Shown one piece after another: positions 1 through 55,260 of a stretch of DNA of 55,260 bases. This DNA comes from Acidobacteriota bacterium (lineage in GTDB: Bacteria; Acidobacteriota; Blastocatellia; UBA7656): positions 1 to 55,260 of the forward strand of contig JBBPIG010000034.1 of assembly GCA_038040445.1 (NCBI GenBank). The letters run 5' to 3'. A model generated the notes under the pieces. The model saw only the letters and a list, made by a program, of their open reading frames with translations. It made no database searches and was not told the origin of the DNA. Position 1 is the stretch's first letter; every line of letters begins with the position of its first letter. A program made the translations under genes and the position numbers.

Positions 1-42
1 CCTAGGGCGCCCGGCCCCCCCGAGTAACCCGCGCGCCCCCGA

Positions 43-120
43 ATCCCTGCCTGCCATTGCAGCAAAGGTTATTTTCTTTCTCGGGCAACGCCAGGCAGGC
101 AGGGATGCCTGCGCTCCCAG
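43..120. repeat. GC-rich palindromic repeat upstream of the oxygenase gene
   Basis: Positions 43-55 and 94-106 are perfect 13-bp inverted copies (ATCCCTGCCTGCC and its complement). The right part, 93-120, recurs in inverted orientation at 46917-46943 with a few differences, so this is an interspersed repeat family and not a one-off hairpin. Function unknown. Confidence 0.6.
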
Positions 121-135
121 GGATACGGAGGGGGT

Positions 136-1278
136 ATGAGTTCAAACCGATGGACCAACGAATTTCTCGATTCGATGCGAACGGTCACTGATCCGCCTGC
201 CGACGACGCAGTGCGTGAGCTGTTCGAACAAGGCGAGGTCGGCGCCGTCAACAAGCTGATGAGCGATATGCTCAAGAACGATCAGCTCGTTCCTGAAGAC
301 TTCCCCCCTTGCATCCAAAGCTACATCGAGAAGAGCGAGAGGCTGCCCGACTGGGCGAACGAGAACAAGATAAAGCAAGCCGAGGACTTTTTCGCTCGCA
401 ATGGAATGACGATTGGAATGACTCTGCTTTTTTCGTCGCTGCCGATGTGCTATGCGTGCGCAAAGGGTGTTCAGGTGCTTCACCTGACGGCTCGCCTCGA
501 AACAGACGCCAAGCGGCGGGTTGCCGAGACCAGCCAGATGATTATTCACATCATGGTTCCTGGCGGTTTGGCGCCCACCGGCCGCGGCGTCACTGAAGCT
601 CAGAAGGTGCGGCTGATGCACGCCGCCGTTCGGCACCTGATACTCGAGAGCGGGCAATGGGATTCAAATTGGGGCGCTCCAATCAATCAGGAAGACCTGG
701 CCGGGACCCTGCTGTCTTTCTCTTATCTACCCATCGCATCGCTCGAAAAGCTTGGGGTCAAGGTGCTGCCGGAAGAAGCCGACGCATACCGTCATGCCTG
801 GAACATTGTCGGTCACATCATGGGGGTCAGGAGCGACCTGTTGCCGGATACCATGGATGACGCGAAGGAGTTGGTGGAGCTGATCAGCCGGCGCAACTTT
901 GAAATCAGCCAGGCTGGGCGCGAGATGACCGCCGCCTTGATCGAGATGGTAGACGAGACGCTGCCCGGTTCGATATTCAAAGGTTTTCCCGCGACGATGA
1001 TCCGCTTCCTCAACGGCGATCAGGTCGCCGATATAGTCGGCGTGGCCAATGAGGATTGGACAAGGAAGCTGGTCGGGCCCATCGGAAGGATCTTCGGACG
1101 CATCGAAGGCGAAGCTGATCACTCTCGCATTCTGGCGGCGGTCAGTGAACACTTTGGCCGCGCGTTCACCGAGGCCTTCTCGTGGATAGATCGGGGCGGA
1201 CATCGGGCCCCGTTCGAGATCCCGCATGTGCTGCGCCAGCAGTGGAATCTGAAGCCGCATCCGGGCGCTTCGCAATGA
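136..1278 (+). CDS. Oxygenase of the MpaB / rubber-oxygenase (DUF2236) family
   Basis: 380-residue protein. The family includes latex-clearing proteins and MpaB, b-type haem enzymes that cleave carbon chains oxidatively. What is seen: an all-helical sequence, the conserved LMHAAVRHLI block with His162 and His167, then PINQEDLAGTLLSFSYLPI and AYRHAWNIVGHIMGV, the usual order of family blocks. In this family a His in such blocks ligates haem; which one here is inference. No signal peptide is visible, so it is probably cytoplasmic. The ATG at 136 follows the purine run GGAGGGGG closely. It stands alone on the plus strand, with a palindromic repeat just upstream and kdsC converging from the right. 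Substrate cannot be told. Confidence 0.8.
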   Translation: MSSNRWTNEFLDSMRTVTDPPADDAVRELFEQGEVGAVNKLMSDMLKNDQLVPEDFPPCIQSYIEKSERLPDWANENKIKQAEDFFARNGMTIGMTLLFSSLPMCYACAKGVQVLHLTARLETDAKRRVAETSQMIIHIMVPGGLAPTGRGVTEAQKVRLMHAAVRHLILESGQWDSNWGAPINQEDLAGTLLSFSYLPIASLEKLGVKVLPEEADAYRHAWNIVGHIMGVRSDLLPDTMDDAKELVELISRRNFEISQAGREMTAALIEMVDETLPGSIFKGFPATMIRFLNGDQVADIVGVANEDWTRKLVGPIGRIFGRIEGEADHSRILAAVSEHFGRAFTEAFSWIDRGGHRAPFEIPHVLRQQWNLKPHPGASQ

Positions 1279-1528
1279 TCGGCGCCGTCCATATGGACTG
1301 CGGCGGCACTCTGCTACATTTCGCATGGACGACACCTACGACGCCGCTTTCGCTTCGCAGGCAAGACGGTCCACTTTTCAAACAGCGATCCAGCCAAAGC
1401 GCCACCGCTGCAAGAGCAAATCCCCTCTCACGAAAACGCGGCAGTCAAATGGACTGTGCCCCCACCGACCCGTGGGTGGAATTTGGAGGTTTCACGCAAT
1501 CTCTTTACTCAGTGGATCGCGCAAGCGC
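1279..1528. other. Non-coding gap between oxygenase and kdsC
   Basis: This 250-bp gap lies between two convergent genes. Open frames run through it but have no recognisable protein. It contains loosely repeated GC-rich words such as GGACTGCGGCGG and CCACCGCTGC that look like a degraded intergenic repeat. No clear terminator is seen. Confidence 0.4.
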
Positions 1529-2065
1529 TCAGTCCAGGTAACGCGCGAGCGCTTCATCCCACTTGTCTTGAGCCTTGAGGATGAGCTCGATCACCTCGCG
1601 CACCGCGCCTCGGCCTCCGGCGCGCCTGGTCACGACCTGTGAGTGTTGTTTGGTCTCTTCAACCGCGTCGCCGACCGCGACGGCCAACCCCGCCCGCCGC
1701 AGCAGAGGTATGTCGACAACATCGTCCCCGACGTAGCAGACTTCTTCATCTCTCAACCCTTCCTCGGCGAGTATCTTTTCATAAGGCTCAGCCTTCACCC
1801 AGGCCATCTCGTGCAGGTGCGCGACACCAAGCTCCTTTGCGCGCGCTCGCACCACTGAGGACTTGCGGCCTGAGATGATCGCAATCCGCAGCCCGGCGCG
1901 TTGAGCCATAACCATCGCGTGACCGTCCTTAACGTCGAAGGCCTTGGTCTCGTCGCCGTCGGGCAACATTATGATTCGCCCGTCCGTGAGCACGCCGTCG
2001 CAGTCCAGGATCAGCAGCTTGATCCGGCGCGCGCGCTCGAGGATGTTTTGACCTGCGTCAATCAC
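1529..2065 (-). CDS. kdsC: 3-deoxy-D-manno-octulosonate 8-phosphate phosphatase
   Basis: KdsC hydrolyses KDO-8-phosphate to KDO in the cytoplasm, a step in making the LPS inner core. The 178 residues match the small HAD phosphatase lacking a cap domain: nucleophile motif LDCDGVLTDG (Asp21, Asp23), a Ser in IISGRKS, a Lys in the VKAEPYEK stretch and the metal motif GDDVVDIPLL. Length is typical (170-190). It lies 9 bp behind a second HAD phosphatase gene on the same strand, so the two are probably co-transcribed. Its presence fits the Lpt genes further right and argues for a diderm with LPS. Other C0-type HAD phosphatases look similar, but the length and TDGRI motif favour KdsC. Confidence 0.85.
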   Translation of the reverse strand: MIDAGQNILERARRIKLLILDCDGVLTDGRIIMLPDGDETKAFDVKDGHAMVMAQRAGLRIAIISGRKSSVVRARAKELGVAHLHEMAWVKAEPYEKILAEEGLRDEEVCYVGDDVVDIPLLRRAGLAVAVGDAVEETKQHSQVVTRRAGGRGAVREVIELILKAQDKWDEALARYLD

Positions 2066-2074
2066 TCGCGCTCC

Positions 2075-2797
2075 TCAGCAGAAATTCTCCGTCAGTTGAT
2101 CGAACCGGTCGATGAGCACATCGGGGTCAGTCAGACGCAACTCTGCAGCAGTGCGAAACCCAAAGGTGACCCCGCACGTTCGAGTGCCCGCCGCGCGGCC
2201 GGCGTTGATGTCGTTCTCGCTGTCGCCAACCATCACCGCTTCGGCGGCCCGTTCTTCGGGGAAAGCGCCGGCTTCAATCAGGGTTGAGCCAGACTCGCCG
2301 GCTTCGAGCGCCTCGAGCAACCTGACCGCCTCCAGCACAGGGCGCGGGTCGGGTTTACGCCACGCTACCGTGTCGCCGCCCACGATAACGTCGAAGCAGT
2401 CTGCGATTCCGAAGTGCTCCAGGATGATCTTGGTGAAGCGCACTTCTTTGCTTGTGACAACCGCCCTGCGCTTGCTCTTGAAGTAGTCGAGCGTTTCGCG
2501 CACGCCCGGGTAGAGCCTGGTAGTCTTCAGCATCTGGTCAGCATAGTGCGCGTGCATCAGAGCGATGCCCTTGGCGTGTAGCTGTTCGTCGGGCGGTTGA
2601 TGATCAGGATCGGTAGCGGTGAGCGAGCGATGAACCAGAACGCGAACGCCGTCCCCGACGAAGCCACCGACCGTCGCTTCTGCCAACGGCGGACGCCCGA
2701 GGTCGTTAAGCATCAAGTTAATCGAGTTGGCTAAATCGGTCTTCGAGTCTATGAGCGTGCCGTCGAGATCGAAAAGCATTAAGGAAACGGAAATCAT
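2075..2797 (-). CDS. HAD-family phosphatase, phosphoglycolate-phosphatase-like
   Basis: A capped HAD hydrolase of about 240 residues with the nucleophile motif FDLDGTLIDS (Asp10, Asp12 from the chosen start), a helical cap, the VVTSKEVRF segment and the metal motif VMVGDSENDINAGRAAG. This pattern is typical of Gph, which removes 2-phosphoglycolate from DNA repair, but substrate is not decided by sequence. An acidic stretch (LEALEAGESGSTLIEAGAFPE) is inserted before the last motif, longer than in most Gph proteins. The frame is open further upstream to 2935, but that part lies in a palindromic repeat and lacks family similarity, so the ATG at 2797 is preferred; ATG at 2779 is an alternative. 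It lies 9 bp upstream of kdsC. Confidence 0.75.
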   Translation of the reverse strand: MISVSLMLFDLDGTLIDSKTDLANSINLMLNDLGRPPLAEATVGGFVGDGVRVLVHRSLTATDPDHQPPDEQLHAKGIALMHAHYADQMLKTTRLYPGVRETLDYFKSKRRAVVTSKEVRFTKIILEHFGIADCFDVIVGGDTVAWRKPDPRPVLEAVRLLEALEAGESGSTLIEAGAFPEERAAEAVMVGDSENDINAGRAAGTRTCGVTFGFRTAAELRLTDPDVLIDRFDQLTENFC

Positions 2798-2845
2798 ATG
2801 CTTAGCTCTGAGTTCGCCATGCGACTGCCAGTAATGGCCTTGTCC

Positions 2846-2962
2846 CTCAAGCTCGCGGTCGGGAAAGGGTGGCTTGCCCCCGCTGTCTTCGTTAGGGAAG
2901 CAACTCGAAGACTCAAGAGCAACAGCGGGGGCCAAGCCACCCTTCCCGGCCGCGAGCTTGAG
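2846..2962. repeat. REP-like long hairpin (GGTCGGGAAGG..GGCTTGCCCCCGC family)
   Basis: Two 40-nt arms, 2846-2885 and 2923-2962, are inverted copies with one substitution and two single-base indels. An inner stem GTCTTCG/CGAAGAC extends the hairpin. The core CGGGAAAGGGTGGCTTGCCC recurs as split arms at 23842-23866 and 25694-25728 around the IS element. It fills the gap between acs and the HAD gene and could act as a terminator or mRNA-stabilising hairpin there. Confidence 0.85.
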
Positions 2963-2977
2963 TCTCGTCTACGTCCT

Positions 2978-4927
2978 TCATTCTTCTTCTTCCTTTAGTT
3001 TGGCCAGCACGCCGAAATCTTCGAGCGTCGTCGTGTCGCCTCGAACCTCACCGCCCGATGCGATCTCGCGAAGCAAACGACGCATGATCTTGCCGCTTCG
3101 CGTCTTGGGTAACGCGTCGCTGAACCGAATGTCGTCGGGCTTGGCGAGCGCGCCTATCTCTTTCGCCACCCATCGGCGCAGCTCTTCCTTCAGCTCATTC
3201 GAAGGTTCGTTTCCCAGCTCGAGCGTTACGAACGCCGAGATTGCCTGGCCCTTCACCTCATCCGGTCTCGCGACAACCGCGGCTTCCGCCACCATGGGAT
3301 GGGCTACCAGCGCCGATTCCACCTCCATCGTGGAGAGCCTGTGTCCCGACACGTTGATCACGTCGTCAACCCGGCCCATGATCCAGAAGTAGCCGTCCTC
3401 ATCTTTTCGCGCGCCGTCCCCAGCGAAGTAGACGCCGGGTATCTCAGTCCAGTACTGACTGACGTAGCGATCCGGGTCGTTGAAAATCGTTCGCAGCATC
3501 GCGGGCCAGGGTCGTCTGAGGACCAGGTATCCGCCCGATCCCGGGGGCACCGGTTCACCCTGACGAGTGACCACGTCGGCGATCACTCCGGGAAACGGCT
3601 TGGTTGCGGAGCCGGGCTTGGTCGCGATCGCTCCCGGCAGCGGCGTGATCATTATCATTCCGGTCTCGGTCTGCCACCACGTGTCCACGATCGGGCAGCG
3701 CTCGCGGCCGATGACTTCGCGATACCACATCCACGCTTCGGGATTGATAGGCTCACCCACCGTGCCCAACAGTCTCAAGCTTTTCATCTCGTAGCGGCGC
3801 GGCCACCGCTCGCCCCACTTCATGAAGGCTCGGATTGCAGTCGGCGCGGTGTAGAAGATGTTCACTTTATGCCGCTCGATCATTCGCCAAAAGCGATCGG
3901 GCTCGGGGTGATTGGGTGCGCCTTCATACATGACGGTGGTCGCGCCGTTTTGCAGCGGCCCGTACACGATGTAGCTGTGACCGGTCACCCATCCAATGTC
4001 CGCGGTGCACCAGTAGACGTCTTCGTCCTTCAGATCGAACACCCACTTGGCGGTTATGAAGGTGCCGACCGAGTAGCCGCCGGTCGTGTGCACGACGCCC
4101 TTTGGCTTACCGGTGCTCCCCGATGTGTAGAGGATGTAGAGCGGATGCTCGGCGTCAAGAGGTTCGGCTTCGCAGTGATCGGAAGCGTCGGCCATCACGT
4201 CGTGCCACCAGTGATCGCGCCCCCATTCCATGTGGATCTCGGACCCGGTTCGTTTGTATACGATGACCGTCTTGACTGAAGGACACGACGGCAGCGCTTC
4301 ATCGACCGTCGCTTTGAGAGGAATCTCCGCGCCTCGTCGGTGAGAGCCATCTTGAGTAATGACCGCTTTGCACTGCGCGTCGTTGATACGATCCACCAGC
4401 GCGTTGGCTGAGAAGCCTCCGAACACAACGGAATGAGCCGCGCCGATTCGCGCGCATGCGAGCATCGCAATCGGGAGCTCGGGCGTCATGCCCATGTAGA
4501 TCGCTACAGTGTCGCCCTTCTGAATGCCAAGCGACTTCAAGACATTTGCAAACTTCGAAACTTCGATGAGCAGTTGTTGATAAGTGAAGGTTCGGACATC
4601 GCCTGGCTCGCCTTCCCAGATAATGGCGGCTTTGTTTCTGCGCCAGGTCGCGACGTGGCGATCGAGACAGTTGTAAGAGAGGTTGATCTGCCCGCCAACG
4701 AACCACTTTGCCCAGGGCGCGTCCCATTCAAGGACCTTGTCCCACTTGCGAAACCAATGAAGCTCGCCGGCGATGCGACCCCAAAACTTCTCGGTATCCT
4801 CTTCGGCCTCGCGATAGAGTTGCTTGTATTGCTCGAGGCTTTTGATGTGGGCTCCCTGGCTGAACTCGGGAGACGGCTCAAATACCCGCTTCTCGTTGAG
4901 CACGGAGTCAATATTGGAACTCGACAC
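2978..4927 (-). CDS. acs: Acetyl-coenzyme A synthetase (AMP-forming)
   Basis: Acs activates acetate with ATP and CoA to acetyl-CoA via acetyl-AMP, feeding acetate into central metabolism. The 649 residues equal the normal length (about 650). Visible: the N-terminal ACAS region ([19 protein letters not shown]), the P-loop-like [36 protein letters not shown], and the C-terminal [13 protein letters not shown]. Lys613 in that last motif is the residue acetylated by Pat-type enzymes and removed by CobB/sirtuins in other bacteria. The start is GTG at 4927 with GGAGGA at 4935-4940. It is followed downstream by a long hairpin and then the HAD gene and kdsC. The 180 bp upstream hold no gene but include short CGCAAAG repeats near 5065-5090. 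Confidence 0.95.
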
Positions 4928-5109
4928 GCTGCGATCCTCCGAGTGAGTGAGTTGCTAAAGTTGAATCGGAAACTAACACAGCGGCCAACAGCGGCACAAC
5001 GAAGCTCTCCAGCTACTGGCCATCGGGGTGAGGGTGACCTAGATCAGTCAGCTAGCGTTTCGCGCAAAGCCGCTAAGACTCGCAAAGACCGCCAAAAGGC
5101 TTCGCGGCA

Positions 5110-6807
5110 TCAATTGCTGCTGCATTTTTGCGAGATCAGCCGCTTGAGTGCTTGCGCGTCTTGATCGTTTGGGTCGATCTCCAGCGCTCTACCAGCCGAG
5201 GCTTGAGCTCCCGCGCAGTCGTTCTTCAAGACGGCGATTCGACCAAGCAACACGTGCGCGGGTACGAGTTTCGGATTCCAAAACACCGCCGCTTTCAACG
5301 CGTTCGTAGCTCTATCGAAATCGCCCTTTCGTTCGTACACTCGGCCCATCAAGAAGTGCGCGTCGTAGTTCTGCGGCGACGTCTGCAACAGCTTCCCGAG
5401 CGCCTCTAAGGCGTCGGCATCCCGGCCCGCGAGAAATGCACTGCGGGCGGTCTCCAGGAGCTGATCCGCTTGCGGCGTCAAGCTGGTTATGTGAGTCTGG
5501 CTGTTCAGCCGCTCGTCCTGCTCGCGCTTGTAGCGATAATAGTTGATCTTGCTGAACCCAGTCTTGACGCGCGCCAGTGGCGGCATCCCCTTCGTCTCCC
5601 ACTGCGCAAACGACGGCAGAAGTTTCTTCGCCTGATCGGAAGCCGCGGCCGCACCCGGCTGATCGCCCTCCGATGCCAGCGCTTTGCTCAAGATGTAATA
5701 CGCTTCGCCATCCGAAGCCCGCAGCTTCGTCTCGGCCTTTAGGGCAGCCGCCGCGTTTGCGTTGTCTTTCGTCAGGAAGCAGGCGTACCCCAGATTGAAC
5801 AGCGTGTCGGTGTCGCGTGGCGCGGCATCCGTGGCAGGCTTGAGGTGATCGATGGCTTCCTTGTACTTCTTTTGCTTTATGAGCAGCACGCCGATGTTGT
5901 TGTAGACCTCAAACAGCGGCAGCCTCGACGCGAGCTTCTTGAGCGTCGCAAGCGCCGGCTCAGTCTGCCCCAGTGCGTCTTGCGCCACGCCCACGTAGAA
6001 CTGGGCCTCGTCGTAACGCGGATTCTTCTCGTCGACCAGGTTCAGTTGTTCGAGCGCTTCTTTGTATTCGGCGGCTTCAAACCGAATACGGCCCAGCTCG
6101 AAGACTGCCGGGATATATTGGCTCTTGGTCTTTTCGAAATACTCTTTGATCGCGCGATCGAGGAAGCCGACACGCGCGTCGCGGTCGCGGGTGAGCGTGC
6201 CCTTGATGAAGTTCTCGAACGCCCCGATCGGCGCCCCGGTCGCATCGGTCGAGATCTGATCGCGCGAGAACGGGAGAGCCTGATTGTGCTGATAAAGGAT
6301 CTCGTAGGCGAGATCGCCCTGGAGCCTTTGCAGATCAACGAGCGGGCCTCCGCGATTGTACTCTTTCCCGGCGAGCCGGCCCTCTTGAATATCTATCACC
6401 CGAGCGGTGATCGTTATGGTGCTGTCGCGTCCTTCACCCGCGATGCGGTAGGTTCCCATCACTACCAGGTTGGCTCCCGCGCGCTCGGCGATCTTGATCA
6501 TGGTAGCGCGCGTGAGTATCGCCGTCGGCGGGAGGCCTTCCTGTTTATAGGCGACGTTTCGCTCGTCCGGCCTGATCGCCACCAGTCCAGGTTTGTCGAG
6601 CAGGTCGGCCAGCGCCGCGGCGAAGCTTTCACCGACCCAGTTGTATTCCGGCCGTCCGGATAGGTTTTCGAACGCCATCGTCACGATTGTGTCGGTCGAA
6701 ACCGCTCGGACAGGCGGCGCAAACCCCAAAATAAGAATGCCCAGAGAGAGGATGCCCAGAGAGGGAATGAATGATAGTAGCGCTCGTCTTGTCATGCTCA
6801 GAATCAA
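5110..6807 (-). CDS. Secreted TPR-repeat protein with FlgO/CsgG-like N-terminal domain
   Basis: 565 residues. An N-terminal signal sequence (SLGILSLGILILGFAPPVRA) is followed by a region at about 38-160 (VTMAFENLSGRPEYNWVGESFAAAL...ANLVVMGTYRI) resembling the small alpha/beta domain of TolB/FlgO/CsgG-type periplasmic proteins that begins many bacterial TPR proteins. The rest is a chain of TPR motifs (YNNIGVLLIKQKKYKEAIDHL, TLFNLGYACFLTKDNANAAAAL, AHFLMGRVYERKGDFDRATNAL). It is thus probably a periplasmic or outer-membrane-associated scaffold; partner unknown. The LGILSLGIL stretch of the signal peptide comes from a short DNA duplication near 6735-6760. ATG at 6807 or the one four codons later could be the start. 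Confidence 0.75.
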   Translation of the reverse strand: MILSMTRRALLSFIPSLGILSLGILILGFAPPVRAVSTDTIVTMAFENLSGRPEYNWVGESFAAALADLLDKPGLVAIRPDERNVAYKQEGLPPTAILTRATMIKIAERAGANLVVMGTYRIAGEGRDSTITITARVIDIQEGRLAGKEYNRGGPLVDLQRLQGDLAYEILYQHNQALPFSRDQISTDATGAPIGAFENFIKGTLTRDRDARVGFLDRAIKEYFEKTKSQYIPAVFELGRIRFEAAEYKEALEQLNLVDEKNPRYDEAQFYVGVAQDALGQTEPALATLKKLASRLPLFEVYNNIGVLLIKQKKYKEAIDHLKPATDAAPRDTDTLFNLGYACFLTKDNANAAAALKAETKLRASDGEAYYILSKALASEGDQPGAAAASDQAKKLLPSFAQWETKGMPPLARVKTGFSKINYYRYKREQDERLNSQTHITSLTPQADQLLETARSAFLAGRDADALEALGKLLQTSPQNYDAHFLMGRVYERKGDFDRATNALKAAVFWNPKLVPAHVLLGRIAVLKNDCAGAQASAGRALEIDPNDQDAQALKRLISQKCSSN

Positions 6808-6851
6808 GCGGGCCGCCCTCGGTACTCAACGCTGAACGGCCCAAAAGTCTG

Positions 6852-6876
6852 TGTGTGATGCCTTGACCATCACACA
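6852..6876. promoter_or_regulatory. Perfect 9-bp inverted repeat in a divergent promoter region
   Basis: TGTGTGATG (6852-6860) and CATCACACA (6868-6876) are perfect inverted copies separated by 7 nt. They lie 45 bp upstream of the TPR gene start and 138 bp upstream of the NYN gene, in a gap between divergent genes. The shape suits a dimeric repressor operator, and TGTGA/TCACA half-sites resemble CRP/FNR-family sites; this is inference. Confidence 0.45.
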
Positions 6877-7013
6877 TAGGCATTGTCTCCGCCGCTTAGA
6901 GCCGCTGTCAACCAGGGCGCCTTGTCGAGCCCAGCCTTGCAACACATCAAACCGTATGTTACACATTGCAGTGTATTTAATTCTGATTAAACGGTGGGGA
7001 TAAGAGAGGAATT

Positions 7014-7664
7014 ATGAGGGGAAAGATAACGATTTTTATTGATGGAAATAATCTGTTTCATGCGGCCCGGTCGGTTGGTGTTGAAATTGATTACGCAAAG
7101 TTTTTGAATTTTCTTCGAGGCGATTCTCCGCTTCTGAGGGCGTTCTTCTATACCGGAGTCGACGAGAAGGCTGAACGCCAGCAGGGCTTCCTGCTATGGA
7201 TGCGCAGGAACGGTTATCGAGTAGTCGAGAAGGAACTGAAGACCTACGCGGACGGCACCAAGAAAGCCAACCTCGACGTCGAGATCGCCGTCGACATGCT
7301 TTCGCTCGCAGACAAGTACGACACGGCGGTGCTGGTCTCAGGCGATGAAGATTTCTCCTACGCGATAAACGCAGTCGCCTACAAAGGCGTGCGCGTCGAA
7401 CTGGCGGGGTTTCGCAGCAACACCAGCCCGCGGTTGATCGACGTTGCCGATCAGTTCATCGAGCTTGATTCTCACATCGATGAGATCACAAAAGCTGACA
7501 GCCGCTACAATGTGCACAATCATAACCACCATTCGGGAAGCCACTACGTATCGAACCGGAACAGCGGCGCCTTCCCGCGCGTGCAAGATAGCGGCGCGTT
7601 CACGCGGGTGCAAGACGACGAGGCCGACGTCCCGGCGGGTTGTGAGGCTGCCACAGAGCGGTGA
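7014..7664 (+). CDS. NYN-domain protein (LabA/DUF88-like, PIN-fold RNase)
   Basis: 216 residues. The first 150 form a NYN domain, a PIN-like fold of predicted metal-dependent RNases: Asp10 in ITIFIDGNNLFHAA, the acidic LDVEIAVDMLSLADKYDTAVLVSGDEDF block and a VRVELAGF strand. Asp in VDM and SGDEDF are the expected metal ligands. The last 60 residues are low-complexity, rich in His, Asn, Arg and Ser, with duplicated SGAF(P/T)RVQD units, probably disordered. ATG at 7014 follows GAGAGGA with good spacing. The upstream 60 bp are clearly AT-rich relative to the window and likely hold the promoter. It is alone on the plus strand; family members are linked to RNA decay but no target is known. Confidence 0.8.
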   Translation: MRGKITIFIDGNNLFHAARSVGVEIDYAKFLNFLRGDSPLLRAFFYTGVDEKAERQQGFLLWMRRNGYRVVEKELKTYADGTKKANLDVEIAVDMLSLADKYDTAVLVSGDEDFSYAINAVAYKGVRVELAGFRSNTSPRLIDVADQFIELDSHIDEITKADSRYNVHNHNHHSGSHYVSNRNSGAFPRVQDSGAFTRVQDDEADVPAGCEAATER

Positions 7665-7672
7665 CCAACCTT

Positions 7673-7780
7673 AGGGGCGTCCTCCAGTGGGCGCCCGTCA
7701 GAATCCTTTCACCTGACATGAGGGGCGTCCTCCAGTGGGCGCCCGTCAGAATCCTTTCACCTGACATTAGGGGCGCCCGT
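7673..7780. repeat. 48-bp tandem repeat between convergent genes
   Basis: A 48-bp unit beginning AGGGGCGTCCTCCAGTGGGC occurs at 7673-7720 and again at 7721-7768 with one base changed, followed by the first bases of a third unit at 7769-7780. It lies between the convergent NYN and ABC ATPase genes. It includes GGGCGCCCGT, similar to the repeat at 17491-17510. Confidence 0.9.
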
Positions 7781-7813
7781 AAAGGTTTATCGCCATCCTT
7801 CCCTGGTCGATGA

Positions 7814-8890
7814 TCACACAATCTTCGGAATAAGCGTCGCGGATACGTCCGTTCGGATGCAGGCCACCCGGTGTCCGGGACTGATTTCCACAAGCGGCGG
7901 CTTTTCCAGCTTGCACTCGTCGATTGCGATGGGGCAACGGGTGTGAAAGCGGCAACCTTCGGGAGGATTGATCGGAGTAGGAACGTCGCCCTCCAGGCGA
8001 GTTCGCTGTCGCTTTTCGCGCGGCACGGGCACCGGTATCGAGGCCAGCAAAGCCTGCGTGTAAGGATGCAGCGGGTTCGCAAAAATCTCTTCGGTATCGG
8101 CTTCCTCGACTATCTCGCCCAGATACATAACAGCGACACGATCGGATATATGTTTGACCACGGCCAGGTCGTGCGCGATGAACAGGTACGTGAGATTGAA
8201 CCGCTGCTGAAGCTCGCGGAGCAGGTTCAGTATTTGCGCCTGAATTGAAACGTCGAGCGCCGATACCGCCTCGTCGCAGACGATGAGCTTTGGCTCGAGC
8301 GCAAGCGCTCGCGCGATGCCTATGCGCTGTCGCTGACCACCTGAGAATTCGTGGGCGTAACGGCTCGCGTGTTCGGGGCTAAGCCCTACAAGTGTGAGAA
8401 GCTCGGCAACCCGCCGCCGCGCACGACCTTGGGCCCGGGTGAGCGTCAGCCCGGATTGGTTCCGCTCGCGGGAATTCCTCGACTCATCGGGTGATTCTTC
8501 GCGTTCATCTTCGGAGCCAATTCCGTGAACCAGGATCGGTTCTTCGAGCATCGCGCCTACAGTCATTCGCGGGTTCAGCGAACCGAATGGGTCTTGAAAG
8601 ATGATCTGCATCTCGCGGCGCAGCCGGCGCATCTCGCGCTCGCGCAGCGAGAACACATCGTGACCGTCGAAGATTACTCGCCCGGAAGTCGGCTCGATCA
8701 ATCTGAGGATCGCGCGCCCTGCAGTCGTCTTGCCACAACCCGACTCGCCGACGAGCCCGAGCGTTTTCCCGCGTGGGATCGAAAACGAAATACCGTCAAC
8801 CGCTCGCACATATCCGACGGTCTTGGGGACAACGCCCTTGCGAATAGGGTAGTGCTTGACGAGGTCTTCGACGATGAGGATGTCGTCCAT
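7814..8890 (-). CDS. Oligopeptide/dipeptide ABC transporter ATPase (OppF/DppF-type)
   Basis: 358 residues, an ATPase that energises peptide uptake with its partner encoded upstream. Walker [10 protein letters not shown] (48-56), Q-loop [13 protein letters not shown], signature FSGGQRQR, Walker [14 protein letters not shown]-loop IAHDLAVV and the C-terminal oligo/dipeptide extension [13 protein letters not shown] with a cysteine pair region (CRFHTRCP...C) are all present. About 30 charged residues ([20 protein letters not shown]) are inserted between Q-loop and signature, which most OppF proteins lack. It is last in the minus-strand block, 211 bp behind the second ATPase, the gap being filled by a heptamer array. 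No permease or binding-protein gene is in the window, so the pair must work with components encoded elsewhere. Confidence 0.9.
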
Positions 8891-8916
8891 AAAAAGAGAA
8901 GTCAGAAGTCAGAGAT

Positions 8917-9098
8917 CAGAGGTCAGATGGTCAGAAGGCAGAAGGCAGAAGGCAGAAAGCAGAAGGCAGAAGGAAAACATAGCGATTGCGTTCGAAGCAT
9001 TCTGACCTCTGACCATCTGCTTTCTGCTTTCTGCTTTCTGCTTTCTGCCTTCTGCCTTCTGCCTTCTGCCTTCTGCCTTCTGCCTTCTGCCTTCTATC
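8917..9098. repeat. Inverted heptamer array, AGAAGGC family
   Basis: Left arm (about 8917-8973) runs in 7-bp steps: AGAAGTC, AGAGATC, AGAGGTC, then repeated AGAAGGC with AGAAAGC variants. After a 27-nt loop the right arm (about 9001-9095) runs TCTGACC, TCTGCTT, TCTGCCT units, the complement. It fills the whole gap between the two ABC ATPase genes. Transcribed, it would form a long imperfect hairpin. Confidence 0.9.
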
Positions 9099-9101
9099 TG
9101 T

Positions 9102-10154
9102 CTACGCCGAGCCGCGGGCCATTTGTCCAACCTCTTCAGCAAAGTGACACGCCGCAAGGTGATTGGTTGCGATCTCGCGTAGCGGCGGCTCGTCCTTGCA
9201 GACTTCCTGCACAAACGAGCAGCGTGTCCGAAAGCGGCAACCCGAGGGAAAGTCTAACGGACTCGGCACCGAGCCGGGGATGACCGCAAGCTCTTTCTTC
9301 CTTTCGCCAAGCGTCGGGAGCGAGCGAAATAGCCCGTGGGTGTAGGGATGCTTCGGACTTTCGAACAGCGGTGCAACCCGCGCCGACTCGACGATCTTGC
9401 CGGCGTACATCACCGCGACACGATCGCAAGTTTCAGCGACTACTCCCAGGTCGTGAGTGATCAGCAGTATCGACATATTCAGCTCGCCTTGAAGCTCGTT
9501 CAGCAGCTCGAGTATCTGCGCTTGAATCGTGACGTCCAGGGCGGTGGTTGGCTCATCGGCGATCAGCAGCGAGGGCCGGCACACAAGGGCCATCGCGATC
9601 ATTGCTCGCTGTTTCATACCGCCTGACATCTGATGCGGGTACTCGTGAAAACGAGTCTCCGGCGAAGGGATTCCGACACGCCGCAGCATATCGATCGCGA
9701 TCTCCCGCGACTCGCGTCTCGATGTCTTGCGGTGCTCGCGAATCGCTTCGGCGACCTGCGCGCCGATTGACATTATCGGGTTGAGCGACGACATAGGCTC
9801 CTGAAATATCATCGAGATCAGGTTGCCTCGCACGCGGCGCATAGCCTTGTCGTCCAGCGCCAGCAGATTCTCGCCGCGAAAATCGATCTCGCCGCCCTCA
9901 TACCGGGCAGGAGGCACCGGCAGTAGCTTAAGAATCGAATAGGCGGTGACGGATTTGCCGCAGCCGCTCTCGCCCACGAGCCCCAATGTTTCTCCGGGTG
10001 CGATGTCCAGGCTCACGCCATCGACTGCCTTCAGAATGCCGTCCTCGGTGTGGAAATAGACGCGCAGGCCGGAAACCCGAAGCAATTGCGGATTGCGAAT
10101 TGCGGATTGCGGATTTGAGATTTCACACTTCAAGATTTCAGACTTGGAAATCAT
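9102..10154 (-). CDS. Oligopeptide/dipeptide ABC transporter ATPase (OppD/DppD-type)
   Basis: 350 residues, partner of the downstream ATPase. Walker [10 protein letters not shown] (61-69), [29 protein letters not shown], Walker [13 protein letters not shown] and the C-terminal [12 protein letters not shown] plus [14 protein letters not shown] extension are typical of OppD/DppD. The first 23 residues (with [10 protein letters not shown]) are encoded by a GGATTGC-type heptamer array and match no family sequence; the normal domain starts at [16 protein letters not shown]. The start is either ATG at 10154, with a weak AAAAGG ahead, or a TTG at the array's edge. A repeat has therefore probably been captured as a new N-terminus. 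Confidence 0.88.
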
Positions 10155-10222
10155 TAGTTAGCCTTTTAAATCTTACCCGCGATATTGAGAGACGCGTGTC
10201 AAATCCGAAATCCGCAATTCTT
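10086..10222. repeat. Inverted heptamer array, GGATTGC family, overlapping the start of the ATPase gene
   Basis: Left arm near 10086-10122 reads TGCGGATTGCGAATTGCGGA and onward in 7-bp steps; the right arm near 10196-10220 is GTCAAATCCGAAATCCGCAA, its approximate complement. The left arm lies inside the OppD-type reading frame, the right arm in the gap before the PTS gene. Confidence 0.8.
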
Positions 10223-10223
10223 T

Positions 10224-10631
10224 TCACTTTTTTTTTGGTGTGAGTATCTCGCTTGCCAGATGAATCTGCTCTTGCCCCTGATCGCGCACGCGGCGAGCGA
10301 GATCGGACAGCGTCTCGTCCTTCTCCTGGGTCGCGAGCTTGATAACCATCGGCAGGTTCACCCCGGTGACCACCTCAACCGGCGCCCGTCCCAGGAAGCT
10401 TGCAGCGATATTCGTAGGCGTTCCGCCGAACATGTCAGTTAGCAAAAGCACGCCGCCACCGGCGTCCACTCGCTGGATGGCGCGTTCGATCTCTTCGCGC
10501 GCTACGTCGACGTCATCGTGCCATCCGATCGAAACCGCGATGACATGGTTTATCTCGCCGACGATCATTTCCGCCGACGAGACCAGCTCGTTGGCCAGTT
10601 GTCCATGGGTGACTATTACTCCGCCTATCAT
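10224..10631 (-). CDS. PTS EIIA component, mannose/fructose family
   Basis: About 135 residues, a single EIIA-Man-type domain: MIGGVIVTHG with phospho-acceptor His9, SIGWHDDVD, then GGGVLLLTDMFGGTPTNIA. These proteins take phosphate from HPr-His; in operons with rpoN and rapZ and without sugar permease they are usually regulatory. No EIIB, EIIC or EIID gene is nearby, which supports a regulatory role here (inference). ATG at 10631 is preferred to the GTG at 10640 because the family begins at MIGG. A 140-bp heptamer array separates it from rapZ and another lies downstream. Closest known parallel: the npr/EIIA-Man genes next to rapZ and hpf in delta-proteobacteria-like operons. Confidence 0.87.
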   Translation of the reverse strand: MIGGVIVTHGQLANELVSSAEMIVGEINHVIAVSIGWHDDVDVAREEIERAIQRVDAGGGVLLLTDMFGGTPTNIAASFLGRAPVEVVTGVNLPMVIKLATQEKDETLSDLARRVRDQGQEQIHLASEILTPKKK

Positions 10632-10644
10632 AGAATGCACCGAG

Positions 10645-10789
10645 GCGTGATGGGTGATGCGTGATCCCTGATCCGTGATGCGTGATCCGTGATGCGTGAT
10701 CCGTGAAACCCGAAGGTTTTTTCTGAGTCACGCATCACCATCACGCATCACTTTTCTCACTCATCACTGTTCTCACGCATCACGTTTCA
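10645..10789. repeat. Inverted heptamer array, TGATGCG family
   Basis: Eight consecutive 7-bp units run from 10648 to 10703: TGATGGG, TGATGCG, TGATCCC, TGATCCG, TGATGCG, TGATCCG, TGATGCG, TGATCCG. The fixed part is TGAT; the last three bases vary. A small hairpin with AAACC/GGTTT and a T-run follows, then inverted units (CGCATCA) to about 10789, reaching the 3' end of rapZ. Confidence 0.92.
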
Positions 10790-11664
10790 CGCTCCCTGTA
10801 TCTCTGTTCGTCCTTATCAATGTCCTGGTGAACTACCTTTGACTTGTAGCCCAACTCGTTCAGCCGTTTGTCAATCGTCTCCGCGACCATGACTGATCGG
10901 TGGCGGCCGCCGGTGCATCCGATGCCGACGGTGAGGTAGCTCTTTCCCTCGCGCTGAAACCGCGGCAGCAAATACGCGAGCAGCTCGGTGAATCGCGCGA
11001 TAGTATCCTCGACCTCACTCTCGGATTGCAAGTACTGGATGACCGAGGGGTCGCGCCCGGTGAGCGGCCGCAGCTCAGGAATGAAGTGCGGGTTCGTCAG
11101 AAACCTTACGTCAAACACCATATCCAGCCCCCGTGGCGAGCCGTGCCTGAACCCGAACGACAAGATCGTCACGCTCAACTCGTGAGCCCCGCCCTTATCA
11201 GCGAAACGATCCTTTATCACATCGCGCAGCGTGTGCACCGTTTGCTCCGAAGTATCGATAACGTGATCCGCAAGGTCGCGAATCTCCGAGAGCAGTTCGC
11301 GCTCTTGCCTGATTGCATGAAGCACGTTTTGATCGGGCAGCGGATGGGGCCGCCGCGTCTCGCTATAGCGCCTGAGAAGAACTTCGTCGTCCGCTTCCAG
11401 GAACAGCACCGTAACGTTGACGCCTCTTTCCCTCAGTTCGTCGTGCATTCGCGGGAACAAACCAAGGAATTCGCCCGAGCGCACATCGACTACGAAAGCC
11501 GTGCGGTCGATTTCGCTGGAGTCATCGCACAGCTTGACGAAGGTGGGGATGAGTTGAGCTGGAAGGTTGTCAATCGCAAAGTAGCCGAGGTCTTCACAGG
11601 CCTTGAGCGCCGAGGACATCCCCGACCCCGAGACGCCGGTTATGATGACGACAGAAACAGGCAT
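10780..11664 (-). CDS. rapZ: RNase adapter protein RapZ (YvcJ family), altered Walker A
   Basis: 294 residues, the usual length. RapZ binds RNA and nucleotide; in enterobacteria it presents GlmZ sRNA to RNase E and senses glucosamine-6-phosphate, while YvcJ is an NTPase in Bacillus. Seen: N-terminal P-loop region GVSGSGMSSALKACEDLGY, the FLEADDEVLLRRYSETRRPHPL block, LSFGFRHGSPRGLDMVFDVRFLTNPHF, and the C-terminal GIGCTGGRHRSVMVAE motif. The Walker A lysine is replaced by Met16 (codon ATG where AAG would give Lys), so nucleotide hydrolysis is doubtful while the C-terminal RNA/sugar-sensing domain is intact. The gene lies between hpf and the EIIA gene, the classic rpoN neighbourhood. A heptamer array lies on both sides. 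Confidence 0.92.
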   Translation of the reverse strand: MPVSVVIITGVSGSGMSSALKACEDLGYFAIDNLPAQLIPTFVKLCDDSSEIDRTAFVVDVRSGEFLGLFPRMHDELRERGVNVTVLFLEADDEVLLRRYSETRRPHPLPDQNVLHAIRQERELLSEIRDLADHVIDTSEQTVHTLRDVIKDRFADKGGAHELSVTILSFGFRHGSPRGLDMVFDVRFLTNPHFIPELRPLTGRDPSVIQYLQSESEVEDTIARFTELLAYLLPRFQREGKSYLTVGIGCTGGRHRSVMVAETIDKRLNELGYKSKVVHQDIDKDEQRYRERET

Positions 11665-11669
11665 AAGAA

Positions 11670-11748
11670 CTCAGAAGGCAGAAAGCCGTAGGCAGAAGGC
11701 AGCAGCTTCTTTCTGCCTTCTGCCTTCTGCTTACTGCCTTCTGTCATT
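11670..11748. repeat. Inverted heptamer array, AGAAGGC family (second copy)
   Basis: The 84-bp gap between rapZ and hpf is almost wholly this array: AGAAGGC, AGAAAGC units, then after CAGCAGC the complement TTTCTGCCTTCTGCC and onward to 11746. Same heptamer as the array at 8917-9098. Confidence 0.9.
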
Positions 11749-12282
11749 TCACGGTTCGATAAGACCGAAGTTCCCGTCCGTGCGGCTGTAGAGCACGCCG
11801 ACTCTATTCGTTTCGGCGTCGCGAAACACGATGAATTGATCGTCCGAGTCCGCCAGTATTATCGCAGCCTCTTCGGGTGTCATCGGCTTCACGCGGTAAC
11901 GCCGCTGAACAATTATGCGCGGCGCGTTAGGAGCCGCTTCGATTGTGCCGCCCGGGACCGGCGCGACTTCTCTCGCCGGTTGGCGTCCGCGTTTCTTTGC
12001 TTGAAATTTCTCTTTGAGCCGCAGCCCTTGCTTCTGAACCCTGGCTGCCGCCGCCGCCACCGACTGGGTCAAGTCGCCGTTCTCTCCGACCGCCGTGAAA
12101 ACGTTATCGCGCCAGTACACAACGATCTCGGTCCGCTTGCGATGCTTCTCAGCCGAAACCGTTACATGCGCACGGATCGGCGCTGAATCAAGCACTCGAT
12201 CGAGCTTCCCAAGTTCCTTCCGAACCAGTTCCTCTATCGACGGTGTTATTTCAATATGGCGACCGGTGAACTCGAATTCCAT
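11749..12282 (-). CDS. hpf: Ribosome hibernation promoting factor, long form
   Basis: 177 residues, so the long type that dimerises 70S ribosomes into 100S particles by itself. N-terminal S30AE domain (MEFEFTGRHIEITPSIEELVRKEL... ending LRLKEKF at about 100), a basic and Pro/Ala-rich linker, then the C-terminal dimerisation domain (IIVQRRYRVKPMTPEEAAI... VLYSRTDGNFGLIEP). ATG at 12282 is preceded by GAGGGAGA. It sits 110 bp behind rpoN and 84 bp ahead of rapZ, the usual order; in many bacteria it is transcribed with rpoN. Both flanking gaps are heptamer arrays, which may let it be expressed at a level different from its neighbours. Confidence 0.94.
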   Translation of the reverse strand: MEFEFTGRHIEITPSIEELVRKELGKLDRVLDSAPIRAHVTVSAEKHRKRTEIVVYWRDNVFTAVGENGDLTQSVAAAAARVQKQGLRLKEKFQAKKRGRQPAREVAPVPGGTIEAAPNAPRIIVQRRYRVKPMTPEEAAIILADSDDQFIVFRDAETNRVGVLYSRTDGNFGLIEP

Positions 12283-12306
12283 CTACGATTCTCCCTCTTG
12301 GTCTCA

Positions 12307-12392
12307 GATGTCGGATTTCGGATTGCGGATTTGTAGATGCCATCTTCATCGGAGATTGCCGGCTCTGTGTCTAAATCCGAAGTCCGCATTGG
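12307..12392. repeat. Inverted heptamer array, GGATTGC family (second copy)
   Basis: Left arm TCGGATTTCGGATTGCGGAT in 7-bp steps at about 12310-12333, right arm TAAATCCGAAGTCCGCATT at about 12371-12389. It fills the rpoN-hpf gap and is the same family as the array at 10086-10222. Confidence 0.85.
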
Positions 12393-13967
12393 TCAGACGA
12401 TGGCACGGCGCTCTCGCGAGCCGGGTATGCGCATCTGGTCGCGGTACTTTGCAATAGTCCGGCGGCTCATCTTGACGCCTTCCCTGGCCAGACGTTTGGT
12501 TACTTCGTCATCGGTAATGGGGTGGTGGGGGTCTTCCATTTCGATCATCTTCTTGATCTTCAGCTTGAGCACGCGCGTGGAAACATCCTCGCCGCTGTCA
12601 CTTCTCATTCCCTCTGTAAAGAACCGGCGCAATTCGTAGACTCCCTGCGGCGTGTTCACGTACTTGCGATTCACGACGCGCGAGACTGTGCTGAGGTGCA
12701 TACCGATGTCTTCGGCAATGTCCTTCAACATCATCGGCTTCAGGTGCTCGATGCCATGATCGAGAAAGTCACTCTGACGATCTACTATCGAGTGGCACAC
12801 GCGATAGATGGTCTGCCGCCGGTGCTCGATGTTCTTCAACAAATCGACTGCGGAACGGAACCGCTCCTTGATGTAATCGCGAGTCTCCTTTGACGAGTCC
12901 TTCGACTCCATCATCTGGCGATAGGTTCTGTTGATGCGCAGGTGCGGCAAGCCGTCGTCTTCGAAGCGAATGATGTAATCATCGCCAACCTTTTCAATCG
13001 TGACTTCGGGGACCACCGGCTGCGCTTCCTCGGACGAGTATTTGCGGCCCGGCTTTGGATCGAGCTTCTTGATGACCTCCACCTCTTCGAGCACCTGCTC
13101 GAGCGGCACGCCGAGCGTCTTCGCCAGTTCGGGCAGCCTATGAGTCTGGAGACTCTCGAGATGATCGCGCACCATCTGGACCGCCAGCCTATCACCGAAA
13201 CCGTAATAGTCGAGTTGAATCAGCAGCGATTCGCGCACGTCGCGCGCCGCGCAGCCCACCGGGTCCAATCGCTGCACCACGGCAACCGCTTGTTCAACCG
13301 TCTCGATTTCCCAGGGACCCATCGCGGCGATCTCTTCAACCGTTGCATCGAGGAAGCCGGTGTTCTCGTCCAGGTTGCCAATGATCGCTTCTCCGGCGGC
13401 TCGAACTTCGTCGGCGGCCCCCGTCAGGTGAAGCTGCCAAATGAGCTGCTCGCGCAGCGAGTCGCGACGCGTAAGCATGTTCTCGAACGAGACCTCGTCC
13501 TTCGCCTCGTATTCGTGGGTCTTGTAGCCGGGATCGAGATACTCTTCGAAAGTTGAGCCGAAATCCACCTCTTCAAATGGATCGCGTTCGCGCTCGGGTT
13601 CTGCTTCGCCGTCGACGGGACTGGATTCAGTTGCGCTGGTCGTGACGTTTGGAGCTTCGCCCGGCGAGGGAGACTCGGTTAGACCTCCGTCGGTCGCAGC
13701 CGGCTGGGTCGCCGCTTTCTCACCCGGGCTTGTGATGTCGGCCGTGGTTGCGTCGACTGCGGCAAGCTCGTCTGCGAGCGGTGAGTTGTCGTCGACGCCT
13801 TCCCCCGGCGCCACCTCGTCGAGTACGGGATTAGCGGACAGTTCGGTCTGCACCATGTCGGCAAGTTCGAGCTTGGTCATTGCCAACAGCTCGATCCGCT
13901 GCCGCATCTGCGGCGTCAAAACCAGTCGCTGCGAAAGGCTCGTACTGAGATGTGGCTTGACCGACAT
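12393..13967 (-). CDS. rpoN: RNA polymerase sigma-54 factor
   Basis: 524 residues. Region I is the Gln/Leu-rich start ([20 protein letters not shown]), region II is acidic (about 60-165, with EREPD-type stretches), followed by the core-binding domain, a helix-turn-helix near [19 protein letters not shown], and the RpoN box around [13 protein letters not shown] (about 500-512; the family box is ARRTVAKYR). It directs polymerase to -24/-12 promoters and depends on AAA+ activators, none of which are in this window. The acidic region II is longer than in E. coli RpoN (477 aa). It lies downstream of lptB and upstream of hpf, the conserved order. The C-terminus ends GSRERRAIV shortly after the box. 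Confidence 0.96.
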
Positions 13968-13978
13968 AGTTCATTTGT

Positions 13979-14084
13979 CGCCGGTCATTGGTCATTGGTC
14001 ATTGGTCATTGGTCATTTTGTTTACCCTTGATTCAGAAGCAATTCGGAAAATGACCAATGACCAATGACGAATGACCAATGACT
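13979..14084. repeat. Inverted heptamer array, GGTCATT family
   Basis: Five exact GGTCATT units at 13983-14017, a 32-nt loop, then five AATGACC-type units at 14050-14084 (one ends G, one ends T). The last unit overlaps the stop codon of lptB. The array fills the lptB-rpoN gap and is the most regular of all. Confidence 0.95.
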
Positions 14085-14880
14085 ACATTCTGAAATTCTC
14101 CCCTAGATATACTCGTCGCACTTCTTCATCGCGCGTCAGCTCATCCGGCGTCCCGGCGCGGAATATTTTTCCGTCGTTAATTATATACGCTCTGTCCGTA
14201 ATCGCCAGAGTCTCGCGCACGTTGTGATCCGTTATCAGCACGCCGATGCCTCGCTCGCGCAGCTTCTGCAAGATTCGCTGTATATCGATCACCGCGATCG
14301 GATCGATTCCCGCAAACGGCTCGTCCAGCAGGATGAACCGTGGCTCGATCACCAGACACCGGGCAATCTCGGTCCTTCGGCGCTCGCCTCCCGACAACTG
14401 GTACGCTTTTGTGTGACGCACGTAAGCTATGTCGAGTTCGCTGAGCAACAACTCGAGCCGATGCTCCCGCTCCGCTTTTGTGAGCGGCAGGGTTTGAAGC
14501 ACCAGGAGAATATTGTCTTCAACCGTTAGCTTTCGAAAAACCGACGCTTCCTGGGGCAGGTAACTTATGCCGTCCCGCGCCCGCAGGTACATCGGCAACC
14601 GCGAAATATCCTTCGAATCAAGAAAAATCTTTCCGGCGTCCGGGCGTTCGAGCCCAACAATCATGTAGAAAACCGTCGTTTTGCCCGCTCCGTTCGGCCC
14701 AAGAAGTCCGACGATCTCCCCTTGATGGATGTCAAGCGATACGTTGTCGACGACGGTTCGCTTTCGATATGACTTTCGCAGGACCTCGACGGCAAGAACG
14801 CTTGTTTGTTGTAAGGGGAGTGCGGCTTGAGGCTCGGCGTCACCGGTCGGGTTTTCAATCAAGGACACTTCTTCTATCAT
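14083..14880 (-). CDS. lptB: LPS export ABC transporter ATPase LptB
   Basis: 265 residues. LptB powers extraction of LPS from the inner membrane with LptF and LptG. Walker [10 protein letters not shown] (61-69), Q-loop region [18 protein letters not shown], signature LSGGERRR, Walker [18 protein letters not shown]-loop [23 protein letters not shown] is diagnostic for LptB among ABC ATPases. A 28-residue N-terminal extension (to about [10 protein letters not shown]) exceeds the usual 240-residue form. It starts 9 bp behind the LptA/LptC-like gene, so the two are surely co-transcribed, and precedes rpoN as in proteobacteria. lptF/G are not in the window. Confidence 0.95.
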
Positions 14881-14889
14881 CTCGTCGCT

Positions 14890-17337
14890 TCAATTCTGTT
14901 TGCTCTTTGTCAATCGATGAGTTGATCGGACACGGCCTGTACCCTGCTGATTCTCGACGGAAATCCTATCATCGCGGCTATAGAACGTCAATTGAGAGCC
15001 CATCGTCGCGCCCTTCTCGACATCATCCACACGAGCAGACTTTCCAGTCAAAACCGCCCGGCCATCCTCCGAGGTGTACGCCAGCTTGTCGCCGACGCCA
15101 CGGCGTCCCGGCTGCGTCAACACCACATCGCCGTCAGCGTTCAGGTGATCGACTTCGTTGGTTTCCTGCTCAAGATACACGTCCACTGATGCCGCTTCGA
15201 TACGATCGGTGCCTTGCCGGGCCTTGACTCCCCCTTCGTAGTGGATCTTTCTATCCGCATCCGAGTAAGTCATTCTGTCGGCCGTCGCAAATCCAGGTAC
15301 GACCTCGCGTGCGCCCGGCGAAGTCTCGCGCCTGGTCTGGTAAAGGGCGCTTTCCACGTTGCCGTTGGCGGCCATGCGTTTGTCATTTTGATAGAGCTCG
15401 ATCCGGTCAGCCTTGATGAAGTTGTCGTCCTGCCAGCCGCGCGCGTTGATTGTATAGACCGCGACGCCTTCCTTATTCCGGGCATCGGCCCGCTCGGCAG
15501 TAACAAAAATAGGCGACTTGGTATTCTTGAATGGAGTCGAATCGTTAGTAGTCTCGCGGCTGTAGTAAGTCGTGCGAACATCGCCTCGCGCATGCGTGTC
15601 GTCGCGCCCGTGATCGTAATCTATCTCGTCGGCCTGCGTTCGCCCCTTTTCGTCCCATACCATCGGGCGCTTACCGCGAAGATTGAGGATCTCTTTCTGG
15701 CCGTCATAAACGGCGCGCTCAGCCACGGCGTTTCGGTCGCCCTCTTTGTACTTGAAGCTGCCTTCTTGAGCGATGCGATCTATGTCTTGAACGTCCTCCA
15801 GGAAATCCGCCGTTGCGGACTTGCTGGTGGTGACGCGCAACGGATGACCGTCGGATACGGTCGCCTCGATTTCAACTCTCACCTCGTCCCAGGCGTTGAA
15901 GGTCTTCACGCGATTGCCTTCCGAATAGAACAACGCGTCCATCCGAGGTGCTCGTATGGTCTTTTTGTCGGCCCGGCGCTCGGCGCGAACCGGTGTCACG
16001 GTCATGACTGCCTTGCCGGTAGCTTCGGCGTGTTTGATGTTCTTTCCATCCGGGAAGAACTGCAGAGTTACGGTGTCGGCTGTGAGCTCGCGTTGGGCGG
16101 GGTTGTCGGTGGTGTTTCGAGGTGCGGACGCGTGAATCTTTAACCCCGCATTGCCTTGAGCTTTGATCGTGTCAACGGCGTCGGCCCGAGCGCCCTCGGC
16201 AAACGTGGCTTCGATGATATCGGCGTGAGCCTCTCTGATAGGCTCCGCTCCAAGCGAGCGCGTGTATGCGCCACGGGTGGCGACTGCGCGAACAAGTTGG
16301 TGGGATTCGCCAAAGAAAAAATCCATGTCGGGAGATTTGATCTCCGCCTTCTCTGCCTGCTTCAGGTAAGCACTTCCGCGCGCCTCGATACGCTCGACGT
16401 GATTGGAAGCGTCGGTGTAGCTCACCATTCGGTCGGCACGCAGTTCATCAGAGCCCTGGGTCACTATCGCGTTGCCCTCAAAAGTCACCCGATGCTCTTT
16501 CTTCTCGAGCAGCGCAGAGTTACTTCGGATTCTCGTCGGCTTCTTCACGTCACGCTGGTTCACATCGGCTTTTCGTTCAACGGCTGAAGCATCCGTCGAT
16601 GGAGAGCCGGATTGGGCAAGAAGTTCAGCGGCGCGGCGGCGAGCTTCTTTGCGCGCGCGCTTTCGAGCCTTGCGAGCGGCTCTCTCTTCCGGACTCTCTT
16701 CGCGCTGCTGGCCGGCCCGCGCAACGGCGCTTGTTTTCGCGTCCCGCCTGGCGTCGCTTTCGGGTTTGATAGTTACATCCACATCGTTGAGCAGGCTTAC
16801 ACGCTCAGTGCTGGCCTCAAGGATCATGCCGGTCGCGCGGCCTGCGTAGTTACGGCCTTCGAACTCTACAGGCTCTTTTGTATCGACGGTGTTTTTCGTC
16901 TGGTCGTAATGCAGGTAGCTGGTCTTCAGCGTGAGCCCTTCTGATGTTTGCACGACGACGTTTGAGATGAACTCGGCGTCGAGCTTGCTGAGATCCGCTG
17001 GATCGCTCACCTTCGCGCGGTCACAAGTAACAACATCGTGGCGGTCTCCGGCTGAGCCGTATGATTCAAGTTTGACCTGTTCGAGTTCGTGAGTCCCATC
17101 CTGGTAGGTTCTATCGGTGCCCGCAGCGATCTTGAACCGCACCTGGCCGTTGACCTCGTGCTCGTAGCGGGTGTTGCTGAAGACCGCAACGACCTTCCCT
17201 TGCAGCTTGGGCCGGGTCTGCTCCGGTTGAGGGTGTTTACTGCGGAAGACGAGGTACACAACGAGCGCCACGGCTATGGCGATAAACAGGGCAAGCGCCG
17301 CAGCCTTGCCGGCAGATAACAGCCTTACTCGCTTCAT
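14890..17337 (-). CDS. LptC/LptA-like LPS transport protein with multiple OstA repeats
   Basis: 815 residues, far larger than LptA (about 185) or LptC (about 190). One N-terminal membrane anchor (AAALALFIAIAVALVVYLVF, about 12-33), then an LptC-like beta region (about 40-190), a basic Arg/Ala-rich coiled linker (about 195-260, QQREESPEERAARKARKRARK), and several OstA-type segments of alternating beta strands (RSNSALLEKKEHRVTFEGNA, AERAVYDGQKEILNLRGKR, ADRIELYQNDKRMAANGNVE, ADRMTYSDADRKIHYEGGV). Such fusions fit an anchored beta-jellyroll bridge carrying LPS across the periplasm between LptB2FG and LptD. Directly upstream of lptB (9 bp). Whether it replaces both LptA and LptC is inference from its length and repeat content. 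Confidence 0.85.
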   Translation of the reverse strand: MKRVRLLSAGKAAALALFIAIAVALVVYLVFRSKHPQPEQTRPKLQGKVVAVFSNTRYEHEVNGQVRFKIAAGTDRTYQDGTHELEQVKLESYGSAGDRHDVVTCDRAKVSDPADLSKLDAEFISNVVVQTSEGLTLKTSYLHYDQTKNTVDTKEPVEFEGRNYAGRATGMILEASTERVSLLNDVDVTIKPESDARRDAKTSAVARAGQQREESPEERAARKARKRARKEARRRAAELLAQSGSPSTDASAVERKADVNQRDVKKPTRIRSNSALLEKKEHRVTFEGNAIVTQGSDELRADRMVSYTDASNHVERIEARGSAYLKQAEKAEIKSPDMDFFFGESHQLVRAVATRGAYTRSLGAEPIREAHADIIEATFAEGARADAVDTIKAQGNAGLKIHASAPRNTTDNPAQRELTADTVTLQFFPDGKNIKHAEATGKAVMTVTPVRAERRADKKTIRAPRMDALFYSEGNRVKTFNAWDEVRVEIEATVSDGHPLRVTTSKSATADFLEDVQDIDRIAQEGSFKYKEGDRNAVAERAVYDGQKEILNLRGKRPMVWDEKGRTQADEIDYDHGRDDTHARGDVRTTYYSRETTNDSTPFKNTKSPIFVTAERADARNKEGVAVYTINARGWQDDNFIKADRIELYQNDKRMAANGNVESALYQTRRETSPGAREVVPGFATADRMTYSDADRKIHYEGGVKARQGTDRIEAASVDVYLEQETNEVDHLNADGDVVLTQPGRRGVGDKLAYTSEDGRAVLTGKSARVDDVEKGATMGSQLTFYSRDDRISVENQQGTGRVRSTHRLTKSKQN

Positions 17338-17523
17338 GAAACTCTAGAGCGCTCCGTTCATAGGATTCACGGGGATTCATGAGGATTCTTGCATGCCGTG
17401 GGGTGAGTGTCGAACGTTAATCTTGCGCGGAACGCATGTCGCTTGGTAGGCGCCCTCGATGGCAGGCGCTTGCCTTGATTAAGTTAATAGGGCGCCCATC
17501 GAGGGATGCCCGTTCCGGCTATC
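17338..17523. repeat. Gap with inverted repeat 17450-17462 / 17496-17509
   Basis: This 186-bp gap carries GCGCCCTCGATGG at 17450 and its near-complement CCATCGAGGGATGC at 17496, forming a hairpin with a 33-nt loop. Near 17360-17390 there is also a three-fold 10-bp near-repeat (GGATTCAC, GGATTCAT, GGATTCTT). No gene is seen. The hairpin may end transcription from the kinase gene or insulate the lpt genes. Confidence 0.7.
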
Positions 17524-18921
17524 CTAACTGTCTTGACCTTGCGCGAGCGGCAGGCGAACGGTGAAGGTCGAGCCTTGGCCTTCATTGCTGTTTACCGCGA
17601 TCGAGCCGGCGTGCGCGTCGGCGATCCATTTCGATATCGCTAGCCCCAACCCGAATCCAGTCACTCGTGAGTCGCGGGGATCGGTTTGGCGATAGAACCG
17701 CTCGAAGATGTGAGGCAGCGCTGATGCTGGAATGCCGCGGCCATTGTCAGATACTTCGATCACCGCGGAAGAACCCTCTCTCGAAAGCGTGAGCCGCGCG
17801 CTCCCTCCCGGCGGCGTGTATTTGATCGCGTTGTCCAGAAGATTCACCAGCAGTTGTTGTAGCCGCTTCTGATCTCCTTCCACCACGATCGCCGAGGCTG
17901 GCGCTTCATAGCTCAGCGAGACGCCGGCGGACTGGGCCAGCGGCGCGATGTACTCGCGAGCCTCGGCAGCAAGTTGATCGAGTTCGACATGTTCACGCTC
18001 GAGAACCGACTGGTCCGCGTCCGAGCGGGCAAGCGTCAGCAGGTCTTCGGTAAGCTTGGTGAGCCGCGCGATCTCTTCCAGGCTCGACTCGAGAACGCGC
18101 TGATACTCTTCGGGTGTGCGCTGGCGGCGAAGTGCTACTTCCATGTCCCCGCGAAGCACGGCGAGCGGAGTCTTGAGCTCGTGTGAGGCATCGGCGGTGA
18201 AACGGCGTTCGCGTTCGAAGGTTTGCTCGAGCCGGCTGATCATCTGGTTGAAGGTTGCCGCCAGCCTGCCGATCTCGTCTTGAGACCGATGCTCCTCGAC
18301 GCGCTCGCTCAAGTTTCCCCGGCCGATGCGCTCGGCTGCGCGGGTCAGCCGATCAACCGGACTCAAAGCTCTGCTGGCGAGCCACAGGCCGCCGAGGCTT
18401 GCGAGCAGAAGCGCGAGCGGGTTCGCGATGGCCAGCAGAAGGATCAGTTGCTTCTGCGCGCGTTGAACGTCTCTGAGGGATTGTCCCTCGACAACGAAGA
18501 ACTCTTCGCCATCTTCATCCCGAGCCGGCCAGGTGATTATGCGGACGTGCTCGGTTTCAGAGAGCGAGACTTCGTCGAACTGGGGCTTCCACTCCGTCGC
18601 CGCGCGTTCAAGCGCGGGCTTAATCACTGGAACCTCATGCCCCTCCGAGTCGGGTATTTGATCGGTGACTTTGCCGTCTCTATTAACCACCGAGAGAAAC
18701 TGTGGCGCGAGGATCAACACGCCGGGCTGGCTGGCTTCTTCATTTGCAGAAGGGTGACCGAGGGCGTAGGCGAAGCGCTCGGCGTGATTTCTCAGCGACG
18801 CGTCGATAGTGTTTATCAGCCCGCGCGAGAAGTAAAGGTAGATCGCGACGGCGAAAGCCGCCAACACCAAAGCAGCGAGGCCTAGATACCAGAGGGTGAG
18901 TTTTGCGCGAATTGAGAGCAC
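17524..18921 (-). CDS. Sensor histidine kinase (orphan)
   Basis: 465 residues with two membrane helices (about 10-30 and 160-183) around a periplasmic sensor region, a HAMP domain (LASRALSPVDRLTRAAERIGRG), a HisKA dimerisation domain with ADASHELKTPLAVLRGD (phospho-acceptor His247), and a HATPase domain with N-box LLVNLLDNAIKYTPPGG, G1 VSDNGRGIP, F-box ERFYR and G2 GFGLGLAISKWIADAHAG. Organisation resembles CusS/BaeS/TctE-type kinases. No response-regulator gene is adjacent on either side, so its partner must be encoded elsewhere. A small RHH-like ORF ends 12 bp upstream. Signal unknown. Confidence 0.93.
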   Translation of the reverse strand: MLSIRAKLTLWYLGLAALVLAAFAVAIYLYFSRGLINTIDASLRNHAERFAYALGHPSANEEASQPGVLILAPQFLSVVNRDGKVTDQIPDSEGHEVPVIKPALERAATEWKPQFDEVSLSETEHVRIITWPARDEDGEEFFVVEGQSLRDVQRAQKQLILLLAIANPLALLLASLGGLWLASRALSPVDRLTRAAERIGRGNLSERVEEHRSQDEIGRLAATFNQMISRLEQTFERERRFTADASHELKTPLAVLRGDMEVALRRQRTPEEYQRVLESSLEEIARLTKLTEDLLTLARSDADQSVLEREHVELDQLAAEAREYIAPLAQSAGVSLSYEAPASAIVVEGDQKRLQQLLVNLLDNAIKYTPPGGSARLTLSREGSSAVIEVSDNGRGIPASALPHIFERFYRQTDPRDSRVTGFGLGLAISKWIADAHAGSIAVNSNEGQGSTFTVRLPLAQGQDS

Positions 18922-18933
18922 TTGAAACGTTCT

Positions 18934-19179
18934 TTACCGGGCGGAACGATGACTCTTTTCCAAGCGGTGACGGCGCACGATATCAACGGCGTCCTCATCA
19001 GTGTAGCCACTGCGCCGAGCATCACGCCGGATCTCGGCATCGAGCATCTGATCTTCCCAGACCGCAATGCACTGCCGCATGTAATCTTCCAGCAATCGGA
19101 CAGGGTTGCGCCGCCGCTTTCGGGCCGCGTTTTGAAACTCCTCCCAGAGCGAGGAGTTCAAGAGAAAGCCTCCTTCCAT
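18934..19179 (-). CDS. Small protein, possible ribbon-helix-helix antitoxin-like
   Basis: 81 residues: a short strand followed by helices (LNSSLWEEFQNAARKRRRNP, VRLLEDYMRQCIAVWEDQML) and a charged tail. The pattern strand-helix-helix with SLWEEF and RNPVRLLEDYM resembles RHH-type antitoxin-like proteins that occur alone or with PIN/RelE toxins. No toxin gene is adjacent. The start is uncertain: ATG at 19179 lacks a clear ribosome site, whereas a TTG six codons inside (LNSSLW) is preceded by AAGGAGG at proper spacing. It ends 12 bp before the kinase gene, so the two may be co-transcribed. Function not assigned. Confidence 0.55.
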   Translation of the reverse strand: MEGGFLLNSSLWEEFQNAARKRRRNPVRLLEDYMRQCIAVWEDQMLDAEIRRDARRSGYTDEDAVDIVRRHRLEKSHRSAR

Positions 19180-19214
19180 GCCAAATGAATTGTATCAGAG
19201 GAGGTCGGAAAGTT

Positions 19215-19300
19215 TGGTGCGGATGAGAGGACTTGAACCTCCACAGGATTTCTCCCACAGCGTCCTGAGCGCTGCGCGTCTGCCATTCCGCCACATCCGC
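19215..19300 (-). tRNA. tRNA-Leu (anticodon CAG)
   Basis: The minus strand folds as a class II tRNA: acceptor GCGGATG/CATCCGC, anticodon stem CAGCG/CGCTG with loop CTCAGGA (anticodon CAG at 19265-19267, reading CUG codons), a long variable arm around TGGGAGAAATCCTGT, and T arm GGAGG TTCAAGT CCTCT. Discriminator A at 19218 and an encoded CCA at 19215-19217 follow. Confidence 0.96.
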
Positions 19301-19370
19301 ATTGTTTGGCGATTGTGATTCGAACGAAGCGAAAATATACTAACCAGCGCTTGCAAACAGTGTCAATGGA

Positions 19371-19472
19371 TTTGCGATTTGCGATTGCGGATTTCAAAAT
19401 TGAGGTGGCGAGCAAGGAGCCTTGATCGCAAATTAGAAATCGCAAATCGGAAATCGGAAATCCAAAATCGAA
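19371..19472. repeat. Inverted heptamer array, GATTTGC/GGATTGC family, upstream of rnr
   Basis: Left arm GATTTGCGATTTGCGATTG onward at 19371-19398, right arm with GCAAATT, AGAAATC, GCAAATC, GGAAATC, GGAAATC units at about 19429-19470. The right arm runs to within 3 bp of the rnr start codon, so it forms the leader of that mRNA. Confidence 0.85.
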
Positions 19473-21677
19473 ATGGTCACGACAAACTTATCGCCACAAA
19501 GAGTACTTCAATCGCTGCCGAAGTCTCGCGAACGCGGCGTCACCGCCGATAGTCTCGCCGAAGCACTGAACCTCTCGGAATCCCATACAGCCCAGCTCGG
19601 CGTGTTTCTGAAAGAGTTTGTTCGGGTTGGGCTCGCGGCGGCGAAAGGCGCACGCTACTGGCGAAAACAGGCTCCCGGCTTGTTGATCGGAACTCTCAGG
19701 GGAACTCGCTCAGGTCACGCCTTCGTTGTGCCCGACGACCCGAAAGAGCGTGAGAAGGGAGACCTCTTCGTAAACGCCCGCGCGATGGCCGCGGCTTTGC
19801 ACGGCGATACCGTGATTGCTCGCGTCACCGGCGTGCGCGAGCGCGGGCGCGAAGGCCGCGTCGAAGCGGTTTTGCATCGCGCCAATCAAACGGTCATCGG
19901 AACATTCGTAAAGCTCAAATCCGAGAGCTTCGCCTCGCCGATCGATGAAAGGTTTCTCTACGAGATCAGCATCGCGCCCGCGGATATACTCGGCGCGAAT
20001 GACGGCGACATCGTCAACGTCGAGATCACCCGGCCTCCCATAGCCGGGCGGCGTCCATGGGGACGAGTGATCGAGGTCCTGGGCCAGCCTGAACAACCGG
20101 GCATTGATCTTGAGATCATCATCAGAAAGCATCAACTGCCTCACGTCTTTCCCGAAGCCGCACTCGCCGAAGCGGAAGCCATTCACGACGCCATAAGCGA
20201 AGAGCAACTCGCCGGGCGAGAGGATCTGCGCGAGCGGCTGACGATTACGATCGATGGAGAGACAGCGCGCGACTTTGACGACGCCGTGTCGCTCGAGGAG
20301 CTGCCCAGCGGCCGTTTGCTTCTTGGCGTTCACATCGCCGACGTGAGCAACTATGTCCGAGAAGGTAGCACGCTTGACGAAGAAGCATTCCGCCGCGGCA
20401 CATCGGTTTACTTTCCCGAGCGCGCCATTCCGATGCTTCCTGAGAGGCTCTCGAATGATATCTGCTCGCTCAAGCCGCAAGTGGACCGGCTGACGATGTC
20501 GGCGCTGATCGAGCTTAACCGAAACGGCCGCGTCGTCGACTACCGGCTCGCGCCTTCCGCAATACACAGCCGCGAGCGCATGACGTATACCGCGGTCAAC
20601 GAGATCATCACTCACCCCGACGGTGAAACCGCGCGGACTTATGCTCACGTCAAGGAAATGCTTCTCAAGATGCACGATCTGACTCTTGTTCTGATCAAGC
20701 GAAGAGAGGAGCGGGGCGCCATTGACTTCGATCTGCCGGAGGCTGAATTGTGGTTCAACGACGAAGGTCAGATCGGCGGCATCGCTAAGTCTGAGCGCAA
20801 CATCGCCCACCGCCTGATCGAAGAGTTCATGCTGCTGGCAAATGAAACCGTCGCGCGTCACCTTGAACCATTGAACGTGCCGTTGCTCTACCGCATTCAC
20901 GAAGAACCAAATCCCGACAAGATCGAAGAGTTCGCCGAGATTGCCGCGTCGTTTGGCCACAAGTTCTCGATGCACGGCCCAATTCCTCAACGCGGCTTTC
21001 AGCAGCTTGCGCGCGAGATTCAAGGCACGCCCGAAGAGCGTATGCTTTCGTACTTGATGTTGCGCTCGATGCAGCGCGCTCGTTACACGCCGCAGAACGC
21101 GGGACACTTTGGGCTGGCGATGAAGACTTACACGCATTTCACGTCACCAATCCGGCGCTATCCCGATCTGATCGTCCATCGCGTACTTCGCGAAGTCATC
21201 GAGCGCGGCCGGGAGGGCGACGAGTGGAGCCAGGTCGATCTCGGCGCCAAGCATGCGGTTAAACGCGTGTCCTGGCCCGTGCTTGATGAACAGCGCGAGA
21301 CCGAGCTTCGAGCCGGGCTTGAGGTGATCGGCGATCATTCCAGCGAGCGCGAGCGCGCCGCCGCCGACGCTGAACGCGAGTTGATGGACTGGCGTAAGAC
21401 TGCATTCATGGCTGATCGCGTGGGTGATGAGTTCGACGGCGTCATCACCGGAGTGAAAGAGTACGGGTTCTATGTTGAGTTGGATGAGTTCTTCATCGAA
21501 GGGCTGGTCCACGTTTCGACACTTATCGACGATGTGTACGATTATCAAGAGCGCAGACACCGGTTGGCGGGGAAACGTACACGCCGCGAGTTTCGACTGG
21601 GCCAACGGGTCCGGATCGCCGTGAATCGAGTCGATCAAGCGCGTCACTTGATAGACTTCTCGGTGGTGAAGCCTTAA
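19473..21677 (+). CDS. rnr: Ribonuclease R
   Basis: 734 residues. RNase R is a processive 3'-5' exoribonuclease that degrades structured RNA and takes part in rRNA and tmRNA quality control. Domains in order: N-terminal winged helix (about 1-65), two cold-shock/OB domains (LLIGTLRGTRSGHAFVVPDD, about 70-225), the RNB catalytic domain with metal ligands around ARDFDDAVSL (Asp267, Asp269, Asp270) and GHFGLAMKTYTHFTSPIRRYPD, and a C-terminal S1 domain (GDEFDGVITGVKEYGFYVEL). The Lys-rich tail of E. coli RNase R is absent. The ATG at 19473 directly follows a heptamer array and has no clear Shine-Dalgarno, so the leader may control translation. Confidence 0.96.
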   Translation: MVTTNLSPQRVLQSLPKSRERGVTADSLAEALNLSESHTAQLGVFLKEFVRVGLAAAKGARYWRKQAPGLLIGTLRGTRSGHAFVVPDDPKEREKGDLFVNARAMAAALHGDTVIARVTGVRERGREGRVEAVLHRANQTVIGTFVKLKSESFASPIDERFLYEISIAPADILGANDGDIVNVEITRPPIAGRRPWGRVIEVLGQPEQPGIDLEIIIRKHQLPHVFPEAALAEAEAIHDAISEEQLAGREDLRERLTITIDGETARDFDDAVSLEELPSGRLLLGVHIADVSNYVREGSTLDEEAFRRGTSVYFPERAIPMLPERLSNDICSLKPQVDRLTMSALIELNRNGRVVDYRLAPSAIHSRERMTYTAVNEIITHPDGETARTYAHVKEMLLKMHDLTLVLIKRREERGAIDFDLPEAELWFNDEGQIGGIAKSERNIAHRLIEEFMLLANETVARHLEPLNVPLLYRIHEEPNPDKIEEFAEIAASFGHKFSMHGPIPQRGFQQLAREIQGTPEERMLSYLMLRSMQRARYTPQNAGHFGLAMKTYTHFTSPIRRYPDLIVHRVLREVIERGREGDEWSQVDLGAKHAVKRVSWPVLDEQRETELRAGLEVIGDHSSERERAAADAERELMDWRKTAFMADRVGDEFDGVITGVKEYGFYVELDEFFIEGLVHVSTLIDDVYDYQERRHRLAGKRTRREFRLGQRVRIAVNRVDQARHLIDFSVVKP

Positions 21678-21760
21678 GAAGCCGGCGTCCGCCCTCCGTT
21701 AGGACGGCCGCTGACGTGCTAGACGCCGGGCCATTTCGGTAGGAACCTAGCGGATGCCCC
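21678..21760. terminator. Possible hairpin terminator after rnr
   Basis: CCGGCGTC near 21682 and GACGCCGG near 21722 are inverted copies enclosing a GC-rich loop with a second small stem (GTCC..GGAC). No T-run follows, so it is at best an imperfect terminator. Confidence 0.35.
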
Positions 21761-21855
21761 GTCCGTACAAACTGCTTCGCTGCGTAAAAGACGTTCGCTT
21801 ATTGTTAATGCCTCAGCAATCCGGCTCGTTACGGACTCAACGACAGGAGAATTCC

Positions 21856-23805
21856 ATGAAATCAACAACCACGTTCAAAGAGAGAAAACACCCGTTGGCG
21901 TTGGCTGCCGCCGCGCTTGTTGTATTGACCGCGTTCTCGCTCCCGGCGTTTGGCCAGGGCGCCAAGAAAGCCGCAAGCCGCGCCATAAAGCAATACACGA
22001 TCGAGCAATTCCTAACAACCACCGCAATCGGAGGCAGTTCATTCTCGCCCGACGAGAAGTCGATACTGTTTTCGAGCAACAAGAGCGGGATCTACAATGT
22101 CTACAGTGTACCGGTCACCGGAGGCGAGCCGAAGCAGCTCACTCGCTCGACGACCGAGAGCACTTTCGGCATCGGCTACTTCCCGAACGATTCGCGCATT
22201 CTGTACACGCACGATCAGGGCGGCAACGAGAACAACCACATCTATGTGCTGGGCGCGGACGGCAAGGAGAAGGACCTGACACCAGGCGACAAGCTCAAGG
22301 CTCAGTTCCTGGGGTGGACGCACGACGGCAAGGCCTTCTATATATTCACAAACGAACGAGACCAGCGGTTCTTCGACATCTATAAGCTGGACGCCGTTAG
22401 CTTCGAGCGGACGTTGCTATATCAAGACACCGTCGGCTACCAGTTCGGCGACATCTCCGACGATGGGAAGTTTATCGCCTTCGCGAAACCGAACACGACC
22501 TCTGATTCGGACGTCTACCTCTACAACGTCGCGACAAAAGAAATGAAGAACATCACGCCGCATCAAGGCGATGTTGCTTCAAGCCCCGCGGCGTTCGATC
22601 CCGCGGCGCGATACTTGTACTACCAAACCGATGAAGGCAGCGAGTTCTCATACGTCGCGCGGTACGACCTGACGACCGGAAAGAAGGAGCCGGTTGAAAA
22701 AGTGAATTGGGACGTGGCGTTCACCTACTTCTCGCACAACGGCAAATACCGAGTTTCGGGCGTCAACGAAGACGCGCGTACGAAGGTAAAGGTTTACGAC
22801 ACTGCTACGGGCAAGCCCATCGCCTTGCCTGCTTTTCCAGAGGGTGACATCACCTCGGTCAACATCTCCCGTAGCGAGAAAGTGATGGCCTTCTACTTCA
22901 ACGGGTCTCGTTCGCCGAGCAACCTTTATGTCTACGACTTCGCAACCAAAAAGGTGAGCAAGCTGACGGAGAGCCTGAACCCCGAGATCGATTCAGCGGA
23001 TCTGGTCGAGTCAAAAGTCATCCGCTACAAATCGTTCGATGGTATGGCAATTCCATCCATTCTTTACAAGCCCCATCAGGCGAGCGCCGCGAAGAAAGCG
23101 CCGGCGCTGCTGTGGATTCACGGAGGTCCGGGTGGCCAGACTCGAACCGGCTATAGCGGAGTGATTCAGTACCTGGTTAATCACGGCTACGTGATTTTAG
23201 GCGTCAACAACCGTGGAAGCTCGGGATATGGCAAGACGTTTTTCACCGCCGACGATCAGAAGCACGGCCGCGAGCCGCTTTGGGATTGCGTGGAAGCGAA
23301 GAAGTACCTGGCATCGCTCGGCTACGTCGACACGTCGAAGATCGGAATCATCGGCGGAAGCTACGGCGGATACATGGTGCTTGCAGCGCTTGCGTTCAAG
23401 CCCGATGAGTTCGTGGTGGGCGTCGATCTGTTTGGCGTTTCAAACTGGGTGCGCACGCTCGAATCGATCCCTCCTTACTGGGAGTCGTTTCGCAAAGCGC
23501 TCTACAAGGAGCTCGGCGACCCGAAAGCCGACCTCGAAAATCTGAAGGCGATTTCTCCGCTCTTTCATCCGGACAAGATCGTCAAGCCTCTGATGGTTCT
23601 GCAAGGCAAGAACGATCCGCGAGTAATCAAACCCGAGTCCGACGAGATAGTCGAAGCAGTGAAGAAGAACGGCCGCGTCGTCGAATACGTGGTCTTCGAC
23701 GACGAGGGTCACGGGTTCACCAAGAAGGCTAACGAGATCCGAGGCTACAAGGCGATCCTGGATTTTCTCGATAAGTATCTCAGGGGAGCGGACGCCGGCA
23801 AGTAG
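21856..23805 (+). CDS. Secreted S9 family peptidase (prolyl oligopeptidase / acylaminoacyl-peptidase type)
   Basis: About 649 residues from ATG 21856, chosen because AGGAGA lies just ahead and a signal peptide follows (KHPLALAAAALVVLTAFSLPAFGQ). The middle is a beta-propeller of PD40-like blades (SSFSPDEKSILFSSNKSGIYNVYSV and similar); the C-terminal part is an alpha/beta hydrolase with GGSYGGYMVL (Ser502), Asp587 in GKNDPRV and His619 in DDEGHGFTKK as the triad. Such enzymes cut short peptides; here in the periplasm or outside. A second S9 gene lies 3.3 kb downstream, separated by the IS element. In-frame codons upstream of 21856 lack family similarity. Confidence 0.93.
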   Translation: MKSTTTFKERKHPLALAAAALVVLTAFSLPAFGQGAKKAASRAIKQYTIEQFLTTTAIGGSSFSPDEKSILFSSNKSGIYNVYSVPVTGGEPKQLTRSTTESTFGIGYFPNDSRILYTHDQGGNENNHIYVLGADGKEKDLTPGDKLKAQFLGWTHDGKAFYIFTNERDQRFFDIYKLDAVSFERTLLYQDTVGYQFGDISDDGKFIAFAKPNTTSDSDVYLYNVATKEMKNITPHQGDVASSPAAFDPAARYLYYQTDEGSEFSYVARYDLTTGKKEPVEKVNWDVAFTYFSHNGKYRVSGVNEDARTKVKVYDTATGKPIALPAFPEGDITSVNISRSEKVMAFYFNGSRSPSNLYVYDFATKKVSKLTESLNPEIDSADLVESKVIRYKSFDGMAIPSILYKPHQASAAKKAPALLWIHGGPGGQTRTGYSGVIQYLVNHGYVILGVNNRGSSGYGKTFFTADDQKHGREPLWDCVEAKKYLASLGYVDTSKIGIIGGSYGGYMVLAALAFKPDEFVVGVDLFGVSNWVRTLESIPPYWESFRKALYKELGDPKADLENLKAISPLFHPDKIVKPLMVLQGKNDPRVIKPESDEIVEAVKKNGRVVEYVVFDDEGHGFTKKANEIRGYKAILDFLDKYLRGADAGK

Positions 23806-23873
23806 TGCAGTAGTCAAGGAGGTGGCCTGTGCTCGACGAAAGCGGGGGCAAGCCGCCTTCCCGACCTAATATG

Positions 23874-23926
23874 AAAGGGGCGCCCCTTTGGTGATATTTT
23901 GAGTTTGTTTTAAGCAGCTCAAAAAG
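23874..23926. repeat. Palindromes at the IS left end
   Basis: AAAGGGGCGCCCCTTT (23874-23889) is a perfect 16-bp palindrome overlapping the left inverted repeat. A second stem TTTTGAG/CTCAAAA lies just before the transposase ribosome site. They may be transposase or regulatory sites. Confidence 0.6.
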
Positions 23927-23946
23927 TTCACGCGAAGGAGAGCCCC

Positions 23947-25029
23947 ATGAACAAAGACAAGTATGTAGGACTGGACACGGATCAGGCAACCATCATCGGC
24001 AGGGTTGATGATGCTAAGGGAAACTTCGTAATGGAATCGGCCATCGAAACCAGCGCAAGTAGTATCCGGCAGTTCTTCAAAGGTCTGGACGGTACTATTC
24101 ACGTCGCGTTTGAAGAAGGTACTCAGGCTGCGTGGTTGTATGACGTCATCCGGCCGCTGGTTGCCGAGGTCACAGTCTGTGATCCGCGGCGCAACAAACT
24201 GATTCAGTCAGGGAACAAGGCGGACAGAATCGACGCTGCGAAGCTGGCGAGACTGCTGAGGCTGGGCGAGCTGCATGCGGTCTATCACGGCGAGCGAGGC
24301 ACACACGGGTTAAAGGAACTGGTTCACGGGTACGAGAGCTTGGTAGCCGACACGACGCGGACAAAGAATCGATTGAAGGCAGTCTTTCGAAGCCAGGCGA
24401 TTCGTTGCCGAGGTCAGTTGGTTTACAGCAAGCAGGAGCGCAAGCAGTGGCTCGGCAAACTGGACACGGCGGCGCTGGGCGCACGAGCTTCAGGTTTGTA
24501 CGAACAATACGACTGTCTCACAAAGCTGCGAGACAAGGCACACAAAGCGATGACCACCGAAGCGCTCAGACATCCAGCCTACAAGCGGCTAAAGAAAGTG
24601 TCCGGTTTGGGAGAGGTGAGGACGGCGCAGATCATAGCGGTGGTGAGCTCGCCACACCGGTTCCGCACCAAGCGGCAGTTCTGGCCTTACTGCGGGCTTG
24701 CGGTGGTAACTCACAACAGCAGTGAGTATGAGATCGTAGATGGCCAGCGGCGAAGAAAACGCAACAAGCAGGCTCAGACTCGAGGATTGAATCAGAACTA
24801 CAACAGGACATTGAAAGCTGTGTTCAAGGGAGCAGCGGCTACTGCGATCGAGCGGCCGCCGTTCAAGCAATATCGCCAGAGGCTGATCGACAAAGGGATA
24901 AGGCCTGAGCTGGCGCTGCTGACGGTGGCGCGCAAGATAGCCGCGATAACGTTGACGATCTGGAAGAAGGGAGAGGAGTTCGATCCTGAAAGAGTGAATC
25001 AAGCGGTACCAGGCACAGGCAAAGAGTGA
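23947..25029 (+). CDS. IS110-family transposase (DEDD + serine type)
   Basis: 360 residues. N-terminal RuvC-like DEDD domain: Asp10 (VGLDTDQATI), Glu56/57 (VAFEEGTQAAWL), Asp93 and Asp96 (KADRIDAAKLARLL). Then a coiled middle, and the C-terminal Transposase_20 region with LKKVSGLGEVRTAQIIAVV, FWPYCGLAVVTHNSSEYEIVDG (Ser258/259 lies where the family has its catalytic serine) and a basic RRKRNKQ stretch. In this family a structured bridge RNA encoded in the element's non-coding end guides site choice. GGAGAG lies ahead of ATG 23947. The frame looks intact, so the element may be active. Only one copy is in the window. Confidence 0.93.
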   Translation: MNKDKYVGLDTDQATIIGRVDDAKGNFVMESAIETSASSIRQFFKGLDGTIHVAFEEGTQAAWLYDVIRPLVAEVTVCDPRRNKLIQSGNKADRIDAAKLARLLRLGELHAVYHGERGTHGLKELVHGYESLVADTTRTKNRLKAVFRSQAIRCRGQLVYSKQERKQWLGKLDTAALGARASGLYEQYDCLTKLRDKAHKAMTTEALRHPAYKRLKKVSGLGEVRTAQIIAVVSSPHRFRTKRQFWPYCGLAVVTHNSSEYEIVDGQRRRKRNKQAQTRGLNQNYNRTLKAVFKGAAATAIERPPFKQYRQRLIDKGIRPELALLTVARKIAAITLTIWKKGEEFDPERVNQAVPGTGKE

Positions 25030-25329
25030 TCTGTCGGAAGCCTTACACGCAACCGCAGTCGCCACTTTACCTGAGCAAGGGTCGAGGGAGAGTATCAAAT
25101 CACAGGTTGTGCCCGAAGCGCTCACAGCTTCAAGCACCAATCCCGACTGCATGCCCCCTCGCACTAACCAGATAAAAGCTGTAGCCCGCGAGGCTCAGAT
25201 AGAACTGTGGTTGGCAACAGACCAACCGAAACTGCTTGATAAGGACTCAGGATAAGGAACGACGCAGTTGCGATTGTGATGGAAGGCGGAGGATCAGACA
25301 CCGGGTGTAAGTTCGGGCTACGAGCGGGG

Positions 25330-25468
25330 AAGCTGTGGAAACTGCCGCGATGTGGGAGCAGTGGAAAAATTCAACTACAACGACAATTTTTCCACTGCTC
25401 CCACATCGCTTGGGAAACTCTCCGCAAGAAACAAAAGCGCGGAGAGTTTCCCACAGTTCCCACAGCTT
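25330..25468. repeat. Nested palindromes forming a three-way junction
   Basis: Outer arms 25330-25344 and 25454-25468 pair over 15 bp with one mismatch. Enclosed are a perfect 25-bp hairpin (25347-25371 / 25385-25409, 13-nt loop) and a perfect 14-bp hairpin (25412-25425 / 25439-25452). The three stems follow each other with 1-2 nt between them, giving a compact branched fold as RNA or a cruciform as DNA. Confidence 0.9.
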
Positions 25469-25469
25469 C

Positions 25470-25646
25470 GGCGGCTGGGTTTAATCTCGGAAGAGAAACC
25501 AGTGAGCGGAGCCGTAACCTGCTGCGTGAGGTAGCCCGGAACCTGTCTTGGGAAGCTCATGGTGAATCGGGAACGTGGCTGGCTGGCAAGAAAATGCAAT
25601 CCCAGCCGGCTAGGGGAAAGTTTTTCCTTGACAGCCCCCTTTCATA
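25470..25646 (+). ncRNA. Candidate bridge RNA region at the IS right end
   Basis: Non-coding region between the branched palindrome and the right inverted repeat. It has a stem GCTGGCTGG/CCAGCCGGC near 25577-25613 and the segment CCCGGAACCTGT at 25535-25546. The reconstructed pre-insertion site reads CCCGACCTGT, and GAACCTGT also occurs exactly at the right junction (25647-25654). In IS1111-type elements the bridge RNA lies 3' of the transposase. The assignment is inference; RNA ends are not known. Confidence 0.35.
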
Positions 25647-25651
25647 GAACC

Positions 25652-25728
25652 TGTGATCCTGCGAACGGTACCTTGAGTTCCAGGTTGTTGAAAAGGATCA
25701 CGGGTCGGGAAGGATGGCTTGCCCCCGC
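25652..25728. repeat. Right part of the REP-like hairpin interrupted by the IS
   Basis: AGGATCACGGGTCGGGAAGG onward (25694-25728) is the complete right arm. Its complement is split: 25652-25660 (TGTGATCCT) and 23842-23866 left of the IS. Joined, the arms match over about 34 bp with one substitution and one small indel. Same family as 2846-2962. Confidence 0.85.
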
Positions 25729-25847
25729 GATTGAGCCAGCACAACCTGAACGGTCCGAGCGTCGAGAAGAAACCTTAGCTCGAATCGAAGCGACGACTCT
25801 GCCGAAGTCACACAACCAATCCTGGGCAAGCGAAAGGTCACCGGACA

Positions 25848-26924
25848 ATGAAACAGACAGTCCTCAGCCGGTCGCGAGCGCTAGCGGCTATGCTGGCGCT
25901 GGCCATCGCACTCGCGGCTCCCGCCCCGCATCTCAGCTTTTCTCTCAGTCAATCGTCCGCACAAGCGGTATCAAAGACCGAGTTCGATGTCGTCGAGGGG
26001 ATCTTTCACGACGGGTTGGGCACCTACGCTGAGATCGCTCTGGCGAACGAACTCCTTGCCCTCGCACATCTCTCGCAATCTGGATTCGATACTTCCCGGA
26101 GCATTGCCAAGATGCGCGACGCGATCAACCGGCTACCAGCATCGCATCCGAGTCGAGCTGTCTTCGAGCGCGAGATCACCAACATCACCGAGGCCGTTAA
26201 GAGCGGTGCTGCCGAACTCCTCAAGAGCGTGAAGCCTGCCCGCCTCACGCGAGTCCTGCATACACCGAGAGATTATGCAGACGCAAAGGCGGGCGACCTG
26301 AGGCTTGAATTCAGCGGACGTTCCGAGCTGCCCGTTTCCGTCAAGACCGACAAATCCGGAAAGGTGGCAGTCTCGGAAGGCCAGACTCCACACATCGACG
26401 AGAAGTGGGCCGAGAGATACTTCCGAACCTCATCGACGGAGCTGAACCAGATTATTCGCGACCTGGGTTTCACATCGATGTCCGAGCTGAAGTCTCACTA
26501 CTTGAACGTTGCAAGGTTGGTCGCCGAGGTGCTCATCCGAAAGCTCCGGCTTGTCGACTGTAAGCCGGCAGACTTCAGCCGCGCGCGAGTGACAGATCTT
26601 GGCGCGCTCAAGTACGTCCTGCATCAGCTCGTGCTGTTCAAAAGCGGCAAAGACAGAAGCCGGGTCATCATCTTCGATCGCTCGACCGGGGAAGTGAAAT
26701 GGGAGTCGCTGCTTGATGAAGTGGACATCGATGGCCTGACTGCCGATCGAGTGTCGTTCCTTCCATCTCGTCCGCGCGGCGGAAATCCCATTGCTTCGGA
26801 GTTCGGCATCAAGATCGACGGCAGAACAGTAGTGTCGTTTCAGATCAAGCATAAGCGAGGCTCTGCCCGCACTACGAGTCATCGGTACGAATTCTCCGAC
26901 ATCACAACTCGCCTTCGAATATGA
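25848..26924 (+). CDS. Exported protein of unknown function, possible restriction-endonuclease-like domain
   Basis: 358 residues, not recognised with certainty. An N-terminal signal-like stretch (ALAAMLALAIALAAPAPHLS) is followed by helical sequence and then DYADAKAGDLRLEFSGRSEL / PVSVKTDKSGKVAVSEGQTP, about residues 142-182. This acid-strand-SVK-strand arrangement, and the end FQIKHKRGSARTTSHRYEF, are reminiscent of PD-(D/E)XK nucleases such as some type II restriction enzymes, but the acidic residue before the Lys is a Ser, and an exported nuclease would be odd. The start could also be later, which would remove the signal. No methylase is adjacent. It follows the IS element and a REP arm and precedes an S9 peptidase gene. 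Frame and codon use look genuine. Confidence 0.6.
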   Translation: MKQTVLSRSRALAAMLALAIALAAPAPHLSFSLSQSSAQAVSKTEFDVVEGIFHDGLGTYAEIALANELLALAHLSQSGFDTSRSIAKMRDAINRLPASHPSRAVFEREITNITEAVKSGAAELLKSVKPARLTRVLHTPRDYADAKAGDLRLEFSGRSELPVSVKTDKSGKVAVSEGQTPHIDEKWAERYFRTSSTELNQIIRDLGFTSMSELKSHYLNVARLVAEVLIRKLRLVDCKPADFSRARVTDLGALKYVLHQLVLFKSGKDRSRVIIFDRSTGEVKWESLLDEVDIDGLTADRVSFLPSRPRGGNPIASEFGIKIDGRTVVSFQIKHKRGSARTTSHRYEFSDITTRLRI

Positions 26925-26947
26925 CGTATATGACGTATATGACGCAT
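26919..26947. repeat. 9-bp tandem repeat at a stop codon
   Basis: Three copies of ATGACGTAT-like units follow each other (the last ends GCAT). The first contains the stop codon of the preceding gene. Confidence 0.7.
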
Positions 26948-27072
26948 TGACTTCGGATTGGCCCTTGGGTAGCCTATCAGCTTGCTCGTTCATCGGTTTT
27001 ATCACAAAACTCAATCGCGTTTGCTTCATTCGCAGTTCACATTTCAAAGCAGCGCATTCTGGAGGAAGATTC

Positions 27073-29148
27073 ATGAAGCGCATTGTCGCGTTATTAACTA
27101 TTCTCGTCCTGTCGCCGGCGTCGATGGTTGCGGCGAAGGCTCAACAGCCGGCGCGACCGTTCACGATTGAAGATCTGCTAAAGGTGCGCCGTGTTTCCGA
27201 TCCGCAGGTTTCGCCGGACGGCCGCTGGGTCGCCTATACGATTGCCGATACCGACAAAGCTGCCAATAAGCGGACGACTCAAATCTATTTGATATCGACG
27301 GACGGCGGCGAGCCGCGACAGCTCACCAACGAAAAACAGTCTTCACATTCGCCGCGGTGGTCCCCCGACGGGAAGCGCCTGGCATTCGTTTCCGCTCGCG
27401 ACGGTGAATCTCAAATCTGGACCATCGAGCTAACCGAAGCCGCGACCGGCGCGCTCAAGAAGATCACCAATATCTCGACCGGCGCCGATGCTCCCATATG
27501 GTCACCCAACGGAAAGTGGATCGCGTTTACCTCTGAAGTCTATCCCGAGTGCCCGACGGACGATTGCAACAAGCAGCACGCCGAAAAGGCAGCCACGAGC
27601 AAGGTCAAGGCAAAGATCGCCGAGGGGCTGCTATACCGCCACTGGACCACATGGAAGGAAGCCAAGCGAACGCACATCTTCGCTGTCTCGAGCGAAGGCG
27701 GAGAGAGTCGCGACCTGACACCGGGCAACTACGACGCGCCACCCTTCAGTCTGGGCGGGCAGACCGACTATGCATTCTCGCCCGATTCAAAAGAACTGGC
27801 CTTCGCTCGCAACACTGACAAGGTCGAAGCGATCTCGACCAACGGGGACATCTTCACGGTCCCGGTGACCGGCGGCGAAGCCCGACGCATTACCGGCGAC
27901 AATCCCGCGAATGACCTTACGCCGATGTATTCGCCGGACGGTAGATACATCGCTTATCGAGCGCAATCCAAGCCAGGGTTTGAGTCCGACCGCTGGCGGT
28001 TGATGCTCTACGATCGCAAGACGGGTCAGAGCAACTCGCTTACGAACCAGTTCGATTCATCGGTTGAAAGCTTCACCTTCTCGGCTGACGGGCAGAGGAT
28101 CTACTTGACTGCCCTCGAACACGGCCGCCAACCGATATATGAAATGCCGCTCGGCGGCTTCCCGGGTAAGAAACTGATCAACGACGGCTTCAATGATGAC
28201 GTGCAAGTGACCGGCGATGGAAAGACACTAGTGTTCACTCGGCAGAGCGTCACGCGGCCCGTCGAGATCTACAAAACCAATAGCCTGGGCGCGGGCGCCA
28301 CTCAAATAACAAAGACCAACGACGCTTTTCTGGCCGACTTCAACCTGAAGCCCGCTGAAGAGATCTCGTGGGAAGGCGCCACCGGCGCGAGAGTCTACGG
28401 ATTCATCACCAAGCCGCCAAACTACACGGCCACCAGGAAATGGCCGTTGATCGTCCTGATTCACGGCGGGCCGCAAGGGTCGTGGAATGATTCGTGGAGC
28501 TATCGATGGAACCCGCAGCTTTTCGCCGCCGCGGGTTACGTAGTATTCTCCCCAAATCCCCGCGGATCGACTGGCTTTGGTCAGAAGTTTGTCGATGAGA
28601 TTTCCGCTGACTGGGGCGGCAAGGTTTTCACTGACATACTCAACGGAGTCGCGTATGTAGCTTCCATGCCGTACATCGACCGCGAGCGTATCGGCGCCGC
28701 CGGAGGAAGCTACGGCGGTTACATGGTCAATTGGATCGAAGGTCATAACAACGATCCGCGCGTGAAGTTCAGCGCTCTGATATCACACGCGGGAGTCTAC
28801 AACTTGACGAGCATGTACGGCGCCACCGAAGAGCTCTGGTTCCCGGAGTGGGAATTCAAAGGCACGCCCTGGACGAATCCGGAGATGTACAGCAAGTGGT
28901 CTCCGCACATGTTTGTGAAAGAGTTCAAAACTCCGATGCTGGTGATTCACGGCGAGCTTGATTATCGCGTGCCGGTTGGCGAAGGCTTACAACTGTTCAC
29001 CGCGCTCCAGCGGCAGGGCGTTGAGTCGAAGTTGCTAATCTACCCTGACGAAGGTCACTGGGTGTTGAAGCCGCAAAACTCAGAACTCTGGTACAAGACT
29101 GTGCTGGAGTGGTTCGATAACCACCTGAAGCCCAGATCGCAATCCTGA
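27073..29148 (+). CDS. Secreted S9 family peptidase (dipeptidyl peptidase / oligopeptidase type)
   Basis: 691 residues from ATG 27073, which has GGAGGA at 27061 and begins a signal peptide (RIVALLTILVLSPASMVAAKAQ). The propeller part has PD40-type blades (RVSDPQVSPDGRWVAYTIAD, SPRWSPDGKRLAFVSARDG, TPMYSPDGRYIAYRAQ); the hydrolase part has GGSYGGYMVNW (Ser546), Asp630 (GELDYRVPVGEG) and His662 (DEGHWVLKPQN). Glu pairs typical of DPP-IV N-terminal recognition are not evident, so acylaminoacyl-peptidase-like cleavage is as likely. It and the peptidase at 21856 share the fold but are clearly diverged, not a recent duplication. Both probably feed peptide use; the ABC ATPase pair 17-20 kb away could import products (inference). 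Confidence 0.93.
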   Translation: MKRIVALLTILVLSPASMVAAKAQQPARPFTIEDLLKVRRVSDPQVSPDGRWVAYTIADTDKAANKRTTQIYLISTDGGEPRQLTNEKQSSHSPRWSPDGKRLAFVSARDGESQIWTIELTEAATGALKKITNISTGADAPIWSPNGKWIAFTSEVYPECPTDDCNKQHAEKAATSKVKAKIAEGLLYRHWTTWKEAKRTHIFAVSSEGGESRDLTPGNYDAPPFSLGGQTDYAFSPDSKELAFARNTDKVEAISTNGDIFTVPVTGGEARRITGDNPANDLTPMYSPDGRYIAYRAQSKPGFESDRWRLMLYDRKTGQSNSLTNQFDSSVESFTFSADGQRIYLTALEHGRQPIYEMPLGGFPGKKLINDGFNDDVQVTGDGKTLVFTRQSVTRPVEIYKTNSLGAGATQITKTNDAFLADFNLKPAEEISWEGATGARVYGFITKPPNYTATRKWPLIVLIHGGPQGSWNDSWSYRWNPQLFAAAGYVVFSPNPRGSTGFGQKFVDEISADWGGKVFTDILNGVAYVASMPYIDRERIGAAGGSYGGYMVNWIEGHNNDPRVKFSALISHAGVYNLTSMYGATEELWFPEWEFKGTPWTNPEMYSKWSPHMFVKEFKTPMLVIHGELDYRVPVGEGLQLFTALQRQGVESKLLIYPDEGHWVLKPQNSELWYKTVLEWFDNHLKPRSQS

Positions 29149-29534
29149 GAGGCCGGCCAATAGAGTTTTGCCTGAAACGAACCGGTCGTTTGGGGAGAGA
29201 GCTGGCTTCTTAGTCGAATCGTCGAGTCGATGCGCCAATATTGCTGGGGGATGCGCCAATATTGCTGGGGCAAGATGGGACAAAAAAATTGGAGGTCGCC
29301 ACCGTGCCCGGGCGACGACCTCTCCCCAAGTTCAGAACAGAATGGTAGAGATTCTTAAGGATGTGCGGCTTAAGATTAAGCAATCCCGATACCGCGAGCG
29401 CTCCACAGACTCAAACCGTACCTGAGCAAGCTCTTAGTTGAATGTGTCTCGTCACGAACGCGTTTTCTCCTTCCAAGATTCTGGAAGTATCTACGAAAAA
29501 TTGGAAATCGAATTCTCGCGCGCCGAGTTGCGGG
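29149..29534. repeat. Non-coding gap with a 21-bp tandem duplication
   Basis: GATGCGCCAATATTGCTGGGG occurs at 29229-29249 and, with one base changed at its edge, at 29250-29270. Further on, GGAGGTCGCC and GGGCGACGACCTC near 29290-29325 can pair as a hairpin. Otherwise nothing is seen in about 390 bp between two convergent genes. Confidence 0.75.
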
Positions 29535-29622
29535 TGAGTTCAGGGTTCAGGGTTCATGGTTGGTTCTTATGATTGAGGTTCGTAACCCTGAACCACGAAC
29601 TCGGAACTCCGAACGCGGAACT
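29535..29622. repeat. Inverted heptamer array, GGGTTCA family, overlapping a gene's 3' end
   Basis: Left arm GAGTTCAGGGTTCAGGGTTC onward (29535-29560), right arm AACCCTGAACCACGAACTCG then GAACTCCGAACGCGGAAC (29585-29622) in 7-bp steps. The right arm lies inside the coding frame of the DUF512 gene. Confidence 0.85.
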
Positions 29623-31001
29623 TGATCAACGACGCGTCGCTCCAACTCTATCGCGTTGCCGATCATGCTCGAAAGCGACGGGCCACCATGCGAGACGGGC
29701 ATTTGAAGCTGGCGTTCGAGGTCTTCGAGCGTGAGGTCGTCGAGAAAAACGTTACCCGACTTTAGACAAGCCTGCTCGGGGACGATCAGAAAGTTCCCGT
29801 CGATTGACCGGCGAGCGGCCATCACGTCGCCACCGGAAATTAATCCCGCCACGGTTACCTCTTCACCGAAGAATTCATTGCGCAGGCCAACAACCTTGAG
29901 TCGCGTCCTACATCTCTCATTGATTTCGTTCACGCAGCGCGACAGTATCGGGTAAAACAGCTCGCCGGTCGCCACTGTGCCATGCAGTGATTCCGGCTCT
30001 ATGTCGAAATCAGCGGCGAGGTCGCGCTTGAGGATTTTGCCGGTCTCGACGATGAAGCGCCGCACCATTCCCACGCCGTCTTCGATCTGCGGGTAGTCGC
30101 CATAGTGCGCACGTCCCGGGAGCGGCAAACCGGCGCGCAGATAAAACTCGTCGGCAAGGAACACAAAGGTGGCGCCGAGCCGACGGCGGAACTCACGCTG
30201 CCACGGGCGGACCTCTTTGATCAGCGTACGAGAAAACGCGTCCGTCACCGCCGTAAGCTTATCGCGATAATTGTGCAGCCTGGTGAACACGACCGGAACC
30301 ACCGCAACCGACCGGAGTCGTGGATAGAGCTCCGCCAGATCGTTGATCGTTCGTCTAAGCACCCGGCCATCGTTGATCGAAGGGCAAAGGACTATTTGAG
30401 CGTGAAGCTCGATGCCGTGTTCGGCGAGGTATCGCATTTTGCCGAGCACATCGTCGGGCCGCTTTCGCCCAAGAAGATGACGCCGCACCTCGGGATCAGT
30501 CGCGTGAACGGAGACGTATTGCGGCGAAAGCCGCTGCTCGACTATGCGATCAAGCTCCGCTTTCGAGATCGAAGACATAGTAGTGTAGTTGCCATGCAAG
30601 AACGAGAGCCTGGTGTCTTCGTCCTTGAAGAACAGCGACTCGCGAGAGCCCTTAGGGTTCTGATTGCAGAAACAGAAAAGGCAATCATTTGCGCACTGGC
30701 GCGGCGAGAAGTATTCAAAATCGAGTCCCCAAATCTCTCCCTCGCCGACTTCAACCTCGAGCTCGACTCCTTCGCCTGATTCCTTGATGATGTCGAGCCG
30801 CACGCGGTCCTCGCTTCCCGAATAGAACTGAAAGTCGAGGAAGTCACGCAGGTCGTGACCGTTGATTTTCATTATGCGGTCGCCGGCCTCGATTCCCGTT
30901 TCATCCCCAAGCGCGAACGGATCGACCGCTGTCACTACCACGCCCTTCTCTTTCCTCGGCGTGTTGATGGGATAGATAGTCTCGAATAATTCCGTATACA
31001 T
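29547..31001 (-). CDS. Radical SAM protein with PDZ and DUF512 domains
   Basis: 484 residues. An N-terminal PDZ-like domain (VVVTAVDPFALGDETGIEAGDRIMKING, about 20-75) is followed by the cluster motif CANDCLFCFCNQNPKGSRESLFF (Cys spacing CxxxCxxC), a radical SAM-like barrel (YVSVHATDPEVRRHLLGR, LHAQIVLCPSINDG) and the C-terminal DUF512 part. Family members are common in bacteria, cyanobacteria included, and their reaction is not established. About the last 22 residues (SEFRVRGSGLRTSIIRTNHEP) come from a heptamer array and do not belong to the family, so the original stop was probably lost into the repeat. The start at 31001 is plausible (MYTELFETIYPINTPRKEKG). It is on the minus strand downstream of lon, 149 bp away. 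Confidence 0.9.
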   Translation of the reverse strand: MYTELFETIYPINTPRKEKGVVVTAVDPFALGDETGIEAGDRIMKINGHDLRDFLDFQFYSGSEDRVRLDIIKESGEGVELEVEVGEGEIWGLDFEYFSPRQCANDCLFCFCNQNPKGSRESLFFKDEDTRLSFLHGNYTTMSSISKAELDRIVEQRLSPQYVSVHATDPEVRRHLLGRKRPDDVLGKMRYLAEHGIELHAQIVLCPSINDGRVLRRTINDLAELYPRLRSVAVVPVVFTRLHNYRDKLTAVTDAFSRTLIKEVRPWQREFRRRLGATFVFLADEFYLRAGLPLPGRAHYGDYPQIEDGVGMVRRFIVETGKILKRDLAADFDIEPESLHGTVATGELFYPILSRCVNEINERCRTRLKVVGLRNEFFGEEVTVAGLISGGDVMAARRSIDGNFLIVPEQACLKSGNVFLDDLTLEDLERQLQMPVSHGGPSLSSMIGNAIELERRVVDQVPRSEFRVRGSGLRTSIIRTNHEP

Positions 31002-31109
31002 AACCCAGAGAGTATAACAGAAGCTCTTGAGGCATTTTAGAGAGGTAGAGTGGTCACCTCGGCAGAGTTGATCGGAGTGGATTGACGACCGGAATTGAGG
31101 AAGCTGACT

Positions 31110-31138
31110 GAGCGAGGAGCCTTTGTGGCTCCTCGCTC
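31110..31138. terminator. Strong hairpin downstream of lon
   Basis: GAGCGAGGAGCC (31110-31121) and GGCTCCTCGCTC (31127-31138) form a perfect 12-bp stem with loop TTTGT, 12 bp past the lon stop codon. There is no long T-run on either strand, so it may rather protect the 3' end of the mRNA or work weakly as a terminator. Confidence 0.6.
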
Positions 31139-31150
31139 TCTGATGTGGTT

Positions 31151-33577
31151 CTATGCTCGGGCCTCCCCGCCTTCAGCTCGAACCTCATCGCGGGCGGTTA
31201 CGGTTTTCGCGCCGGGCACGAGCCGATCGGGTCCCTTTTCCTCGGCAGGCTGCGTAAGCGTCTGTGGCAGAAGGTCCTCGACTCGATCAACGAGGATCAC
31301 CTCGAGATCGCGCAGTGCTTCTTCGGGGATATCCTTCAGATCGGGCTCGTTCTTCTTCGGCAGCACAACCCGCTTCATCCCGGAGCGGCGCGCTGCAAGC
31401 ACTTTGCCTTTTATGCCGCCGACGGGCAGCACGAGCCCGCTCAGCGTGATTTCGCCCGTCATCGCCGTATCGCTCCGAACCGGACGTCCCGAACACAACG
31501 ACGCCAGCGCGGAGACGATCGCAACGCCCGCAGAAGGACCGTCCTTCGGAGTCGCGCCCGCGGGCACGTGCACATGCACGCCGCTGTTCTCGAACTTCGT
31601 GGCGCAGTCGAAACCTAGTTCCTCTGAGTGCGACCAGAGGTAACTAAGCGCGGCCTTCGCCGATTCCTGCATTACCTCGCCGAGCTGACCAGTCAGAGTA
31701 AGTCCCTTTGATCCGGGCAGCAGAGTCGCCTCGATGAACAAGACCTCGCCTCCCATCTCAGTCACCGCAAGTCCAGTTGCGACTCCCGGCGGCAGCTTTT
31801 GACGGGCCATCTCGTGGAAGAACATCTCGTGACCCAGATACTCTTCAAGCTCCTCCGGAGTGACGGTGAAAACGTCGCCCTTCCCCTGGGCGACCTTGAG
31901 CGCCACCTTTCGGGCAACGCTTCCGATGCTGCGTTCGAGCTGTCGCACACCGGCCTCGCGAGTGTACCGGCCGATAATCCCCTGAATCACTTCATCGGTG
32001 AACTGAAGCTGCTCTTCGCTCAAACCCGCTTCCCTGATCTGCCTCGGGATCAGGTACCGCTTGGCGATGTGAAGCTTCTCCTCGTCGGTGTATCCCGAGA
32101 GCCGGATCACTTCCATGCGATCTCGCAACGCTGGCGGGATTGGCGACAGCGTGTTCGCGGTTGCGATAAAAAACACCCTTGAAAGATCGAACGGCAGATC
32201 CAGATAATGGTCCCTGAAGGAAAAGTTTTGAGCCGGGTCGAGTACCTCGAGCAGCGCCGAAGCCGGATCGCCGCGGAAGTCCATACCGAGTTTGTCTACT
32301 TCATCCAGCATCATTACCGGGTTGTTGACGCCGGCGCGACGCAGCGCTTGAATGATGCGCCCGGGCATCGCGCCTATGTACGTTCGGCGGTGGCCGCGAA
32401 GCTCAGCCTCGTCGCGCATTCCGCCAAGCGACATTCGTTCGAACTTGCGTCCCATCGCCCGAGCGATTGATTGACCCAGGCTCGTCTTTCCAACTCCCGG
32501 CGGGCCGACAAAACACAGGATCGGCGCTTTCGTCTTCGGATTGAGCTTGATCACCGCCAGATGCTCGAGTATTCGCTGCTTGATGTCGACCAGATCGTAG
32601 TGATCTTCGTCGAGCACAGCCTGGGCGTTGTTAAGATCGAGGCTCTCCTCGGTCGATGTTTTCCAGGGCAGATCGAGTATCCAGTCGAGATAGGTTCGAA
32701 TGACGTGATAGTCGGGAGCGGCGCTGGGCAACCGCTCGAGCCTCTTCAGCTCGCGCTCTGCTTCAGCCCGAACCTCATCGGGCAGATCGGCTTTTTCAAT
32801 CCTCTCGCGCAGAAGCTGCGCTTCGGCTTGCTCGGGCTCGGCCTCGCCAAGTTCCTTCTGAATCTGCTTCATCTGCTCGCGCAGGATGTAGTCACGCTGC
32901 GCCTTGCCCAGTTCCTCCTGCGCCTGGTTGGCAATCTTGCTCCTGATCTCCAACACCTCGACTTCACGCGCGAGGTATGTGTGCATTAGGTGAAGCAGTT
33001 CGCTTTCTGTATTGGCCTCCAGCAGAGCCTGTTCCTGCGTAACGGTCAGGTCGAGCACCGAACCGAGGAAGTAGGCAAGCCGCACGGCGTCATCCGCTTG
33101 AACGATGATGTTGCGAATCTCCGGTGGTACATTGGGCAAGAGGCTCAGCGCTTTTTGAACCAGCACCTGAATATTTCTTTGAAGCGCTTCGACCTCAGGA
33201 GTCTTCTCGCGCACCGGTTCAGGCAAGATCTCGACGCGCGCTTTCAGATAGGGCGTCTGTTCGATGAACTCGATTATGCGAAACCGCTCCTGACCCTGGA
33301 CAATCAGATGCAAGACTTCTTCGGCTCCGGGAGAGCGCATCATCCGGTTTATCACGACAACTGTGCCGCTCGCGTAAAGCTTATCCGGCGTTGGCTCGGT
33401 ATCGCCGTCCTCGCGCTGTGCCACCACGCCAAGAAGCTTCTCCTCGGTTGACAGCGCAGCTTCCGCCGCTGCAAGCGACATCGTACGTCCAACCGTAAGG
33501 GGCGTGATGCCCGATGGAAAAATCACAATGTTCCTGAGTGGCAGGATCGGCAATTCTAAAATCTTGTTCTCTGTCAT
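31151..33577 (-). CDS. lon: ATP-dependent protease Lon (LonA type)
   Basis: 808 residues. Lon unfolds and degrades misfolded and regulatory proteins in the cytoplasm. Order: N-terminal LAN substrate domain (LPILPLRNIVIFPSGITPL), a helical linker, the AAA+ module with Walker A GPPGVGKTS and Walker B MMLDEVDKLG, sensor sequences, and the protease domain with PKDGPSAG (Ser682) and GGIKGKVLAA (Lys725) as the catalytic dyad. Length matches bacterial LonA. It is the last gene of a minus-strand proteostasis group and lies 68 bp behind hsp20, suggesting shared heat-stress expression. GGGGTAAAG lies ahead of ATG 33577. Confidence 0.97.
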   Translation of the reverse strand: MTENKILELPILPLRNIVIFPSGITPLTVGRTMSLAAAEAALSTEEKLLGVVAQREDGDTEPTPDKLYASGTVVVINRMMRSPGAEEVLHLIVQGQERFRIIEFIEQTPYLKARVEILPEPVREKTPEVEALQRNIQVLVQKALSLLPNVPPEIRNIIVQADDAVRLAYFLGSVLDLTVTQEQALLEANTESELLHLMHTYLAREVEVLEIRSKIANQAQEELGKAQRDYILREQMKQIQKELGEAEPEQAEAQLLRERIEKADLPDEVRAEAERELKRLERLPSAAPDYHVIRTYLDWILDLPWKTSTEESLDLNNAQAVLDEDHYDLVDIKQRILEHLAVIKLNPKTKAPILCFVGPPGVGKTSLGQSIARAMGRKFERMSLGGMRDEAELRGHRRTYIGAMPGRIIQALRRAGVNNPVMMLDEVDKLGMDFRGDPASALLEVLDPAQNFSFRDHYLDLPFDLSRVFFIATANTLSPIPPALRDRMEVIRLSGYTDEEKLHIAKRYLIPRQIREAGLSEEQLQFTDEVIQGIIGRYTREAGVRQLERSIGSVARKVALKVAQGKGDVFTVTPEELEEYLGHEMFFHEMARQKLPPGVATGLAVTEMGGEVLFIEATLLPGSKGLTLTGQLGEVMQESAKAALSYLWSHSEELGFDCATKFENSGVHVHVPAGATPKDGPSAGVAIVSALASLCSGRPVRSDTAMTGEITLSGLVLPVGGIKGKVLAARRSGMKRVVLPKKNEPDLKDIPEEALRDLEVILVDRVEDLLPQTLTQPAEEKGPDRLVPGAKTVTARDEVRAEGGEARA

Positions 33578-33645
33578 TAACTTTACCCCTGATCACAACC
33601 CGATTGTCCGTAGCGAAACGAACAACGTTGATCGCTCTTTGGCGC

Positions 33646-34005
33646 TTAAGCGCAATTCAAGTGCAGTATGAACCAGCCGTCTCTGCTTTCGAGTTGAATT
33701 TCCGCTCGAGGCAGATCGCAAGGGATCTTCAGAATGCGCTCGAAGCGGCTGTAGGTTATTTCGAGTTGATGATAGCTCCACCCCTCGGTGATCACGGTGT
33801 CCCGCCGCACCCCGCGAACTATCAGCTTATCGTCGGCTACCATCACTTGAACATCCTCCAGTTTGACTCCGGCAAGATCGAACTTGATCTTCCACCCTTC
33901 CGGGCACCGGTAGATGTCGACCGCCGGTTGCCACAGCGGGCCGCTCGGCCGACGGTATTCGCTGCTGATTCGCTCAACAAAAATCCTCTTGCTTCTTGAC
34001 ATCAT
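33646..34005 (-). CDS. Small heat-shock protein, Hsp20/alpha-crystallin family
   Basis: 119 residues. Holds unfolding proteins in a refoldable state. The alpha-crystallin domain spans most of the protein: WQPAVDIYRCPEGWKIKFDLAGVKLEDVQVMVADDKLIVRGVR... split here into PAVDIYRCPEGWKIKF, DLAGVKLEDVQV, DDKLIVRGVR, ITYSRFERILKIPCDL and the end strand GWFILHLN. The C-terminal IXI tail motif is missing, so the oligomer may be small. A short N-terminal arm is also unusual. Located between clpP and lon on the same strand. Confidence 0.9.
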   Translation of the reverse strand: MMSRSKRIFVERISSEYRRPSGPLWQPAVDIYRCPEGWKIKFDLAGVKLEDVQVMVADDKLIVRGVRRDTVITEGWSYHQLEITYSRFERILKIPCDLPRAEIQLESRDGWFILHLNCA

Positions 34006-34020
34006 AAGCTTGCTCCATCG

Positions 34021-34043
34021 GTAGCATAGACTTTGGTCTGTGC
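34021..34043. repeat. Degenerate copy of the GTAGCGTAGACTGTCC repeat
   Basis: GTAGCATAGACTTTGGTCTG at 34020-34039 resembles the arm at 50587-50611 (GTAGCGTAGACTGTCCAGTC). It lies in the clpP-hsp20 gap. Suggests an interspersed family. Confidence 0.45.
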
Positions 34044-34084
34044 CTTACGTCACCCCGCGGCATGAGACTAAGGTCGATGCTAAT

Positions 34085-34714
34085 TCACCGCAGATTCGCC
34101 GGTTCAACGAGCTCGCTTACGAGCGCGAGATCGCGCGACGAGAGAACGCTATCGATGAGCCCGTAATCGACGGCTTGCGGTGGACTCAAAATGAAGTCCC
34201 GCTCGACATCGTGGTCTGTCTTTTCGAAGGACTGTCCGGTCAAATCGGACAATATGCGCGATAGCAGATTTCGCGTTCGCAGAAGCTCTTCGGCGTAGAT
34301 CTTCACGTCCGTCGCTTGACCGGCTATGCCTTCAACCGAAGGTTGATGAATGACTATCCTGGAATGAGGCAGCGAAAACCGTTTTCCTTTGGTTCCTGCC
34401 GCGAGCAGAATTGCCGCCATCGAAGCCGCTTGCCCCATGCAGATTGTGACTATGTCCGGCCTGATGAAGTGCATTGTGTCGTAGATGGCGAGTCCTGCTG
34501 TAATCGACCCTCCGGGGCTGTTGATATAGATGGATATCTCCCGGTCAGGGTCTTCGGATTCCAGATATAGCAACTCCGCCACGACTATGTTTGCCACGGC
34601 TTCGTCGATGTCACTCCCGAGAAAGATGATGTGTTCTTTCAGCAGCCTGGAGTAAATATCGTAGTGGCGCTCGCCTCTGCCCGTTGTCTCGACGACTGTC
34701 GGTATTAGAACCAT
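34085..34714 (-). CDS. clpP: ATP-dependent Clp protease proteolytic subunit ClpP
   Basis: 209 residues, the serine peptidase that assembles as a tetradecameric barrel and works with ClpX or ClpA/C. Catalytic triad: Ser98 in MGQAASMAA, His123 in IVIHQPS, Asp173 in VERDFILS. Also [14 protein letters not shown], normal for ClpP. No ClpX gene is next to it. ATG at 34714; the TGATGCG-type heptamer array begins right upstream and would lie in its leader. Adjacent genes are baeRF-like upstream and hsp20 downstream, all on the minus strand. The [16 protein letters not shown] segment differs slightly from housekeeping ClpP, so a second ClpP elsewhere cannot be excluded. Confidence 0.95.
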
Positions 34715-34718
34715 TTAG

Positions 34719-34784
34719 TCCTTGATGCGTGATGCGTGATGCGTGATCCGTGATTCTCTCACGCGTCACGCATCACGCATCACT
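34719..34784. repeat. Inverted heptamer array, TGATGCG family (second copy)
   Basis: TGATGCG three times, then TGATCCG, TGATTCTC, immediately followed by the complement TCACGCGTCACGCATCACGC. A compact hairpin with a tiny loop filling the gap between the baeRF-like gene and clpP. Confidence 0.92.
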
Positions 34785-35921
34785 CTAGAATCTCAACACC
34801 GCTCCGATGCCCGCTTCCGCCAGCTTAACCGCCGCTTCGCCGGACACCAATTGAACCTTGCCTCCCATATCGAGCACCCGGTGCGAAGCGCGGTTGATCA
34901 AGTCCGGCGCTGCCTCGAGCTTCCCTCCGCAGAACGAGCACTTTTCATCTCCATCCGCGACCAGCACGTGACACGCGCCGCATTCTTTTCCCGCGAGCCG
35001 GAAATCTCGCGCGACCACCAGCCGGTACACTCTTCCCTCGTTGACGGCCTCTAAAGTATTCCGGACGCCGAGTACCGCCCGTTCACCTTTCATCGCGGCG
35101 GTGATCATCGAGTCCACAATCTTGGCTTCATCCTGGTTCTCGGCCTTTTCCTGCACAGCCCTCAATTCGCTGATTAGCCGGTCGTGGCTCGCATCCACCG
35201 GCGCGGAGATTGTGCCGATGATCATTTGTTGGATCCGCTTGGGGAGGGCGCCTGTAAACACTGAGGTCGCCTCCACCGGCCCGCCTATTACGATTCTTTT
35301 CAGCTTCATCCGATCGATGACTGACGCCAACTCGTCGGCGACTCGTTTCGCATGAGACTGCACGTGATTCGTGTGATCTCGTTCCATCTGCCCCTGCGAC
35401 CAGATGTGATCCGTGCCCGTGGTTGCATGCTTATTAGGCACATCAGACATGATTTCGGCCTGCTTTTCCATACCTGCGGCGTCGACAGCCAGAATGCGAG
35501 CGTGATGTTTGTCTATCAATACGACGCCGAAGCGGTCGTGCTCTTCAACAACCTCGAGTAAGGGGCGGACCCAGGGTTTGGGCGACCATCTGAGTCCGGT
35601 CGGCAATTCGACCTGAAGATCGCGCTGCCACCAGAAGTCATGCTTCGAATCACTGAACACAACCAGCGCTTTCCCCTTCGGCACGTAGTCGCTGAGAAAA
35701 TGGCGAACGCGCTGGCACTCGGTTTCAAACCTTTGCTTGCTCTCCTCGTGCGAGTTCTCGTCCTCGGCGACCTGCCGAAACAGGCCGTCGACTCTTGTTT
35801 CGAACCCGCGATTTAGGTTCGCGGCGTCCGATTGGTCCACGTTTAGGTAGAGGCTAAGAATGAATGAATCATTGCCGGACGGATAGTGTTGCAACTGGCG
35901 TACGTCGTCGCGCGAGATCAT
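34785..35921 (-). CDS. Bacterial archaeo-eukaryotic release-factor-like protein (baeRF / Vms1-related)
   Basis: About 378 residues from ATG 35921, chosen for AGGAGG at 35927-35932; longer upstream frames lack similarity. The plan is that of eRF1/Vms1-like proteins: an N-terminal alpha/beta domain (SLYLNVDQSDAANLNRGF, KALVVFSDSKHDFWWQRDL), a middle domain with FGVVLIDKHHARILAV and the loop HIWSQGQMERDHTNHVQSHA, then KLKRIVIGGPVEATSVF. The SQGQ part sits where relatives carry the GGQ-like catalytic loop. A C-terminal zinc ribbon CGACHVLVADGDEKCSFCGG follows. Best match is the baeRF family 10 type. Eukaryotic Vms1 releases chains from stalled ribosomes; a role in ribosome rescue here is inference, supported by its place among clpP, clpB, lon and hsp20. 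Confidence 0.75.
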   Translation of the reverse strand: MISRDDVRQLQHYPSGNDSFILSLYLNVDQSDAANLNRGFETRVDGLFRQVAEDENSHEESKQRFETECQRVRHFLSDYVPKGKALVVFSDSKHDFWWQRDLQVELPTGLRWSPKPWVRPLLEVVEEHDRFGVVLIDKHHARILAVDAAGMEKQAEIMSDVPNKHATTGTDHIWSQGQMERDHTNHVQSHAKRVADELASVIDRMKLKRIVIGGPVEATSVFTGALPKRIQQMIIGTISAPVDASHDRLISELRAVQEKAENQDEAKIVDSMITAAMKGERAVLGVRNTLEAVNEGRVYRLVVARDFRLAGKECGACHVLVADGDEKCSFCGGKLEAAPDLINRASHRVLDMGGKVQLVSGEAAVKLAEAGIGAVLRF

Positions 35922-35985
35922 ACCCTTCCTCCTTGTCCCTCGCCGGTTGATTGGTTGTGCCCGCGCCGAACAGCGCTTGGACACT

Positions 35986-36318
35986 CTAGAGCAGTATTTG
36001 CGGAGTCTGCAGGGAGCGTCCAGCCCCTGGGGAGATTTCTTCCGCCGAGATCGGTCTACCATCCTCAAGATCAGCATCGGGATCATCCTCGGCCAGAAGA
36101 AAGAATTCCGCGGTCCCTTCATTACCGAGTCCCTTCCCGATTCTGTTGAGCAAAGAGCGAGTCAATGCCGTGGCGACATAAGTCATAAGCTCCGGGTTGC
36201 GCTCCTTATAGCGAGCCAGGACCTCCTCATTGGACCAGACAGGTATGCCCAGCCTCCCGCTTATCTCTTCGGTGAAAAGGTCGCCGTTCGCACGCCGCAT
36301 CACGAACATCTCGCTCAT
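35986..36318 (-). CDS. Small conserved-looking protein of unknown function
   Basis: 110 residues from ATG 36318, which has GGAGTG 8 bp ahead. Not recognised. Begins MFVMRRANGDLFTEEISGR, then a mixed helical region with LARYKERNPELMTYVATALT and an acidic tail (FFLLAEDDPDADLEDGRP). No signal peptide or membrane segment. It lies 64 bp upstream of the baeRF-like gene and is likely co-transcribed with it and clpP. The positional link suggests a proteostasis or translation-stress role, which is only inference. Confidence 0.6.
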   Translation of the reverse strand: MSEMFVMRRANGDLFTEEISGRLGIPVWSNEEVLARYKERNPELMTYVATALTRSLLNRIGKGLGNEGTAEFFLLAEDDPDADLEDGRPISAEEISPGAGRSLQTPQILL

Positions 36319-36422
36319 ATCGATTTCACTCCGTTCGTCCAAGGCCCCGCGTTCAAGGGCCCGCGTTCAAGGGCATGATAGCACAGCGAGACTATCCGCC
36401 CGAACGTCTTACAACCAACTCT

Positions 36423-39056
36423 CTAATGTGTCGCCTCCGCCTCAGCCGCGAGCGGGCCGAGTGAAAATGATATCGCCCCGCCGGAGACGTCGGCCCGCAG
36501 GACCGAGTTGTCCTTCACATCGCCCTTCAGGATCAATCTGGACAGCGGCGTCTCGATCTCACGCTGGATCGCGCGCTTTAAAGGGCGCGCGCCGTACACC
36601 GGATCGTAACCCGCCAAAGCAAGATGCGTCTTCGCTTCATCCGTGAGTTCGAGGGTGATCCTTCGCTCTGCCAACCGTGTGCGTAACCGATCCAGTTGTA
36701 TGTCGACGATCTTCTTCAAGTCTTCTTCGGTAAGCGAGTGAAACACGATGATCTCATCCACCCGATTCAGAAACTCGGGCCTGAAATGATGCCGCAATGC
36801 GTCGAGCACACCCTCCTTCATTCGTTCGTACTGATCGCCGCCAGGCTGCCCGCGATACTCCAGTATCAAGTGGCTGCCGATGTTGCTGGTCATGATGATG
36901 ATCGTGTTCTTGAAGTTGACGACCCGGCCTTGGCCATCGGTCAGCCGCCCATCGTCGAGTATCTGAAGCAGCACGTTGAACACATCATGATGCGCCTTCT
37001 CGATCTCATCGAACAACACGACCGAGTAAGGCCGCCGCCGCACAGTCTCCGTCAACTGGCCTCCTTCCTCGTAGCCGATATAACCAGGCGGCGCCCCGAT
37101 CAATCGGGCGACGGTGTGCTTCTCCTGATACTCGGACATATCAATGCGGATCATTGCGTGCTCGTCATCGAACAGAAACACGGCGAGTGCGCGAGCCAGC
37201 TCGGTCTTACCGACGCCCGTCGGTCCGAGGAAGATGAACGAACCGATCGGCCGATTGGGATCCTTGAGCCCCGAGCGCGCGCGAATTACGGCGTCGGCGA
37301 CCGCACTGACGGCTTCGTCCTGCCCCACCACTCGTTTGTGCAAATGCTCTTCCAGCGAGAGCAGCTTTTGAAGCTCGCCCTCGAGCAGCTTGGAGACCGG
37401 AATGTGGGTCCATCGGCTAACGACTTCGGCGATGTCTTCTTCGTCGACCTCCTCCTTGAGCAGCCTGGTGCGATTGTGCTGCTGATCGAGACCATCTTCG
37501 TACTCGCGCAGTTGCTTTTCGAGCTGAATCAGCTTGCCGTACTGCAGCTCGGCCGCGCGGTTGAGGTCGTACTCGCGCTGAGCTTGCTCGATTGCCAACT
37601 TCGTCTGCTCGATTTCTTCGCGAATCGAGCGAATCTTCTGGACCGCTTCTTTCTCGGCTTGCCACTGCGCCTGGAGCTGATCGGCGTTTGCTCGCAAGTC
37701 GGCAAGTTCCTTCTCGAGTTTCTCGAGCCGGTGACGCGACGCCGCGTCGGTTTCCTTCTTCAACGCCTCGCGCTCGATCTCGAGCTGCATCACGCGCCGG
37801 AGGATTTCATCGAGTTCAGCCGGCATTGAGTCGATTTCGGTCCTGAGCTTGGCAGCCGCCTCGTCTACAAGATCGATCGCTTTGTCCGGCAAGAAGCGGT
37901 CCGAGATGTACCTGTGCGAGAGAACCGCCGCGGCGACCAGCGCCGAGTCCTTGATGCGAACGCCGTGATGCACTTCGTAGCGCTCTCTCAAGCCTCGCAG
38001 AATCGAAATCGTGTCTTCGACCGTCGGCTGGTCCACAGTCACCGGCTGAAAGCGCCGCTCGAGCGCCGCGTCCTTCTCCACGTGCTTGCGATACTCATCA
38101 AGCGTCGTCGCCCCGATGCAATGCAACTCCCCGCGCGCGAGCATCGGCTTCAACAGGTTCGCCGCGTCGACGGCGCCCTCGGCCGCGCCTGCGCCGACGA
38201 TCGTGTGCATCTCGTCGATGAACAGAATAATCTCGCCTTCAGAAGCTTGGATTTCTTTCAAGACTGCTTTGAGCCGTTCTTCAAACTCTCCGCGATACTT
38301 CGCTCCGGCGACCAGCGCGCCCATGTCGAGTGCGACGATCCGCTTGTTCTTCAAAGTCTCGGGCACATCGCCCCGAACGATTCGCTGTGCGAGCCCTTCG
38401 ACGATAGCCGTTTTGCCGACGCCCGGTTCGCCGATCAGCACAGGATTGTTCTTGGTCCGGCGCGAGAGCACCTGGATGACTCGCCGTATTTCGTCGTCGC
38501 GGCCGATCACCGGATCGAGCTTCCCCGCGGCAGCCATCTTGGTGAGATCGCGGCCATAGCGTTCGAGAGCTTCATAGGTGGCTTCGGGATTCTGCGAAGT
38601 GACTCGCTGGTGGCCGCGCACTTCCATCAGCGCTTTTTCGATTCGATCGCGAGTCGCTCCCGCCGTCTTAAGAGCGCGCGCTGCTGGCCCGCCGTCGTCA
38701 ATCACGGCTAGCAGTAAGTGTTCGACGCTTACGTATTCGTCCTTCAGCTTCTTTGCTTCGTCCTCGGCGGCCACGAAGACTTTGTTCAAACGAGAGGTTA
38801 CATAGACCTGATCGACCGGACCTGAAGGACCGGTAACCTTGGGTAACTTGGCGATCTCGCGTTCGACCGCTGCTTTCAAGGTTTCGACATTTACGCCTGC
38901 CCGCGTAAGAACCGACGGCACGAGGCCACCCTGCTGATCAAGCAAAGCGCAGAGCAGGTGCTCAACCTCGATCTGTTGATTGCTGTATCGGGTCGCAAGC
39001 GTCTGAGCCCCGCGAACCGCTTCCTGTGCCTTCTCGGTAAATCGATTGATATCCAT
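36423..39056 (-). CDS. clpB: Protein disaggregase ClpB (Hsp100)
   Basis: 877 residues from ATG 39056 (GGAG ahead; the frame upstream runs into a heptamer array). ClpB pulls apart protein aggregates with DnaK/DnaJ. Order: N-terminal repeat domain ([20 protein letters not shown]), AAA-1 with GEPGVGKTA, the long coiled middle domain (about 410-535, rich in Glu/Lys/Gln, e.g. [21 protein letters not shown]), AAA-2 with GPTGVGKTE, and the C-terminal small domain ending [11 protein letters not shown]. The middle domain separates it from ClpA/ClpC. Length is standard. It lies 153 bp behind the dnaJ-like gene, the gap filled with a heptamer array. Confidence 0.97.
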
Positions 39057-39064
39057 TGCTATCT

Positions 39065-39209
39065 CCGCTCGTGATTCGTGATGCGTCATGCGTGATGCGT
39101 GACCGGAACTCTCCTTCGATTTGCTAGTCACAACACGAATCACGCATCACGAATCACAAATCACGAATCACAAATCACGCATCACGAATCACGAATCACG
39201 AAACACGTA
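39065..39209. repeat. Inverted heptamer array, TGATGCG/TGATTCG family (third copy)
   Basis: Left arm GTGATTCGTGATGCGTCATG onward (39071-39103), then a loop, then a long right arm with ATCACGCATCACGAATCACA-type units to 39209. The right arm is longer than the left, so many units stay unpaired. Fills the dnaJ-clpB gap. Confidence 0.9.
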
Positions 39210-40232
39210 TCACTTTTCCCATCCCGCCCTCGGGTTGAAATTACTGGCCCCGCCCAACTCTCGATAGAGTTGTTTCTCACGTTCAGTCGGGTGAGCCGGC
39301 ACAACAACCTTCAACCTTACATACTGGTCGCCTCGCCCACCGCCCCGCTTGTTCAATCCCTGGCCTCTAAGTCTGAGCCGCTGACCACCCTGAGCGCCGG
39401 GTGGTATCTTCACCTCCGCTTTTCCCTCAATCGTCGGAACCGCGATCGTCGCTCCCAGCACAGCCTCCCAGGGCGAAATTGGAGCTTCAGCGGTGAGGTC
39501 ATCCCCGGAAACCGTGAAGACCGGGTGAGGCTTGATCTTCAGCTTTATGAACAAATCACCGGCCGCCCCTCCGCTTGCGCTCTGCGCCTGCTTTCCGACT
39601 TTTATCACCGAACCCTCTCGCGCGGCGGGTGGAATGTTCACGTCGATAGTCCTGGGGCTCAAGACCTGCCCCGCGCCTCGGCACGTCGAACACACGACGC
39701 CGGAAGGAGTATCAGTTCCACCGCAAGCCGGACACGGCCGCGCACCCTGAAGCGTGATCCTGTGCCGTCCACCTCTGTGAGCATCCTCGAGCGAGATTTC
39801 CATCTCGGCTTCAGCGTCCTGACTTCGACCGCTTCTGGTGCGCGCGCCGCGGCGCCGGTGGTCCTCCTGGCCAGGCGATTTCGCGCCGCCAAAAAACGTT
39901 TCAAAGAATTCGCTGAAGCCGCCTCCGCCGAAGATGCCTCCCACGTCATCGACTTGCACGTTGACCCGTCCCCATTCGGGCGGGGGCGTGAACTCGGCGC
40001 CATTCTTCCAGTTGGGACCGAGTTGATCATAACGCTTGCGCTTCTCGGGGTCAGACAGAACTTCGTTGGCCTCGTTAATCTCCTTGAACTTGTCTTCGGC
40101 CACTCGGTCACCCGGGTTCACATCCGGATGGTGTTTGCGTGCAAGCTTCCGATACGCCTGACGGATATGCGCGTCACTTGCGTCTCGCTTCACCCCCAGC
40201 ACTTCGTAGTAGTCTTTAAACCTGACCGCCAT
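39210..40232 (-). CDS. J-domain co-chaperone (DnaJ/CbpA-type) with a reduced zinc region
   Basis: 340 residues from ATG 40232. N-terminal J domain (DYYEVLGVKRDASDAHIRQA, HPD in ARKHHPDVNPG), a G/F-rich linker (GGIFGGGGFSEFFETFFGG), a cysteine region with only two CXXCXG motifs (CPACGG and CSTCRG; DnaJ has four, CbpA none), and two C-terminal beta domains (LFIKLKIKPHPVFTVSGDDL, AVLGATIAVPTIEGKAEVKI). It stimulates DnaK ATPase; with ClpB downstream it should form the disaggregation set. One pair of motifs can bind at most one zinc. A strong sigma-70-like promoter lies upstream. It is the first gene of the proteostasis group. Confidence 0.92.
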   Translation of the reverse strand: MAVRFKDYYEVLGVKRDASDAHIRQAYRKLARKHHPDVNPGDRVAEDKFKEINEANEVLSDPEKRKRYDQLGPNWKNGAEFTPPPEWGRVNVQVDDVGGIFGGGGFSEFFETFFGGAKSPGQEDHRRRGARTRSGRSQDAEAEMEISLEDAHRGGRHRITLQGARPCPACGGTDTPSGVVCSTCRGAGQVLSPRTIDVNIPPAAREGSVIKVGKQAQSASGGAAGDLFIKLKIKPHPVFTVSGDDLTAEAPISPWEAVLGATIAVPTIEGKAEVKIPPGAQGGQRLRLRGQGLNKRGGGRGDQYVRLKVVVPAHPTEREKQLYRELGGASNFNPRAGWEK

Positions 40233-40281
40233 TAAGTTCGGTTCCGCCAGTCGACACGCCTGAAAAATCTGCGATAGAAGC

Positions 40282-40310
40282 AGCATAAAATATGAGCGTG
40301 GAGCTGTCAA
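40282..40310 (-). promoter_or_regulatory. Sigma-70-type promoter of the dnaJ-clpB group
   Basis: On the minus strand TTGACA (40305-40310) and TATGCT (40282-40287) are separated by exactly 17 bp, 50 bp ahead of the start codon. The -35 is perfect and the -10 matches four of six. No CIRCE element is seen. Confidence 0.65.
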
Positions 40311-40644
40311 GTTTAATCATTTGGGAGGTGCTTTCCTTTAGTTCTTGTCGGGTCTTGATGTGAGCCTAACCCCGCGAATGCTGCAACCGTCCAGTGTTGA
40401 TCCGACAGAGATAATTTCAATTGATGGTATTTCTAGCGGAAGCACCGACGCAGTTCCTCAAGGAAAGAAGGTGATAGAGGTGGTGGCCGGGGGGAAGGTC
40501 AGTGTGGATTATCGTTTCGCCAATATTAACGGCGGGCCGCATTACCCGTGGCACCGCCGCGATTCTCATCAACACTTGACCCGAAGTAGCTTCGCTTAGC
40601 TAAAAGGCTCGTCGCGACTCCTGTTCATGTCCAGCATTGCTGAT
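40311..40644. other. Gap with a possible gene remnant
   Basis: A frame of 84 codons on the plus strand (40345-40599) begins with TTG, has no ribosome site and matches nothing recognised. Its middle (KKVIEVVAGGKVSVDYRFAN) looks protein-like, so it may be a decayed fragment. Nothing else is seen in this 334-bp gap. Confidence 0.3.
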
Positions 40645-42873
40645 CTAGCGCAAGGTGATCTTTCGTATTGCGAAGTTTTCGTAGTCCGCAACGTATAGAA
40701 CCCCGCGCTGGATGTCGATTGCGAGACCTCGAGGCTGGTTGAACCCTGCATCAACGCCGGGGCCATCGCGAAGCTTTATGCTCAGTCCCCCGGCGAGAGT
40801 TGTGACATTGCCCGCTGAATCAATGCGACGAATGTCGCTGGCCCCGAACTCGGACACATAGAGCACACCATCCGAATCGAGCGCGAGCCCGATCGGCTGA
40901 AAGAACACCGCCAGTCCGCCCGGGCCGTTCACCAAATCACTGTCTCCCCCGCCTGCGACAGTGCTCACTCGCCTGTTCACAAGATCGATGCGGCGAACAC
41001 GTCCGTTGTTCGTGTCAGTCACGAACAGGAAGTTGCCGTCGGCCGAGAGTGCTAGAGCTGTAGGCGTGTTGAATCGCGCCTTTCCGGCCGCTCCGTCCGA
41101 GAATCCGGGAACTCCGTTGCCCGCTATGGTTTCAACCAGAGATTGCCCGCCGCTTTGCGTGATCCGCCGGATGGCGTGGTTGCCAGCGTCGGCTATGTAG
41201 ATCGCTCCATTGGGCGCAATCACAATGTCGTCCGGCAATCGGAACCCGGAGTCAAGCAACCCGGCGTCCCTGTAGCTGGCGAGGCCCTGGCGAGTGCTGT
41301 TCAAGCGGTTCTGTCTGTTTTCAATAGTAAGATCGTTGAACAAGCCGGCGAACGTACTGACCGTTATGCCGGCTCCGGACCTTTCGATCCGGCGCACAAC
41401 GCAGTTTCCGTTCTCGGTTACGTATACGGTTCCATCACCGGCAACCGCCACGCCGTTCGGGAACGAGAACGTGGGCAGTTTCCCTAATGCGTTTCCGGAA
41501 TCGTTGTAACCCTCCTCGCCGGTTCCCGCGAAAGTGCATGTTTGACGCGTGTTTGTGTCGACCGTTCGGATTGCATGGTTCTGCTGATCGGTAATGTACA
41601 GCAGACCATCGGGGCCGAGGGCAAGTCGCCTGGGACGCAAGAATCTGGCATCGTCGCCACTCACGCATCCCGGATCAAAGCCTCCTTTGCCCGTGCCTGC
41701 GAGAGTCGAGACGGTTACATCCGGTACCACCTCGAAAGTAACGATGACCGTCGCATTCCCATCTTTATCAATCACCTGAACAGTGTGCGAGCCCACCGCC
41801 GCGTTGGGCTCTATCGCCACGGTGAGCCGGCTTCGAGTGATGGCCCGAATGAACGCGTCCTGGCCATCTACCTTTGCAGTAACCTTCTTGTCAAAGTTGG
41901 CGCCGATGATGTCAATTGAACGCCTCTCTTCTCCATCCCGAAATCGAAAAGGCGCCAGAGTAAAAATGAACGGGCCTGTCGTCGGAGTAACCGGGATAAT
42001 AGTATCCTGAGACTGGACTCCCTCTTGCTCCACGCGCAATACCAACCGGTCGGGTTGGCTCCTGAGACTGCCGGGGATTGTTGCTTCCAGCCGGTCATTC
42101 TTGCCGACGGTGGTCACTAGTTCCATGTCATTTAGGATTATTGTCGCGCCGGGCTTGAAATTTCCGGTCACAATCAGCGGGACATCCTCCGTTCCAACCT
42201 CCAGCGCGGCGGGATCCACCTCGAATATTTTCACCGGCTTCGGAACGACGAAGAACAGCTCAGTGTTGGATAGATTTCCATCCTTGTCTACAAGCGTTAT
42301 CGGGATTGCCGCGGGATCGTTGACGAAGTCCTCCGAGATCTCAATCTGAAAGCCGTTTGGTACTTCCGTCGTCGCCGTGCCCCGGCCCCAAACCAGGATA
42401 CCTCCCTTCTCTAACGATTCGGCCAGAACTGTAGGAAGGAATATGAGTCCCGAATCTTCCTCCGCGGCGTTGCCGTCGAGCCGAATCTGCAGGTTCGGAT
42501 CTTGAGCTTTAACGGTGAGCGTCGCGGTAGGGCTGGTCGTGCCATCCGGATTTAGCGCCTGCACGGTGTGCGTGCCCGGCGACGCAATCAATGACGCGTC
42601 CACTTCGGCTAACAACACCTTGCCTTTTTTGCTCACTCGCGGTGAGGCCAGCGCGACACCATCGAACAAAACATTCGCCCCGCTTACAAAGCGGCGGCCG
42701 TCCAATCGCATCGTGAATGTTCGCGTTCCTGCTGTTATGACGGTAGGGTGAACTCTCTTAAGTTCCAAGGCGGCCCCTTGCGCCCGAACTGTCCAAACCT
42801 CGGATACACTGGATAGAAATCCCCACGACGACACCAAAACCACTGCCAGCAAATATGTGACTGCCTTCCTCAT
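40645..42873 (-). CDS. Secreted IPT/TIG and NHL-repeat protein
   Basis: 742 residues. A signal peptide (AVTYLLAVVLVSSWGFLSSV) is followed by four IPT/TIG-like immunoglobulin domains (VHPTVITAGTRTFTMRLDGRRF, PKPVKIFEVDPAALEVGTED, FTLAPFRFRDGEERRSIDII) to about residue 370, then a six-bladed NHL propeller (LRPRRLALGPDGLLYITDQQ, FSFPNGVAVAGDGTVYVTEN, FRLPDDIVIAPNGAIYIADA, FNTPTALALSADGNFLFVTD, FFQPIGLALDSDGVLYVSEF, FNQPRGLAIDIQRGVLYVAD). Probably a surface or periplasmic binding protein; ligand unknown. Such proteins are numerous in Acidobacteriota. It stands alone, divergent from the aldo-keto reductase gene. Confidence 0.88.
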   Translation of the reverse strand: MRKAVTYLLAVVLVSSWGFLSSVSEVWTVRAQGAALELKRVHPTVITAGTRTFTMRLDGRRFVSGANVLFDGVALASPRVSKKGKVLLAEVDASLIASPGTHTVQALNPDGTTSPTATLTVKAQDPNLQIRLDGNAAEEDSGLIFLPTVLAESLEKGGILVWGRGTATTEVPNGFQIEISEDFVNDPAAIPITLVDKDGNLSNTELFFVVPKPVKIFEVDPAALEVGTEDVPLIVTGNFKPGATIILNDMELVTTVGKNDRLEATIPGSLRSQPDRLVLRVEQEGVQSQDTIIPVTPTTGPFIFTLAPFRFRDGEERRSIDIIGANFDKKVTAKVDGQDAFIRAITRSRLTVAIEPNAAVGSHTVQVIDKDGNATVIVTFEVVPDVTVSTLAGTGKGGFDPGCVSGDDARFLRPRRLALGPDGLLYITDQQNHAIRTVDTNTRQTCTFAGTGEEGYNDSGNALGKLPTFSFPNGVAVAGDGTVYVTENGNCVVRRIERSGAGITVSTFAGLFNDLTIENRQNRLNSTRQGLASYRDAGLLDSGFRLPDDIVIAPNGAIYIADAGNHAIRRITQSGGQSLVETIAGNGVPGFSDGAAGKARFNTPTALALSADGNFLFVTDTNNGRVRRIDLVNRRVSTVAGGGDSDLVNGPGGLAVFFQPIGLALDSDGVLYVSEFGASDIRRIDSAGNVTTLAGGLSIKLRDGPGVDAGFNQPRGLAIDIQRGVLYVADYENFAIRKITLR

Positions 42874-43055
42874 TCCGATAGTACTCCTCTTATCAGTATT
42901 AGACCCGGGACCGCGGCGCGCCCTCGACGAGCGATCATTTTCTTGTGCGAGTAAAAATTATACCCGGCGTTTTGAACGTTTCACAAGATGAAGTAACATC
43001 CGAGGTTACGACCGACGACCTCGCTTGTCGGAAATTTTCAGAGGAGGACGCAAAG

Positions 43056-44054
43056 GTGAAGGTAAAACGTCTTGGCCGGACCGGGCTTAAGGTGACCGAA
43101 GTATGCCTTGGAACCATGACCTTCGGTTACCAATGCGACGAGCTGACTTCATTCAAGATCATGGACGCGGCCGCCGAAGGCGGAGTTAACTTCATCGACA
43201 CAGCCGATGTGTACCCAATTCCCGTGTCTTTGGAGATCGCCGGCAGAACTGAAGAAATCGTCGGCCGATGGCTTCGAGGCAGGCGCGACGATTTCGTGCT
43301 CGCGACCAAATGCAGGATGCAGATGGGCGCTGGCCCAAACGATACCGGGCTCTCGCGCAAGCACGTGCTGGCGGCGATCGAGGCGAGCCTGCGCAGGTTG
43401 GGTACCGACTACGTTGATCTCTATCAAGTGCACGCGCCTGACCCGGACACACCCATTGATGAAACTCTCGGCGCGCTCGACTCGATCGTCCAAAGCGGCA
43501 AGGCTCGCTACATCGGCTGCTCGAACTTCGGCGCCTGGCAGTTGGCCAAGGCCTTATGGACGAGCGATCGCCTTCGCTTTGCCAGATTCGATTCGGTTCA
43601 GCCTCGATACAATCTTCTGTTTCGGGAGATCGAGCACGAGTTGTTCCCGCTGTGCGAAGAAGAGGGAGTCGGCGTTATTGTTTACAATCCGCTGGCCGGT
43701 GGGTTTCTGACAGCAAAGCATCGGCGCGACGCGGCACCCGCCGAAAACACGCGCTTCGCGGTCGCGGGGAAGCTCTACCTGGACCGCTACTGGAACGAGG
43801 CGTGTTTTGGAGCGGTCGAGCGGCTGCGAGCGTTTTTTGAAGCGCGCGCAAAATCGCTGACGCATGCAGCGCTCGCGTGGGTGCTAAAGCAGCGAGCCGT
43901 CACCTCGGCGATAGTCGGTGCAACCAGCGCCGGCCAGCTACGCGACACGCTTGGCGGTGTCGGGCTTGAGCTCGACCGGGAGGAATTAGAACAGTGCGAC
44001 AGCGTTTGGTACGAGCTGCCACGCGCTCGCGATCCGCGAATCGCTTTGAGGTGA
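43056..44054 (+). CDS. Aldo/keto reductase
   Basis: 332 residues from the GTG at 43056, preferred to upstream ATGs because GAGGAGGA lies 7 bp ahead and the family begins here (VKRLGRTGLKVTEVCLGTMT). A TIM barrel using NADPH to reduce carbonyls. Catalytic residues: Asp and Tyr in FIDTADVY, Lys in FVLATKCRM, His in LYQVHAPDPDTP. Cofactor motif SAIVGATSAGQLRDTLGG near the end. It resembles the YajO/YghZ-type and potassium-channel-beta-like group. Substrate not decided. It precedes a small NTPase gene by 100 bp on the same strand. Confidence 0.93.
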   Translation: MKVKRLGRTGLKVTEVCLGTMTFGYQCDELTSFKIMDAAAEGGVNFIDTADVYPIPVSLEIAGRTEEIVGRWLRGRRDDFVLATKCRMQMGAGPNDTGLSRKHVLAAIEASLRRLGTDYVDLYQVHAPDPDTPIDETLGALDSIVQSGKARYIGCSNFGAWQLAKALWTSDRLRFARFDSVQPRYNLLFREIEHELFPLCEEEGVGVIVYNPLAGGFLTAKHRRDAAPAENTRFAVAGKLYLDRYWNEACFGAVERLRAFFEARAKSLTHAALAWVLKQRAVTSAIVGATSAGQLRDTLGGVGLELDREELEQCDSVWYELPRARDPRIALR

Positions 44055-44154
44055 TGGGTGAAACTCGAGGTCGCTGATAGAATGTCGATCGAATTAATAG
44101 TGACGCGGCATCGAGACGAATCAAGCAAGAGCGGATAGCGGAGGGAGACAGAGA

Positions 44155-44694
44155 TTGTTCAAGGTCGCGCTTGTCGGAACGCATGGCGTAAACAAAACAA
44201 CTATCGCCTACGAGCTCGCTGGAGTGCTCAAACGCAAAGGCCGAAAGGTAGAATTGCTGACCGAGATAGCTCGCGAGTGTCCGTTTCCCCTAAACGAACA
44301 GGCGACTCGCGAGGCTTATCAATGGATCATAGCGCGACAGGTGCAGCTCGAAATCGAGAAGGCTCCGCGAGCCGATGTGCTTGTATGCGACCGCTCGGTG
44401 CTCGATAACTTTGCCTATTATGCGAGGCGCTACGGAACCAAAGGCGAGGAGGCCGAAGCCCTGGGAATGTATTGCCGCTCCTGGATGCGGACCTATGATT
44501 TGCTGATAAGGCTTCCAGTCACCGAAGCGCTGGCTCCCGACGGATTCCGCTCAACAGACGCGGAGTTTCAGCGAGAGATTGATGTGCTGTGCGATGAACT
44601 GTTCGAGAGCGCTTACACCCAGACGACCCGCCCCGTTTACATTCGAAGCTCACTGTCGGCAAGCGAAATCGCCGAGTCTGTTTTGGCACGATAG
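44155..44694 (+). CDS. Small P-loop NTPase (NadR-like AAA_28 type)
   Basis: 179 residues beginning with TTG at 44155, with GAGGGAG about 7 bp ahead. P-loop KVALVGTHGVNKTTIAYELA, then ADVLVCDRSVLDNFAYYARR as Walker B/lid region and YDLLIRLPV. The layout is that of nucleoside- or nicotinamide-riboside-kinase-like proteins (NadR C-terminal domain, AAA_28), so a small-molecule kinase is likely, but the substrate is unknown. In the P-loop Asn stands before Lys (GVNKTT), where Gly or Ser is more common. It lies 102 bp upstream of trpD on the same strand. Confidence 0.75.
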   Translation: MFKVALVGTHGVNKTTIAYELAGVLKRKGRKVELLTEIARECPFPLNEQATREAYQWIIARQVQLEIEKAPRADVLVCDRSVLDNFAYYARRYGTKGEEAEALGMYCRSWMRTYDLLIRLPVTEALAPDGFRSTDAEFQREIDVLCDELFESAYTQTTRPVYIRSSLSASEIAESVLAR

Positions 44695-44796
44695 AAGGGA
44701 GCACGGCCGTCTCGCCGCGCTGGCCGCCGGTTGGGGGTGCGGGCGGGCGCTCCCGGGTTAACGCCGCCTGCCCTGTCGTGCTAGCGTGGAGCACCC

Positions 44797-45849
44797 ATGA
44801 CGATCAACGAAGCGATCAAGAAAGTTGTCGACCGCGTTGACCTCAGCTCCGAAGAGGCTGAGGCCGTGCTCGAACAAATAATGACCGGGCAGTGCACCGA
44901 CGCCCAGATCGCTTCGCTGCTGACCGCGCTCAGAATGAAAGGGGAGACCGTCGAGGAGCTGACCGGCTTCGCCAGAGTGATGCGCCGAAAAGCCGCGCGC
45001 GTCCAACCCCTCACAACCGTTAGCGCCGAGATCGGGGGAACGGACCGCGAGGCCCTGATCGACACCTGCGGCACAGGCGGCGACGTCAGCGGCAGCTTCA
45101 ACGTTTCGACCGCCGCGGCGTTCGTTGCCGCGGGCGCCGGCGTTCGAGTTGCGAAACACGGCAATCGATCCGTGTCGTCTCAATGTGGGAGCGCCGACGT
45201 GGTCGAAGCGCTCGGCGTCAGAATCGAGCTTCAACCTGATCAAATCGCGCGCTGCATCGACGAAGTGGGAATTGGCTTTCTTCACGCGCCGCTGCTTCAC
45301 GACGCAATGAAGTACGTGGCCATCGCCCGCCGGCAGATGGGCATTCGAACGATCTTCAACATGCTCGGGCCGCTAACGAACCCGGCCGGCGCGAATACCC
45401 AGGTTGTGGGAGTTTACGCCGCCCACTTGACGGAATTGCTCGCCCGCGTGCTGGGCGAACTCGGCAGCTCGCGGGCGCTTGTGGTCCACGGCAGCGACGG
45501 TCTGGACGAGATAACGATAACCGGGGAGAGCAAGATAACCGAGTTGAGAAACGGTGAGCCAAATACTTACTCCGTCGCGCCTGAAGACTTCGGTCTGTCG
45601 CGAGCAACGCTGGCAGAGATTCAAGGTGGCGACGCTCGCCAGAACAGCCAGATTATTCTCGAGGTGCTGCGAGGAGGGCGAGGACCCAAACGCGACATAG
45701 TCCTGCTGAACGCGGCCGCGGCTTTCGTTGCAAGCAGCAGAGTGAGTGATCTAAAAGCAGGAGTAGCCGTAGCGGCTGAATCGATCGACAACGGAAGTGC
45801 GCTTAACAAGCTACAGCAGTTGATTGCGTTTACTAACCAGGCAGGCTAA
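44797..45849 (+). CDS. trpD: Anthranilate phosphoribosyltransferase
   Basis: 350 residues. TrpD joins anthranilate to PRPP, the second step of tryptophan synthesis. PRPP-binding motif DTCGTGGDVSGSFNVSTAAA, the GVRVAKHGNRSVSSQCGSADV segment for substrate binding, GIGFLHAPLLHDAMK and NMLGPLTNPAG are all present, and the length is standard. No other trp gene is in the window, so it is separated from the rest of the pathway, as in several non-proteobacterial phyla. The related thymidine phosphorylases lack these motifs, so the call is firm. A small gap separates it from the convergent PHP gene. Confidence 0.95.
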   Translation: MTINEAIKKVVDRVDLSSEEAEAVLEQIMTGQCTDAQIASLLTALRMKGETVEELTGFARVMRRKAARVQPLTTVSAEIGGTDREALIDTCGTGGDVSGSFNVSTAAAFVAAGAGVRVAKHGNRSVSSQCGSADVVEALGVRIELQPDQIARCIDEVGIGFLHAPLLHDAMKYVAIARRQMGIRTIFNMLGPLTNPAGANTQVVGVYAAHLTELLARVLGELGSSRALVVHGSDGLDEITITGESKITELRNGEPNTYSVAPEDFGLSRATLAEIQGGDARQNSQIILEVLRGGRGPKRDIVLLNAAAAFVASSRVSDLKAGVAVAAESIDNGSALNKLQQLIAFTNQAG

Positions 45850-45876
45850 CAGCGAGCAGCCGGTGCAACTCTGTCT

Positions 45877-46671
45877 TCACCCTCGTCCAAACAGCAACCA
45901 TCTCTTTTTCTTCTGAGGAACCGTGGTAGTCGGGCGCGATGGAATGGGCCTCCCATCGACTACCGCAGCCGGGTTGTCTCCGGCTATCGCGCGAGCATAC
46001 TCCTCGCCGACGATCTGCGCGGTCGCAGCTACTGCCGCCGACATCCCCGGTAGCCTGTTGCGCGTGTTGTGACAGTCGCTGGCGATGAAGTGTATGAGCC
46101 CGTTCTCGAGCATCACGCGGGCCGTTTGTTGGACCCTCTTCCCGAAGTTACCCATGATGGATCCGGTATCCATCTGTCCGAGCACTCCCATCGAAACCAA
46201 TTCGTAAAAACGCTCTGGCTCGGTCATCAGCATAAGGTTGCGCTCAGGGTGCGCGATGATCGGCGTTATCTGATTGCTCATAAGCTCAAACAGCGGGCGC
46301 TCGCTTCCTGGCGGCACGACGGCGTGGGGGAACTCGACCAGCACGTAAGGCCCCCCGGCAATCGTCGGCGCACTGCGTGTCTCGCAGATCTGCTTCACTA
46401 GCGCGTGTGTAAAGCGAAGCTCGCAACCCAGGACTATTTTCGGCTTGTTATCCAGTTGGCGATTCAGTTCATCAACCTTTTCCCGCAGGAAGGCAGGATC
46501 GTGCGTGGTATGAACTCCATCGTGCGTGTGCGGTGTTGCAACCATCACAGCTACGCCGTCATCCGCCGATGCCCGGCACATCTCGATCGATTCATTGAGA
46601 CTGTGCGAGCCATCGTCTACCTCAGGCAAGATGTGACTGTGAATATCGACCATCGTAAGGACTCTCTTCAT
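45877..46671 (-). CDS. PHP-family protein-tyrosine phosphatase (CpsB/CapC/YwqE-like)
   Basis: 264 residues from ATG 46671; ATG 46653 is also possible, while the longest frame starts with TTG. PHP domain with metal ligands in MVDIHSHILPEVDDGSHS, VATPHTHDG, CELRFTH, IAHPERN and ASDCHN. In firmicutes such enzymes dephosphorylate the bacterial tyrosine kinase controlling capsule export. No kinase or polysaccharide genes are nearby, so the substrate is open. The C-terminus ends in a basic tail KKKRWLLFGRG. Upstream lies 650 bp without a recognised gene. Confidence 0.87.
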   Translation of the reverse strand: MKRVLTMVDIHSHILPEVDDGSHSLNESIEMCRASADDGVAVMVATPHTHDGVHTTHDPAFLREKVDELNRQLDNKPKIVLGCELRFTHALVKQICETRSAPTIAGGPYVLVEFPHAVVPPGSERPLFELMSNQITPIIAHPERNLMLMTEPERFYELVSMGVLGQMDTGSIMGNFGKRVQQTARVMLENGLIHFIASDCHNTRNRLPGMSAAVAATAQIVGEEYARAIAGDNPAAVVDGRPIPSRPTTTVPQKKKRWLLFGRG

Positions 46672-46698
46672 ACTACGATAGAAAGCGAGCCTCCACAA

Positions 46699-47349
46699 AC
46701 CGGCAAGATATCACTGATATCACCCGCCTTATCGCCGCCGGCGAACGCGCTCACGAGAGCCCGGCGACACCAAGACCGGCAAGATATGCGTAAGTAAGGT
46801 GCGTGACTCGAAGCAAGTGCGGGCTGGAAAAGGTGGATTGGCGAGCAGACAGGCAGTGCGTTGCTTCCGATGGGCGCGCTGGATTCGACCGTAATTTCCG
46901 ACGACTATCGCCTGGCCTGGGAGCGCAGGCCTCCCTTGCCTGCTTCTCCCCGACATGCGGGTAATTAGTCGAGGACGGCCCGGTTAGTTTTAGGCGTTGC
47001 GCTCAGCCGCGCATCGCGGTGGTTAGCGACGGGTCTCCCAGATGACGCCGCCGCATACTCCTGGATGTTTCATAGCGCTTTGCTCCTTTCATCAACCAAC
47101 CTGTCATCGCGACGTGACTACGCAGTCCGCGCTTTGATCAGGTGAAATGTCTCGCTCGATGAACATACAAAGCCGATGCCGGAAATTAGATAGAAGGGTC
47201 TGCATCCTTAACTCACTCTTAAGTCGACGCTTATGGCGAGCACGTCAGGTTCGCATCGAAGCTTCGCGGAAGATGATTCGGTCAGTCTGATTCGCAGGTT
47301 CGGTCAGATTGATCTAAGTCTGTCGGGGATCAAGTGCGATTCGCTGGGG
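46699..47349. other. Long intergenic region with repeats
   Basis: A 13-bp direct repeat ACCGGCAAGATAT lies at 46699-46711 and 46775-46787. A GC-rich palindromic repeat lies at 46917-46943 (inverted copy of 93-120). A tiny ORF is at 47023-47073. The rest shows no gene. The 130 bp next to the EEP gene, 47220-47349, contain only its antisense frames. Confidence 0.6.
47023..47073 (-). CDS. Possible 16-residue peptide with a strong ribosome-binding site
   Basis: ATG at 47073 is preceded by AAAGGAG with 9-bp spacing. The frame encodes MKHPGVCGGVIWETRR and stops with TAA at 47023. It could be a leader peptide for the PHP phosphatase gene 350 bp downstream or a chance ORF. No precedent is known to me. 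Confidence 0.3.
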   Translation of the reverse strand: MKHPGVCGGVIWETRR

Positions 47350-48594
47350 TTAAGGAATCGCGGATCTTGTTTCGAGGGTCAGATCGGCGACGATCTGATC
47401 GTGGTCGGACAGCGGCAATCCTTCGTGCATAAGACCAGGCACCGTTTGAGCGTTCACACTCGCCGTGCCGGTTTGTTCGTCGATGACCTCACCGGCGCTG
47501 AGCGCTCTGAGTCCGCGTCCCGCCAGCCAGTCCAGGCGAAACTCGAGCAGCAGACCTTCGGGTCCAACTCGACGATTGACCCACCACTTCATCGGGCGAG
47601 GCAATCCGGCGGGATCATCAAGGTTTGAAACTATCGTGCGGCTTGTTGCGCTGCGATCGTTGAAGCCTTGGGTCTCGTATCCGAATCTCGTGAGCTCACG
47701 GATGGCGGGTTCTCTTATCTCGGGGTGACTCAGCCGTTGACGCAGGCAATCCCGATTGCTGTTGAGAATCGTCGCCGTGTTCTTCATCGCGCGAAGCCTG
47801 GTGCCTCGCGCGAAAGTGTGTGTGTTCAGGTCTCCGCCGACTATGGCCGCGCGATTTCGGGGTTGCTCTTCGAGCCGGGCGTCCAATGCCTCGAGCATCG
47901 CCCGCATCTGTCTTGCTCGGCAGCGCGGTGTGTTCACCACGTCGAGGTGAGTGTTGCCCACGGCGAAGCTTGTTCCGGCAATCTCGATATCGATCAAGAT
48001 TCCGATTCGGCCGCCGAGTCGTCTTTCTTTGCTCTCGAAATTGTTCTCGCACCGCGGAAGGCGAACTATCTGAGGCCTCCAGAATGTATGCCTGGTCAGT
48101 ATCGCGTTGCCATGAAGCGACGCCGTGTTCTCGCCGGCGAGGTTCAGTTCATCACCGACTCCTTTCGTCAGCTCGAGATACTCAACGCCGAAAACCGTGT
48201 GAAATGAGAGCGCGCGGCCCAGTTCCAGCGCTACGTTCAAGTTGCCCGACCGCAGCATTCCTTCATCCAGTTCATTGATCAAGAGCAAATCCGCGAACCG
48301 AAGCACCGGATGAGTCTTCAGGACTTCGATTATTCCTTCGAGCCGCGTGCCGCGTTCGACGTTCCACTCGACCACCCTTAGGAACGAGCGCAGCTTCGGC
48401 TTGAGGTCGCTCGCACGGCTGACCCTCGGCTCGTCGAGCAAGCGCTTCAGCTCGGCCTGGTGCTGTCGATAGAACTCCGAGCGCCGAAGCTCATCGAAAG
48501 TGGTAAAGCGGCATAGCTCGGCTACAAGATGTTGATTGCTTGAAGAGATGTTTTGAGGAGTCCCTTTGTCTGTCACCTGAGCGCATCCGAGCAT
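47350..48594 (-). CDS. Endonuclease/exonuclease/phosphatase (EEP) family protein
   Basis: About 414 residues from ATG 48594 (the frame is open to a TTG at 48678). EEP-fold motifs: Asn in VVEWNVERG, Glu in LLLINELDEG, His/Asp in GNTHLDVVNT, Asp/Asn in IVGGDLNTHTF, and the final LSDHDQIVADL with the catalytic Asp-His. The fold covers DNases, phosphodiesterases and inositol phosphatases. A 70-residue helical N-terminus (LVAELCRFTTFDELRRSEFYR...) precedes the domain and is not typical. No signal peptide is evident, although MLGC could be a lipobox if the upstream start were used. It diverges from the DUF2238-like gene. Confidence 0.85.
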   Translation of the reverse strand: MLGCAQVTDKGTPQNISSSNQHLVAELCRFTTFDELRRSEFYRQHQAELKRLLDEPRVSRASDLKPKLRSFLRVVEWNVERGTRLEGIIEVLKTHPVLRFADLLLINELDEGMLRSGNLNVALELGRALSFHTVFGVEYLELTKGVGDELNLAGENTASLHGNAILTRHTFWRPQIVRLPRCENNFESKERRLGGRIGILIDIEIAGTSFAVGNTHLDVVNTPRCRARQMRAMLEALDARLEEQPRNRAAIVGGDLNTHTFARGTRLRAMKNTATILNSNRDCLRQRLSHPEIREPAIRELTRFGYETQGFNDRSATSRTIVSNLDDPAGLPRPMKWWVNRRVGPEGLLLEFRLDWLAGRGLRALSAGEVIDEQTGTASVNAQTVPGLMHEGLPLSDHDQIVADLTLETRSAIP

Positions 48595-48777
48595 AAGCGA
48601 TGGTTTGAAGTCATTGAAGATAGCTTGAAGGAGCAGTGGTGTCCAACTCTCGGTGTCCAACTCCTTTGGGCGAAGCAACCGGCGATTGCTACACGCACTC
48701 TAATGCGCTGCGCGTTTCACATCGTTTTTGGTATGCTCTCGAAACCCAAGAGCTAACCCGCCCTGGTGGGAGTTCCG

Positions 48778-49674
48778 ATGGACAATGTGTCGACCTCAAC
48801 CCCCAAGTCTATCTATCGGCAGATAGAATTCTACGCCTTCTGCGTCATTAGCTTCGCGGCCAAGTCGTTGTTGTTGATCGCGCTTCCATATCGCGAGTGG
48901 CAGGTGAACACGGTTTACACTTGCGCGCTGTTGCTATTCTTCTATTGCTACTTCAGATTTCGACAGGGCTTGCGAGCGCCATTTTTCGTAATCTTGTCAC
49001 TCGGCGCGGCGGTGGCTGTGGATATATTGGGCAACAAGCTCGGATTGTACGGACACCCATTCGGGCCGCTTCGTGACTACGACGAGTTCGCGCACTTTGC
49101 CGGCTCGGGCTTCTCGGCGCTCGCAGCTTTCTGGCTCCTGCGAGCGGGTACGCGAGGGATGGGCTTCAGACTCTCGAGCGGCCTGCTCGGATTCCTTGCT
49201 ACCTCGGTCGCCTTCACCTATTGCGGCTGGTACGAGATTCTCGAGTTGTGGGATGAGTATTATTGGAGTCACTTCGAACGCATTCATTGGTGGTACGACA
49301 CGGCGAATGATCTCTTCTACGATTTCCTCGGGGTCATCGTCTTTATCGCGGCGGCGGCTTTGTTTTTTGGGGCGAAGGAGCGCGCTGCAAGGCAAGCAGA
49401 CGACAGGCTGATTCCTGTGCGGCTGGCGAATCTATTTTCGACGTTGCCGCGGGACCTGCTCGCGTTTTTGGTAACCACTACGGTGTTCGGTCTCTGCGCC
49501 TGGTTTGAGATTCTCAGGATGTTCGACCAGCAATGGTTCGGCAGGATTCACCTGGTTGGGAACCGCGACACGGCAATCAATCTCGAGTGGGAGTTAGCGG
49601 GGTCCATAGTGCTGGGCATCGTGCTATCGACGCTATCCAAGCGCGCGGCTTTGAGGAAAGCTTCGGCGGCCTGA
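48778..49674 (+). CDS. DUF2238-like (YjdF-type) polytopic membrane protein
   Basis: 298 residues from ATG 48778 with GGGAG just ahead. Six to eight hydrophobic helices (FYAFCVISFAAKSLLLIALP, VYTCALLLFFYCYF, FFVILSLGAAVAVDILG, ALAAFWLLRAG, LLAFLVTTTVFGLCAWF). Between them are conserved polar blocks: GPLRDYDEFAHFAGSGF, CGWYEILELWDEYYWS, DTANDLFYDFLGVI, the arrangement seen in DUF2238/YjdF proteins. The acidic and His residues facing the membrane suggest ion or metal handling, but no function is established. It is followed by a good terminator. Confidence 0.8.
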   Translation: MDNVSTSTPKSIYRQIEFYAFCVISFAAKSLLLIALPYREWQVNTVYTCALLLFFYCYFRFRQGLRAPFFVILSLGAAVAVDILGNKLGLYGHPFGPLRDYDEFAHFAGSGFSALAAFWLLRAGTRGMGFRLSSGLLGFLATSVAFTYCGWYEILELWDEYYWSHFERIHWWYDTANDLFYDFLGVIVFIAAAALFFGAKERAARQADDRLIPVRLANLFSTLPRDLLAFLVTTTVFGLCAWFEILRMFDQQWFGRIHLVGNRDTAINLEWELAGSIVLGIVLSTLSKRAALRKASAA

Positions 49675-49693
49675 CGGTCTAAATCGCTGTTGC

Positions 49694-49727
49694 AAGGGCG
49701 AAGCGAGTTGATCGCTCCGCCCTTTTT
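49694..49727 (+). terminator. Rho-independent terminator after the DUF2238-like gene
   Basis: AAGGGCGAAGCGA (49694-49706) pairs with TCGCTCCGCCCTT (49712-49724), one A-C mismatch, loop GTTGA, followed by TTT. It lies 20 bp past the stop codon. Confidence 0.85.
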
Positions 49728-49775
49728 GCGCTTGTCCACAGGCTGGTGCGCACCTCGGTAACATCCGTTCAGCAA

Positions 49776-50573
49776 TCACGCGTCAAAGTACATCGAGAAC
49801 TCGATCGGGTGCGGACGCATCCGAACCGGGTTGATCTCGTGCCCGCGTTTGTAATCGACCCAGCGCTCGATCAAGCCTTCGCTGAACACGTCGTTCGCAA
49901 GCAGGAAGTCGTAGTCGCTCTCGAGCGCTTGCAGGCTCTCCTCTAGCGAGCCCGGCATCGATGGAACATCCTTCAGCTCTTCAGGCGACAGATCGTAAAT
50001 GTCTTTGTCGAGCGGCGGGCCCGGATCGATTCGATTCTGAATCCCATCAAGGCCTGCCATCAGCATCGCCGAGAACGCCAGATAAGCATTGCACGATGGA
50101 TCGGGCGGGCGGAACTCCAGCCGCTTCGCTTTCGGGCTCTGCGAGTACATCGGTATGCGCACGGCGGCCGAACGGTTCCGGCTCGAATAAGCCAGGTTGA
50201 CCGGAGCTTCAAACCCCGGCACCAGCCGCTTGTAGCTGTTCGTTGTAGGCGCGGCGAACGCCGCAATCGCGCGAGCGTGTTTCAGCAATCCGCCGATGTA
50301 GTGAAGCGCCATCTCCGATATGCCGGCATAGCGGTCGCCGGCAAACAACGGTTTGCCGTCCTTCCAGATCGACTGATGGCAGTGCATGCCGTTGCCGTTG
50401 TCGCCGTAGATCGGCTTGGGCATGAACGTCGCCGCTTTGCCGGCAGCGAGCGCAGCATTCTTCACAGTGTATTTGAAGACCATCAGATTGTCGGCGGTCG
50501 TCAGTGTGAATCTGACGTCCACAAATTCGACCCCGTGCTCGGCCGCGAACTTCAATGCAGCTTCTGAGCTCAT
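49776..50573 (-). pseudogene. glnA: Glutamine synthetase with a large internal deletion
   Basis: 265 codons in frame, against about 470 in type I GlnA. ATG 50573 has GGAGG ahead. Residues 1-23 ([23 protein letters not shown]) match the normal N-terminus, then the sequence jumps to [19 protein letters not shown] and continues normally through [54 protein letters not shown] to the end. About 210 residues are missing, including the beta-grasp and the strands with metal ligands Glu129, 131, 212 and 220 (E. coli numbering). The enzyme should be inactive. The join lies in DVRFT, a motif resembling IDLRFxT ahead of ADNLM in intact enzymes, so recombination between short repeats is likely. An assembly collapse is possible. 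Confidence 0.88.
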
Positions 50574-50586
50574 AGGTCCTCCGTAT

Positions 50587-50667
50587 GTAGCGTAGACTGT
50601 CCAGTCTGCGCGTGCTTGCGAGTTGAGCCCGACCCAGGACATGCGCAGACTGGACAGTCTACGCTAC
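50587..50667. repeat. Perfect 25-bp inverted repeat upstream of glnA
   Basis: Arms 50587-50611 and 50643-50667 are perfect inverted copies with a 31-nt loop. Each arm itself contains the near-palindrome AGACTGTCCAGTCT. It begins 14 bp upstream of the glnA start codon, so it lies in the leader or promoter. Confidence 0.93.
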
Positions 50668-50725
50668 CCTTTTTCGTTTCGGGCTACCGTTGCCTTTTGT
50701 TTGTGTTTGTTTGCCAAAAAGAGCG

Positions 50726-50826
50726 CGGCGGCCAGCTTACCAATTTCGGGGTACTGGTTTCGGTTTTAGATTGCGGGGGCTATCCAATCCAAAACCTGCA
50801 ACCCAAAATTGGTAGGCTGACCGCCG
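50726..50826. repeat. Imperfect 25-bp inverted repeat upstream of the LysR gene
   Basis: Arms 50726-50750 and 50802-50826 match at 22 of 25 positions. An inner pair GGTTTTAGATTG / CAATCCAAAACC extends the stem. It lies about 100 bp ahead of the LysR start, between divergent genes, and could be a mobile palindrome or a regulatory site. Confidence 0.75.
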
Positions 50827-50924
50827 TGTCACGTACCCTTTTACTCCAATGATTCGGATTTGTAAAATCTATTCTTTCTATGCTAGCTATAACGTTTGGT
50901 TATCCGTGCAAGAGGTCGCTCGAT

Positions 50925-51866
50925 ATGGAGTTATGGCAACTTGAAGTGTTCACGGCGGTGGCCGGCGAGAAGAGTTTTTCGCGAGCCGGTCAGAAGCTGG
51001 GGCGCACGCAGCCGGCTATAAGCTCTACGATCAAGCTTCTCGAAGGGGAGTTGGGCGAGCCGCTTTTCGACCGAATGGGCAAGACCATTCGGCTCACCTC
51101 CGCAGGCGAGTTGCTTTCCGAGTATGCGAAGCGATTGCTCAGGCTTCGAGAAGAAGCCGTGCTGGCGATTGGAGAACTGCAGGGCTTGAATCGCGGAACG
51201 TTGCGCCTTGGCGCGAACGAGACGACTTGTCTTTACCTGCTGCCGGAAGTTCTGTCCGCGTTCACCCAGGCCTACCCGCAGGTGCAGGTCGACATCCATC
51301 GCGCGATCACTCGCTCTATCAGCGAAAGAGTCGTTGACGGCTCGCTGGATTTCGGAATAGTGACGCTGCCGATCAAGAACGCGCGGCTCCAGGTGATGAC
51401 GATTCACAAGGACGAGCTGGCCTTGATAGTCGGTCCATCGCATCGGCTTTGGGCGAGACGCTCAGTGCAGATGCGCGAGCTTGAAGGCGAACCGTTCATT
51501 CTTCATCGTGTCGGCACGACCACGCGCGAGCGATTGGTGAAACACTTCGGCGAGGGCGGGGTGAAGATCAAAGTCACGATGGAGCTTGCGTCGATCGAGA
51601 CCATCAAACGATTCGTGTCGATTGGTATGGGGATCTCGATTGCCCCGCGGTTGTGCATCTCCAAGGAGATCGAGGAAGGCACCCTGCGAGCGCTCACGAT
51701 TCGCGACGCGCGGTTCCAGCGAAAACTCGGATTGATCTACAACAAGGACCGATATCAATCGCAAGCCGCTCGCGCGTTCCTCGAAATCATCTCGGCTAAG
51801 CAATCGACCCCGAAGGCGAAAGGAAAGGCTTCGAAAGAAACAGGCCCGTTTTTGATCGCTCGATAG
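50925..51866 (+). CDS. LysR-family transcriptional regulator
   Basis: 313 residues from ATG 50925, where the family begins (MELWQLEVFTAVAGEKSFSR). N-terminal winged helix with AGQKLGRTQPAISSTIKLLE and a coiled linker, then a LysR substrate domain (LRLGANETTCLYLLPEVLSA, DFGIVTLPIKNARLQVMTIH, MELASIETIKRFVSIGMGIS). It resembles CysB/CysL/CbbR-like members. The divergent neighbour is the glnA remnant, and the space between has two palindromes, so control of a nitrogen gene is conceivable but not shown. The tail KQSTPKAKGKASKETG is basic and low-complexity. Effector unknown. Confidence 0.93.
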   Translation: MELWQLEVFTAVAGEKSFSRAGQKLGRTQPAISSTIKLLEGELGEPLFDRMGKTIRLTSAGELLSEYAKRLLRLREEAVLAIGELQGLNRGTLRLGANETTCLYLLPEVLSAFTQAYPQVQVDIHRAITRSISERVVDGSLDFGIVTLPIKNARLQVMTIHKDELALIVGPSHRLWARRSVQMRELEGEPFILHRVGTTTRERLVKHFGEGGVKIKVTMELASIETIKRFVSIGMGISIAPRLCISKEIEEGTLRALTIRDARFQRKLGLIYNKDRYQSQAARAFLEIISAKQSTPKAKGKASKETGPFLIAR

Positions 51867-51921
51867 GCGCCGTGACTTCAAAAGATCTGCCCGAGAGCCG
51901 CCTATACAAGTTGGCGGGGAA

Positions 51922-52401
51922 CTACGGACAACGGAGATGCTGGTCTTTTCCGGCTGGTCCATAAAGAAAGGTCTGCACCATGCCTTCATATACCATCAAT
52001 GTCAAACCTTCTTCCTCATTTTCATAAGATATTTCGGCTTCTATATGTCCCTTTTGGCCTTTCTTAAACTTACTTTCGTCTATTTTGAGGTCGGATAGCC
52101 GAGTATTTGGCTTTGGATAAACCGTTATCCATACGACCGTGCCAGGCGGGACATTCCAGATGCCTCGACCGCTCTTGCAGTCACCGGGCGAATAATTAAA
52201 GTGCACATTTACATCGTCCAAGTAGTACGAGCATAAGCTTTGAATGCAGTCACCCTTGTTAGCGGGAGGGCCTAGCAGCCGCTCAACGTCTGCGCGTGTT
52301 GAGTACAAGGGTACGATGCCACGCCATCCTTTAGCTTTTGAAGATCCATCCATAGAGAATCCCGAAGTGAGAAGTAAAAAGATTGCCATAACGCTCTTCA
52401 T
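51922..52401 (-). CDS. Secreted small protein, paralog of the gene at 52737; candidate RHS immunity or accessory protein
   Basis: 159 residues with an N-terminal signal (VMAIFLLLTSGFS). Begins after cleavage with KGWRGIVPLYSTRADVERLL, then SLCSYYLDDVNVHFNYSPGD, WITVYPKPNTRLSDLKID and a final AGKDQHLRC. Two Cys pairs may form disulfides. It is about 60% identical by eye over its length to the first half of the next protein. GAGGAA lies 5 bp ahead of the ATG, and a frame ending in SGFWYKILRKYCQYEE stops 1 bp before it, a remnant of an RHS 3' end. This mirrors the arrangement at 53612. Function is unknown; immunity is inference. Confidence 0.7.
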   Translation of the reverse strand: MKSVMAIFLLLTSGFSMDGSSKAKGWRGIVPLYSTRADVERLLGPPANKGDCIQSLCSYYLDDVNVHFNYSPGDCKSGRGIWNVPPGTVVWITVYPKPNTRLSDLKIDESKFKKGQKGHIEAEISYENEEEGLTLMVYEGMVQTFLYGPAGKDQHLRCP

Positions 52402-52402
52402 T

Positions 52403-52624
52403 TTATTCCTCGTATTGACAATATTTCCTTAGAATCTTATACCAAAATCCGCTAGCGAAAAACGGACAGTAACCCACTCCTTCTTCCGGCGTGCGGGCCT
52501 GCGGGACGTACCAGCTTAAGGGGGTGATCTTGAGAAGCCGGGGCGTACAATCAACGTTCGTTATGATGTAGACGCAACCGACGTGACATGGTTTTCTGGT
52601 GGCGCGCTCTGTTGTCTTCAGAGG
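52403..52624 (-). pseudogene. Remnant of an RHS-type 3' end
   Basis: An open frame without a start codon ends at 52403 with SGFWYKILRKYCQYEE. The RHS gene at 53624 ends SGFWNKILSKNCR, encoded by nearly the same DNA (AGCGGATTTTGG shared). Upstream codons of the frame show no similarity to the intact RHS tail, so the match is limited to the end. The rest of the 335-bp gap shows no gene. Confidence 0.45.
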
Positions 52625-52736
52625 TCATAACCCGCCGTTATCGGCACGACACCTGATCTGTGACGGTAACTGTGCTCTGGTTGATTCTTCAGTGTAGGGT
52701 CTAGCAGCGGATTCTTCCTATGCCCACTACGACCGT

Positions 52737-53612
52737 TCATAATGGAGCCAATCTGAATAGATCTATCAAATACCACTCTCCACCCTTTATTACTGCTTTC
52801 GTCGTTCGAGAACTCTCGACAATCTTTCCACCCTCTGATGTCTTAGCAAGACCATAAATGAGATAAACTTTGCCGTAAGTGTCGTCCTCGATTTCTGTAA
52901 TACTTCTGGGCTTGAATTCAATCCAAGACTCCCTGAATCCTTCTTGGGTACGGACCCATTTGCCAAATTCCTGTTTGTTCCTTACAGGGAACATCTTAGC
53001 CGCAAGCTTCGGTAAGAATAGCTCATACTGCTTTTCGTATTGTTCTGTGCGACTATACTCCACGAATTGGTTTAACCTCTCTAGTAGACGCGTCCGGGAG
53101 GCTTCAGGCACATCGGAGAATATGGTGTCCTGGTCTTTAGCAGGACATCGTAGATGCTCATCCTTTGCAGTTGGTCCGTAATTAAAAGACATCACCGCGC
53201 CTTGCCACACCTCCATAGAGACTCCTTCTTCTTGGTTAATGTATAGCAGAGTGTCACCTATAGCTTTCCTCTTCTCGAACTTACTTTCATCTATATTGAG
53301 GTCGGATAGTCGCGGGCGTGGCTTGGAGTATACGGTAATCCAAGTAACCGTATCAAGCGGAACATCCCATGCCCCTCTACCACTGTTGCAATCGCCAGCT
53401 GAGTAATTAAAGTGCACGATAACATCATCCAAGTAGTACGAGCAAATGGAATGAACGCATTCTCGTTTATTTACATAGGTTCCCAACAATCGCTCTACGT
53501 CTGCGCGTGTGGAGTGCAAAGGTACAATGCCACGCCATCCCCGGACTCTTGAAGTGTCAGCCAAACAGTGCGTCAAGCTGAGAAGTAAGAAAACTGCCTT
53601 AGCGCTTGTCAT
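52737..53612 (-). CDS. Secreted protein with a paralogous N-terminal half and an extra C-terminal domain
   Basis: 291 residues from ATG 53612 (AGGAGA ahead). Signal peptide (AKAVFLLLSLTHCLA), then RVRGWRGIVPLHSTRADVER, SICSYYLDDVIVHFNYSAGD and AKDEHLRCPA, closely parallel to the 159-residue paralog. A further 125 residues follow: a helical stretch (SRTRLLERLNQFVEYSRTEQ) and strands GKVYLIYGLAKTSEGGKIVE and IKGGEWYLIDLFRLAPL, like an NTF2/SnoaL-type domain. It starts 11 bp past the RHS stop codon, so the two are co-transcribed. Such position is typical of immunity genes of polymorphic toxins; the family itself may be wider than RHS loci, so this is a hypothesis. Confidence 0.75.
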   Translation of the reverse strand: MTSAKAVFLLLSLTHCLADTSRVRGWRGIVPLHSTRADVERLLGTYVNKRECVHSICSYYLDDVIVHFNYSAGDCNSGRGAWDVPLDTVTWITVYSKPRPRLSDLNIDESKFEKRKAIGDTLLYINQEEGVSMEVWQGAVMSFNYGPTAKDEHLRCPAKDQDTIFSDVPEASRTRLLERLNQFVEYSRTEQYEKQYELFLPKLAAKMFPVRNKQEFGKWVRTQEGFRESWIEFKPRSITEIEDDTYGKVYLIYGLAKTSEGGKIVESSRTTKAVIKGGEWYLIDLFRLAPL

Positions 53613-53623
53613 TCTATCTCCTG

Positions 53624-55260
53624 TTAGCGACAATTCTTTGACAGGATTTTATTCCAAAATCCGCTTGTTGCCCACGGATCTTCCTTATCAGAGATACGAT
53701 CATACTCATCTAACTCAGCTTGAGACAAACCACCAAGCTTGACGACAGCTCTTGCTAATTCGGGATCTGAATAACCTGATTGAGTCCCAGCGAGATGAAT
53801 AGTCTCATGCAAAGCAGTGTGAACATATGACTCCTGAAGATTCTCCACCCCAAGATTGAAATACGTTTGAGGTGAGATAATAACCGTTGGAGGGGTGGCT
53901 CCTTGGACTCCTATGTTCCCTATGCTTCCAGCGACTGTACCGCCAGCACCTCGCCCACCGATTTGTAGAGGTCCTTCCGACAGAACATACCCTCCTCCTC
54001 CCGGACCGCTAATTGTATCAAAAAGGTCCAAAGCGTTATCAGAGTAGAAAGCCTTACCAGTATCTTTGGCCACTTGATTGATAAGGTTCTGTACAAAGTT
54101 ACCGCACTCATTGTTTTTCTTCCGTAGTAGTTTGTCAAATCTTGCACGGAGATTGCTCGGAATCGGAGCTGTCTTCGGTGATGCGGCTCCCCCACCTCCA
54201 CCCCGGCTGTCATTCCCCGATGATATGTCCTCACAGCGAGTGATGATAAAGGTTCCGATGAGCGCCCAGCCGTCTCCACCCATGTATAGGTAAATCTTCC
54301 CAGTGCCAACGACATTGCAGACGGGTACGCGGCCGTCGGGATCAAATACATTAATCGGATCATTACCTGCATAGGAATAGCGATTCAGGACCTGGGTCAG
54401 GCGGCACGGAGGCGCGACGGGATCAACCTGATTGAATCTCCCGACATTTTGCGCATAGTGCCTATTCACCGCATAGTCCGTGCCACCTTCACCGTCCCGC
54501 TCATAACTCGTGAGATGATGCTTCTCCTGCGTGCCGGTCTCTCCAAAGTCCTCCCCAAACGGCAAGTGAGCTTGACGCCCTAGCACGTTACCGCTCGCGT
54601 CCAGCACAACCCTCGTGCTCAGACGATCGCTAAGGTAATACCTCTCAGACCAGGCTCCCGTGCTGCTCGTCCGCTGACGGCTGTACACCATCCTCGCGCC
54701 CGCATAGACGTAGTCGACTCGCGCTGACTGCACTTGATAGGGCGGCTGCCCGTACCCCGGCAATGGTGTCGTCGCGTCGTGCTCGGCTATCACTTGCGAG
54801 CCCTGCCACACATAATGAGTCAAGCTTGATCCGACTGCCTTGCTCACTCGGCGATTCTGATGATCGTACTTGTACGAAGCTGTCGCTCCATTGTCCACGC
54901 TCACCAGCCGGTTCTCTGCGTCGTAGCTGTAGCTGTGTACTCCGTCGTTAGTGACATTGCCCGCCGCGTCATAGGCGGAGTTGTTCGGCTGGTAGGCCTC
55001 GATCTCAGTGACTCGGCTGTAACTGGCCAATGCGCTGGTTACTCGCACCCTGATCTGGTCGGTGGTGATGTTTGAGAAAGAGAACTTCCTCCACACCTTG
55101 TTGTTGCCGGTAACCACTCCGTCAGTCACCGCAGTCCAGGCCGTTCCGTTCCAGTACTGGACCTTGAAATCCACTATGCCGTATTGGCTGAAGGTCATGG
55201 CTTCGGTGGGCTCAGCGGGATTTGTGTAGTTATCCTGAAGCGTGAATACGTCGATCTCAT
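53624..55260 (-). CDS. RHS-repeat protein with F5/8-type region and C-terminal HExxH domain (5' end outside window)
   Basis: At least 545 residues; the frame stays open to the window edge (EIDVFTLQDNYTNPAEPTEA precedes the first ATG), so the true start lies beyond 55260. From the N-terminal side: a discoidin-like F5/8 C module (GIVDFKVQYWNGTAWTAV), RHS/YD repeats (YDAENRLVSVDNGATASYKY), and the core end RFNQVDPV...NRYSYAGNDPINVFDPDG. The variable tail (about 290-524 counted from the ATG at 55198) has a Gly-rich stretch and TALHETIHLAG, an HExxH zinc-peptidase signature, then PELARAVVKLGGL. RHS tails are usually toxins freed inside the RHS shell; a metallopeptidase toxin is the inference. It is followed by a secreted protein gene 11 bp downstream. 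Confidence 0.9.
   Translation of the reverse strand, partial: EIDVFTLQDNYTNPAEPTEAMTFSQYGIVDFKVQYWNGTAWTAVTDGVVTGNNKVWRKFSFSNITTDQIRVRVTSALASYSRVTEIEAYQPNNSAYDAAGNVTNDGVHSYSYDAENRLVSVDNGATASYKYDHQNRRVSKAVGSSLTHYVWQGSQVIAEHDATTPLPGYGQPPYQVQSARVDYVYAGARMVYSRQRTSSTGAWSERYYLSDRLSTRVVLDASGNVLGRQAHLPFGEDFGETGTQEKHHLTSYERDGEGGTDYAVNRHYAQNVGRFNQVDPVAPPCRLTQVLNRYSYAGNDPINVFDPDGRVPVCNVVGTGKIYLYMGGDGWALIGTFIITRCEDISSGNDSRGGGGGAASPKTAPIPSNLRARFDKLLRKKNNECGNFVQNLINQVAKDTGKAFYSDNALDLFDTISGPGGGGYVLSEGPLQIGGRGAGGTVAGSIGNIGVQGATPPTVIISPQTYFNLGVENLQESYVHTALHETIHLAGTQSGYSDPELARAVVKLGGLSQAELDEYDRISDKEDPWATSGFWNKILSKNCR

What the first reader, a model, noticed from the sequence alone, without database searches (positions are those of the whole stretch)
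23842..25728. IS110-like element inserted inside one arm of a REP-like hairpin
The left arm (23842-23866) ends CCCGACC and resumes as TGTGATCCT at 25652; the intact opposite arm at 25694-25728 shows what the uninterrupted sequence should be. ACCT stands at both junctions, matching a CT-type core. A related intact hairpin exists at 2846-2962. IS110/IS1111 elements such as IS621 are known to target REP sequences through a bridge RNA, so this gives an internally proven target site for a new element.
Basis: partly seen in the sequence, partly recalled or inferred. Interest (0 to 1): 0.75.

Follow-up and report, generated by a model that had tools for sequence, protein, structure and literature searches.

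The report
RNA-guided jumping gene inside repeated hairpin
A mobile DNA element has landed exactly inside one arm of a hairpin repeat that occurs dozens of times in this bacterium's genome, and a predicted guide RNA in the element matches both sides of that landing site; this is a clear new case of a way of jumping that is already known.

Summary
A DEDD (IS110-type) element, 23867-25651, splits a repeat arm after CCCGACC, which resumes as TGTGATCC at 25652; ACCT stands at both junctions. The unbroken 14-mer TTCCCGACCTGTGA occurs 14 times elsewhere in the genome, each time on a repeat arm, and an intact paralogue has the same arrangement. The comparison hairpin at 2846-2962 is another sub-type of the repeat, not an empty site.

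The roughly 620-nt region behind the transposase gene holds a predicted seekRNA/bridge RNA (about 25080-25225). Its two guide slots read ATCACAGG (complement of the right half-site) and TCCCGAC (copy of the left half-site), in the order published for IS1111. In related elements with other targets the same slots match those targets (permutations 1 and 2 of 720). Two of nine right-hand guides fail (L071; L133 without a G-U pair).

It works like an IS1111-type, REP-targeting element, but departs from IS1111 norms in extension length, a C-terminal motif and protein length. I file it only in the IS110/IS1111 DEDD superfamily: a new member of a known kind. In passing: a branched palindrome in its non-coding end has sequence relatives beside unrelated mobile elements.

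The parts
23842..23866 (+). Left part of the interrupted repeat arm (left half-site ends TTCCCGACC)
   Evidence: 13-nt perfect inverted match to 25716-25728 (I5)
25652..25660 (+). Continuation of the interrupted arm (TGTGATCCT, right half-site)
   Evidence: same continuation at 14 exact empty sites
25694..25728 (-). Intact opposite arm of the hairpin (TTCCCGACCCGTGATCC, one base off the target)
23867..25651 (+). Whole IS110/IS1111-type element; ends ambiguous by the shared ACCT
23870..23880 (+). Left subterminal inverted repeat TATGAAAGGGG (11 bp)
   Evidence: direct reading; conserved in relatives
25636..25646 (+). Right subterminal inverted repeat CCCCTTTCATA (11 bp)
   Evidence: direct reading; conserved in relatives
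23947..25029 (+). DEDD transposase gene, 360 aa (DEDD_Tnp_IS110 plus Transposase_20)
25030..25651 (+). Long 3' non-coding region
25080..25225 (+). Predicted seekRNA/bridge RNA (conserved block GAGTATC...AGATAGAAC at 25090-25205)
25099..25106 (+). [quoted passage not shown]
25141..25147 (+). Guide B, TCCCGAC: same as the top strand of the left half-site, so pairs with the bottom strand
25628..25633 (+). TTGACA, putative -35 of the promoter that a circle junction would form (18 nt to TAATAT)
23867..23872 (+). TAATAT, putative -10 of the circle-junction promoter
25329..25469 (+). Three-way-junction palindrome lying between the guide RNA and the right end; probably an added passenger

Best explanation
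It is an IS1111-like element of the IS110 DEDD superfamily. A short RNA read from its non-coding 3' region programs the transposase to insert at the edge of one sub-type of a REP-like repeat arm. [quoted passage not shown] strand exchange lies somewhere in the shared ACCT. The circular form would join TTGACA of the right end to TAATAT of the left end and so make a promoter for the gene and the RNA. Shown here: the anatomy, the exact junction, the empty sites, and guide slots that track targets among relatives. Inferred: transcription and processing of the RNA, base pairing, the circle, catalysis, and orientation preference.
For: DEDD_Tnp_IS110 and Transposase_20 domains, both over cut-off. Precise junction and 14 exact empty sites, all on repeat arms, against 39 versus 2 for pattern and control; intact paralogue. 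Conserved 3' RNA block in 11 of 11 aligned elements, consensus fold with 8 of 23 pairs changed on both sides. Own guide-flank runs average 7.1 against 3.9 (T, 9 elements) and 7.1 against 4.4 (B, 10 elements) for other elements' flanks; for six distinct targets 1 of 720 and 2 of 720 permutations reach the own total. Two further flanks in G052 match the L072 T slot by 8 and 7. The order of the guides is the one reported for IS1111 (PMC11187229).
Against: Only one full copy of this element, so its own specificity rests on n = 1. T slot fails in L071 (4; decayed element with a split frame) and in L133 (4 unless a G-U pair is allowed). B runs are only 5 in L069, L072 and L135 and 6 in L071. Taken over the whole 3' region without knowing the slots, the window's two runs are reached by 63 and 275 of 2000 shuffled flanks. 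At least 14 perfect sites are empty, so activity is low or arrival recent. Extension length and the C-terminal motif differ from published IS1111. Donor guides were not identified.
Confidence: 0.88

Rival explanations
1. The transposase itself recognises the folded or palindromic repeat (structure-guided insertion), and the RNA matches are incidental.
For: The target is a hairpin arm and the opposite arm differs from it by one base.
Against: Insertion lies at one sub-type of the arm, and the guide slots spell the half-sites of that sub-type across its edge; relatives with the same ends have flanks that share no common hairpin with this one and match their own slots.
Confidence: 0.06
2. Chance insertion of an element with loose targeting into an abundant repeat.
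For: Single full copy; the truncated relative at C44 has a non-REP left flank.
Against: Both guide slots match this very site. Within one group of relatives flanks recur: TTGCAACGC on the left in 4 of 5 copies with a left flank (TTGTAACGC in the fifth), CACTACC on the right in 3 of 5 with a right flank, L076 (CACTGCC) and L133 (CACAGCC) being the others.
Confidence: 0.04
3. The flanking arms are part of the element (a composite or carried repeat) and not its target.
For: The hairpin arms bracket the element almost symmetrically.
Against: The same arms occur dozens of times without the element, an intact paralogue without the element has the same layout, and the ends shared with relatives stop inside the arm.
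Confidence: 0.02

Closest known systems
ISPa11 (IS1111 family; REP of Pseudomonas aeruginosa; PMC11187229, parts read)
   Same: 3' non-coding region with a guide RNA; top-strand guide before bottom-strand guide; insertion at a fixed place in a REP
   Different: Unrelated repeat sequence and host phylum; extensions sum to 8 bp here; different C-terminal motif. I did not have the ISPa11 sequence to compare.
ISPpu9/ISPpu10, ISPsy8, ISRm19/ISRm22 (REP-specific elements listed in the abstract of PMC1525189)
   Same: Specific insertion into REP sequences
   Different: Other repeats and hosts; only the abstracts of PMC1525189 and PMC8450116 were seen; no sequence comparison made
ISKpn4 / ISPst6 (IS1111 family, attC sites; PMC11187229)
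   Same: Layout and order of guides; relative L069 has a left flank (TCTAAC) that looks attC-like to me (recalled motif, not tested)
   Different: The window element targets a repeat arm, not attC
IS621 (IS110 group, bridge RNA; PMC11208160, PMC11208158, passages and one section read)
   Same: DEDD plus serine recombinase (weak sequence match 8wt6, E 3.3e-5, residues 207-352); two-part guide; promoter at the circle junction
   Different: In IS621 the RNA is in the left end and the guide order is reversed; here the RNA is behind the gene and there is an 11-bp subterminal repeat

Membership tests
IS110/IS1111 DEDD transposase superfamily | RuvC-like DEDD domain plus Transposase_20 domain | tested here: met
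   PF01548 55.6 bits (cut-off 29) and PF02371 39.7 bits (cut-off 21.3); NCBIfam transpos_IS110 128.5 bits, below its cut-off of 140
IS110/IS1111 DEDD transposase superfamily | DEDD residues and catalytic serine | tested here: inconclusive
   D10, E56, D93 invariant and D96 kept in all but L073; S258 aligns with the IS621 catalytic serine, Thr in L134. Mapping of D10 and E56 is my inference; activity not testable
IS1111 family | Subterminal inverted repeats of 11-13 bp | tested here: met
   11-bp perfect TATGAAAGGGG / CCCCTTTCATA
IS1111 family | Long non-coding region downstream of tnp | tested here: met
   About 620 nt downstream against 80 nt upstream
IS1111 family | Guide RNA with top-strand complement 5' of bottom-strand match | tested here: met
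   T at 25099, B at 25141; sequence prediction only
IS1111 family | Terminal extensions of 7 (or 6) bp left and 3 bp right | tested here: not met
   The two extensions sum to 8 bp here (5+3 if the right one is 3), from the empty site; norm from PMC11187229
IS1111 family | GL-P----S(T)G motif | tested here: not met
   GLAVVTHNSS; P and G replaced, serine position kept; GLAV(V/R/T)T in the nine full relatives with GLA or GFA; norm
IS1111 family | Transposase of 330-350 aa | tested here: not met
   360 aa; norm
REP / BIME repeats | Short palindromic repeat, many copies, often in inverted pairs | tested here: met
   68 arms, many in inverted pairs; extragenic position not tested
REP / BIME repeats | Association with a RAYT (Y1_Tnp) gene | tested here: not met
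   No arm in the loci fetched around 7 of 7 Y1_Tnp matches; a distant RAYT is not excluded

The most novel reading that the evidence does not exclude
The branched palindrome in the element's non-coding end is a module that is passed between unrelated mobile elements. Sequence relatives lie beside an IS21 IstB gene, ISNCY-like and other DDE transposase frames and a group II intron maturase, and a different branched palindrome in the relative L069 has its only other copy in that genome just behind an IS3-like transposase frame. If so, unrelated mobile elements share a common 3' cassette, perhaps a hitch-hiker or a block to transcription.
Probability: 0.3. Interest if true: 0.55.

Novelty: new member of a known kind. 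Interest (0 to 1): 0.36.

Why it matters
It gives an anchored target site and a readable guide for an IS1111-like clade in what appears to be Blastocatellia (Acidobacteriota), with six distinct targets, the window's included, among near relatives. That is a natural reprogramming series in which guide positions can be read off by comparison, and a set of orthologues for RNA-guided insertion tools. It also shows an element that can tell apart two sub-types of one repeat family through its guide. It changes no accepted mechanism.

Tried and rejected
Rfam: no family reached its gathering score; 6 of the 7 matches listed were microRNA models on the long palindrome and one an sRNA model, all below cut-off, which I take as noise. 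By eye I first considered another guide pair (GGATCA near 25291 and GTTCGGG near 25310) and dropped it: both would pair with the same strand and they lie outside the block conserved in relatives; no separate test was run. CCCGA near 25111 was replaced by TCCCGAC at 25141, which sits in the conserved B slot. The hairpin at 2846-2962 was rejected as an empty site (wrong sub-type). An alignment of four branched palindromes was poor, so I built no covariance model and claim no covariation for them. I ran no structure prediction. Paper searches listed no paper that I could recognise as describing this element, this repeat family or the branched palindrome in Acidobacteriota; these were listings, capped, in an open-access library, and ISfinder is not available here.

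Full report
WHAT IS THERE. The window is the whole of contig C34 (55,260 bases) of a 6.75-Mb genome in 72 contigs. A genome of the same family (G006) has a contig of the same length as a record titled Blastocatellia bacterium (L064 and G006:C105), so I take the host to be a member of Blastocatellia; this is inference. The element at 23867-25651 encodes one 360-aa protein (23947-25029) with the two domains of IS110-type transposases, both over their cut-offs. The NCBIfam IS110 model scores 128.5 bits against a cut-off of 140, and the TIGR-Tas model 69.3 against 100, so the clade lies off the centre of the IS110 model. S258 aligns with the catalytic serine of IS621; the acidic positions D10, E56, D93 and D96 are kept in the family, except D96 in L073, but their mapping on IS621 is my inference.

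THE JUNCTION. The arm GCGGGGGCAAGCCGCCTTCCCGACC is cut and resumes as TGTGATCCT. The arm pattern has 68 matches with at most two mismatches in the genome and none for the reversed control. In the 30 loci fetched, arms continue after CCCGACC mostly in two ways: GCGAGCTTGAG and close variants, or TGTGATCC; a few go on otherwise. The second is the site of this insertion. TTCCCGACCTGTGA is found 39 times with at most one mismatch (14 exact) against 2 for the control. Of the 39, 30 were fetched. All 14 exact ones follow an arm; among the other 16, two (L119, L121) clearly do not and three (L111, L112, L114) follow a degenerate arm or none. The 102-nt joined flanks align to the intact paralogue at C6:53172-53273 with no gap at the junction.

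THE GUIDE RNA. Relatives were collected from 147 near genomes by DNA (13 with a match, own included), from 162 genomes of the class by protein (10 with E at most 1e-60, own included) and from named contigs (3 loci). They share near-identical subterminal repeats and right ends where these are present. The 3' regions of 11 elements align: GAGTATC, a variable slot, a variable loop, a second variable slot just before TATGCC, then AGATAGAAC. The consensus fold has 23 pairs, 8 of them with a change on both sides in at least one element. The window's stretch folds better than shuffles (z -2.6; 2 of 200 shuffles as good). The first slot matches the complement of the right flank and the second copies the left flank. 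Longest exact runs (T, B): window 8, 7; L069 8, 5; L070 8, 9; L071 4, 6; L072 9, 5 (only 5 left-flank bases exist on that contig); L134 8, 9; L133 4, 8; L135 7, 5; L075 8, no left flank; L073 no right flank, 8; L132 no right flank, 9. So 7 of 9 T slots reach 7 or more; the failures are L071, whose transposase frame is split, and L133, which matches further only with a G-U pair. For B, 6 of 10 reach 7 or more. Against other elements' flanks the means are 3.9 (T) and 4.4 (B). With six distinct targets, 1 of 720 (T) and 2 of 720 (B) permutations reach the own total. Elements or fragments without a guide region or a flank in the stretches held were not scored: L002, L065, L074, L076, L077, L079, L080, L081, L136; L078 was a chance match. 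The two flanks of L074 were set against the slot of L072, from the same genome, and match by 8 and 7. The matches of the window element alone against its whole 3' region would be weak (63 and 275 of 2000 shuffles); the strength lies in the homologous slots.

HOW IT WORKS, IN ALL LIKELIHOOD. As described for IS1111 elements in PMC11187229 (outline, parts 1-3 of 9 and section 13 read), a short RNA from the 3' region binds the transposase and matches both strands of the target, the top-strand complement first. The window element has that order. The right end carries TTGACA and the left end TAATAT; joined in a circle they would be 18 nt apart, and a promoter at the circle junction is described for both families. 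RNA, circle and insertion chemistry were not observed. The paralogous arms differ in what follows CCCGACC, so the guides would pick the TGTGATCC sub-type and pass over the GCGAGC sub-type; this is inference from sequence.

WHERE IT DEPARTS. According to PMC11187229, IS1111 elements have extensions of 7 and 3 bp (or 6 and 3), a GL-P----S(T)G motif and transposases of 330-350 aa. Here the extensions sum to 8 bp, the motif reads GLAVVTHNSS and the protein has 360 aa. I therefore say that it works like an IS1111 element and belongs to the DEDD superfamily, without formally filing it in IS1111. REP targeting by such elements is long known (PMC1525189, abstract; ISPa11 in PMC11187229).

HOST REPEAT. 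The arm pattern with at most one mismatch is found in 6 of 58 near genomes, own included: own 61 matches, G001 (the one other genome of the genus among the 58) 33, G006 of the same family 45, and, from another family, G053 83, G008 4 and G016 1; none in the reversed control. No arm lies in the loci fetched around the 7 Y1_Tnp matches of the genome, so 'REP-like' is the fair word.

THE PASSENGER. From the 3' end of the guide block to the right end, 7 of 9 elements have 192-206 nt, while the window has 444 and L069 has 356. The excess in the window includes a three-way-junction palindrome (25329-25469; -102.8 kcal/mol over 25315-25485, z -13.5) that is single-copy in this genome. Sequence relatives occur about 40 nt behind the IstB gene of an IS21 element (L036), inside the 3' end of open transposase frames with HTH and rve domains (L042 and L052; the frame of L043, otherwise alike, is broken; 'ISNCY-like' is recalled), about 370 nt behind a group II intron maturase frame (L138) and just before a DDE transposase frame (L139); L145 lies some 850 nt from an integrase-like frame. 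In one search, 7 of 395 other genomes had a match at E at most 1e-3; six of the nine matches there (L140-L144, L146) are short and partial, and I do not count them, though L140 and L142 also lie beside IstB genes. The palindrome of L069 is a different sequence; its only other match in that genome (75% identical, L148) lies right behind a frame that I recognise as IS3-like from memory. I did not test this association against random expectation, and a search seeded from transposable elements is biased towards such neighbours only, not.

Noticed in passing
25329-25469; L036:1494-1626; L042:1501-1621; L043:1503-1625; L052:1502-1624; L138 and L139 from 1501: A strongly folding three-way-junction palindrome inside the element's non-coding end has sequence relatives beside an IS21 IstB gene, other DDE transposase frames and a group II intron maturase in other genomes of the phylum.
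   Followed up: partly
L069:1248-1360 and L148 from 1501 (genome G003): A different branched palindrome sits at the same place in the non-coding end of the relative L069; its only other match in that genome (75%) lies right behind an IS3-like transposase frame.
   Followed up: partly
L074:1888-2003 (G052:C648): Two right ends of the relative's element stand back to back as a short inverted pair, with guide-matched flanks (GCTATA) on both outer sides: possibly a miniature derivative with two right ends.
   Followed up: no
genome G000, arms listed: The REP-like family has two main continuations after CCCGACC (GCGAGCTTGAG and TGTGATCC); the family is patchy: also in G001, G006, G053 and rarely G008 and G016, absent from the other 52 of 58 near genomes.
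   Followed up: partly
L002 (G000:C44:1769-2271): A truncated relative (62% identical protein) in the same genome keeps its left end at a non-REP flank (...TCTTCACAC) and is cut off in the transposase gene by unrelated sequence.
   Followed up: no
L134 and L073 transposases (alignment A3): In L134 the position of the catalytic serine is a threonine, and in L073 the fourth acidic residue (D96) is a valine, which may mean loss of activity in L073.
   Followed up: no
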